This document shows positions 1-40,106 of a stretch of DNA of 40,106 bases, in pieces. Made by a program: the position numbers and the translations under genes. Numbering within the stretch: the first letter of the stretch is position 1; each line of letters starts with the position of its first letter. The DNA lies in assembly GCA_030432925.1 (NCBI GenBank), contig JAUILT010000018.1:1-40106 (forward strand), read 5' to 3'. This DNA is from Bdellovibrionia bacterium (GTDB taxonomy: Bacteria; Bdellovibrionota; Bdellovibrionia; Bdellovibrionales; UBA1609). The notes under the pieces were generated by a model. That model was not told where the DNA came from. It did no database searches and saw nothing but the letters and a program-made list of their open reading frames with translations.

Positions 1-1
1 G

Positions 2-634
2 TCTGATGATGTTCGAGCTCAGTTTCAGAGTGATTTTCAGAAAAAAGACCTTAGAGAGGTTTTAGGTCATTTAGATGATGTGGCCAAAGAGGTTGCTAAA
101 AAGCAGGAAAAACTATTGGCGCCAGTGAAATTTCATACAAATGGTATTCGAGTTTTTCCAGACCGTTACAAGGATTTTATTTCCAGTCTTGTACATGCTT
201 TTAGAAATGCTGTGGATCATGGTTTGGAGTCTCCAGAGGATCGTATAGCAAAAAATAAGCCGGAAGCTGGAACTATTGAGGTCTATGCGACTCAAGTGTA
301 TAACAACGGAAGTCAGAAAATTCAGATAGTAATTCAGGATGATGGTCGAGGTATCGATCCTGAGAAAATTCGCAGTAAACTCCAAGAAAGTCAGATCAGT
401 ACTGATGGTATGGAGGATGGTGAGGTCCTGCAGCAAATTTTTTCTCCAGGATTTACTAGCCGTAGTGAAGTTTCCGAGTTTTCTGGACGAGGTGTTGGTA
501 TGGACGCGATTAAAACTGAGGTGAATAAGTTAAAGGGGTCTATTTTTGTAGAGTCCAAAATCAATGAGGGAACGAAAATTACCATTGAGATTCCGGACGA
601 ATCAGGTAAAAATATCTATGCAGTATCCGCCTAA
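2..634 (+). CDS. CheA-like histidine kinase, C-terminal part (gene cut by window start)
   Basis: The reading frame is open from the first bases of the window, so this is the 3' end of a longer gene. The GTG at 80 is probably not the true start. About 210 residues are visible. They form a HATPase_c domain of the CheA type: an N box HAFRNAVDHGLE (around 196-231), a G1 box DDGRGID (around 340-360) and a G2 box GRGVGMD (around 487-507). The protein ends directly after the ATPase fold, so there is no C-terminal CheW-like domain as in classical CheA. The expected role is ATP-dependent phosphorylation of a histidine on an upstream Hpt domain, then transfer to a receiver. The next gene, 8 bp downstream, is a single-domain receiver and the likely partner. 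The Hpt and dimerisation regions lie outside the window, so the exact architecture is unknown. Confidence 0.85.
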   Translation, partial: SDDVRAQFQSDFQKKDLREVLGHLDDVAKEVAKKQEKLLAPVKFHTNGIRVFPDRYKDFISSLVHAFRNAVDHGLESPEDRIAKNKPEAGTIEVYATQVYNNGSQKIQIVIQDDGRGIDPEKIRSKLQESQISTDGMEDGEVLQQIFSPGFTSRSEVSEFSGRGVGMDAIKTEVNKLKGSIFVESKINEGTKITIEIPDESGKNIYAVSA

Positions 635-642
635 GGGGAGAT

Positions 643-1047
643 ATGTTTCCAAAAGAGACTCACATTCTTGTTGTTGATGACTCCCTTAATATCAGGCGGC
701 TTGTTGTGGACAGCCTTAATCGTATGGGTTTTACCAAAATAACAGCCGCAGAAGATGCTGTGGAAGCGTTCAATAAACTCAACTCAGCTGCAGAGTCAGA
801 TAAGCCTGTTCAGTTGGTTCTTTCAGACCTTAATATGCCTGGCCCCAGTGGATTGGATTTTTTAAAACAGGTGCGCTCCAACGACTCTTACCAGACATTA
901 CCCTTTATATTGGTGACTACAGAGAGCGAAAAGGGAGCTGTCATTGAAGCGGCTATGGCTGGTGTCAGCGGTTATATTGTCAAGCCTTTTAATATTGAGA
1001 CGTTGACCAAGCGTCTTAAAGAGGCTTGGGCTAAGCATAATTCCTAA
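643..1047 (+). CDS. CheY-like single-domain response regulator
   Basis: This 134-residue protein is one receiver domain with no output domain. Visible conserved positions are the acidic pair D12-D13, the phosphoacceptor D62 (in LSDLNMP), T92/T93 on beta-4, and K114 in the YIVKPF motif. The ATG follows a GGGGAG ribosome binding site and lies 8 bp after the kinase stop, so the two are almost certainly co-transcribed and probably form a phosphotransfer pair. As a lone receiver it may bind a target such as a motor switch or act as a phosphate shuttle. Nothing in the sequence decides between these. Confidence 0.93.
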   Translation: MFPKETHILVVDDSLNIRRLVVDSLNRMGFTKITAAEDAVEAFNKLNSAAESDKPVQLVLSDLNMPGPSGLDFLKQVRSNDSYQTLPFILVTTESEKGAVIEAAMAGVSGYIVKPFNIETLTKRLKEAWAKHNS

Positions 1048-1142
1048 AATATTATTCAAAAAAATGAATTCAAATCGTGTCTTGTAACGCGACTTTGGGA
1101 TAGGTTCTCAATGAAAATCTCAGAAATACCGATAATATATCG

Positions 1143-3086
1143 ATGAAAAAAAAGGACATTAACATACTTGTCATTGATGACGATGCCTCGGTTCGGAAGG
1201 TATTGAGCGAAGCCATAAAAAAATTTGGTTACACGGCACTGGCTGTTGCGAATAAAGATGAGGCGATGTCTTTAATGAGAATCAAAACAGTCCATGCTGC
1301 AGTTATTGACTGTATGTTGCCTAAAATGAATGGCGTTGATCTTTCGTTAAAGTTACGTGAAGGACGGTTTGCTCAAAACCCTATTATTCTTATTAGTGGA
1401 ATTTTTAAAGATAGGTCATTTGCCTCCGACGCGACAAGAAAAACTAAAGCTGTTGAATTTCTTTTTAAACCTCTGGACCTTGAGGAATTGAAAGGTGTTC
1501 TTGATGAACACCTTTCTCATCTATGTACTGAGACAGTAATTCCACTTCATACCTTGATGTCGAAGTCTTTTGATTCTTCAAGAGAGAGAAGAAAAGCAAT
1601 AGAAGCGCTTGAAGAGATTAGTGGGTTCGACTTGCCTTTTGTGCTCAGTGTATTGATGGATGCCAAAGTTGGAGGGCATTTAAATATGGTGAACAAAGCG
1701 GGTGAAATTTACGGAATTTCTTTAGTCAAGGGAAAGATCACTGGATTAGATAGCCCTGAAACAATCTCTACGGTCACCTTAACTCTTCTTCAGAAGCAAT
1801 TAATTACCCCAGAGGATATTCAAGACTTAGGAGAAAAGATAAGTCGAGGAGACATTCTTAAACACCTTCTTCAAGAGGGACTTATTAGCCCTCATGTTGT
1901 GCTTATGGTAAAGAACCAGCAGATTTTGCAAGACCTCAATCGTTTGATTACCGGTGAGGTGATTCAATTTAACTTTGCGCAGGAGAGAATCAAAGAAGAT
2001 ATTCCAGGTGTTGACTTGGATATGCTAGTTCCACACTTTCAAACAGCGATTAAGGACAAAATCACTTTGAAATACCTAATTGAGTTCTATGATGGGTGGG
2101 GTGAGTACCCTATTATGGAAGGGCCACAGTACTCTGACTCTGACAGCATGAAAAGCTATGAACTTATTAAGACAGCGACGGGTGTGACAGCGTTAGCCCA
2201 CGAGAGAGCGACTATTAATGAATTAATAGAGTCAGAAAGGTTTAATAAAAAAGACTTATTAAGGGCGCTGCATCTTTTGGCTCTAAAGAGAGTGATCATT
2301 TTCGATACAGTACAGCGAGGAAGCCAAAAGGATGACCTTAAAGGTCGATTTGAACACATGCTGAGAGGTATTAAGGATAAGAACCCCATCGAGATTTTTA
2401 TATACTTTGGTGCAACTTCAGAGTGTAAAAAAATTGAGGTGGAAAAGATTTATAAGGAGTTTGCCCGTAATAACCACCCAGATAAACTGCCTCCGAATGT
2501 CAGTGATGATGTGCGAAAGACGGCCAATAAAGTATTTTCTCTTGTTAGCGAGGCCCACGACACTTTGACTCACTCTGAAAAGCGTGAGAAATGGGAGACA
2601 TCCATCAAGCAGAAAGAGGTTCATCAACAGATTCAAGCTGAGGAGATTGCCGATAAAGCTATCGAGTTTCTCAGAAAAGGTCGGTATATGGACTCTTACA
2701 AGCTATCTAAAGAAGCTTATGAGCTATTTCCCGGTATGAATGTTATGCTTTATTACTCTTGGGCTCAGTTGAAAGCTTTTCCAAGCATGGACAAAAAAGC
2801 TTTGATGGATGTTGCTGAGCGCATGAATACGATTCCTCATGAAGATCGTCGTGTGGCACTTTACCAGTTTGTTGCAGGGCTACTCAAAAAAGCTCAAGGT
2901 GATCTTATTGGTGCCAGTGCGTGCTTTGACAAGTCTCTTAACTACGATGTGGACTTTCTGGATGCTCGTAGGGAATTGGTGGCTCTAACCCGAAATAAAG
3001 AAACATCTTCAACGTCCTTCACAGCAAAAGATCTGCTTCATGCAGATTTAGGGCAAGTGATAGGCGGCTTATTCAAAAAAAAGTAA
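1143..3086 (+). CDS. Response regulator fused to PATAN (DUF4388), J-domain and TPR-like region
   Basis: A 647-residue multidomain protein. Residues 5-125 are a receiver: acidic triad D12-D14, phosphoacceptor D56 in VIDCMLP, conserved K109 in LFKP. Residues about 160-260 resemble a PATAN/DUF4388 domain (pattern LPFVLSVLMDAKVGGHL, then a G-x-I turn), a module common in delta-type signalling proteins. Residues about 415-487 are a J-domain with the HPD signature at 445-447 followed by a helix ending SEKREKWE. Residues about 500-625 are helical and TPR-like. It carries no DNA-binding or enzymatic output domain. The J-domain suggests it may recruit or stimulate a DnaK-type chaperone when phosphorylated, which is inference. 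It starts 95 bp after the CheY gene on the same strand. The domain calls are by pattern, and the PATAN assignment is less certain than the receiver and J-domain. Confidence 0.85.
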   Translation: MKKKDINILVIDDDASVRKVLSEAIKKFGYTALAVANKDEAMSLMRIKTVHAAVIDCMLPKMNGVDLSLKLREGRFAQNPIILISGIFKDRSFASDATRKTKAVEFLFKPLDLEELKGVLDEHLSHLCTETVIPLHTLMSKSFDSSRERRKAIEALEEISGFDLPFVLSVLMDAKVGGHLNMVNKAGEIYGISLVKGKITGLDSPETISTVTLTLLQKQLITPEDIQDLGEKISRGDILKHLLQEGLISPHVVLMVKNQQILQDLNRLITGEVIQFNFAQERIKEDIPGVDLDMLVPHFQTAIKDKITLKYLIEFYDGWGEYPIMEGPQYSDSDSMKSYELIKTATGVTALAHERATINELIESERFNKKDLLRALHLLALKRVIIFDTVQRGSQKDDLKGRFEHMLRGIKDKNPIEIFIYFGATSECKKIEVEKIYKEFARNNHPDKLPPNVSDDVRKTANKVFSLVSEAHDTLTHSEKREKWETSIKQKEVHQQIQAEEIADKAIEFLRKGRYMDSYKLSKEAYELFPGMNVMLYYSWAQLKAFPSMDKKALMDVAERMNTIPHEDRRVALYQFVAGLLKKAQGDLIGASACFDKSLNYDVDFLDARRELVALTRNKETSSTSFTAKDLLHADLGQVIGGLFKKK

Positions 3087-3179
3087 GGTCATCGCACAAG
3101 CATTGCGCGGCGCATTTTCTGCTCCTAATAGGCAATTATGGTGGTATTTCATTGGGCACGCCAGCGAAAGGAGTTTTTT

Positions 3180-4148
3180 ATGATCGTTGTGACGGGTGCC
3201 AATGGATTTATTGGAAGCGCCATGGTCTGGGAGCTGAATCAGGCTGGGGTAAAAGAGAGTATTGTTTGCGATATCATCACCCCTCAAGAGCGACCAGGCC
3301 CTCTTGGAGGCAGAGACTATAAAAAGTTTTTACATAGAGATGAGCTCTTGGACTTCTTGCGGAGTACAAAGGAAAAAGTTTCTGTGATCTATCATATGGG
3401 TGCAAGCTCCTCTACAACGGTGACAGACGAAGAGTTTCTGCGAGTGAATAATACAGAGTACACTCAACAACTTTTTGAGTGGTGTCGTGATAATAATGCA
3501 ATATTTATTTATGCCAGTAGTGCCTCTGTTTATGGGGATGGCAGTCATGGCTTTGATGATAAGGTCAAAACAACCTCATACACACCTATGCATGCTTACG
3601 GCTGGTCAAAAGCCAATTTTGATATCTGGGCGGAAAAGCAAAAGGAGACTTTAAACAAATGGTATGGCCTTCGTTTTTTCAATGTGTATGGCCCCAATGA
3701 GTACCATAAAGGCAGTATGTTAAGTGTTCCTTACAAGGCCCAAAAGCAAATTGAGGAAAAGGGGCGGGTGAAGTTATTTAAGTCATATCATCCTGAGTAC
3801 AATGATGGCGAACAGAAGAGAGATTTTATTTATGTCAAAGATATCACCCGATGGATGTTGGAATTGGCCAATGCCCCTAAGGCTCCCAGTGGCATCTATA
3901 ATATGGGGTTTGGGAGGGCGCGTACTTGGAAGGATCTGGTTCATTCCGCTTTTCACGCCAATGATAGAGAGATGGACATAGAGTGGATTGAAATGCCGGA
4001 GACTCTTAAAAATCAATACCAGTACCTGACAGAGGCAGATATGGGCAAGTGGTTAAAGGCAGGTCTCTCAACTCCTCAGTGGAGTTTGGAATCTGGAATT
4101 GAGGATTATCTTAGAAGCTACCTTATCGGTGGAGACAGTTACCTGTAA
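3180..4148 (+). CDS. hldD: ADP-L-glycero-D-manno-heptose 6-epimerase
   Basis: An extended SDR enzyme of 322 residues that converts ADP-D-glycero-D-manno-heptose to the L-glycero epimer, the precursor of inner-core LPS heptose. The N-terminus MIVVTGANGFIGSAM carries the NAD(P)-binding GxxGxxG (residues 6-12). The catalytic region shows SSASVYG (113-119) and YGWSK (Y140, K144). The length fits HldD (about 310 in E. coli). I chose the ATG at 3180 because it follows a strong AAAGGAG; the in-frame ATG at 3138 would add residues that do not belong to the fold. The gene lies 16 bp upstream of the hydroxylase gene and probably shares its transcript. Other sugar-nucleotide epimerases are possible, but the motif context fits HldD best. 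Confidence 0.88.
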   Translation: MIVVTGANGFIGSAMVWELNQAGVKESIVCDIITPQERPGPLGGRDYKKFLHRDELLDFLRSTKEKVSVIYHMGASSSTTVTDEEFLRVNNTEYTQQLFEWCRDNNAIFIYASSASVYGDGSHGFDDKVKTTSYTPMHAYGWSKANFDIWAEKQKETLNKWYGLRFFNVYGPNEYHKGSMLSVPYKAQKQIEEKGRVKLFKSYHPEYNDGEQKRDFIYVKDITRWMLELANAPKAPSGIYNMGFGRARTWKDLVHSAFHANDREMDIEWIEMPETLKNQYQYLTEADMGKWLKAGLSTPQWSLESGIEDYLRSYLIGGDSYL

Positions 4149-4164
4149 AAAGGAAGAGGGGTCT

Positions 4165-5901
4165 ATGTACACAATTATTGAAAACTTACCGGCTCATCTC
4201 AGAAAATATGTGGTGGAGCAAACTTATGAAAAGTACACCTCAGAAGACCAAGCTGTCTGGCGTTATATTATGCTGCAGTTGAAAAGCTTTTTATCTCAAC
4301 ATGCTCATGACTGTTACTTAGAAGGACTTGAGAAGACGGGAATTACCACCGGTCGCATCCCTCGGATTGAAGATATTAACCAAAAGCTGGCTGTATTTGG
4401 CTGGGGAGCCGTTCCTGTAAGTGGTTTTATACCTCCAGCGGCATTTATGGAGTTTCAGTCACTGGGAGTTCTGCCGATTGCCTCTGATATGCGCTCCATA
4501 GATCATATTCTCTACACTCCGGCTCCTGATATTGTTCATGAGGCGGCAGGGCATGCCCCGATTCTGATTCACTCTGAGTTTGCTACTTACCTAAAAAAGT
4601 ATGCTGAAATTGCTAGAAAAGCCATAATATCAAAAGAAGACATGGACCAATATGAGGCGATTCGTGTACTCAGTGACGTCAAAGAAAATCCCGACAGTAC
4701 GCCAGAGGAAATTGCAAGTGCCGAGCAGCGGCTGAGTGAGGTCAGTGCAGCGATAACAGAAGTTTCTGAGGCTGGATGGTTATCTAGAATGAATTGGTGG
4801 ACAGCAGAATATGGCCTTATTGGCTCATTGGAAGCGCCAAAGATTTTTGGTGCGGGTTTGCTCTCTTCAGTGGGAGAGTCTCGAGAGTGTTTGAGCGACA
4901 CAGTCAAAAAAATTCCGCTTACAGTAGATTGCGTTAATACAGGGTATGATATTACAGAGCCTCAACCTCAATTATTTGTGACACCTGACTTTGAACACCT
5001 TCATTCAGTTTTAGACGACTTGGCTGACATGTTAGCCTTTAGAAAAGGTGGCTCCTATGGATTAGAAAAGGCAAAGTCAGCAAGGACTATCAACTCAGTG
5101 GAATTAGAGACAGGGCTTCAGGTTTCGGGAGTTCTAGAAAGGTATGACTTGAGTGAGAATGGTCAGCCTGTCTTTTTTAAAATGAGTGGGCCGACACAGC
5201 TTTCAGCCGGTGGCCGACAACTGCCAGGGCATGGTCCAGAGTATCACTCACATGGTTACTCCAGTCCGCTGGGCTCTTTCAATGGTTGGAATGGAGATAT
5301 AAAAACATTGAACTTGAAAAGCTTGGGAGTGTCTCAAGGAGAAACCGTCCGCTTAACATTTGACAGTGGAATTCTTGTACACGGAAAGGTCGAGAGTATC
5401 ACCGAGTTCAATGGCACCCCTCTTATTATTCAGTTCAGTGCCTGTACGGTTCAAAAAGGTGACGACACTCTATTTGCTCCTGACTGGGGACTTTTTGATA
5501 TGGCTCTTGGAACAAAGGTGTCATCCGTTTTTGGAGGGGCTGCAGATCGCACTCAGTTTGAAAATACTGAAGATTTTGTCGCAGCTAAAGTACCTCTGCG
5601 TATTTTCAGTGAGTCTGACAGGAGTCGTTTTGAAATATTTGATGAGATTCGAAAAGCCAGAGAAAATCAGCAACTGACTTCTGATATTATCCAGCAGTTG
5701 ATTGACAGGTGGAGTAACTCTTCCGATAAAAACTGGCTGGTGGGACTTGAAATTGTAGAGCTTGCTAAGATTGCTGGTTACTCTCAAGATCTCACGGAAG
5801 AAATTACCCAAGCTGTAGAGTCTTTATACGACAAGCAGACACTCCAACATTATCAAGGGGGCCTGCAGCTCTTAAATGAGACTGATACAAACAATGAGTA
5901 G
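4165..5901 (+). CDS. Aromatic amino acid hydroxylase (phenylalanine 4-monooxygenase family), long form
   Basis: 578 residues. The N-terminal half is a tetrahydropterin-dependent aromatic amino acid hydroxylase: PDIVHEAAGHAPIL supplies the iron ligands H125 and H130, WWTAEYG supplies the third ligand E215, and GAGLLSSVGES (229-239) matches the conserved segment after it. The usual reaction is Phe to Tyr with O2 and a pterin. The enzyme is about twice the size of the compact proteobacterial PhhA. Residues about 310-578 are an extra C-terminal region I cannot assign, rich in Gly/Ser and beta-type sequence (around 350-420), then helical. Long forms of this family are known from other bacteria. 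No pterin recycling gene (PCD/DHPR) is nearby. The ATG at 4165 follows GGAAGAGGGG; the upstream in-frame codon at 4099 lies inside hldD. Substrate (Phe, Tyr or Trp) cannot be decided from sequence. Confidence 0.9.
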   Translation: MYTIIENLPAHLRKYVVEQTYEKYTSEDQAVWRYIMLQLKSFLSQHAHDCYLEGLEKTGITTGRIPRIEDINQKLAVFGWGAVPVSGFIPPAAFMEFQSLGVLPIASDMRSIDHILYTPAPDIVHEAAGHAPILIHSEFATYLKKYAEIARKAIISKEDMDQYEAIRVLSDVKENPDSTPEEIASAEQRLSEVSAAITEVSEAGWLSRMNWWTAEYGLIGSLEAPKIFGAGLLSSVGESRECLSDTVKKIPLTVDCVNTGYDITEPQPQLFVTPDFEHLHSVLDDLADMLAFRKGGSYGLEKAKSARTINSVELETGLQVSGVLERYDLSENGQPVFFKMSGPTQLSAGGRQLPGHGPEYHSHGYSSPLGSFNGWNGDIKTLNLKSLGVSQGETVRLTFDSGILVHGKVESITEFNGTPLIIQFSACTVQKGDDTLFAPDWGLFDMALGTKVSSVFGGAADRTQFENTEDFVAAKVPLRIFSESDRSRFEIFDEIRKARENQQLTSDIIQQLIDRWSNSSDKNWLVGLEIVELAKIAGYSQDLTEEITQAVESLYDKQTLQHYQGGLQLLNETDTNNE

Positions 5902-5906
5902 GAGAG

Positions 5907-7769
5907 TTAGATGTCCTCCTTGTAGCCATCTACGAGCGTAAGAAACACCCGTCCTAACTTTTTTTGCTTCAGAGAATGATGTAATTTTTTATACTCATCT
6001 GGATCAATCAGCTCGGGACGCATGAATTGCGAGTGAATAAAATCATCCATTAACTTCTGAAGATCTTTGTCAGAGATGCCCCTCTCTCTACTTTTCATGA
6101 TTTCATTGACAATATTAATTAAGGCATTGCCGGTGACCCGATCTTCTCGATTGATCACTTGAGAGCGTTTCATCAGGTTCTTTGTAATACTTGTAACATC
6201 CTCTAGAGAGTGCCAGTTGTTGATGAGCTGTACGTACTGTTTTTGTAGTTCATGTATTCGCTCTTTCAAGCGTTGACCCATGTGTGCATCTCGAGAGGGA
6301 GCTTCTTGACTGATGATCCAGCGAAACACCTCACGTTCTTTGAGTAGAGGGACGTTTTTGTCTTTATTCTCCCATAGGTGTCTTGGGTACTCTCTTAAAA
6401 AGCTTCTCATGTTCAAAATAGCCGGGCGATTAACGCCATCGGCAACTTTGGCCAGCTTATTTTTAGTTTTTAACTTTTCAAGGTGAGTGAAGTTGGAGCA
6501 GAAGGCTTCGACGTCGTGCTCATGCCGATCGAGTAAAAACTCTCGTTGTTTTTTAGTGAACCCGACCTGGTAGAGTAGATGATCTTTCATATAATAGGCA
6601 TAATACTTTTCAAACTTGTTAAGAATAGGATCCCCTTTAAAGCTAGCTAGGGGTTTTTTCTCTCGGGTTTTCAAAAAATCTACCAGCTGGGCAAAAACTT
6701 GAACAGTTAGCTTTGCTTTGGTCTTTTGCTCATTGAGATTTGTGGAGAAGCGATCATCGTCATCATAGCGATATTGATCATGTCGGAGTCCAAACTGACG
6801 TACGCTCCCATAGTCAATGATTCCAGCTGTGGCCAAAACATTGTCACCATCCCAGTCCAGCCAGGCAAAAATGTATTCCCTCTCAAGTTGAGCGGCAAAT
6901 TGGGCAAAGCTTTCGCAAATTTCATTCAACATCATGCGGTAACGACTTTTGTAACGAACACTGAACTCCCATTCGCCATTACTGTGTTGGCGATCTATTA
7001 AAAAGTCCGTGGCTTTTTTAAGAGATTGATGGTCTTCTTGCTTTAAATACATAAAAAGGTGAGCGGGACGAAAAAGGTTTTTTTCAGCTCGAACTCCGAT
7101 AGCACATTTGTTGCCGATGTCAATAATAGCTAACATTCGCTCCGTGCGGATGGAGTTGTGATGCATGATCTCAGACATGATCGCTGATCCGTAAAGTTCA
7201 TCAATTTCAGCAAGTCCACAACCATACCCAAAGTCAGTGTTGCCGGACTCCAGATAGGTTCCTGCTTGTACGGCTCCCGGAGCCAATGTTGTGACTCCAG
7301 TGCCTCGACTGCTGACGTCCCACGTAATGCCTTTGTGGCAAACTGTCCCATTCCACACACATCGACCATCTCCAGAGGTTTTTCCGGTTTTGTCTGCGTG
7401 TTGCAGTTGAAGGTATCTGGTGGCCATATATTTTTTATGTTTGATGGTTTTAGGAGGGTAGATAATATTGTTTTCTTGATCAAACTCATTGATGATTCGG
7501 AGGCAAAATGTCTTTAGCAATTTTTGGCTGAGTTTTTTGGTCATTTTGGAGGGATGATTTTGGGGAAGGAGCCCCATTTCACGAGCCAGGTCAAAGTTAA
7601 ACCAGGCAACTTTCCCACCAGAGAGTTCTCTTACGGGGTAAAGAAGGCAGTTTTCAGGCATCTTTGACTGCCAGGGGTGTGACCCATTCAACGTATCAAA
7701 GCGAGAGTACTGATTCTCGCGAGTTCGTGCTCCTGATGGGTCAGGGCGACGCGCTCTTTGTTGTCCCAT
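5907..7769 (-). CDS. Divergent SelO/YdiU-like protein (putative pseudokinase AMPylator)
   Basis: About 620 residues with features resembling the SelO/YdiU family, which transfers AMP from ATP to protein hydroxyl groups. Matching elements, numbered from the start at 7769, are GDGR (133-136), RGTG (155-158), a helix resembling the SelO segment before its catalytic site (SAIMSEIMHHNSIRTERML), and a DWDGDN...DYGS block (305-322) corresponding to the metal-binding Asn and Asp of SelO. It is longer than E. coli YdiU (478) and diverges strongly outside these blocks, so the family call is moderate. I prefer the ATG at 7769, preceded by GGAAAGG at good spacing. An in-frame ATG at 7793 adds eight residues but has its SD-like bases too close. 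It is convergent with the hydroxylase (5 bp between stops) and divergent from tldD. Confidence 0.6.
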   Translation of the reverse strand: MGQQRARRPDPSGARTRENQYSRFDTLNGSHPWQSKMPENCLLYPVRELSGGKVAWFNFDLAREMGLLPQNHPSKMTKKLSQKLLKTFCLRIINEFDQENNIIYPPKTIKHKKYMATRYLQLQHADKTGKTSGDGRCVWNGTVCHKGITWDVSSRGTGVTTLAPGAVQAGTYLESGNTDFGYGCGLAEIDELYGSAIMSEIMHHNSIRTERMLAIIDIGNKCAIGVRAEKNLFRPAHLFMYLKQEDHQSLKKATDFLIDRQHSNGEWEFSVRYKSRYRMMLNEICESFAQFAAQLEREYIFAWLDWDGDNVLATAGIIDYGSVRQFGLRHDQYRYDDDDRFSTNLNEQKTKAKLTVQVFAQLVDFLKTREKKPLASFKGDPILNKFEKYYAYYMKDHLLYQVGFTKKQREFLLDRHEHDVEAFCSNFTHLEKLKTKNKLAKVADGVNRPAILNMRSFLREYPRHLWENKDKNVPLLKEREVFRWIISQEAPSRDAHMGQRLKERIHELQKQYVQLINNWHSLEDVTSITKNLMKRSQVINREDRVTGNALINIVNEIMKSRERGISDKDLQKLMDDFIHSQFMRPELIDPDEYKKLHHSLKQKKLGRVFLTLVDGYKEDI

Positions 7770-7924
7770 TCTTAGACCTTTCCGATGATTCATTCACCTG
7801 GAAATCAGTTCTAAACCTTATCGGACAGTACCTATAATTGGTTGAGAAGCTCGTGGAACATTCTTTGACCTAAGTCAGGTCCTCAGGTAGACAATGATCT
7901 AGAACTTTTGCGGAGAAGTTATAT

Positions 7925-9355
7925 ATGAAAGTTAATGCCAGAAAATCATTGGAATCCCTGAACTCCAAAGCGGATTGGACGGGAATTCGCTTTGTTGAAG
8001 AAGACAGTCGGACGCTCTTTGTCCGAGACGAAAGGTTGGAGCCCTCCCATCAGGAAATCAACTCCGGAGCCATGGTAGAAGTACTTGTTGACGGACAGTT
8101 TAGCTATGCAGCAACACCAGACACCTCAGAGTTGGGTTTGAAGCGGGCCTATCAGAAGGCTATGGGGCTGGCTGAAATAGCAAAGTCTTGGAAGCTGACC
8201 AACTTCACCGAAGAACAGCGCCCCAAAGCCACGGGCAGTTACTCCACTCCTAAAGCTAACGACTTAGACACAGCGGGTATTGAACAACTGGTTCAGAATT
8301 TGGTGGATGCCACCAAGGCTATGAAAACCTCAGATGAGGTGATGAGCCGTCATGCTTACATCATGCATTCCCAAACAAAAATGCGTTATGTTAGCTCCAG
8401 CGGATCAGATTTTGAACAAAACTTTACGCAGAATTTGAGCAACCTATCGGTGACAGCACAAAGGGGTGGCGATGTTCAGACAAGAAGTAATGGAATGGAC
8501 GTTGGGCAGGCGGGCGCCGAGTTTTTCAACCGCGAAAAGCTCTTAAAGCAAGGGACTCAAATAGGTGAACAGGTTCTGGAGCTTTTGAGTGCTGAAAACT
8601 GTCCATCTGAGACCATGGACGTCATCTTGGCTCCGAGCCAGTTATATTTGCAGATTCACGAGTCTATCGGTCATCCACTGGAAATTGATCGCATCTTAGG
8701 GGATGAAAGGAATTATGCGGGATGGAGTTTTGTTAACCTGGAGGACTTTGGAAAATTACAGTATGGATCTTCATTGTTAAATGTGACTTTTGATCCAACC
8801 CTTCCGTTTGAAATGGCTTCTTATATGTACGATGACACAGGGGCGAGGGCTGACAAGCAATATATCATCAAAGATGGTCAGTTACTTCGTGGGTTGGGCA
8901 GCCTTGAGAGTCAGTCGCGAGCGAAGATTGATGGAGTGGCCTGTGCCAGGGCGACATCATGGAACCGCCCGCCATTGGATAGAATGGCCAACTTGAACAT
9001 TGAGCCAGGAACCTCTTCTTTAAAAGAGATGATCTCTTCTGTGGAGAGGGGCATTTTAATGGATACGAATAAATCCTGGTCTATTGATGACTACAGAAAT
9101 AAATTTCAATTTGGTTGTGAGTATGCTCAGTTGATTGAAAATGGTGAAATCACTAAAACTGTGAAGAATCCCAATTACCGGGGGATGTGTACACCTTTTT
9201 GGAACAGCCTGAAAGGAGTGGGCAACAATGAGACTTTTGAAGTATGGGGAAGTTACTTTTGTGGAAAGGCTGAGCCCAACCAGACGATTCGCGTGGGACA
9301 TGCCACTCCATACTGCTTATTTTCTGATGTTGAAGTGTTTGGAGGTGCCAAGTGA
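7925..9355 (+). CDS. tldD: TldD/PmbA family metalloprotease, catalytic subunit TldD
   Basis: 476 residues. The zinc-protease signature HESIGH places H245, E246 and H250 as in TldD (HExxxH followed by an acidic ligand region). The C-terminus has the typical Gly-rich strand and the ATPYCLFSDVEVFGG ending. TldD with TldE/PmbA forms a heterodimeric protease that trims unfolded peptides such as microcin B17 precursor or CcdA in E. coli. The substrate here is unknown. The stop codon overlaps the next start (GTGA, 4 bp), so the two subunits are translationally coupled, as expected for an obligate heterodimer. The promoter should lie in the 155 bp between this gene and the divergent SelO-like gene. 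Confidence 0.9.
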   Translation: MKVNARKSLESLNSKADWTGIRFVEEDSRTLFVRDERLEPSHQEINSGAMVEVLVDGQFSYAATPDTSELGLKRAYQKAMGLAEIAKSWKLTNFTEEQRPKATGSYSTPKANDLDTAGIEQLVQNLVDATKAMKTSDEVMSRHAYIMHSQTKMRYVSSSGSDFEQNFTQNLSNLSVTAQRGGDVQTRSNGMDVGQAGAEFFNREKLLKQGTQIGEQVLELLSAENCPSETMDVILAPSQLYLQIHESIGHPLEIDRILGDERNYAGWSFVNLEDFGKLQYGSSLLNVTFDPTLPFEMASYMYDDTGARADKQYIIKDGQLLRGLGSLESQSRAKIDGVACARATSWNRPPLDRMANLNIEPGTSSLKEMISSVERGILMDTNKSWSIDDYRNKFQFGCEYAQLIENGEITKTVKNPNYRGMCTPFWNSLKGVGNNETFEVWGSYFCGKAEPNQTIRVGHATPYCLFSDVEVFGGAK

Positions 9356-10707
9356 GTTCATCTAAAGAAGTGATTCGAGCCAGAAAAAAACTGTTCAACA
9401 CACTTTGTGAAAGAGCCTTTTCTCATTTGAGTGGAGAGGAGTCCATGACCGTTTCCTTGGTTTCTGAAAAAACACTTTATGCCCGACTTAACCACTCTAA
9501 AATCCGTCAATCCACCAACGTGGATCAGAGCGAAGTAGAAATACAGTTTGTCAGTAATAGCAGAGAGCTTAAAAAATCTATGACACTGACTTGGGATGAG
9601 GGGGAGGACTTCAAACGTTTGCAGTTACTGATTGAGAGTGCGAGAAAAGAGGCAGAGATTTTGCCGGAAACACCCTTTATCGTCGACCCGGAAAATAATG
9701 CCAGCTCAGATCAGGATATTTTATTGGAAAGATCTAATAATGAAGAGGTGATTGACCAGATATTTAAGCCCATTCAGGGTATAGACTTGGCGGGCCTTTA
9801 TACGGATGGTTGGGTCATTCGTGCCAATCAGAATAACAAAGGGCAAAAGCACTGGTTTTCCACAGAGAGCTTTTATTTGGATTACTCTATTTACTCTGAA
9901 AAACAAAAGGCCGTGAAATCTTGCTATGCAGGCACCACTTGGAACCAAAAGGATTGGGAGGCGAACGTCAATGACTCCAATCACCAGCTTTCGCAGATGA
10001 GGCTTCCGGTTCAGGATGTCAAAAGAGGTGAGTACAGAACTTATCTAGCTCCTGCGGCAGTCGCAGAAATTTTGGACACCTTAAATTGGGGTGGGTGGAG
10101 TGGCAGCGCTTATAAGCAGGGGTGGAGCCCGTTGAAGGACCTTATTGAGGGAAAGAGAAAGTTTTCAGATAAAGTGACAATCACCGAGGACTTTACTCAA
10201 GGGTTCAGCCCCAAGTTCAATCATCAGGGAGAGGTAGCTGTTGATACCCTGACTGTGGTTGAAAAGGGTGAGTTAAAAAACCTCATAGTCAATTCTAAAA
10301 CGGCCAAGGAGTACGGCGACCTAAAAAGCACCGCGGCTGGTGGCAGCGAAGGGCTACGGTCTTTGAAGTTTCATACAGGAGGGCTTGCAAAAGCAGATAT
10401 TCTCTCCAGCTTGGGAACGGGACTGTATGTCTCTAATTTGCATTACTTAAACTATAGTGATCGTCCTAAAGGGCGTATGACTGGTATGACTCGTTTTGCC
10501 TGTTTCTGGGTGGAAAATGGTGAAATCAAAGGCCCGATCAAGGATCTTCGTTTTGATGAAACGATTTATAATGTATTTGGGGATAACTTACTTGAAATTA
10601 CAGACTTCAGCGAAGTGCAACCAGAAACCATGTCCTATGGATGTCGACATATCGGTGGAGCCAGAGTGCCGGGGCTACTCGTGGATAAATTTGCCTACAC
10701 GCTTTAG
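9352..10707 (+). CDS. TldE/PmbA-like subunit of TldD-TldE protease
   Basis: 451 residues, related to the preceding protein but lacking an HExxxH motif, as expected for the non-catalytic partner (TldE, also called PmbA). Recognisable family features are the central Gly-rich segment (AAGGSEGLRSLKFHTGG) and the C-terminal strand with GRMTGMTRFACFWVENGEI. It starts with GTG at 9352, whose last two bases form the TldD stop; a GGAGGT lies just upstream inside tldD. This arrangement fixes the start. The stop overlaps that of the convergent peroxiredoxin gene by 4 bp. It probably encloses the active chamber with TldD in a 1:1 complex. Confidence 0.88.
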   Translation: MSSSKEVIRARKKLFNTLCERAFSHLSGEESMTVSLVSEKTLYARLNHSKIRQSTNVDQSEVEIQFVSNSRELKKSMTLTWDEGEDFKRLQLLIESARKEAEILPETPFIVDPENNASSDQDILLERSNNEEVIDQIFKPIQGIDLAGLYTDGWVIRANQNNKGQKHWFSTESFYLDYSIYSEKQKAVKSCYAGTTWNQKDWEANVNDSNHQLSQMRLPVQDVKRGEYRTYLAPAAVAEILDTLNWGGWSGSAYKQGWSPLKDLIEGKRKFSDKVTITEDFTQGFSPKFNHQGEVAVDTLTVVEKGELKNLIVNSKTAKEYGDLKSTAAGGSEGLRSLKFHTGGLAKADILSSLGTGLYVSNLHYLNYSDRPKGRMTGMTRFACFWVENGEIKGPIKDLRFDETIYNVFGDNLLEITDFSEVQPETMSYGCRHIGGARVPGLLVDKFAYTL

Positions 10708-11228
10708 GGCTTCAGGTGTTCGTCGCCTTTTTTCCATCCGGCGGCACACAGTTCACCTGACTTGAGTCCGCTCAAGACTCGAAGAATCTCTCCAGCATCA
10801 CGGCCTACGTTTAAGTTGTGAATGCCCATGTATTGAATAGTACCTTCAGGATCTATAATAAAGGTTCCGCGTGTGGCAATTCCAGACTCTTCCATTAAAA
10901 CACCATAGTCGCGGGAAATTCTTTTTGTCATGTCGCCAATCAGTGGGTAGCCCAGGTCACCCAGGTCATCTTTAAGCCACCTTTTGTGGGAGTGGATAGA
11001 GTCCACACTCACGCCCACAATATCGGCACCCTCTTCGGCAAAGGCACCGAGGCTGTCTTTAAATTGAGTCAACTCTGTTGGGCAGACAAAGGTAAAATCC
11101 AAAGGGTAGAAGAACATAACCAGCCATTTTCCCTTATAATCGTTCAGATGGACTTCCTTGAAGTCCCCACCATCAACAACAGCTGTGGCAGTAAATTGTG
11201 GGGCTGGTTGACCAATCATGGGCATCAT
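10704..11228 (-). CDS. Typical 2-Cys peroxiredoxin (AhpC/TSA family)
   Basis: 174 residues. The peroxidatic cysteine is C49 in DFTFVCPTEL and the resolving cysteine is C161 in GELCAAGW, near the C-terminus, as in typical 2-Cys peroxiredoxins. It reduces hydrogen peroxide and alkyl hydroperoxides in the cytosol, using thioredoxin or AhpF as donor. No ahpF or other reductase is adjacent. It starts at tandem ATGs (11226-11228 and 11223-11225) after AAAGGAG. The promoter must lie in the 105 bp shared with the divergent exonuclease gene, where a CTGTACAG palindrome occurs around 11263. I cannot tell whether that is an operator. Confidence 0.95.
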   Translation of the reverse strand: MMPMIGQPAPQFTATAVVDGGDFKEVHLNDYKGKWLVMFFYPLDFTFVCPTELTQFKDSLGAFAEEGADIVGVSVDSIHSHKRWLKDDLGDLGYPLIGDMTKRISRDYGVLMEESGIATRGTFIIDPEGTIQYMGIHNLNVGRDAGEILRVLSGLKSGELCAAGWKKGDEHLKP

Positions 11229-11333
11229 TTCGTCTCCTTTTGCAGCGCCGTATTAAAACTGTCTGTACAGGGCCCTCTTTTTCTCCCACATATTAAAGCT
11301 TCCAGCAAGGGCAAAGCATGTTATCTAGATGAG

Positions 11334-12104
11334 ATGAAAATCATCTCTTGGAATGTCAATGGTATCAGAGCATGTGCGCAAAAGGGTTTTTTGTCATTTT
11401 TGGAGGCAGAGGATCCGGATGTTTTTTGTATTCAAGAAACAAAAGCCCACCCAGATCAGCTGACCGAGGAGTTGATACACCCTCTCGGACGTCATTCGTA
11501 TTTTTCTATCAGTCACCGAAAAGGCTACTCAGGGACGGCCACTTTTTTAAAAACAGGTGCAGAGAATTTTTGCTATGGCATTGGAATCCGAAAGTTTGAC
11601 TATGAGGGTCGATTTACAGTGACTCAAGTGAAGGGTCTTTTAATTTATAATGTTTATTTTCCGAATGGAGCTTCCGGTCAAGAGCGGCATGATTTCAAGC
11701 AGGAGTTTTTACAGAGGTTTTCACAGCATTTACGGCACGACCGAGAAAAAGGCCGGAGCATCATTGTGCTAGGTGATTAAAATGTAGCTCCACAAGAAAT
11801 AGATGTACACAATCCAGTGGCTTTAAATGATACCAGTGGCTTTTTACCTGAAGAGCGTCAATGGTTCGGTGAGTTTCTTGATCAGGGTTTTGTTGAAACT
11901 TTTCGATATTTACACCCGAATGACAAAGAGGTGTTTTCTTGGTGGTCCTATCGCGATAGGGCACGGGCGACCAATAGGGGCTGGCGGATTGATCATATTT
12001 GTGTGAGTGAGGACTTGAAGGGGAGGGTCAAAAGAGCCGAGGTGATGGGGCAAGTCATGGGCTCTGATCATTGTCCGGTGCTTTTAGAACTCGCCGAGAA
12101 ATAG
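11334..12104 (+). pseudogene. xth: Exodeoxyribonuclease III (Xth-like) interrupted by an in-frame TAA
   Basis: Reading one frame from the ATG at 11334 to the TAG at 12102-12104 gives a nearly full-length exonuclease III/AP endonuclease of about 256 codons (E. coli XthA has 268). It begins MKIISWNVNGIRA with N7, then CIQETKA with E35. After the break it continues NVAPQEIDV, WRIDHICVS and GSDHCPVLLEL, which carry the remaining catalytic Asn, Asp and His. The break is a single TAA at 11778-11780, exactly at the aromatic position of the catalytic GD[F/Y]N motif. The frame is unchanged and all other motifs survive, so one base change (for example TAT to TAA) explains it. Alternatives are a sequencing error, readthrough, or a very recent pseudogene. 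As written, the first product (148 aa) and the second part would both be inactive. No strong ribosome binding site precedes 11334. Confidence 0.85.
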
Positions 12105-12112
12105 GAGGTTGG

Positions 12113-12649
12113 ATGCTTTTTCCATTGATATTTTTATTCACAGTGGTTCCCATGTTTGAGCTTTATTTGTTGATCCAGGTGGGCGCCGTGATAGGGGCCT
12201 GGAATACCGTGGGGTTGGTTTTTTTCACTGGGGTTGTCGGAGCTATTTTGGCACGCTCTCAAGGTCGGGTGATTATGATGAAAGTGCAATCAGAACTGGC
12301 TCGCGGGGGAGTGCCTGCAGACAGTCTATTGCATGGGTTGATGGTATTTATCGGCGGGTTGCTTTTAGTGACTCCAGGGATCGTCACCGATGTTATCGGG
12401 TTTTGTCTGGTGATCCCAGCGACTCGTTGGTTATTTTTAAAAGTAGTGAAAGCTCACTTCAAAAGGGCCATTGGTCAGGGACATTACAAGTTCCACAACT
12501 TTCAAGAGGAGTCTGCGGGGGGAGGTTTTCGTGTTTATACTCAAACCTCTGGCTGGACACGTTCGTCAGGAGGAGTTCGCGATGTTGTTGATGTGTCTTC
12601 GGAAAGACTCAATTCTGCAGATGGGTCTCCGCCTCATGACAAAAAATAA
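12113..12649 (+). CDS. fxsA: FxsA family membrane protein
   Basis: 178 residues. The FxsA pattern is clear: an N-terminal membrane helix with FTVVPMFELYLLIQVG, a second with GLVFFTGVVGAILARSQG, and a third with GGLLLVTPGIVTDVIGFCLVIP, followed by a soluble C-terminal tail. The family is a small inner-membrane protein whose E. coli member relieves F-plasmid exclusion of phage T7; its native biochemical function is unknown. The ATG at 12113 follows an AGGAGG that overlaps the stop of the exonuclease gene, so it was probably translated from the same transcript. The last 41 bp overlap the convergent small secreted-protein gene. Confidence 0.88.
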   Translation: MLFPLIFLFTVVPMFELYLLIQVGAVIGAWNTVGLVFFTGVVGAILARSQGRVIMMKVQSELARGGVPADSLLHGLMVFIGGLLLVTPGIVTDVIGFCLVIPATRWLFLKVVKAHFKRAIGQGHYKFHNFQEESAGGGFRVYTQTSGWTRSSGGVRDVVDVSSERLNSADGSPPHDKK

Positions 12650-12947
12650 TGGCCCAAGCGACTTCGAGGGGGTCTCCGTATCGGCTTCTGACATAGAAGG
12701 TGCGCGCCTCTTCAGGAGCCAATAAGACATCTCTCAAAGGTAGGTAGGGCTGCTCATCAAAATAGGTGTCACCATAGATAGTGCCCGAGCAAGAAATTGT
12801 TAGATCGAACGGGTTGGTCAGGGTGACTTCTGCAAGAACTCCCTGAACTTCAATTTGAGCCTCTAGAGAAAATGTGTCCGGGCTGCCATGAGCCTCCACA
12901 GCGGCAAAATATATAAATAAAATAAAAATCAAACCAAGACGTCTCAC
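12609..12947 (-). CDS. Small secreted protein of unknown function
   Basis: 112 residues starting at GTG (12945-12947), preceded by GGAAG. The N-terminus has a clear Sec signal peptide: MRR, a run of hydrophobic residues LGLIFILFIYF, then AAVEAHG with a likely cleavage after AHG or VEA. The mature part is about 90 residues, predicted mostly beta, with two cysteines (in ISCSGT and IIFCHEA) that could form a disulfide in the periplasm. I do not recognise a family. The 3' end overlaps fxsA by 41 bp on the opposite strand. The signal peptide and lack of alternative reading make it likely real. Confidence 0.6.
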   Translation of the reverse strand: MRRLGLIFILFIYFAAVEAHGSPDTFSLEAQIEVQGVLAEVTLTNPFDLTISCSGTIYGDTYFDEQPYLPLRDVLLAPEEARTFYVRSRYGDPLEVAWAIIFCHEAETHLQN

Positions 12948-12975
12948 AGCACTTCCATAAAAAACTTTGCAGGGT

Positions 12976-13002
12976 TCTATAAGGCTTGGCGCGGCAGGTC
13001 AA
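12976..13002 (-). promoter_or_regulatory. Possible sigma-70-like promoter for the small secreted protein gene
   Basis: On the minus strand TTGACC (12997-13002) is followed after 15 bases by TATAGA (12976-12981), about 30 bases upstream of the GTG. The spacer is shorter than the ideal 17, so this is only a weak candidate. Confidence 0.25.
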
Positions 13003-13056
13003 CAGTTGTTGAATACTCATGAATATTTATCAAAAGTGGTGTCAAAAAAGGTTCCT

Positions 13057-14013
13057 TTATGGCGTTGAAATCAAAAACCCCAGATAAGAGATATAGGTAA
13101 ATAGTAGAAAAACACCCATGGGCCTTTGAATAGAGCCTCGTCCCAAGTACAGAATAGGAAAAATAATAAAAGTAGATGCCACCATCCAGGCACAGTCACT
13201 GGTGACGATTTTTTCTGAGGCCGTCATAGGGTGGACTAATGAGGTGGTTCCAATGATTGCAAGGGTATTCATAATATTAGAACCAATCACGTTGGAGACG
13301 GCGATATCGTTGCGGCCTCGGTAGGCGGCAACCGCTGATGTGGCGAGCTCCGGCAGACCGGTGCCTATTGAGATAATAGTAATTCCAATGATTCTCTCAG
13401 ACATTCCAAACAGCTCCCCGATCTGAATACCGCCCTGAAGTGCCAGTTGGGCACCTCCCAGAAGAGCTCCTAGGCCCACAATGAGGTGGCCCGCATCCCA
13501 CCAGATGTTTTTTAATACCTGGCTGTCGTCCACCTCTCCATCGAGGGGTGAGAGGCCTTTTCTTTGAGCCATCCAGAAGGAAAAAACTAAAAAGCCCACA
13601 AGGCCAGTGAGCAAAGCCCCCCCCTCCCAGCGGGAGATCACTCCATTGTAGGCGGCAAGAATCAGAGCTATGCAGGCGATCAGTAAAAAAGGCAAATCCA
13701 CCTTTAAAGTGGATTTTTCCACCTTATTGGCCCTGAGAATTGAGGCAAAGCCAAGAATAGCTAGAATATTAAAAATATTGGAGCCCACCACGTTTCCAAA
13801 GGCAATATCAGGCGCCCCCTTAAGGGCTGCTGTGATGCTGGTGACCAGCTCTGGCGCAGAGGTTCCGGCAGCAATGATTGTCAGTCCAATCACTGCCGGT
13901 GAGATTTTCCACCGGAGAGCTAGGCTAACAGCTGCCCGAACGAGAGTCTCTCCTCCGACAATAAGGATGGCAAAGCCAAATATGAGGTATCCAAGTGCAA
14001 TTAAAAATTCCAT
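13057..14013 (-). CDS. Calcium/sodium antiporter of the CaCA family (YrbG-like)
   Basis: 318 residues, about ten membrane helices. It has the two inverted alpha-repeats of the CaCA family: AAGTSAPELVTSITAA followed by GNVVGSNIFNILAI in the N-terminal half, and SIGTGLPELATSAVAA followed by SNVIGSNIMNTLAI in the C-terminal half. The acidic E in each xPELxTS and the N in GSN[IL][FM]N form the ion sites. The expected role is exchange of Ca2+ for Na+ across the inner membrane. The ATG at 14011-14013 follows AAAGG. It is divergent from the SH3 protein gene, with 68 bp between the starts. Confidence 0.92.
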   Translation of the reverse strand: MEFLIALGYLIFGFAILIVGGETLVRAAVSLALRWKISPAVIGLTIIAAGTSAPELVTSITAALKGAPDIAFGNVVGSNIFNILAILGFASILRANKVEKSTLKVDLPFLLIACIALILAAYNGVISRWEGGALLTGLVGFLVFSFWMAQRKGLSPLDGEVDDSQVLKNIWWDAGHLIVGLGALLGGAQLALQGGIQIGELFGMSERIIGITIISIGTGLPELATSAVAAYRGRNDIAVSNVIGSNIMNTLAIIGTTSLVHPMTASEKIVTSDCAWMVASTFIIFPILYLGRGSIQRPMGVFLLFTYISYLGFLISTP

Positions 14014-14081
14014 AGGCCTTTACAAAGCTTGTCTGAAAACCCTCGCGACGGGATCCGTTTTGAGATAGACTTTCTCCAGTC

Positions 14082-14555
14082 ATGGGTCCACTTTTATTTT
14101 CTATACTTACCAATGTGTTACTACTCACCAGTGGAAGCGCTCAAGCCTTATGTGTCTCTGCCAGTCGAGCCCACTTAAGAAGTCGTCCCAGTACGAAAAG
14201 TACTATCACTTTATCTGTTGGCAAGTACACCCCTTTGCTGGAGGTGGAAAAAAGGGGAAGTTGGTACAAAGTCAAAGATGTGGATGGAGTGACTCATTGG
14301 GTTTACTCCCGCCTGGTGACTCGTAGAATTCAGTGTTTAATTGTAAAAGTGAGCGAAGCCAACATTCGCAGTGGTCCTAGTCATAGAGCCCCTTTGGCGC
14401 GGTACCCCATCGCCAATAGATATTTTGCCTTTAAAAAGCTGGATTCCAATGAGGCATGGTTAAGGGTTCAGGCTCCCTCGGGTAAGGGAGGCCCCCTTTG
14501 GGTTCACGAGAACCTGGTATGGCAGGCCTTTAAAGTGCAAACCATTGGGTTTTAA
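14082..14555 (+). CDS. Secreted protein with two bacterial SH3 domains
   Basis: 157 residues. Residues 1-22 are a signal peptide ending SGSAQA. Two SH3b (SH3_3-type) units follow: the first has RAHLRSRPSTKSTITLSV and WYKVKDVDGVTHWVYSRLV (about 29-80), the second has EANIRSGPSHRAPLARYP and WLRVQAP...LWVHENLVW (about 91-148). Bacterial SH3 domains of this type usually bind cell-wall or protein ligands in the periplasm. No catalytic domain is attached, so it may be an adaptor. The ATG lacks a strong ribosome binding site. The next gene is 260 bp away and probably has its own promoter. Confidence 0.8.
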   Translation: MGPLLFSILTNVLLLTSGSAQALCVSASRAHLRSRPSTKSTITLSVGKYTPLLEVEKRGSWYKVKDVDGVTHWVYSRLVTRRIQCLIVKVSEANIRSGPSHRAPLARYPIANRYFAFKKLDSNEAWLRVQAPSGKGGPLWVHENLVWQAFKVQTIGF

Positions 14556-14621
14556 GGGTCGAGGCCAGCGGCTCATCTTGGGGCGCTGCACTATTTTTTG
14601 TGGGAATTCTGTTAGGCTTCA

Positions 14622-14718
14622 TTTAAGATTATCTCCTGCAACTTTCTTTCAGGAGGAGTGTGATTAAGATATCAAGCCTTAAGTCAGAGGGTTAGGTGAT
14701 TTAAGATTGTTTAAGATT
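14622..14718 (+). repeat. Three copies of TTTAAGATT upstream of the DksA-like gene
   Basis: The nonamer TTTAAGATT occurs at 14622-14630, 14700-14708 and 14710-14718, all on the plus strand, with a related GATTAAGAT at 14662-14670. The last two are 10 bp apart, one helical turn. They lie just upstream of a possible promoter (TTGCTT 14725-14730, 17 bp, TGTAAA 14748-14753). They may be binding sites for an activator of the dksA-like gene, or chance in AT-rich DNA. A weak hairpin (CTCCTG/CAGGAG, 14633-14655) lies between them. Confidence 0.35.
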
Positions 14719-14768
14719 TTATACTTGCTTTTGGAAAAGAACTCGTGTGTAAATAGTTCAGTTCCAAA

Positions 14769-14799
14769 TTGGCACTTGAAGAAAAAAATTCAGTGCCAA
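14769..14799 (+). promoter_or_regulatory. Inverted repeat TTGGCACT/AGTGCCAA in the leader of the DksA-like gene
   Basis: TTGGCACT at 14769-14776 is the exact reverse complement of AGTGCCAA at 14792-14799, separated by 15 A-rich bases; with a one-base bulge three more pairs can form. The 3' arm ends 16 bases before the ATG and just before the GGGGGGAGGG ribosome binding site. It may be an mRNA hairpin or an operator. The TTGGCAC half resembles a sigma-54 -24 box, but no GC at -12 follows. Confidence 0.5.
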
Positions 14800-14815
14800 A
14801 CAGGGGGGAGGGAAC

Positions 14816-15193
14816 ATGACATCTGAAATTGCACAAAGTCTCGTAGAGCAATGCAAATCAAAGCTTCTTGAGGCAAAGGCGGATTTACTGAATAGAGTTA
14901 GAGAGTCTAGGCAGGACTTGTACAATTCTGATGATAGCAAAGGCGGAGACGAGGGCGATCAAACGATGAGGGCCCTTGCAGAAAGCGAGTTTTTGTCTAT
15001 GCATGAACGGCTGAGAAAGCAGTTGGTAGAAATTGAAATGGCTTTGTCTCGCATTGAAAATGGTGTTTATGGTCTTTGTGAGGAAACAGAGGAGCCGATT
15101 GAAGCCGAGCGACTCTTGGCCATTCCTTGGACACGACTCTCTATTGAAGGTGCTGAAATCAGAGAAAGTGTTGGAAAGCGTTACGCCAGATAA
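14816..15193 (+). CDS. DksA/TraR family protein with degenerate zinc finger
   Basis: 125 residues. A long helical region (about 5-82) resembles the DksA coiled coil, with a DxxD pair (D45, D48) at the tip; the position that is Ala76 in E. coli DksA is Thr50. The C-terminal part has the DksA/TraR layout GVYGLCEETEEPIEAERL...IPWTRLSIEG, but three of the four zinc-binding cysteines are missing. The motifs read CxxT (C88, T91) and SxxG (S109, G112). A comparable CxxT/SxxA layout is known in the zinc-independent paralogue DksA2 of Pseudomonas. The protein should bind the RNA polymerase secondary channel, perhaps with ppGpp, and may function under zinc limitation. The ATG follows a very strong GGGGGGAGGG. 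It is convergent with the next gene, with 8 bp between stops. Confidence 0.87.
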   Translation: MTSEIAQSLVEQCKSKLLEAKADLLNRVRESRQDLYNSDDSKGGDEGDQTMRALAESEFLSMHERLRKQLVEIEMALSRIENGVYGLCEETEEPIEAERLLAIPWTRLSIEGAEIRESVGKRYAR

Positions 15194-15201
15194 AAAACAA
15201 T

Positions 15202-15972
15202 TCAGTTTGAGGGGCTGTCACAAAAACCGGTGAAGTAGTCGTGAAAGGCTAAGCCCTGCTCCTTGTCAGTCAGTGACCACTGGGCAGGCCTTCCCTCCTC
15301 TACAACCTTTTTTTCAAGCACAAGATTCAGCGTTTCGTTAAACTCAACGTCCACAATTTTAATGAGGTACTGGCCTTTTTTATTTTGAGTTATTTCCCAT
15401 GGAGCAAAGGCCAGCTTTCTCTTTAGCCAGGTTTCTTCGCCCTTATACATGCCCAACTCATTGGACACCCAGCGCACCTCACGCTTCACGTGGCCATTGT
15501 CCTTCTTTTCCCAAGAAAACTGAAGAATATCTCTGGGAATAGGCTCGCCGGGAATAACTCTGCGAAAGATGGCATCGTTCATGGCAAACTCAAGTTGTTC
15601 GGCCTGAGAAAACTCAATCTCACGACGCTCTCTTTGTTCAATGAGCCTTTCATAAGCTATGACTTTTGCCAGCTGATACTCGTAGAGGTCCTTCAGGTGT
15701 AACTCAGAGATGGGTAAACTCAAGTGCAGAGTCATCAGGTATTCAACGAGCGTGGGGTCTTGTTCTAGAGCCTCTGTGAGTAGTGGAGCAATATATTCGT
15801 AGGAATCATTCACAGAGGTGCAATTGGGGGCATGATAGAGTTGGTGAAGTCGGTAGAGTGCTGTATCCAACTGAGCATTGCCACTGGGTGTGTAGCCAGG
15901 AATAATAAGCTCACGACTTCCAAGGGCTGTCATTGAGAGAGTTAGAGATAGAGCCAGTATCATTTTTTTCAT
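15202..15972 (-). CDS. Secreted protein of unknown function
   Basis: 256 residues from the ATG at 15970-15972, which follows an AAGGAG. The N-terminus MKKMILALSLTLSMTALGS is a signal peptide, probably cut after ALG or LGS. The mature part is mostly helical to about residue 150 (with Glu/Arg-rich segments such as LIEQRERREIEFSQAEQLEF) and then beta-rich, with isolated cysteines in HAPNCTS and TGFCDSP. No family is recognised. An in-frame extension to 16209 runs through the upstream inverted motif pair and is not credible as coding. The upstream motif (16001-16020) lies 29 bp before this start and probably holds its promoter. Confidence 0.7.
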   Translation of the reverse strand: MKKMILALSLTLSMTALGSRELIIPGYTPSGNAQLDTALYRLHQLYHAPNCTSVNDSYEYIAPLLTEALEQDPTLVEYLMTLHLSLPISELHLKDLYEYQLAKVIAYERLIEQRERREIEFSQAEQLEFAMNDAIFRRVIPGEPIPRDILQFSWEKKDNGHVKREVRWVSNELGMYKGEETWLKRKLAFAPWEITQNKKGQYLIKIVDVEFNETLNLVLEKKVVEEGRPAQWSLTDKEQGLAFHDYFTGFCDSPSN

Positions 15973-16000
15973 GCTTCTACTCCTTGGGCTGTAGAGAGTG

Positions 16001-16084
16001 TACCGATCCGGTTTGAATTTTTGGGATTGAGGTGACTGTAAATCAGTTTCAAAAACTAAAAAATTCAAACAGGATCGGTATACT
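16001..16084. promoter_or_regulatory. Inverted pair of a 20-bp motif between divergent genes
   Basis: The left arm, 16001-16020, read on the minus strand is AAATTCAAACCGGATCGGTA. The right arm, 16061-16080, is AAATTCAAACAGGATCGGTA: 19 of 20 identical, in opposite orientation, 40 bp apart. Each arm runs into a -10-like hexamer pointing outward: TACACT for the minus-strand secreted protein and TATACT for the plus-strand YkgJ-type protein. No TTGACA-like -35 is visible at 17 bp, so each motif may replace a normal -35 (activator site or alternative sigma factor). The left copy contains a perfect ACCG-GAT-CGGT dyad. The same core recurs at 24768, 32187 and 38893. Confidence 0.7.
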
Positions 16085-16137
16085 ATCACGTGAGCAGAAG
16101 TTTTTAGGAAACTTGATTCCAAGGATGAAATATTGAC

Positions 16138-16641
16138 ATGTCTTTTTTGAAAAAAATAAGTTATACCGATTTGGCTATGGGTAAAAGCCAAAACAAATTC
16201 TTTTCTCAAGGATTAAAGTTTCAGTGTCAGGGCTCTGGAAAGTGCTGTGTTTCTCGGGGCGAGTATGGGTTTGTCTATATGACCCAGGATGATCGAAAGA
16301 AAATGGCAGAAGTATTAAAAATGACCCCCTCGGCTTTCACGAGGAAATACTGTGAAAAAACAGGTGGTATTTGGCACTTGAAGGCCAACCCTGACGGCCC
16401 GGAATGTTTGTTTCTTAACCCTAAAAATCAATGTGAAGTTTATAATGGGAGACCTGTACAGTGTCGGACCTGGCCCTTTTGGCCAGAAAACATGAACACT
16501 AGAGCCTGGCGTAGAGATGTGGTTCGCTTTTGTCCGGGAGTGGGCCAGGGGAAAGTCACCAGCCCTCAAAAAATTCAAAAAACTTTGGAGGAGCAAGAGG
16601 CTGCCGAGGCAGAGCTTTTCGGCCCGAGTTCACTCAAGTGA
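16138..16641 (+). CDS. YkgJ-type cysteine cluster protein (zinc/iron-chelating domain)
   Basis: 167 residues with the cysteine pattern of the YkgJ/UPF0153 family: FQCQGSGKCC (C30, C36, C37), GPECLFL (C90), QCEVYNGRPVQCRTWPFWP (C99, C109) and FCPG (C132). The spacing and the R-P-x-x-C-R-x-[WY]-P element are diagnostic. The cysteines are thought to bind a metal or Fe-S cluster; the function of the family is not settled. The ATG at 16138 has only a distant AAGGA; a second ATG 39 bp later is possible, but both keep the whole domain. It is divergent from the secreted-protein gene and ends 2 bp from the convergent agmatinase stop. Confidence 0.88.
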   Translation: MSFLKKISYTDLAMGKSQNKFFSQGLKFQCQGSGKCCVSRGEYGFVYMTQDDRKKMAEVLKMTPSAFTRKYCEKTGGIWHLKANPDGPECLFLNPKNQCEVYNGRPVQCRTWPFWPENMNTRAWRRDVVRFCPGVGQGKVTSPQKIQKTLEEQEAAEAELFGPSSLK

Positions 16642-16643
16642 TC

Positions 16644-17687
16644 TTAGGTGGTCTTCAAGTTAAGAGTCGTCCAGCCACATAGTTGATACAAAATCCTGCT
16701 GCCAACATTTCCATCCCACTCGTTAGATCTGTCTCGAGCGGGAGCCACTTCATTGAGGTCAAATCCGATAATCTTTTTGTTGGACTTTCCCAGAGTTTCA
16801 AGAAGCAACAAAGCTTCATCAAAGCTGAGGCCACCAGGGACGGGAGTGCCTGTATTGGGGCAGCACTCTGGAGACAGGCCGTCAATATCAAATGAAACAT
16901 AAACTTTATGGGGAAGCTCGGACACAATTGAAGAGCAGATCAGAGCCCATGGTTTACCAAGAGACATTTGGCTTTTACACTCTCTGTCCCAAAAGGTGCA
17001 GATCCGCTTATCAGATTGGCTGTACTCATACTCTTGTTTACAAAAGTCCCGAATACCAACCTGAACTAGTTTTTGAGGGGGGGTGTGGTAATTCAATACG
17101 TTGTGCATGATAGAGGCGTGAGAGTGCTCAAAGCCTTGATAATTCATGCGTAGATCGCAATGGGCATCAACATGTAAAATGCCAAAGTCGCCGTCGTATT
17201 TATCAGAGAGGGCTTGAATTAAACCTTCGGGGCTGGAGTGATCTCCGCCCACGACGGCCACGGTCTTTCCTGCTTGTAGCAATTCTTTGGACTGGTTGTG
17301 AACATGCCACACCATTTTCTTGCAGCCTTGGTTCACTTCTTCTAGGTGTTGTTTGTTAAGAGCGTTGAGTTTTCTTTGCTCTTCCCACTGGCGGATCACC
17401 TCCTGTGCCATGGGCTTGAGCCGTGAATTCAAAGAGATCAGTTCTTTGGAGGCCTCCATCCAGTGAAGCCCCTTCCTCCAGGCCTCACCAAAGCGTAAGT
17501 CAAAGAGATCCAATTGTGGGCTGGCTTGTAAAATGGCTTCAGGCCCCTCCGAAGCCCCTGAACCATAAGAGGTGGTCACTTCCCAAGGGATGGGAATCAA
17601 CGCCAAGGCGGAGTTTTCTAATGTTGTTGGGATGCCAAAAAGTCCATGGTCAGAATGGCTTGTCCCTTTGTTGTCTTTGTGTGCCAC
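16644..17687 (-). CDS. speB: Agmatinase/arginase family ureohydrolase
   Basis: 347 residues. All binuclear manganese motifs of ureohydrolases are present: GGDHS (H150), DAHCD (D174, H176, D178) and SFDIDGLSP (D267, D269). GTPVPGGLSFDEA follows as in agmatinases. The reaction is hydrolysis of a guanidino group to urea. Agmatinase (agmatine to putrescine) is the best specific guess because a biosynthetic arginine decarboxylase lies at 24781-26694 in the same window, but arginase or formimidoylglutamase cannot be excluded from motifs alone. The N-terminal 30 residues are not conserved. It is convergent with the YkgJ-type gene. Confidence 0.85.
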   Translation of the reverse strand: MAHKDNKGTSHSDHGLFGIPTTLENSALALIPIPWEVTTSYGSGASEGPEAILQASPQLDLFDLRFGEAWRKGLHWMEASKELISLNSRLKPMAQEVIRQWEEQRKLNALNKQHLEEVNQGCKKMVWHVHNQSKELLQAGKTVAVVGGDHSSPEGLIQALSDKYDGDFGILHVDAHCDLRMNYQGFEHSHASIMHNVLNYHTPPQKLVQVGIRDFCKQEYEYSQSDKRICTFWDRECKSQMSLGKPWALICSSIVSELPHKVYVSFDIDGLSPECCPNTGTPVPGGLSFDEALLLLETLGKSNKKIIGFDLNEVAPARDRSNEWDGNVGSRILYQLCGWTTLNLKTT

Positions 17688-17825
17688 GTATCAATAATTT
17701 TAGTAAGACTTTTTGGTGTATTGCAAGCGAAACAATTTTTTAAAATAAGAATGATTCCTTGAAAATGAGGCCATCTCAGTTCATCTTGTTAGGTCGGCAG
17801 TGACGATTCAGCAGAGGAGGAAACA

Positions 17826-19487
17826 ATGAATAGGTTTCAGAGATGGGTAAGAGAGGTGGCGGTGATACTTTTTGTTTCACTTTTTTTGACCCTGTCAACA
17901 GCTGTTAAAGCCAAAGAGTTTAAAACGCTGGGAAACAAAAAAGCACCTGTTCGGGGAACATTTGCCTACTCTTTTACGGCAGAGCCGGAGAACCTGAACC
18001 CTATCAGCTCCACAGATGATTATGCGTCACAGATTCAGGATTACACCTGCGACTCCTTGATGACTTTAAATGTAGAGACCTATGAGTGGATGCCCGCTTT
18101 GGCAGAGAGCTTCACTGTTGGAAAGAATGCCATGTCTTACACATTTAAACTGCGTAAGGGCGTGAAGTTTCATGATGGCTCTCCGCTGACGGCCAAAGAT
18201 GTGAAGTTCTCTTTTGATGTTATTCGCAACCCAGCTTATAAGGCGTCACACCGGATGCCTTATTTTGAAAACTTTGAAAGTGTTGAGGTGATTGATTCTC
18301 ACACCGTTCAAGTGAACATTAAAAAGAAGTACTTTAAAAACTTTGAGGTATTTGTAAGTAAAGGGTTTCTTCCTATTGTTCCTCAGAAGGCCTATGGAAA
18401 CCCCAAAAAGAAAATGAGTAAAAAAATTATTTGCTCAGGTCCTTATAAAATGGGCAAATACAATAAGGCCAAAAGTATTGAGTTGCTGCGCAATAAGGAC
18501 TGGTGGGGTTGGCAAGTTCCTCATATGGCGGGGAAATACAATTTTAACAAACGTATCATTCGTTTTTTAAAAGAAGAAAATCTGCGCCTTCAGATGATGG
18601 AAAAAGGGCGTTTGGACTTTTTGGAGCTGGGTAAAGAGGCCTATCACAAAAAGACAAACAACCCACCTTGGGGCAAAACTATCAAAAAAGTGGAAATTGA
18701 AAACCGTGCCCCTAAGGGGTATGGCTTTGTTGGTTTCAACTTGCTCGATGAAAAGTTTAAAGACAAAAATGTTCGTAAGGCTCTGGCCCACCTTCTGAAC
18801 CGAGAGTTGATCAATGAGAAATTCCGCTATGGAAAATCGCATTTGGCTACGGGGCCTTGGTATCGTTTTAGTCTTTATGCGGACCAGACCGTGCGCCCCT
18901 TGATGTTTGAGCCCGAGACGGCCAAAAAACTTTTGGACAAGGCGGGCTGGAGAGATTCTGATAAAAATGGCACCCGTGACAAACTGATTAATGGCAAAAA
19001 AACGGAGTTTGTCTTTACGTTGCTTTTGCCCAGCAAAGATGTGGAGAAATACTTCACCCTGTACAAAGAAGACTTAAAAAAAGCTGGGATCCAAATGAAT
19101 ATTCAATATGTAGAGTGGAACACTTTCTTGAAAAGTGTGGATGACAAAAAATTTGAAACTGTGGCTATGGGCTGGAATGGCGGAAGTGTTCACTTAGATC
19201 CCAAACAGATCTGGCATTCAGCGTCTGCGAGAAAAGGGGGTTCGAACTTTATTTCTTACAGTAATCCAGAAGTGGATAAGTTGATTGATCAGGGGCGGGA
19301 CGTTTTGGATCACAATCAACGGGCTAAACTCTTTAAAAAGGTTTATAAACTGATCGCCGCCGATGTTCCCTATATATTTATGTTCAATGATAAGTATGCT
19401 CACTACGGACTGGCTCCGGGGGTGGGGCAGGTAAAGCCCACGTATAAGTTTGATCTTGGTCAAGAGTACTGGTGGGCTACAAAGTAA
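17826..19487 (+). CDS. Oligopeptide/dipeptide ABC transporter substrate-binding protein (SBP family 5)
   Basis: 553 residues. Residues 1-30 are a signal peptide (hydrophobic VAVILFVSLFLTLSTA, cut near VKA) without a lipobox Cys, so the protein is probably free in the periplasm. The mature part matches SBP_bac_5: an early AEPENLNPISSTDD, the signature YTFKLRKGVKFHDGSPLTAKDVKFSFDVI split around residues 99-135, and the domain-closing VPYIFMFN near the end. It binds peptides or similar ligands and delivers them to the two permeases downstream. The ATG follows AGAGGAGG, an excellent ribosome binding site, and the spacing to the permease is 28 bp, so the three form an operon. The protein is unusually lysine-rich. 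Confidence 0.92.
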   Translation: MNRFQRWVREVAVILFVSLFLTLSTAVKAKEFKTLGNKKAPVRGTFAYSFTAEPENLNPISSTDDYASQIQDYTCDSLMTLNVETYEWMPALAESFTVGKNAMSYTFKLRKGVKFHDGSPLTAKDVKFSFDVIRNPAYKASHRMPYFENFESVEVIDSHTVQVNIKKKYFKNFEVFVSKGFLPIVPQKAYGNPKKKMSKKIICSGPYKMGKYNKAKSIELLRNKDWWGWQVPHMAGKYNFNKRIIRFLKEENLRLQMMEKGRLDFLELGKEAYHKKTNNPPWGKTIKKVEIENRAPKGYGFVGFNLLDEKFKDKNVRKALAHLLNRELINEKFRYGKSHLATGPWYRFSLYADQTVRPLMFEPETAKKLLDKAGWRDSDKNGTRDKLINGKKTEFVFTLLLPSKDVEKYFTLYKEDLKKAGIQMNIQYVEWNTFLKSVDDKKFETVAMGWNGGSVHLDPKQIWHSASARKGGSNFISYSNPEVDKLIDQGRDVLDHNQRAKLFKKVYKLIAADVPYIFMFNDKYAHYGLAPGVGQVKPTYKFDLGQEYWWATK

Positions 19488-19515
19488 GCCTGGTTGAGAG
19501 GCGAGATCTGTAATT

Positions 19516-20523
19516 ATGGTCAGATATTTGATGAAAAGACTGCTTATGATGGTTCCAACTTTGCTTGGCATCACGTTAGTGTCATTTGTGATTATCAACC
19601 TGGCTCCCGGTGGACCTATAGAGCAGAAAATTGTTCAGTTGCGATTTTCTGGTGCTGCTGGTGGCAATGACATGGGCGTTTCTGAAGAGGTGGTTGAAGC
19701 GCTGAAGAAACAATATGGTTTTGATAAGCCCATTCATATTCGTTATGGCATCTGGTTGAAAAATATTATTACCTTTGATTTTGGAGAGAGCTTTTCTTAT
19801 GAGGAGCCAGTGACGACAGTGATTGCTGGTCGCTTTCCTGTATCCCTCCAGTTTGGGGTGATCTCGCTGATAATGACCTACCTGGTGTGCATTCCTCTGG
19901 GAGTGTTTAAGGCTGTCAAAGATGGAACTAAATTTGATGTGTCTTCCAGCTTTGCGTTGATGGTACTTTACTCTATACCTCCTTTGATTCTCGGAATTTT
20001 ACTGCGTATGTTTTTGGCCGGAGGAGCCTACCTAGATCTTTTTCCATTGTCAGACTTATACTCTGATAACTATTTTGAAATGGGTTTGTTGGATCAGGTT
20101 TTAGATCGCATTCATCACTTCATACTGCCTTTGCTGTGTTATATGATTGGTAGCTTCACCGTTTTGACATTTCTCATGAAAAACTCGCTGCTGGATGAAA
20201 TTCGTTTGGATTATGTTCGTACGGCGAGAGCTAAGGGGCTTGAGGAAAAGACAGTGGTTTATAAACACGCCTTGCGAAACGCCTTGATTCCGATCGTTAC
20301 AGGACTCAGCAGCTTTTTGATGGTATTTTTCGCCGGATCTATCATTATTGAACAGATATTCAATTTGGATGGGATGGGCCTTTTGGGCTACCGGGCGGCT
20401 TTGGATCGTGATTACAATGTTTTGATGGGGTTAATTTTTTTTCAAGCCGTGCTAGCCTTAGTGGGGCGGTTGATCAGTGACTTGCTCTATTTAGTGATTG
20501 ACCCAAGAATTGATTTTTCCTGA
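19516..20523 (+). CDS. ABC transporter permease, DppB/OppB type
   Basis: 335 residues, about six membrane helices. The N-terminal MVRYLMKRLLMMVPTLLGITLVSFVIINLAPGGP is typical of OppB/DppB. The cytoplasmic EAA loop that contacts the ATPase is visible as YVRTARAKGLEEKTVVYKHALRNALIP, and the ending LISDLLYLVIDPRIDFS is also typical. It forms the membrane channel with the OppC-type protein encoded 15 bp downstream. No ATPase gene follows, so OppD/OppF-type subunits must come from elsewhere in the genome. Confidence 0.93.
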   Translation: MVRYLMKRLLMMVPTLLGITLVSFVIINLAPGGPIEQKIVQLRFSGAAGGNDMGVSEEVVEALKKQYGFDKPIHIRYGIWLKNIITFDFGESFSYEEPVTTVIAGRFPVSLQFGVISLIMTYLVCIPLGVFKAVKDGTKFDVSSSFALMVLYSIPPLILGILLRMFLAGGAYLDLFPLSDLYSDNYFEMGLLDQVLDRIHHFILPLLCYMIGSFTVLTFLMKNSLLDEIRLDYVRTARAKGLEEKTVVYKHALRNALIPIVTGLSSFLMVFFAGSIIIEQIFNLDGMGLLGYRAALDRDYNVLMGLIFFQAVLALVGRLISDLLYLVIDPRIDFS

Positions 20524-20538
20524 TGGGGCTGATGCTCA

Positions 20539-21555
20539 ATGGTTGAGACTTTTATAAAAAATGACCTGACTCTCAAGCGCTACCGTCGCTTCAAGGCTAT
20601 GAAGCGGTCTGTGATTTCTCTGTGGATTCTTCTGTTTTTATTAATACTGTCCGTAACGGCAGAGCTTTGGGCCAATAACAAGCCTATTGTTATGGGCTAT
20701 CAGGGGTCCATTTATTTTCCGGCTCTTAAATACTACCACCCTTCCACATTTGGAATTACGGGTGAGGCAAGGACAAACTATCGTGAAATGGATATGTCGT
20801 GGGCCATCTGGCCATTGATTGAATGGGATCCCTACGAGTCAAATATGGAGGTAGATACCTATCCTTCGGCACCCACCAGAGTCAATTTGTTTGGCACAGA
20901 TGATAGGGGCCGAGATGTGGCTTCACGACTTATTTATGGTTTTCGTTACAGTATTGGTTTTGGAGTTTTGGTGTGGTTTTTTTCTTATTTTACTGGGGTT
21001 GTTATTGGGTCCATCATGGGGTTTGTCGGTGGATGGGTGGACCTTATTGGGCAGAGGTTGGTGGAGATCTTTGAATCTATGCCAGCTCTTCTGGTGATCA
21101 TCACATTGGTGTCCATTTTTGGTGCCTCTATGCCTCTTTTGGTAGGGTTCAGTGTGGTTTTTGGTTGGATGATGATTTCTATTTACATACGGGCAGAGTT
21201 TTTAAAGCTCAGAAAAAGAGAGTTTGTTGAAGCGGCTCGGGCCCAAGGGGTGAGTTGGGGGCGGATTATTTTTAGGCATATTCTTCCTAATGCTCTGGGT
21301 CCCATTATTACCTTTTCTCCATTTACAATTGCAGCCTCCATTTATTCACTGGCTTCATTGGATTACCTCGGTCTAGGGCTTCCAGCTCCAACACCCAGCT
21401 GGGGAGAACTGTTTCAGCAGGCCAATAACTACTTCACCATTGCCTGGTGGCTGGCTGTGTACCCTGGTCTTGCAATGATTATAACGTTGACCGTTCTTAA
21501 TTTAATTGGAGAGGGCGTTCGTGATGCCTTTGATCCAAGAAAATCAGTCACGTAA
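20539..21555 (+). CDS. ABC transporter permease, DppC/OppC type
   Basis: 338 residues. An N-terminal cytoplasmic stretch is followed by one membrane helix, a periplasmic insert of about 80 residues (with NLFGTDDRGRDVASRLIYG, the OppC signature) and about five more helices. The EAA loop is FVEAARAQGVSWGRIIFRHILPN. The end, LNLIGEGVRDAFDPRKS, matches OppC/DppC. The long insert between the first helix and the GTDDxGRD motif is larger than in E. coli DppC and resembles the YejE branch. The start at 20539 has only a weak ribosome binding site. Confidence 0.92.
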   Translation: MVETFIKNDLTLKRYRRFKAMKRSVISLWILLFLLILSVTAELWANNKPIVMGYQGSIYFPALKYYHPSTFGITGEARTNYREMDMSWAIWPLIEWDPYESNMEVDTYPSAPTRVNLFGTDDRGRDVASRLIYGFRYSIGFGVLVWFFSYFTGVVIGSIMGFVGGWVDLIGQRLVEIFESMPALLVIITLVSIFGASMPLLVGFSVVFGWMMISIYIRAEFLKLRKREFVEAARAQGVSWGRIIFRHILPNALGPIITFSPFTIAASIYSLASLDYLGLGLPAPTPSWGELFQQANNYFTIAWWLAVYPGLAMIITLTVLNLIGEGVRDAFDPRKSVT

Positions 21556-21638
21556 ATTCTTCAAACCTCTGATTTATTTTGTTGGCAGTACGTAATGTGT
21601 GTAGGCTTTATCAGCTAAAGGAAGGCTAAGGGGGCCCT

Positions 21639-23357
21639 ATGCGATATCTACTGCCATTGATTTTATTTTTGCATTTTAGCGCGATGGCTGCTGGAAGCTT
21701 CAATATTCTGGAGCCGGAAAGTGTACAAAATATTGAAGAGCCGGTGACGGTTCTTATAAATACTCACCTTGTTCGTCCTAGTTACGATCACAACGAATCG
21801 TTCACTGGTAAACTTCTGAATGGAATTGTGGGTCATGTCGTGATTGTGGGTGATCGTATTGAAGGTGTTATGGAGGCCCTTCCTCTTTCTGAAAAGGATG
21901 TCCATGAGACATTTCCTTCTGCAAAAGTGTACGACCTCAAAGGGAAGTATGTGATGCCTGGTCTGCATGACATGCATGTTCACAACTATGGTGTGAATCT
22001 GGATCTTCCCAATAGTCCGTTGTTTTCAAAAGATGGTGGACCAGTAAAACATATTGATTTCCCTGGGGTTGAAGCCATGAATTATAGGATGGCTTATAGC
22101 GGAGTGACCTCTCACTTAGATCTAACATCCTTTAACATGGATACCAAAGCTTTGAGAGATTCTCAGCAACAGGCGGCTCCTGGTGATATGGCTGCTCATG
22201 CCCAGAGCCGGATCTTTATGTCGGGAGGGTTATTTCACGTAGAGGGCAGTCATCATGGGGATATAAGTTGGCTTGTGGGTGATCGCAATGACACCAGTAT
22301 TCCTATTGATAGAGAAACTATTGTGGACCAGCCGGACCAACAGTTGCGCTTGATGTCTCTTCGGGCCCTTTTAAAAACTCATATTGAGACTTATCAACCG
22401 AATGTCATTAAAGTCAGTTACGATCATAACCCTCACCGTCCTGGGCAAAAAGTAATTGTTGGGATGTCCTACGAGCTTTTAACAGAGTTTGTGGCAACAG
22501 TTAAAGAGTTACAACCAGATTTGCCAGTGGTTTGCCATGTGGGTGTTTGGAGAGATGTGGAAGAGTGTGTGGATGCCGGGGCTAGGGCTGTCACCCATCT
22601 TCCGTTTGAGCAGTCAAATGATCCCTTTTATAGTATGCCAGAAGGAATTTTAGAAAAAATCAAGGCCCAAAATGTCTTTGTGATCCCAACGATGGTTGTT
22701 TATATGGAAAACTCTATGATCAAGGACAGTATTTTTGATACTTCTTTTACGAAGGAAGCCGTAAACTCTTGTGAAGAGGGGGATAAAACCTGCACTTGTA
22801 CAGCGGATGTCTGTTTTAAGGAAGTCGAAACAGGTGTGCTGAATGGCCAGAAGCATTTCTTTAATGATCCCTTATTGAAACAGGTGGTACCAGAAGACTT
22901 GATCAACCACTACTTTGATTTTCAGTTTTATGCCGGAAACCCATGGATTTCCTGGGGACAGGAGCATAACAGACGAGGATACCGTCAACGTGTGTTTCAG
23001 CGTATGATTCATTCAGGAGTCAAGGTGTTGTCTGGAACGGATACCATGTGGGAAGGAACTTTCTTTGGTTTCTCTTTGCATAGGGAGCTTGAATTAATGG
23101 CTCTCTCCAACAATGTTGTGAAGCCTCCAGAAAGACTTTTAACGACAATGGAAATTCTGAGAACCGCGACCTCTAGCAACCATGAGTTTTTAAAACACAA
23201 CAGAGGTCAGTTGCAGCCGGGTTTTTTTGCAGACCTTGTGGTATTGAACTCCAATCCCATCGAAGATATTAAAAGCACACGTGATATCCATTCTGTTATG
23301 ATTAATGGTCACTTCATTGATCGTGAAGGCCTGGTACCTGCGATGAAGGTAAAATAA
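21639..23357 (+). CDS. Secreted amidohydrolase-superfamily enzyme
   Basis: 572 residues. Residues 1-18 are a signal peptide (LLPLILFLHFSAMAAG), so the enzyme acts in the periplasm or outside. The metal-dependent hydrolase fold is shown by GKYVMPGLHDMHVHN (H113, H115), VCHVG for a later metal His, SGTDTMWEG with the catalytic Asp, and the ending PGFFADLVVLNSNP typical of imidazolonepropionase-like amidohydrolases. A cysteine-rich insert (CEEGDKTCTCTADVC, about residue 378) is unusual and could form disulfides. Substrate unknown; peptidase (Xaa-Pro or acyl-amino acid) activity is common in secreted members. It lies 83 bp after the permeases and may work with the transporter, but probably has its own promoter. 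Confidence 0.85.
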   Translation: MRYLLPLILFLHFSAMAAGSFNILEPESVQNIEEPVTVLINTHLVRPSYDHNESFTGKLLNGIVGHVVIVGDRIEGVMEALPLSEKDVHETFPSAKVYDLKGKYVMPGLHDMHVHNYGVNLDLPNSPLFSKDGGPVKHIDFPGVEAMNYRMAYSGVTSHLDLTSFNMDTKALRDSQQQAAPGDMAAHAQSRIFMSGGLFHVEGSHHGDISWLVGDRNDTSIPIDRETIVDQPDQQLRLMSLRALLKTHIETYQPNVIKVSYDHNPHRPGQKVIVGMSYELLTEFVATVKELQPDLPVVCHVGVWRDVEECVDAGARAVTHLPFEQSNDPFYSMPEGILEKIKAQNVFVIPTMVVYMENSMIKDSIFDTSFTKEAVNSCEEGDKTCTCTADVCFKEVETGVLNGQKHFFNDPLLKQVVPEDLINHYFDFQFYAGNPWISWGQEHNRRGYRQRVFQRMIHSGVKVLSGTDTMWEGTFFGFSLHRELELMALSNNVVKPPERLLTTMEILRTATSSNHEFLKHNRGQLQPGFFADLVVLNSNPIEDIKSTRDIHSVMINGHFIDREGLVPAMKVK

Positions 23358-23369
23358 AGCCTCGCCAGG

Positions 23370-23387
23370 GACGTAAATTTATACGTC
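23370..23387. terminator. Weak hairpin GACGTA/TACGTC between convergent genes
   Basis: GACGTA (23370-23375), a six-base loop AATTTA and TACGTC (23382-23387) form a short stem that overlaps the stop of the CPA2 antiporter gene. Only three U residues follow on the plus strand. It is the only hairpin I see at any of the eight convergent junctions and is weak as an intrinsic terminator. Confidence 0.25.
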
Positions 23388-24671
23388 GTCTTTAAAATCA
23401 ATCGATTTTGCCACAGAGGTGGGTGCAGGCTTCACAGTTGGTTGGGTGCTAGCCTCTGGATACATCATAAATAGTTTGGACATTTTAGATCTCAAGCTAT
23501 CATTTTCTGCTAAACTCACAAATACAGCGGTCATAAAAATGGTCATGGGAATTAAGGCAAAGACGACACTTTGTAGCCACTCACCCCCCTCCACGCCTTT
23601 TTGCAAAGGAACTGTCGCTAAAACTGCGCAGGCAAGCCCTCGAGGGCCCATGGCCACCGCGACCATGGCATCCAGCCTTGGGTATTTTTCTTTTGAAAAC
23701 AGTAGCCGTATGGCAAGGTAGCGAGTGACAAATATCAGAACGGTCAAAAAGACGGCCATTAAAACCACTTGGACATTTGAAAACTGAATCAGAATTCCTA
23801 GGTAAATAAAGAAAAATGTACGCAGCAAAAAAGTAATTTCACTGAGTAGTGAAAGATCATTATAAGACACTGGTATAGCACTAATGTGAGTGCGCACGAA
23901 CTTTGGTAATAGATCTAGGTTGGCCAGTGAAAAACCCAAGGCAAGGACGCCAATAGCTCCGTTCCAGTTGAAAAACTCAATGACTCCGTAAGTGAGCAGG
24001 GCCCAAGCCTCACCGGCAAAGGCCATGGAGATGAGAGGTCCAAATTTCTTTTTTATAAATGCCCATATAAGGCCTGAAGCAACTCCAACGGCCAAAGAGA
24101 TCAGGGGTTTTGATCCAATACCGAGGAGCAGTTTTCCTGTATCGTAATTGCCTGAGGCTGCGGACTCTACGAGCCCCAGAAAAATCACAATGGCAAGGAC
24201 ATCGGTAAAGGCCGACTCCAGAGATAAAATTGTTTTCGATTCTCCTTTAATACTGAGTGGCTTGACCATAGGAATGACAATGGCAGAAGACGTGGAGCCA
24301 ATGCCAATCCCAAGCAATGCTGAAATAACAGGGCTTTGTAAGCCTACCAGGTAAGCCACAAGGGCTCCGGTAAGAGCTATAAGGCCAAATCCAACCAGAG
24401 ACAGTTTCAAGGCGGGAAGGCTAGAGGTGAGAAGGTCCTTAGCACTTAAGTGAATACCGCCCTCATAGAGGATCACAATCAGAGCTGTGGTTGAGAGAAT
24501 TTCTCCTACTTTTCCTAGATCAGACGCTTCTATCACGCCCAAGGCTGGGCCCAACACGTAACCAAGGATGACCAAGAGTAACAGGTCAGGGATTTTTGTT
24601 TTAATAAAAAACCAGTTCAGCGCATGGCCTAGAAAAAATAACAGTGCCAGTCCAATAATGATCATGTCCAT
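23379..24671 (-). CDS. CPA2-type cation:proton antiporter
   Basis: 430 residues, about twelve membrane helices, of the Na+/H+ or K+/H+ exchanger superfamily (PF00999 type). Key segments are an early PDLLLLVILGYVLGPALG, the central GIGIGSTSSAIVIPM, AFTDVLAIVIFLG with the functional Asp, and GPRGLACAVLA in the later half. It ends with a cytoplasmic tail of about 50 residues and no TrkA-N (RCK) domain, unlike KefB/KefC. The likely role is exchange of K+ or Na+ for protons at the inner membrane. The ATG at 24669-24671 is preceded by GAGG, which can be sequestered in a leader hairpin. It lies 109 bp downstream of speA on the same strand. Confidence 0.88.
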   Translation of the reverse strand: MDMIIIGLALLFFLGHALNWFFIKTKIPDLLLLVILGYVLGPALGVIEASDLGKVGEILSTTALIVILYEGGIHLSAKDLLTSSLPALKLSLVGFGLIALTGALVAYLVGLQSPVISALLGIGIGSTSSAIVIPMVKPLSIKGESKTILSLESAFTDVLAIVIFLGLVESAASGNYDTGKLLLGIGSKPLISLAVGVASGLIWAFIKKKFGPLISMAFAGEAWALLTYGVIEFFNWNGAIGVLALGFSLANLDLLPKFVRTHISAIPVSYNDLSLLSEITFLLRTFFFIYLGILIQFSNVQVVLMAVFLTVLIFVTRYLAIRLLFSKEKYPRLDAMVAVAMGPRGLACAVLATVPLQKGVEGGEWLQSVVFALIPMTIFMTAVFVSLAENDSLRSKMSKLFMMYPEASTQPTVKPAPTSVAKSIDFKDDV

Positions 24672-24676
24672 TTGAG

Positions 24677-24736
24677 AGCCTCAGGTTGGTGATGTTCATT
24701 AGTATCAGTGAAATAATATTGAAAATCACTGAGGCT
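24677..24736 (-). promoter_or_regulatory. Leader of the CPA2 antiporter gene with two mutually exclusive hairpins
   Basis: In the minus-strand RNA, AGCCTCAG (complement of 24729-24736) pairs perfectly over 8 bp with CTGAGGCT (complement of 24677-24684), which contains the GAGG ribosome binding site 7 nt before the ATG. A competing 7-bp hairpin, TCAGTGA (24726-24732) with TCACTGA (24705-24711), uses part of the same upstream arm. The first structure would hide the ribosome binding site; the second would free it. This is the layout of a translational switch, but the trigger is unknown and the pairing is read by eye. Confidence 0.45.
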
Positions 24737-24755
24737 TACAAATGGTTTATCACAA

Positions 24756-24779
24756 TCCTATAAACTGGATCGGTATAAA
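24756..24779 (+). promoter_or_regulatory. GATCGGTATAAA motif just past the speA stop
   Basis: The core GATCGGTATAAA lies at 24768-24779, preceded by AAACTG. It is one base beyond the speA stop codon and points toward speA, so as a promoter it would give antisense RNA. It is the third of five copies of this motif in the window. Confidence 0.5.
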
Positions 24780-24780
24780 A

Positions 24781-26694
24781 TTACTCGGTCAGGTAGGTGT
24801 AGCGGTTCAGTCCCTCTTCATAATGGCGCATAATCTGACGAATATCACTGGGGGTGAGAGTTTCATTTTCAATGCCAGCTTCAGTGGCTTTGCGGACGCG
24901 TTCAAGCATTTCATTTTCGTGAAAATCTACATATTCCAGAACATCTTTAATATCATCGCCTTCGACCAGACGATCGACTTTGTAACCTTTTTCAGTCACT
25001 GAGATATGGACAGCATCGGTGTCGCCAAATAGATTATGCATATCTCCAAGAATTTCTTGATACGCCCCTGTCATAAATACTGCTAGATAGTAAGGCTCCA
25101 GTGGCTCATGCTTGTGAACAGGCAAGAAGGGGCTCGCTGTTCCCTCAACGCTATCTACAAAGGCATTAATATTACCATCACTGTCACAGGTCAGGTCGGC
25201 AAGGACAGCTCGGCGCTTAGGTTCACTTTTAAGCCTATGAATGGGCATTACAGGAAAAACTTGATTCAAGGCCCAGCTATCAGGAAGGCTTTGAAATACT
25301 GAGAAATTACAAAAGAAGGTGTCGCAGAGTTCGGACTCAAGAGAGTGGTAGATGTCTTCGTACTCATCGTCACCTTTAGCCAGGTCGACAATTTTTGTGG
25401 CTGTCGCCCAGTAGAGGTCTTCGGCCTTGGCTCTTTGCTCTAGAGATAAAACTCCATAGGCAAACAGCTGCCGTGTGTCGCGTTTTTTTTCCATCAAGTC
25501 ATTGTAAGACTCATTGAGGTTTTCAGAGTTCACTCCATTGAATATTTCGTACATCTCTTTCACAAGAGGGGATTCATTTTTAACGTTGGGTAAGCTAATT
25601 TCAGGTTGGCGAACTTCATTGCGCCCCACAACATCAAAAATCAACATAGATGTGTGAGCCACTAAAGAACGGCCAGATTCTGTAACAATAGTGGGGTGTG
25701 GAACCTGCTTTTCATCGCAAACCTGTTGAATGGACCATACGACATCATTGGCATATTCTTGTTCATCGTAGTTTCGGGAGCTGTCTGATTTTCCTGAGCC
25801 GTCATAATCCACCCCCAGTCCGCCACCTACGTCCATATATTTGAGACGGGCGCCCATGTGGTAAAGTTCAGTAAAGAACCGAGCTCCTTCGCGAATGGCC
25901 GACTTAATAGAAAGAATACTGGGAATTTGTGAACCTATATGAAAGTGCAAAAGTTGCAGGCAATCCAGCATATTCTCGCCCTTAAGGACTTCGATAAAGT
26001 AGACAATTTCAGACGGAGTGAGTCCAAACTTGGATTTTGTCCCAGAGGTTTCTGACCATTTGCCCTCGGCTTGACTGTTGAGCTTGGCCCGGATTCCAAT
26101 ACGAGGACGAATATTTAGCTCTTTTCCAGCCTCTAAAATCATGGATAGTTCGCTCCAACGATCCACCACAATGATAGTGTTTTTTCCCATCTTCTGAGAA
26201 ATCAAAGCCATCTCAATATACTCTTTGTCTTTAAAGCCATTACAAATAATCAATGAATGGGGATTATCCATGAGGGCCAGGGTGATTAATAGTTCTGGTT
26301 TGCTTCCGCACTCAAGTCCAAAATTGTAAGGCATTCCGTATTGAACAATTTCCTCTACCAAGTGTTTTTGTTGATTGACTTTGATGGGATAAACCCCTTG
26401 AAAGGCCCCTTGGTAGTTGGTGCTCTCTATGGCTTGTTTGAAGCAGTCATTTAATAGTTCGATTCGGGACTTGACGATATCAGGAAACCTTAAAAGAATG
26501 GGAAGTCGGATTCCCCTTTGTTTTAGGTCTTCCGTAACTTTCAGTAGATCCACACTGGGTCCATCTAGGCCATTGGGGGTGAGGGTGACATGGCCCTCAT
26601 CATTGACGTTGAAATAGTTGCTGCCCCAATAGTCAAGACCATAAAGTTCAGCACTTTTTTGTGGGGTCCAATTGTCCGAAGAGTGGCTGCTCAT
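24781..26694 (-). CDS. speA: Biosynthetic arginine decarboxylase
   Basis: 637 residues, PLP-dependent fold III enzyme converting arginine to agmatine, the first step of the agmatine route to putrescine. The PLP lysine is K105 in GVYPIKVNQQ. Other family blocks are FGLECGSKPEL, LLHFHIGSQI, DVGGGLGVDYDGS, VTESGRS and, near the C-terminus, FMTGAYQEILGDMHNLFGD. Length and layout match the proteobacterial SpeA (658 in E. coli). The ATG follows GGAGCACTC. It lies 65 bp downstream of leuS on the same strand and probably shares a transcript with leuS and rarD. The agmatinase for the next step is encoded at 16644-17687. Confidence 0.96.
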   Translation of the reverse strand: MSSHSSDNWTPQKSAELYGLDYWGSNYFNVNDEGHVTLTPNGLDGPSVDLLKVTEDLKQRGIRLPILLRFPDIVKSRIELLNDCFKQAIESTNYQGAFQGVYPIKVNQQKHLVEEIVQYGMPYNFGLECGSKPELLITLALMDNPHSLIICNGFKDKEYIEMALISQKMGKNTIIVVDRWSELSMILEAGKELNIRPRIGIRAKLNSQAEGKWSETSGTKSKFGLTPSEIVYFIEVLKGENMLDCLQLLHFHIGSQIPSILSIKSAIREGARFFTELYHMGARLKYMDVGGGLGVDYDGSGKSDSSRNYDEQEYANDVVWSIQQVCDEKQVPHPTIVTESGRSLVAHTSMLIFDVVGRNEVRQPEISLPNVKNESPLVKEMYEIFNGVNSENLNESYNDLMEKKRDTRQLFAYGVLSLEQRAKAEDLYWATATKIVDLAKGDDEYEDIYHSLESELCDTFFCNFSVFQSLPDSWALNQVFPVMPIHRLKSEPKRRAVLADLTCDSDGNINAFVDSVEGTASPFLPVHKHEPLEPYYLAVFMTGAYQEILGDMHNLFGDTDAVHISVTEKGYKVDRLVEGDDIKDVLEYVDFHENEMLERVRKATEAGIENETLTPSDIRQIMRHYEEGLNRYTYLTE

Positions 26695-26759
26695 GAGTGC
26701 TCCATCCAGAAAGTGTCTCCTGTACTTTTAAAAATCCTACCCTTATGACACAGTCGGCC

Positions 26760-29165
26760 CTACTTTACAATCAGGTTGAGGATTCTTCCCGGTTTGTAGA
26801 TGACTTTGACAATACCCTTATCGTTCATGGCATTCTGAACGGCGCTAACAGCCCTTGCCAGCGCTACAGCCTGAGCTTCGTCAGCATCTACGGCAATATT
26901 GATTTTGCCGCGCATTTTACCATTCACCTGGACTCCCATTGTAACGGACTCGTCAACCACCCACTTGGGATCAAACTTGGGCCAGGGGGCGACGCTCACA
27001 AGCCCTTCTCCGCCGAGCATGTCCCAGACTTCTTCCGCAATATGAGGGCCAAAGGGCGCCATGAGTTGTGCCAGTGTTTTTAAAATAAACTTTGGTCGTT
27101 TTTCTGATTTCTGGAGGTCATTAACGAGAATCATCATTTGGCTGATAGCAGTGTTGAAGCTCAGGGTTTCGATGTCCTCGCCAACCTTCTTGATGGTTTT
27201 GTGATAGGTTTTCAACAGTTCTTCAGGAAGCTCCTCAGAAGAGATGTTTTCTGTAGCATCCTGACCATTTTCATCAGCGACAAGTCTCCAAACTCGGTCC
27301 AGAAAGCGGCGGGTGCCTGCGAGCCCTTTAGAGTCCCAGGGCTTGCTTTTTTCAAATGGGCCCATAAAGCAAATATACATACGGGCGGCGTCGGCACCAA
27401 ACTCTTCAATCACCTCATCTGGGTTGATCACGTTGCCGCGGGACTTAGACATTCTTTGTCCATCAGGGCCAAGAATATCTCCTTGATGAGCGAGTTTTTG
27501 AAAAGGTTCATCGTGCGAGACAAGGCCCGCATCAAAGAGAACCTTCTGCCAGAAGCGGGCATAGAGTAAGTGTCCTACAGTATGCTCGGGTCCACCCACA
27601 TAAAGATCCACGGGCATCCAGTGTTTTTGCTTCTCAAAGTCAAAGGCGGATTCCAGGTTGTGGGGGTCACAGTACCTTAGAAAATACCAAGAAGATCCAG
27701 CGGATCCAGGCATAGTGTCTGTGTCTCTGCGTCCTTTACGGCCATTTTTTCCTGCGTAATTAACAAAGTTCTCCACGCGGGCAAGAGGAGGCTCACCCTC
27801 TTCAGAGGGTTCGTAGTTAGCCACTTCAGGGAGCATGACGGGAAGTTCTTCTGGAGAAACCCCTTCTGTTCCCTCTGGATAATGAATAATTGGAAATGGC
27901 TCGCCCCAGTAGCGCTGTCTGCTGAAAAGCCAATCTCTAAGCTTGTATTGAATTTTACCTGCTCCCAGGTTTTTTGACTCCAGCCAATCAATCATTTTGC
28001 GAATGGCGTTGTCCTTGTTGAGTCCGTCAAGAAAGTTCGAGTTGCAGTGAGGACCCTCTCCAGTGTAGGGAAGGTCTTCTGTGCTTTCGATCACTCGAAC
28101 AATAGGTAGTTCAAATTGAGTGGCAAACTCAAAGTCCCGCTCATCATGGCCGGGAACAGCCATAATGGCTCCTGTGCCATAGTCCATCAGGACATAATCG
28201 GAGATCCATATGGGAACTTCAGTACCATTAACAGGGTGAATGGCATACCCTCCTGTGAACACCCCCGTTTTTTCCTGGTTGGCCTTTCTGTCCAGCTCAC
28301 TTTTGGCGGCGGTTTTTTTTTGGTAATCTTCGACGGCGGCTTTTTGTTCGTCAGAAGTCAGTTCTGTGACTAATCTGTGCTCAGGAGCTAACACCATAAA
28401 AGTGGCTCCAAACAATGTATCTGGTCGAGTAGTAAATACATTGATGGAATGCTCTGTGTTCTTTAGTTTAAAAGTTACTTCAGCCCCTTCAGATTTTCCA
28501 ATCCAGTTGCGTTGGCCCTCTTTGGCTCGCTCGGGCCAGTCAATGTGATCCAAACCTTCCAGGAGCCTTTCGGCATAGTCAGTGATCTTTAACATCCATT
28601 GTTTCATGGGTCGGCGCTCAACCGGGTGCCCTCCGCGCTCACTTTTGCCGTCCACCACTTCCTCGTTGGCGAGTACGGTTTTCAAGGCTGGGCACCAGTT
28701 AACAGCCACCTCTTTTTGGTAAGCCAATCCACGTTCATATAACTTCAAAAAAATGAACTGGGTCCATTTATAAAAATTGGGGTCACAGGTGGAGATCTCT
28801 CGGCTCCAGTCAAAACTGCATCCGAGAGAGTTGAGCTGACGGCGAAATGTCGCTGTGGTTTTTTTTGTGGTTTCCGCCGGGTGGATTCCGGTTTTTATGG
28901 CGTACTGTTCGGCAGGCAGGCCAAATGCGTCGTAACCCATGGGGTGAAGAACGTTGAAACCACGGGTGCGCTTGTAGCGTGCGATGATATCTGTGGGAGT
29001 GTAAGACGCCAGGTGCCCCACGTGCAGACCGGCTCCAGAGGGGTAGGGAAACATATCCAGAGCATAATATTTGGGTCTTGAATCATTGTCTTGAGCCCTG
29101 AAGCACTGAGCTTCGTCCCATTTTTTCTGCCATTTTTGGTCGATTTCTTTATGTGAATAAGCCAT
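26760..29165 (-). CDS. leuS: Leucyl-tRNA synthetase
   Basis: 801 residues, class I aminoacyl-tRNA synthetase that charges tRNA-Leu. The HIGH motif is HVGH (48-51) within PYPSGAGLHVGHLASYTPTDI. The KMSKS motif is RMSKS (571-575). The CP1 editing domain shows TRPDTLFGATFMVLAPEH and VPGHDERDFEFA. The zinc-binding region and the C-terminal anticodon domain (APWPKFDPKWV, VNGKMRGKI) are present, so the protein is complete, though shorter than E. coli LeuS (860). The bases before the ATG (CTCTCCCTT on the coding strand) do not resemble a Shine-Dalgarno site; it starts 10 bp after the rarD stop, so coupling with rarD translation is likely. Confidence 0.98.
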   Translation of the reverse strand: MAYSHKEIDQKWQKKWDEAQCFRAQDNDSRPKYYALDMFPYPSGAGLHVGHLASYTPTDIIARYKRTRGFNVLHPMGYDAFGLPAEQYAIKTGIHPAETTKKTTATFRRQLNSLGCSFDWSREISTCDPNFYKWTQFIFLKLYERGLAYQKEVAVNWCPALKTVLANEEVVDGKSERGGHPVERRPMKQWMLKITDYAERLLEGLDHIDWPERAKEGQRNWIGKSEGAEVTFKLKNTEHSINVFTTRPDTLFGATFMVLAPEHRLVTELTSDEQKAAVEDYQKKTAAKSELDRKANQEKTGVFTGGYAIHPVNGTEVPIWISDYVLMDYGTGAIMAVPGHDERDFEFATQFELPIVRVIESTEDLPYTGEGPHCNSNFLDGLNKDNAIRKMIDWLESKNLGAGKIQYKLRDWLFSRQRYWGEPFPIIHYPEGTEGVSPEELPVMLPEVANYEPSEEGEPPLARVENFVNYAGKNGRKGRRDTDTMPGSAGSSWYFLRYCDPHNLESAFDFEKQKHWMPVDLYVGGPEHTVGHLLYARFWQKVLFDAGLVSHDEPFQKLAHQGDILGPDGQRMSKSRGNVINPDEVIEEFGADAARMYICFMGPFEKSKPWDSKGLAGTRRFLDRVWRLVADENGQDATENISSEELPEELLKTYHKTIKKVGEDIETLSFNTAISQMMILVNDLQKSEKRPKFILKTLAQLMAPFGPHIAEEVWDMLGGEGLVSVAPWPKFDPKWVVDESVTMGVQVNGKMRGKINIAVDADEAQAVALARAVSAVQNAMNDKGIVKVIYKPGRILNLIVK

Positions 29166-29175
29166 AAGGGAGAGT

Positions 29176-30042
29176 CTAGCGTTTTCGGATCAGGCTTTCA
29201 ATGGTGAAGATGCTCAGGCCCAACCATATAAATACAAACCCCAGCATCTTGAGTTGGGTAAAACTTTCATTGTACAAAAATACGCCCAATAGAAATTGGA
29301 GGGTGGGAGCAATATATTGAAAGATTCCAATGGAGATCAGTTTGAGGCGCTGGGCAGCTCCAGCAAACAGAACCAAAGGTAGGCCAGTAGCGATGCCAGT
29401 TGTAATATTGATGAGGTCAAACTCACCTAGCATTAATGGTACAGTTGTGATCGCAGGTCCGGTATTTTTTGTGGCAAGAAACACCAGAGCTGGTATTAAA
29501 AATAGTCCCGTCTCAAGGCTCATGCCTTGGGCCGGTTGAAAAGCGATCTTCTTTTTGATGAGGCCATAAAAGCCAAAGCTGAGTGCCAGTATAAGAGAGA
29601 TCCAGGGCAATGTGCCTACAGACCAGGTAATGACCCCCACGCCGACTCCGGCCATCATAAAAGATGCTTGTTGAAGGCGTCGGAGTTGTTCTTTTAAAAA
29701 AATCATCCCCAAGAGTAGGCTGATCAATGGGTTGATAAAGTAGCCAAGGCTGGCTTCAACAACTTGGTTATTGGTCACTGCCCAAGTGTACGTGTACCAG
29801 TTGACCCCCAGTAGAGAGGCTGCCAGTGCTGGAAAAATCAATGTGTGGGGTTGATGGATGGCGATTTTTAGCCAACCAGTGTCGCGACGAAGGGCCATGA
29901 GTAAGACCATAAAAACAAAAGTCCAGATGCAGCGGTGGGCTAATACTTCATCCACAGGAATGGTCTGGAATAGTTTCCAGTAAATGGGAGAAATGCCCCA
30001 GAGAAAGTAGGCTAAAATTGCCAGGAGAATACCCTTATTCAA
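29176..30042 (-). CDS. rarD: EamA-family transporter, RarD type
   Basis: 288 residues with about ten membrane helices in two EamA repeats. The N-terminus NKGILLAILAYFLWGISPIYWKLF and the LAHRCIWTFVFM segment match RarD, an inner-membrane permease of unknown natural substrate (named for a chloramphenicol-sensitivity phenotype). I chose the TTG at 30040-30042 because it follows GAGG at 5 bp and gives the N-terminus usual for the family. The ATG at 30099 adds 19 unlike residues and has no ribosome binding site. It is the first gene of a tight minus-strand run rarD-leuS-speA and is divergent from the diguanylate cyclase gene. Confidence 0.85.
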   Translation of the reverse strand: MNKGILLAILAYFLWGISPIYWKLFQTIPVDEVLAHRCIWTFVFMVLLMALRRDTGWLKIAIHQPHTLIFPALAASLLGVNWYTYTWAVTNNQVVEASLGYFINPLISLLLGMIFLKEQLRRLQQASFMMAGVGVGVITWSVGTLPWISLILALSFGFYGLIKKKIAFQPAQGMSLETGLFLIPALVFLATKNTGPAITTVPLMLGEFDLINITTGIATGLPLVLFAGAAQRLKLISIGIFQYIAPTLQFLLGVFLYNESFTQLKMLGFVFIWLGLSIFTIESLIRKR

Positions 30043-30133
30043 AAAAACCTCACAATCCAAAAAACTACTGGTCAAAACACTAGAGCCGGAAAAAATCATC
30101 TACAGCGATATTTGAAGAGAGTATCATGTAAGA

Positions 30134-31111
30134 ATGACCACAAGGGAAGAAAACAAAGACAGAAAAATTCTGGTAGTGGATGATGACCCTGAATCTCTCA
30201 AGCTGGTAAAGAAAGCTTTAGAATATGAGGGTTATCAGGTGGAAACCGCCGACTCTGGGTCTGCGGCCATAGATGCGTTGAAGTCCTGGCGGCCCCACTT
30301 GGTATTGCTAGACGTCAGTATGCCCGGGTTAAATGGGATTGATACATTGAAGTTATTGAGAGAGCGCGATGAGTATGTTTCTTGTTTATTTGTTTCTGGA
30401 AAGTCCAATACAGAAGATGTAATTCGTGGGCTGGATACAGGAGCTGATGACTATGTGAAAAAGCCATTCGATGTTCTTGAACTGCTCGCCAGAGTTCGGA
30501 GCCAACTGAGAATCAAGGACCTTAATGACCACCTTCAAAAAGCCAATGCCAAACTCAAGGAGTTGGTGGATATTGATGATCTCACAGGCCTGTTCAATAT
30601 GCGCTCTCTTTATAAAAAACTCGATTTTGAGTTGGAAAGAGCCCAGCGCTATGGCCGTCAGGTCTGTGTTTTGATGATGGACATGGACCATTTTAAGCGA
30701 GTGAATGATGAAAATGATCACTTGTTTGGCAGTTTTGTTTTGGCCGAAGTGGGAAAAATCATTCGTGATAATATTCGGAAAGTCGACTTTGCCGCTCGAT
30801 ATGGTGGAGATGAGTTTTTGGTTGTGCTAACAGAAATTGAGATAGAAGGAGCCAAAGCCTTTGCCGAAAGGCTTCGGGCAAAAATTGAGGCAACTCACTT
30901 TGAAAACGATTCTCACTCTATAGATCTGACATCAAGTATTGGATTTGCCATAGCCGCTCCATCAGAGGTTCGCGTGGATGCTAGATCTCTTGTCAGGCAG
31001 GCCGATCAACAGCTCTATAGGGCTAAAGAGAATGGACGTAACCGTGTGGAGAGCCTACAAGTTTGTAGTGATGAGGAATATACCCCAAATCCAGAGCTCT
31101 TACGTCGATAG
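30134..31111 (+). CDS. Response regulator diguanylate cyclase (REC-GGDEF)
   Basis: 325 residues. Residues 10-128 are a receiver: D16-D18, phosphoacceptor D60 in LLDVSMPG, K110 in DYVKKPF. A coiled linker (130-145) leads to a GGDEF domain with DDLTGLFN (148-155) and an intact GGDEF active site (224-228). The inhibitory I-site RxxD is present as RKVD (215-218), five residues before GGDEF, so the enzyme should be subject to product inhibition. It makes cyclic di-GMP from two GTP when phosphorylated. No kinase gene adjoins it. It is followed 45 bp later by an esterase gene on the same strand. Confidence 0.95.
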   Translation: MTTREENKDRKILVVDDDPESLKLVKKALEYEGYQVETADSGSAAIDALKSWRPHLVLLDVSMPGLNGIDTLKLLRERDEYVSCLFVSGKSNTEDVIRGLDTGADDYVKKPFDVLELLARVRSQLRIKDLNDHLQKANAKLKELVDIDDLTGLFNMRSLYKKLDFELERAQRYGRQVCVLMMDMDHFKRVNDENDHLFGSFVLAEVGKIIRDNIRKVDFAARYGGDEFLVVLTEIEIEGAKAFAERLRAKIEATHFENDSHSIDLTSSIGFAIAAPSEVRVDARSLVRQADQQLYRAKENGRNRVESLQVCSDEEYTPNPELLRR

Positions 31112-31156
31112 TTGTGTTGAAGAGGGAGCTGGGGGCACTATTAGAGAGAGACGGCA

Positions 31157-32197
31157 ATGAACTTACAACTTAAGAACTCTCTGGATATCTTTGATTGGCG
31201 TGCAGTGGAGTGTAAAACACTTATTATTGAATCAGAGGTTTTAAGAAAAAATCCTTTAAAAGACACTCATGTACGTAGAAACCCTATTGTCTTTCCTAGA
31301 GCTGAGGCTCCTAAACAGGGGTGGCCAGTCATTTTTGTATTGGCGGGTTATGCCGGGAATGGGACAAAATATTTTTCTGATAAAGGGTTTGAAAATAATT
31401 TTGTACAGATTTTGGATGCAGCTATTCATAAGGGGGCTGCCCCAAGGGCGGTTTATGTATTTGTAGATGCTTGGACTTGTTGGGGAGGCTCTCAGTTTGT
31501 CAATAGTTCTGGAACGGGCAATTATCAGGACTACATTATTAAAGAATTGGTGCCAGCTGTCGAAACCTCCTTTGCTGTAGATAGGAAGATCGGCAAATGG
31601 TGTGTGTTTGGAGGAAGTAGTGGGGGGTATGGGGCTTTACACTTAAGCAGTCAGTTTCCTCAGATATTTCCCTGGGCTGTGGCTATTGCTCCGGATTGTT
31701 TTTTTGAGGCCAGTTTATTGCCAGAAATTTATAAGGCCATTCCCATTATTGAAAAAGTGGGAGGGGTGGGAGCTGTACTTGAAAAGCTTAAAGAAGGCTC
31801 TTTTCTCTCTAAGAAAGAAGCGTTTACGGTTCTTAATGCCATTGCCATGACCCTTTGCTACTCGCCAGCAACGAATAAGGACGGCCTGAAGTTTCCAATT
31901 CACCAGAGTACGGGCCTACGAGACAATAATGTTTGGAAGAAGTGGAAAGAGAAAGACCCAGTTTATTTTCTTTCGGATCGCAAGGAAAATTTAAAAAAGG
32001 TTTGCGGAATTTATCTGGACGTGGGAACCAGAGATCAGTTTCACCTTCAGTATGGAGCCCGTCAAATCAAGGAGCAATTGAAAAAGCTTGGCGTGTCTTT
32101 GAGCTATTCGGAATTTGATGGAACACATTCAGACATAGGAGCTAGAAGAACAGAGGCTCTGGCCTGGTTGCATAAAAAGTGGTCCAGATCGGTATAA
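31157..32197 (+). CDS. Putative esterase (alpha/beta hydrolase, esterase D/tributyrin esterase type)
   Basis: 346 residues, no signal peptide. The alpha/beta hydrolase nucleophile elbow is GGSSGGYGA (GxSxG with S155). A preceding VIFVLAGYAGNGTKYF strand supplies the oxyanion hole region, and the ending FDGTHSDIGARR carries the probable catalytic His. The fold matches PF00756-type esterases, which act on acyl esters such as S-formylglutathione or mycolate-type substrates; the real substrate is unknown. It lies between the diguanylate cyclase and the CDF gene. Its last two codons and stop (TCG GTA TAA) are part of the GATCGGTATAAA motif. Confidence 0.85.
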   Translation: MNLQLKNSLDIFDWRAVECKTLIIESEVLRKNPLKDTHVRRNPIVFPRAEAPKQGWPVIFVLAGYAGNGTKYFSDKGFENNFVQILDAAIHKGAAPRAVYVFVDAWTCWGGSQFVNSSGTGNYQDYIIKELVPAVETSFAVDRKIGKWCVFGGSSGGYGALHLSSQFPQIFPWAVAIAPDCFFEASLLPEIYKAIPIIEKVGGVGAVLEKLKEGSFLSKKEAFTVLNAIAMTLCYSPATNKDGLKFPIHQSTGLRDNNVWKKWKEKDPVYFLSDRKENLKKVCGIYLDVGTRDQFHLQYGARQIKEQLKKLGVSLSYSEFDGTHSDIGARRTEALAWLHKKWSRSV

Positions 32198-32198
32198 A
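32184..32198 (+). promoter_or_regulatory. GATCGGTATAAA motif overlapping the esterase stop and CDF ribosome binding site
   Basis: The core GATCGGTATAAA (32187-32198) includes the esterase TAA (32195-32197) and touches the AAGGAGG of the CDF gene. As a promoter it would leave almost no leader before the GTG at 32210, so an operator or coincidence is more likely than a promoter. Confidence 0.4.
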
Positions 32199-32209
32199 GG
32201 AGGCGGTGA

Positions 32210-33217
32210 GTGATTGAAGGGGCTGAGCTGAGCCAGTCGGAGCAAAAAAGTAGAAAGTGGGCGGCCTTAGTGTCGCTCATTGTGGGAGTTGTTTTAATGC
32301 TGGCCAAGTTTTGGGCCCACAACATTACAAACTCCCAAGCGATTTTCTCAGATGCCATGGAAAGTATTGTCAATGTTGTGGCGGCGGGGCTGGCTTTGTT
32401 CGTTGTTTACTACGCATCAAAACCTCTTGATGAAGACCACCCTTATGGGCACGGCAAGGTAGAGTATTTTTCTTCGGCATTTGAAGGAGGGCTGATCACT
32501 TTTGCAGCGGTTTTGATTGTTGTGGATGCCATTAAGAAGCTGTTTTCTGGCCATGAATTAACAGAGCTTTCTTTGGGCTTGGTTATTGTCTGTGCAGCGG
32601 GAATTGTGAATTTGCTTTTGGGTCTATTTCTTATTCGTCAGGGTAAAAAAAATGGCTCGACGGCTCTGCGAGCAAGTGGAAAGCATGTAATCACTGATTT
32701 TTGGTCGTCAGTTATTATTATTTTGGGGCTTGCGCTTGTCATGTTTACGGGGCTGACTTGGTTGGATTCGGCTCTGGCCTTTTTGGTGGGATGCTATTTG
32801 GCTTATGAGGGAGTCAAGCTTGTCAGGGAATCCATAGGTGGCCTTATGGACGAAGAAGATATGGGTGTACTAGAGGATCTATCCACAATTTTTGACTCCG
32901 TGGAGTTTCGTGGGATTATACAGATTCATCATGTTCGAGTCATTCGATCCGGCTGGTATCACCATATTGATGCCCATGTGGTGCTTCCTGAGTTTTGGGA
33001 GGTAAGCACCGTCCATGAGGTTATGCAACAGTTTGAAAAGGCGGTCATCAATAACTATAAATTTGGTGGTGAGATGAACTTTCACATTGACCCTTGCCGT
33101 CGGGTCTATTGTAAGAACTGTGATCTAGCGAATTGTTCAGTAAGAGAAAAACCATTTCAAGAAAAAATTCCCAATACTGTTGAGTACCTGCGTTCACAGG
33201 ATGAGCCCATTCAATAA
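32210..33217 (+). CDS. Cation diffusion facilitator (CDF) metal exporter with Cys-rich tail
   Basis: 335 residues starting at GTG (32210) after AAGGAGG. Six membrane helices are visible, with FSDAMES (D48) on helix 2, the conserved HPYGHGKVEY loop (H77, H81), and HVITDFWSS (H159, D163) on helix 5 forming the transport site. The cytoplasmic C-terminal domain has HHVRV and HHIDAHVVLP. It ends with an extra cysteine cluster, C296, C301, C304 and C309 (CRRVYCKNCDLANC), absent from most CDF proteins such as YiiP. It should export Zn2+, Fe2+ or similar ions in exchange for protons, and the tail may sense metal. The gene starts 12 bp after the esterase. Confidence 0.92.
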   Translation: MIEGAELSQSEQKSRKWAALVSLIVGVVLMLAKFWAHNITNSQAIFSDAMESIVNVVAAGLALFVVYYASKPLDEDHPYGHGKVEYFSSAFEGGLITFAAVLIVVDAIKKLFSGHELTELSLGLVIVCAAGIVNLLLGLFLIRQGKKNGSTALRASGKHVITDFWSSVIIILGLALVMFTGLTWLDSALAFLVGCYLAYEGVKLVRESIGGLMDEEDMGVLEDLSTIFDSVEFRGIIQIHHVRVIRSGWYHHIDAHVVLPEFWEVSTVHEVMQQFEKAVINNYKFGGEMNFHIDPCRRVYCKNCDLANCSVREKPFQEKIPNTVEYLRSQDEPIQ

Positions 33218-33255
33218 ATTGAGTCAGGCATGATTAGAGGTTGACACTGTAGTTT

Positions 33256-33984
33256 TCAATATAGGTCAGGGAGAGTTTCGGGTTGTCTCTCCGTCTCAGC
33301 TTTAGAGCTTTGACCTTTTTCTATAAGATGCAGTAACACTTTCGTGGCATTGGCCATGGCCTTGGGGAGGTTTTTTGCACAATCAAAGGAGGCTTCTGAA
33401 TTAGCCGTGTCCGAGAGGCCACGGATTTCGTAAAACTTTTTGTTATGCTTTTTGCAGGCTCGGCCTGTGCCAGCACCTTCCCATGCCACGGCCAAGGCTT
33501 GAGTGAGCACCTTTAATTCTTTAGCTCTATCATTGGAGGTGATATTCTCATCTCCACTGGCGATGGGCCCAAAGTAGACCCTGAAAGGCTCCTCAAGGGA
33601 TTCTTTGAGTTTCTGAAACTCTTGCATCGAAACAGATGTTTTGAATTGAGGGCTTTTGTTGGCAAAAGGTGTTTTGTAATCATGCTCAACCGTATGACAT
33701 CCAATGACTACATCTAACGCTTTGACCGAGGTGCCCAGGGCTCCTGCAGTCCCTAAGCAAATGACATTTTCTACACGAGAATAATCCAAAATCATTTTTT
33801 GAGTGGATAGAGCCATATTGACTTTGCCATGTCCACCTGTTGTGGCAATGACTCCCAAGCTTGGAACTTCATAAACGGCTCGATCAGAAGCTTTGAGAGG
33901 AAATACCTTATGTTGACAACTACGCACAGTGTGCAAAAACTCTGTGAGTTCTTTTTTAAGTGGGCAAATAACAAGGGTTTTCAT
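33256..33984 (-). CDS. Nucleoside phosphorylase/MTA-SAH nucleosidase family protein
   Basis: 242 residues of the PNP_UDP_1 fold. Visible are GGHGKVNMAL (51-60), ICLGTAGALG (75-84), IASGDENI (141-148), the purine/ribose-binding Glu E169 in AVAWEGAGTG, and the catalytic Asp D192 in RGLSDTANSE. These match 5'-methylthioadenosine/S-adenosylhomocysteine nucleosidase best, although Trp replaces the usual Met before the Glu, and the substrate could be another purine nucleoside such as futalosine. The final 20 residues are a hydrophilic tail. It lies 20 bp after ggt on the same strand and is convergent with the CDF gene. It may be co-transcribed with ggt. Confidence 0.8.
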   Translation of the reverse strand: MKTLVICPLKKELTEFLHTVRSCQHKVFPLKASDRAVYEVPSLGVIATTGGHGKVNMALSTQKMILDYSRVENVICLGTAGALGTSVKALDVVIGCHTVEHDYKTPFANKSPQFKTSVSMQEFQKLKESLEEPFRVYFGPIASGDENITSNDRAKELKVLTQALAVAWEGAGTGRACKKHNKKFYEIRGLSDTANSEASFDCAKNLPKAMANATKVLLHLIEKGQSSKAETERQPETLPDLY

Positions 33985-34004
33985 AATCAGGTGGGGCCGA
34001 TGGC

Positions 34005-35666
34005 TTAATAGCCGCCTGCAGCCCCCTCTCCACGAGAGTCATAAGCTGCTTCTAGGTTGCCTTTTTCATTGAGCCGGACCCCCACAACCCGGGCAATCCA
34101 GGACTCTTTAATTGTATGGCCCTTCTTTTTGAGCATTTTTAAAACATCGGGAGAAAGCCGGTCTTTATCTACATAAAGAACATGAGGAAGAAACTGGTGA
34201 TGCACTCTTGGGGCTTGGATGGCTTTATCCATATCCCAGCCATTGGCAAGCACTCGGTAAATCACTTGCAGTGTTCCACTGATAATACGAGGTCCTCCCG
34301 GAGCCCCCACTGTCATAACAACCTTACCATCTTTTTCTACCAGCGAAGGGCTCATAGAGCTCAAAGGTCGTTTTCCTGGTTGGACAGAATTGCCTTTCCC
34401 CTGAATGAGACCAAACATATTGGGCTCACCGGGACGGGTTGTGAAATCATCCATTTCATTATTCAGTGCAATTCCAAAGCGATTGGAAACAACGGCAGAG
34501 CCATAGTTGCCATTAAGTGTGACTGTCAAAGAAATGGCGTTTCCTTTGGCATCCATTACGGAGTAATGGGTGGTTTCAGTAGACTCTTGAGCCTTAGCCT
34601 CGATAGACAAAGGCTGGAGCTTCTTGCTTTTGTGTTGATTGATAGAATGGGCCATTTTTTTTAGATAATTGTCAGATAATAACAAGTCTAGGGGATTATT
34701 GTGGTAGTCAGGATCTCCCAGAGTGGCTCTCCCTCTAAAGCTGCGTGCAAGAATTTCACCCATCAGGTGGAGTTCTTCAACAGAAAGAGCTTCTTTTTCG
34801 TGAAGCTTGAGTCTCTCCATCATGTTGAGAGCCGATTTAATGACAACACCACCACTTGATGGAGGGGGCATGAGGTGTACTTTGTGTCCTAGGTAGCTTG
34901 TCGTCAGAGGCTTTAACCAGCGGACTTTATAGTTTTTAAGATCCGTCAACTCCATCACACCGCCGGTGGCTTTGACAGATTCAACAATATCTTTGGCAAC
35001 AAAGCCTTCATAAAAGCCTTTGGTTTTTTTTCTTTTGAACTCTTTCATGGCTTTAGTGAGGCCGTGCTGTTGCAGGGTCTCTCCGGGACGATACAGTTTG
35101 CCGTTGCTTTTCATAAAGTGTTTTTGACCGCCTTTGCTAAACCTTTTTGATGCGTTCTCTGTATTTTTGGCCCATTCACCACTGACAGCAAAACCTTTGG
35201 AGGCAAGTCTCATGGGATGATAAAATAATTTCTGCCACTTCAGTTTGCCGTACTTTTTATGCATTTCATAAAGGCCTGCAGGAAAGCCTGGAACACCGAC
35301 AGCTGCTCCACCATTGCGTGAGGCATCCTTGGCTTTATCCATGTAGAATTGAGGGCCGGTGGCCGCAGGAGCCATTTCTCGAAAGTCCAGGACCTCCACG
35401 CTATCCTTCATTTTGATGAGCGCAAACCCTCCACCTCCAAAGGCTGCATAGTAAGGGCTGGTCACAGCCAGGGTGAGGCCGACAGCTACGGCCACGTCGA
35501 TCACGTTTCCTCCATCTTCAATGATTTTTTTACCGACGTCCACAGCATAAGGGGAGGGAGCAGCAATCATCATTTTACTGCCTTCGGCAGGAATGGCCCC
35601 CGCAGGTGAGGTGACGAGGACGAGACCAACAAGCGGCAAGGTGAAAATTTGAATCAAACTCTTCAT
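34005..35666 (-). CDS. ggt: Gamma-glutamyltranspeptidase
   Basis: 553 residues. Residues 1-24 are a Sec signal peptide (FTLPLVGLVLVTSPAGA), so the enzyme is periplasmic or secreted. It is made as a proenzyme that cuts itself before the nucleophilic threonine, T365 in TTHYSVMDAKGNAISLT. Other family motifs are LPLVGxxx-type N-terminal AAFGGGGFALI, the PPPSSGGVV segment, SSMSPSLV and GAPGGPRII. It cleaves the gamma-glutamyl bond of glutathione and related peptides and can transfer the glutamyl group. The ATG at 35664-35666 follows AAGGAGC. It is divergent from the trmB-like gene and is followed by the nucleosidase. Confidence 0.96.
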   Translation of the reverse strand: MKSLIQIFTLPLVGLVLVTSPAGAIPAEGSKMMIAAPSPYAVDVGKKIIEDGGNVIDVAVAVGLTLAVTSPYYAAFGGGGFALIKMKDSVEVLDFREMAPAATGPQFYMDKAKDASRNGGAAVGVPGFPAGLYEMHKKYGKLKWQKLFYHPMRLASKGFAVSGEWAKNTENASKRFSKGGQKHFMKSNGKLYRPGETLQQHGLTKAMKEFKRKKTKGFYEGFVAKDIVESVKATGGVMELTDLKNYKVRWLKPLTTSYLGHKVHLMPPPSSGGVVIKSALNMMERLKLHEKEALSVEELHLMGEILARSFRGRATLGDPDYHNNPLDLLLSDNYLKKMAHSINQHKSKKLQPLSIEAKAQESTETTHYSVMDAKGNAISLTVTLNGNYGSAVVSNRFGIALNNEMDDFTTRPGEPNMFGLIQGKGNSVQPGKRPLSSMSPSLVEKDGKVVMTVGAPGGPRIISGTLQVIYRVLANGWDMDKAIQAPRVHHQFLPHVLYVDKDRLSPDVLKMLKKKGHTIKESWIARVVGVRLNEKGNLEAAYDSRGEGAAGGY

Positions 35667-35763
35667 GAAAGCTCCTTAAATATATAGACGAGAGATCTGA
35701 CTTTGACAGATTCTTGGAAGCAAATCAATTGAGATTTATCTTCTCAGCTGGTACACCTGGGCA

Positions 35764-36456
35764 ATGTCACGAGGAGCACAACTTCAACTATCAAAAACAA
35801 GGGATTTGCCTTTTCCTAACGAGTACGTCAAGGCCTTGTTAGGAGAGTTTTCTGAGTGGGCCTTTGATGAAGAGCGTGTTTTGGCTCACAAAGGGGCATG
35901 GCGAAAGCAATTTGGAGTTTCCGAACAAACCCCTATGGACTTGGAGATTGGCACAGGAAATGGCTATCATTTTGCCTGGCGGGCCGAGAATCACCCGGAA
36001 AGAATGCTGGTGGGCTTAGAACTCAAGTATAAGCCGCTGATTCAAAGCATTCGTCGGGCGCTGAGGGCCGGTTGTAAAAATGCTCGTATGGCCCGTTATA
36101 ATGCTGTTTTATTGAACGATTTGTTTGTTGAGAATGAGTTGAATACTGTTTTCATTCATCATCCGGACCCCTGGCTTAAGCAGAGTCAAAATAAACACCG
36201 TCTGATTCAGGATAAATTTTTGACAGATTTATTTTATTTGCAAAAGCCTGCTATGGAGGTGGAATTCAAAACAGATTCTGAAGAGTATTTCGAGGAGGCC
36301 TTGCCCAAATTTAAAAAAAGTCCTTACAAAGTGCTTGGCTGGACTCGCGATCTTCACAATTCTGAGTTCGCAGAACGTAATTTTGTTACCCAATTTGAAA
36401 ATATTTTTCTGCGCAAGGGTCAACCCATCTATTACGCCCTGTTAGCGAAGATCTAA
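35764..36456 (+). CDS. trmB: tRNA (guanine-N7)-methyltransferase-like protein
   Basis: 230 residues, a class I SAM-dependent methyltransferase. The SAM loop is LEIGTGNG (60-67), followed by the acidic GLELKYK (84-90). The TrmB signature is IHHPDPWLKQSQNKHRL (131-147), equivalent to FPDPWPKxRHxKRR, and TDSEEYFEEAL and FAERNF in the C-terminal part match TrmB. It modifies G46 in the tRNA variable loop. The basic residues after PDPW are fewer than usual, so the protein may be a diverged member. No strong ribosome binding site precedes the ATG. The last 15 bp overlap the convergent lipoprotein gene. Confidence 0.85.
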   Translation: MSRGAQLQLSKTRDLPFPNEYVKALLGEFSEWAFDEERVLAHKGAWRKQFGVSEQTPMDLEIGTGNGYHFAWRAENHPERMLVGLELKYKPLIQSIRRALRAGCKNARMARYNAVLLNDLFVENELNTVFIHHPDPWLKQSQNKHRLIQDKFLTDLFYLQKPAMEVEFKTDSEEYFEEALPKFKKSPYKVLGWTRDLHNSEFAERNFVTQFENIFLRKGQPIYYALLAKI

Positions 36457-38706
36457 AATATTGCCACCGACCCTACAATTGTCATAGGTAGCATTTTCAG
36501 TTTCGAAACCAGTAATAAACGTGCCGTAGATACGCTTTGATAACTCACTGGCAAAGACAACTCCGGAACCTTTGGCCGCACCTTTATCCAGCGACCATTT
36601 AATGGATCCAGAATATGCAACGGCTTCGGGCTTAAGGGGTGTGTCAGATGTTACAAGAAAAATATTGGGTGTGAAGATTTCATATTGAATACCAAACGTT
36701 CCACCACCTAATAGGGGGCCGTTGACAATGTTGATAGTTGGCATTCCCTTATACCCACCGCTGTTATTCAGGTGACAGGCGGAAAACCTTTGTATCAGGT
36801 AGTTGATTCTTAAGGTTTCGTTGGCGGGAATTTTGTACAATTGTGATGCTGAGTACTCCACGCTTTGTGGCGTGTGGCCAGAGGCCACTTCTGTTTTTAG
36901 AAAAACTTCATAGAGTTTGGCAGAGATAAGTCTTTCAGGAGTGGAGTCAGGAACACCCCCCACCCACTGGAGTCGAGCGAGAGGTTCATCGAGGTCCACC
37001 AGGACATACATTGCGTGGGATGAGGGGTTACTGATCTGCAGTTGGCCTATCTGGGCCGAGCTATGATAGTTGACACCAAAAGAGCCGGCAGGAGTCCCCA
37101 AAAATTCAGATTTGGCAGTGAGATCGAGCTTGACGATGGGTGTGGGCATCTCTTGCCTCAGATTGAAGTAGTAGGAATACCCCATTAGGACATCATTTTT
37201 GTAGATAAAGAATCGACAGAGCTGTTTGTCAACGGCGGTCAAGGGGAGGTTGCTGTTTTGAAGTTGAGTATTGGAGAGGTTCAGTTGTTTTAAATCAAAA
37301 TAACCATCGCGAAACTTTTCTCCCGTTAAAGAGAAGGTCTCACACACCAGCTGATAGCTATCGAAGACTTGAGACTTGTCAGCACGCAGCACATATTGGT
37401 GAAGCTCAGACATTTGAACATCAAACTGTTCACCGCTTCTCGGGGGAATCAACTCGAAGCTGTTTTTCAAAACCTTGAGTGAGCGAGCTTGATAGGTATC
37501 ATGAAGTGTCCCATGAACTGTCAGTGTAATGGCTCGGTTTTTAGCTCTGGTATGTTGGATTTTTATTTCAATTGTGCACTGTAAAGAGTCCGAGGATTGA
37601 TTGTATTTTTGGAATAAAGCCCTTTCCGGCAACAGTGAATAAAAAGGGACAGGGCCTGTCAAGGGCACCGTTACGGTATGGGTGAGAGGACCCTCATCAG
37701 CACGGATCTCCGGACAGTGGGTGCGGGCCTGAATTTGCAAATACTTGGGATAGGCGTCTGCAGTAATAACATCGGAAATATCATAAGCTTGGGTTTTTAT
37801 AAGGTCATCAGAGTTCAAGGCCATTTCATTTTCAGTTCCTTTATGTCGAACCACGCTTAAGTTTTTGGGAAAATCAATGCGGTATTTGCGATAGAGAAAG
37901 TAAGGAGAAACCCCAGAACGAGTGCTGTTTTGGTCATAGGTGATAAAACGGCAGATTTGATCTTCATCGGAGTCAGGGTCCAGAGAGGTGATTTTATTTT
38001 GAGGGACCCACTCAAAATCCAGGTAGCCGACGGATGTCAACGAGGCGTCTTCTAGGACGAATCGCTCACACAATAACTTGTAAGAACCCAATGGAGAGGG
38101 GTTGGAGATTCTTAGGCTGTATTGGTCCCAGTCCTCTTTGTGAACAATGGGAAGCTCTGGAAGTGCGTAACTTTGCACCTGTTGCCCGAGAAGAATGTCC
38201 ACATCGGCCCTTCCCAAGGCATCTTTGAGAGTGCCGGAAAGGGCATTTTTTAGAACACGCTGACTGCCGAAGTTGTCCTTGGCAAACACATCAATGGTGC
38301 AAGAAAGGGTATCAGAAGTGGTGTTGTCAGGACGAAATAGAACTTCTTCTGGTAGGAGTTTATAAATAGAGACAGGGCCGGTGAATGGGGCTTCCCACTC
38401 AGCATTTCGAACTTCGTTTTCTGTAGTGTCCTTTTCCCCTTCCCAGCATCGTGCTGTGGTGACAAGAGTGACGTTGGGCGGGTAGTGGCCAGCTCCAATC
38501 TTGTCGAGAATATGGATAGAACCACTTTCTTCATATTGTTTGGCCGTAAAAATGGTCTCTCCGCCAGTGGACTCATCTGTTCGGATGACTTGAAAACCTT
38601 TCAAATCCAGTGGAGGATACGTTGCAGCTTCTTTTTTGCCTTTACAGCCCAAGAGGGCGATGGACGTTATAAGAACAAAATAAACCCACTGAGATATCTG
38701 ACGCAT
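36442..38706 (-). CDS. Large lipoprotein with an internal tandem duplication, function unknown
   Basis: 754 residues. I chose the ATG at 38704-38706, preceded by GGAG, because it gives a lipoprotein signal peptide with lipobox ALLGC (C21). The longer in-frame extension to 38829 has no such logic. Residue after Cys is Lys, so outer-membrane sorting is likely in proteobacterial terms. Two homologous units of about 210 residues occupy roughly 63-273 and 306-516. Shared blocks are T-A-R/C near the start, FTGPVSIYKLLPEEVLF versus LTGPVPFYSLLPERALF, LSCTI versus LQCTI, SGTLKDA versus HGTLHDT, SYKLLCERFVL versus SYQLVCETFSL, and ICRFITY versus LCRFFIY. A third, different beta-rich region (520-754) completes it. 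Four cysteines are repeated in each unit, suggesting conserved disulfides. No known family is recognised. Confidence 0.8.
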   Translation of the reverse strand: MRQISQWVYFVLITSIALLGCKGKKEAATYPPLDLKGFQVIRTDESTGGETIFTAKQYEESGSIHILDKIGAGHYPPNVTLVTTARCWEGEKDTTENEVRNAEWEAPFTGPVSIYKLLPEEVLFRPDNTTSDTLSCTIDVFAKDNFGSQRVLKNALSGTLKDALGRADVDILLGQQVQSYALPELPIVHKEDWDQYSLRISNPSPLGSYKLLCERFVLEDASLTSVGYLDFEWVPQNKITSLDPDSDEDQICRFITYDQNSTRSGVSPYFLYRKYRIDFPKNLSVVRHKGTENEMALNSDDLIKTQAYDISDVITADAYPKYLQIQARTHCPEIRADEGPLTHTVTVPLTGPVPFYSLLPERALFQKYNQSSDSLQCTIEIKIQHTRAKNRAITLTVHGTLHDTYQARSLKVLKNSFELIPPRSGEQFDVQMSELHQYVLRADKSQVFDSYQLVCETFSLTGEKFRDGYFDLKQLNLSNTQLQNSNLPLTAVDKQLCRFFIYKNDVLMGYSYYFNLRQEMPTPIVKLDLTAKSEFLGTPAGSFGVNYHSSAQIGQLQISNPSSHAMYVLVDLDEPLARLQWVGGVPDSTPERLISAKLYEVFLKTEVASGHTPQSVEYSASQLYKIPANETLRINYLIQRFSACHLNNSGGYKGMPTINIVNGPLLGGGTFGIQYEIFTPNIFLVTSDTPLKPEAVAYSGSIKWSLDKGAAKGSGVVFASELSKRIYGTFITGFETENATYDNCRVGGNILDLR

Positions 38707-38993
38707 TCCAACTCCAAATAAAATTTGTTTCCTCAAGGAATGCAGCATGCAAATAGAGTTCCAGAGCCAGCGTGCTGCTAAAGGTCTAAAAACTAGAGAA
38801 AATCCGATTTTTGTCCGATCTCTGGGCACGAAATAAATACATAAATGTTGTTTTTTTAAAAAAGGAGTCGAGCGGTGCTGCCATTCGAACCGGATCGGTA
38901 TAAATGACTCAAAGAATAATCTTGATCAATTGATTTTCATTTAAAACAGGAGCACATTGTAAGAGAAAAGAATGTATTCAAAGGAGTTTCAAC
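38707..38993. other. Divergent intergenic region upstream of the lipoprotein and HiPIP genes
   Basis: This 287-bp gap holds the promoters of both divergent genes. I see no ORF with a ribosome binding site, no RNA gene and no terminator in it. A T7-A6 tract occurs around 38851-38862, a GATCGGTATAAA motif at 38893-38904, and an AT-rich stretch with TTGATCAATTGATT around 38923-38936 before the HiPIP gene. Confidence 0.6.
38885..38904 (+). promoter_or_regulatory. GATCGGTATAAA motif upstream of the HiPIP gene
   Basis: The sequence TCGAACCGGATCGGTATAAA ends about 90 bp before the HiPIP start and points toward it. It shares 17 of 20 positions (38881-38900) with the copy at 16001-16020 and has the same ACCG-GAT-CGGT dyad. 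TATAAA could be its -10 element. Confidence 0.55.
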
Positions 38994-39383
38994 ATGATGA
39001 ATAGACGCCTATTTTTACAAACAGCTGCTTGTTGGAGTGCTTTATTGGCTCTTCCCAAAGTCGCTTTTGCTGAAGGCCTCAAGCTGATAGATCTTTCTGG
39101 TAAAAAACGCGCGGATGCCGCCAATAAAACGGCTATGGGTATTGCTCAGGGCCTCAATTATGTGGAAGACGTGGCTCAGGCGGCCAAAGAGGGAAAAGTG
39201 AAGTTCCCTGACAAGGGCGGTGTGAAAATGGCTGATCAGCCTTGCAGTAGCTGTAACTTCTACACCTGTGTGGAGGGGCAAAAAGCTGGAAAATGTATGC
39301 TCATTCCAGGGGTTCTTGTCCACGCAGGAGGTGGGTGTATGTCCTGGGTTAAAGGCGCCAAAAAAGCCTGTGTGAAGGCATAA
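38994..39383 (+). CDS. High-potential iron-sulfur protein (HiPIP), Tat-exported
   Basis: 129 residues. The N-terminus MMNRRLFLQTAACWSALLALPKVAFAEG is a twin-arginine signal (NRRLFL) with cleavage near AFA, as expected for a protein folded around its cluster before export. The HiPIP fold is shown by C84 and C87 in CSSCNFYT, C101 in GKCMLIPG and C115 in GGGCMSW, ligands of one [4Fe-4S]3+/2+ cluster. It shuttles single electrons in the periplasm, typically from a bc1 complex to an oxidase or reductase. Two further cysteines, C92 and C126, are not ligands. The tandem ATG starts follow AAAGGAG. The SDR gene follows after 10 bp but is unlikely to be functionally linked. Confidence 0.93.
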   Translation: MMNRRLFLQTAACWSALLALPKVAFAEGLKLIDLSGKKRADAANKTAMGIAQGLNYVEDVAQAAKEGKVKFPDKGGVKMADQPCSSCNFYTCVEGQKAGKCMLIPGVLVHAGGGCMSWVKGAKKACVKA

Positions 39384-39393
39384 TCAAAAGCCC

Positions 39394-40059
39394 GTGTCAT
39401 TTGAGAGAACTGTTATTTTTGGAGGATCCCGAGGGCTGGGTTTTTGCCTTGTTAAAGAGCTGTCCGCCGATCCTTCAGAAGTTCTTGTGCTTTCTCGAAG
39501 ACCTCCAGAGCTGTCGGGGCTTTGTACCCACGTACCTGCAGACCTGTCAAAGCCTGAACAGTTTGCTGAGTGGCTTGTGCTAGTGAGCCAGTTTGCTCCA
39601 GAGAGAGCCATTTACTGTGCTGGGGGAGGGCCTTTTGGAAAATTTGAAGAGTCCAGTTGGAAATCCCATCAGTGGGCCTTGCAGGTCACATTTTTATCAG
39701 CAGCCTGGTGGCTGCGAGAGCTTTTGACAACGGAGAGCCTCAGGCAATTTGTATTTGTGGGCTCTTCTGTGGCGGAGGATGGCCCCGACCCTATGGCTTC
39801 AAGCTACTGTGCCGCCAAACACGCCCTTAAGGGGTTGTATAAAACTTTGGTACTTGAAGGCGTTCAAAAAGATATTCGTTTGTATTCCCCTGGCTATATG
39901 GATACAGATCTTCTTCCTAAGGGAAGTTGGCCGAGACAGCAGCAACAGTCTTTATGGAGCCCTCATGTTGTTGCTAAAGATTTGATCAGTTGGTGCGAAG
40001 ACAGGGCTCAGATTCGAGGTCATAGGGTTCTTAGCATCTGGGCTGATCCTGAAAAATAG
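39394..40059 (+). CDS. Short-chain dehydrogenase/reductase
   Basis: 221 residues, classical SDR fold. The cofactor loop is GGSRGLG (10-16), the YCAGGG segment (74-79) stands for the NAG motif, and the catalytic residues are Ser in VGSSVA (S124/S125), Y138 and K142 in SYCAAK. It should use NAD(P)H to oxidise or reduce an alcohol or ketone; the substrate is not evident. Start is GTG (39394), with no good ribosome binding site, 10 bp after the HiPIP stop, so translational coupling is possible. The protein is somewhat short for the family but both ends are complete. Nothing is visible in the last 47 bp of the window. Confidence 0.85.
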   Translation: MSFERTVIFGGSRGLGFCLVKELSADPSEVLVLSRRPPELSGLCTHVPADLSKPEQFAEWLVLVSQFAPERAIYCAGGGPFGKFEESSWKSHQWALQVTFLSAAWWLRELLTTESLRQFVFVGSSVAEDGPDPMASSYCAAKHALKGLYKTLVLEGVQKDIRLYSPGYMDTDLLPKGSWPRQQQQSLWSPHVVAKDLISWCEDRAQIRGHRVLSIWADPEK

Positions 40060-40106
40060 CGCTTCATAAACAGCAGCACCCTTTGCCAATTGAAAGAAAT
40101 GTAAGC

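Follow-up and report, generated by a model that had tools for sequence, protein, structure and literature searches.

The window, a stretch of 40,106 nucleotides covering positions 1 to 40,106 of contig JAUILT010000018.1 of a Bdellovibrionia bacterium (assembly GCA_030432925.1), opens with three genes on the forward strand. The third encodes a protein in which a receiver domain (REC) is joined to a J-domain in a single chain. The features at this locus are:

2 to 634, plus strand: last 210 residues (C-terminal part) of a CheA-like PAS-Hpt-HATPase kinase that the contig edge truncates (HATPase_c, E = 1.9e-17).
643 to 1047, plus strand: CheY-like stand-alone receiver (PF00072, E = 4.2e-24; NCBIfam CheY, E = 4.5e-30, below the cut-off of that model).
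1143 to 3086, plus strand: REC - DUF4388/PATAN-like - J-domain - TPR-like protein, A-type, 647 residues with an ATG start.
1155 to 1517, plus strand: receiver domain, about residues 5-125 (PF00072, E = 3.1e-17, residues 8-118).
1308 to 1310, plus strand: D56, the predicted phosphoacceptor aspartate, invariant in 31 of 31 aligned sequences.
1617 to 1991, plus strand: DUF4388/PATAN-like region, residues 159-283, below the Pfam cut-off in this protein.
2382 to 2603, plus strand: J-domain, about residues 414-487 (PF00226, E = 5.5e-7; bit score 30.0, cut-off 27.8).
2475 to 2483, plus strand: HPD tripeptide, residues 445-447, read in the sequence.
2625 to 3002, plus strand: C-terminal helical, TPR-like region, about residues 495-620 (TPR_2 in 8 of 16 homologues of alignment A1).
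3024 to 3083, plus strand: C-terminal tail, about residues 628-647 (mean column conservation given below).

An earlier sequence-only reading had placed the reading frame at exactly these coordinates. The four-part architecture that it proposed is right for the family, although in the window's own member the PATAN label is weak and the TPR label lacks a match. DUF4388, which we take to be the Pfam model for PATAN-like domains, reaches 13.8 bits in the window protein (E = 0.061) against a cut-off of 25, and Pfam finds no TPR match there. When the 16 selected homologues of alignment A1 were scanned one by one with Pfam at E<=0.01, the receiver and the DnaJ domain were found in 16/16, DUF4388 in 10/16 (best E = 1.4e-9) and TPR_2 in the eight listed above. 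Full-length orthologues of the window protein are present in two genomes of its genus, at 65 and 50% identity, and more distant ones were found across the order.

The J-domain match spans residues 426-484 of the window protein, and the HPD tripeptide is present in 28 of the 31 sequences of an alignment made of the window protein, 29 sequences from relatives and one paralogue from its own genome. Structure prediction was less informative. Residues 404-519, modelled from the single sequence, gave a low-confidence structure (pLDDT 64, pTM 0.39) whose helix/loop/helix order and helix positions fit a J-domain. The seven best Foldseek rows for this model are six J-domain entries and one mitoribosome assembly-intermediate chain (E 0.11-1.7), and no row reached E<=0.001. 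VIA-align gave a Z of 6.6 to HscB, and we set this list aside as proof of the fold because unrelated helical chains appeared at similar Z. The full-length single-sequence model was unusable (pLDDT 37.6). Hence, it is the sequence evidence, and not the fold model, that carries the J-domain claim.

What would this J-domain work with? The assembly holds one long Hsp70 match, a DnaK-like frame of 641 residues, on a contig that also has a strong DnaJ match. A second match to the HSP70 model, on contig C4, is short and is probably an actin-like protein. In an alignment made by eye, three residues of E. coli DnaJ that we take to be contacts with DnaK, R22, R27 and K48, correspond to E434, E439 and S466 in the window protein.

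The receiver carries the residues expected of this domain: an acidic pair (D12, D13), the phosphoacceptor (D56), a serine (S85) and a lysine (K109). D13, D56, S85 and K109 are invariant in 31/31 aligned sequences, and position 12 is D or E. Outside these sequences, two copies in family f7 (L105 and L153, both of the B-type described below) carry E at the phosphoacceptor position and I instead of one D of the acidic pocket, which could be a constitutively "on" form.

How widespread is this architecture? The sequence-only reading had suggested looking for it in Bdellovibrionota, among others, which we take to be the phylum of our sampled genomes, and there the fusion proved real and common: at E<=1e-25 the family profile has matches in 96 genomes out of a phylum-wide sample of 290. 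Since at most four candidates per genome were scored at this threshold, a diverged second copy in family f8 could be missed. Among 58 genomes searched, the window's own included, a match at E<=0.001 was found in 58/58, in some of them to the receiver only. The homologue set came from this kind of protein search of genomes; a related-locus search of contigs with the single window protein returned only two loci, both of them receiver-only matches. On these alignments and profiles, the REC-J fusion is widespread, old and conserved in the order, and not due to chance. In what follows, f1 is the window's own family and f6, f7, f8, f11, f19 and so on are other families of the sample; f8 is probably Bdellovibrionaceae, the family of Bdellovibrio.

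The copies sit mainly at two kinds of loci, beside the kinase genes as in the window (A-type) or at a second locus described below (B-type). In a tree built by a quick method with midpoint rooting, 40 rows of B-type and reduced-genome copies are split off by a branch with an SH-aLRT support of 98. The f6 and f8 copies, which we call A-type by locus, branch between the f1 A-type and B-type rows (the branch that joins them to the B side has a support of 88), which leaves their descent less certain. The fast-evolving reduced-genome copies L123, L128, L165 and L168 fall outside the B side, even if L168 lies at a B locus.

The CheA-like kinase and the CheY that had been noticed next to the gene are both real by Pfam, and the operon around the A-type gene is conserved. 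In 19 of the 21 A-type genomes of f1, window included, CheY lies immediately upstream of it; the contig of G001 begins too near the gene to judge, and in G027 no CheY was found within 1.8 kb upstream. The CheY copies directly upstream in 18 fetched A-type loci are 50-78% identical to that of the window. Further upstream come genes for the CheA-like kinase (PAS, Hpt, HATPase), a STAS-like protein and a HATPase-like protein. The two full-length kinase homologues that we scanned (L042, L054) have PAS, Hpt and HATPase_c domains and no match to the CheW-like (P5) domain at E<=0.1. In the kinase alignment (A4) the Hpt histidine is nearly invariant and the ATP-site residues are invariant. Several A-type relatives add a HAMP-SpoIIE gene (1.5e-35 in L054; others by tblastn). 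Of 25 A-type genomes, which are those among the 58 from f1 (21), f6 (one) and f8 (three), two g20 genomes being left out, 22 have a strong STAS-like match (E<1e-60) near the A-type gene and on its contig. In the remaining three, the match is near a contig end (G000, G001) or on another contig (G027).

In the window's own genome, the missing part of this operon probably lies at the end of another contig, C138, which carries a HATPase-like gene, a STAS-like gene and the N-terminal 434 residues of a kinase that runs off the end (L132:5958-7259); we infer that C138 and the window contig adjoin, joining the two halves of the kinase. For the two smaller neighbours, the domain matches are sub-threshold. 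Only 2 of 23 STAS-like members match STAS (best E = 0.092), no Pfam family was convincingly matched, and the best PDB rows are Ttg2E, presumably a STAS protein, and three rows labelled anti-sigma factor antagonist (E 0.13-0.35). HATPase_c_2 was found in 2 of 17 HATPase-like members (best E = 0.0035), which have an N-box-like motif, and a comparison with PDB gave nothing useful. The kinase set and the receiver-J gene can be separated: in G043, a SpoIIE-HATPase-STAS-CheA-CheY set lacks the receiver-J gene in the stretch read, and in G021 (g20) the receiver-J gene is flanked by RibD-like and PheH-like genes, the kinase genes being absent there.

Other genes recur around these loci. Genes for an aromatic amino acid hydroxylase, HPPD and homogentisate dioxygenase, likely a tyrosine degradation set, flank the operon (window 4099-5901, L132 1036-3348), and similar genes, identified by eye, precede the A-locus copy in L146. 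The window also encodes, at 5907-7793 on the minus strand, a 628-residue protein with no Pfam match at E<=1e-5, a homologue of which is present in 13 of 17 f1 A-locus stretches. Further STAS-like paralogues (family A2) occur in many genomes, e.g., G000:C123:44927-45391 and G000:C96:45162-45641.

The B-type paralogue has a different neighborhood. It adjoins trxA in 29 of 33 loci examined: 14/18 in f1, and 15/15 in f2, f3, f4, f5, f7, f9, f10 and f11 together, the last of which is in the same class as the window. The four loci without trxA are L141, where the contig ends, L134, L135 and L137. Beyond the pair, contig permitting, there are usually rodA, pbp2 and mreC, and on the other side lptF-like and dprA-like genes (names read from sequence by eye). 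In the B locus of the window's own genome (L059), mreC, pbp2, rodA and trxA were checked by Pfam. Elsewhere in the phylum, f19 has shorter, receiver-less copies beside trxA (4/4) and near rodA (3/4); the one that we scanned, L120, has DnaJ and DUF4388 by Pfam. The wide spread of the B locus suggests that it is the older location. A short second receiver-like gene is often found beside the B-type gene (L059 9098-9898, minus strand, with similar ones in L107, L108, L133, L137, L141 and L157).

If the J-domain matters, its HPD should be kept in orthologues, and this expectation of the sequence-only reading held in most lineages and failed in one. The tripeptide is present in 17/19 A-type copies of f1 that have J sequence, in 16/18 B-type copies of f1, in 15/15 B-type copies of other families in the order and class, in 4/4 receiver-less f19 copies, in 3/3 copies of g20 and in the single f6 copy (1/1). 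Many of the copies keeping it share only 28-43% identity with the window protein. In reduced f1 genomes it is found in 7 of 11 copies (L124, L126, L128, L129, L130, L168, L169). The exception is f8, where it is absent from all A-locus copies (0/14, some nearly identical to each other) and from L098. In the g25 genomes G035 and G026, it was lost in the A-type (L055, L054) and B-type (L144, L145) copies alike, which hints that the J functions of the two paralogues may be coupled. These counts drop copies at contig ends without J (L060, counted via its other half L061, and L161, L162, L164, L166) and L167, a weak match with no J. The 11 reduced-f1 copies, the three of g20, the seven of f8 genus g33 and L098 were counted apart from the main counts. 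The order-level genomes G049, G053 and G057 have the HPD in the 31-sequence alignment and lie outside the 15/15 count, their wider loci being unfetched.

Regional conservation follows the same lines. In 18 A-type copies of f1, mean conservation is 0.54 for the J region, 0.58 for REC, 0.49 for the PATAN region and 0.41 for the linker. In f8, the J region is the least conserved, at 0.44 versus 0.64-0.78 for the other regions, and neither of two f8 copies scanned with Pfam has a DnaJ match. These comparisons indicate constraint on the J-domain in most lineages, and its decay or divergence in f8. The rest of the f8 protein persists: its A-locus copies keep the receiver and a full-length profile match outside J, with SpoIIE and STAS-like genes nearby in 14/14 and the kinase within the stretch in 13/14. 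The pathway can thus run without Hsp70, as its genes persist there without the HPD. Mean column conservation of the C-terminal tail, compared with that of the linker, is 0.54 versus 0.41 in f1 A-type, 0.42 versus 0.39 in f1 B-type, 0.71 versus 0.41 in other B-type and 0.78 versus 0.64 in f8 copies. Within g33 (L112-L118), the receiver is absent in 7/7 copies and J is decayed or deleted, with HPD in 0/7; profile matches persist over the PATAN-like and C-terminal stretches, and a STAS-like gene is present in 6/7 stretches, five of which also have SpoIIE.

How could these parts work together? We propose a phosphorylation-controlled J-protein that aims DnaK at a client bound through its PATAN-like and TPR-like parts, and our confidence in this falls somewhat short of even. 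From the architecture and the linkage we infer the following route. The PAS-containing CheA-like kinase, with its Hpt and HATPase domains, would phosphorylate D56 of the receiver, the stand-alone CheY competing for the phosphate. A client complex would sit on the PATAN-like and TPR-like regions, and phosphorylation of the receiver would expose or position the J-domain, whose HPD would stimulate ATP hydrolysis by DnaK on the client, leading to its remodelling or release. The STAS-like, HATPase-like and, where present, SpoIIE proteins could feed a partner-switch signal into the same node, and the B-type paralogue could do a related job at the cell-elongation locus (MreC/PBP2/RodA). The HPD at both loci, the conservation of J, the linkage to STAS-like and CheY genes, the kinase motifs and the single long Hsp70 all argue for such a J-protein. 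The loss of HPD in f8 and g25, the residues E434, E439 and S466, the G021 copy without kinase genes and the weak structure model argue against it.

This proposal can be made more specific. Hsp70 itself could be the output of a two-component system, with the phosphorylated receiver gating a covalently attached J-domain and DnaK remodelling one client, and the A-type and B-type proteins could share one Hsp70-dependent pathway. This version is possible, and we put it forward tentatively. A shared pathway would explain the joint loss of HPD in g25 and also the situation in f8, where the A copy lacks the HPD and the B copy was mostly not found.

A scaffold without a chaperone output is nearly as likely as the J-protein. 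The phosphorylated receiver would then switch the binding of the PATAN-like and TPR-like parts to a motor or polarity target, the J-domain being an accessory or a fossil and DnaK lying outside the output. This would fit f8, which keeps the rest of the protein without the HPD and has its lowest conservation in the J region. It would also fit Synechocystis, where PATAN regulators bind PilB (PMC10519157, PMC7690835). Type IV pilus motors of the PilT family, found in 57 of the 58 genomes, are consistent with such a target; being nearly universal, they fail as a discriminating partner. However, a fossil would not be expected to keep the HPD at both loci outside f8 and g25 over such a large divergence, nor would one expect the f19 copies without REC to keep it in 4/4 cases, and the PATAN similarity of the window protein is below the Pfam cut-off.

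Of the roles first suggested for this pathway, polarity, motility or predation control, only motility has a correlate here. The presence of FlhA does track the A-type gene in f1 (20/21 A-type genomes versus 3/15 other f1 genomes). Yet this is a correlation only, and it is confounded with genome reduction, since the 12 f1 genomes that lack both the A-type gene and FlhA are all of 2.4 Mb or less. Hence, we do not claim a flagellar role.

We think it unlikely, if worth keeping in mind, that the protein is a constitutive co-chaperone of the envelope or cell-shape machinery, with a receiver that dimerises or regulates loosely and a CheA operon that was acquired later. The B-type is the more widespread of the two, beside trxA and usually near rodA, pbp2 and mreC; the receiver-less copies of f19 lie beside trxA as well; the A-locus copy of G021 persists with no kinase genes around it; and the two f7 copies have E for the phosphoacceptor D. 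Against a housekeeping role, the catalytic set of the receiver is otherwise kept (31/31 at four positions), and the linkage of the A-type gene to kinase, STAS-like and CheY genes is strong. Finally, an artefact of assembly or annotation, or an HPD arisen by chance, for which one could cite the contig edge that cuts the CheA-like gene of the window, is ruled out by the 31-sequence alignment and the profile matches in 96/290 genomes, with the uninterrupted REC-J architecture recurring in many separate genomes.

Several known systems share some features with the J-protein that we propose. In E. coli, DjlA together with DnaK alters signalling through the Rcs phosphorelay, for which the histidine of the J-domain is needed (PMC11709261). 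A J-protein and DnaK can thus act on a phosphorelay, and the likeness to the window protein is a J-domain linking DnaK to a phosphorelay, which here is proposed from sequence. The difference, comparing by description, is that DjlA is a separate membrane protein, with no receiver mentioned in the text consulted (PMC11709261), whereas the J-domain of the window protein is fused to one. In Caulobacter, a DjlA mutant in the HPD histidine loses function but still binds its client (PMC10754441). PixG, PixE, LsiR and PilG of Synechocystis combine a receiver and PATAN like the window family, several of them in chemotaxis-like systems; PATAN is at the N terminus of PixG, PilG and TaxP2, where the window protein has its receiver, and the text consulted mentions neither J-domain nor TPR in the PATAN-CheY regulators, while the window protein has a J-domain and a TPR-like region (PMC10519157, PMC7690835). 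In Myxococcus xanthus, the PilZ-DnaJ and PilZ-DnaK proteins bring together, as here, a signalling domain and a domain of the chaperone system; the signalling domain is PilZ, which relates to c-di-GMP, instead of a receiver (PMC8316039, PMC6211767).

The A-type operon itself resembles the SpoIIE/RsbU - RsbW - STAS partner switch, in that some operons have HAMP-SpoIIE and many have STAS-like and HATPase-like genes. It differs from it in that the STAS and HATPase matches are sub-threshold and the genes are joined to a J-domain receiver, a CheY and a CheA-like kinase. Both J-domains joined to various partners and receivers with various outputs are known, and the REC-PATAN-J combination may be new: our search covered the open-access literature, subscription papers being outside its scope, and no description of a receiver-PATAN-J protein was found there.

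Most known bacterial response regulators have DNA binding, an enzyme or direct protein binding as their output. If the proposed J-protein is real, a chaperone machine would itself be the output of a signal, so that a complex could be taken apart quickly at the post-translational level. In this respect the family is a natural experiment, with paralogues and lineages that have or lack the HPD, the kinase operon or the receiver. Because of this natural variation, the role of each part could be tested by comparing lineages and by single-residue mutants.
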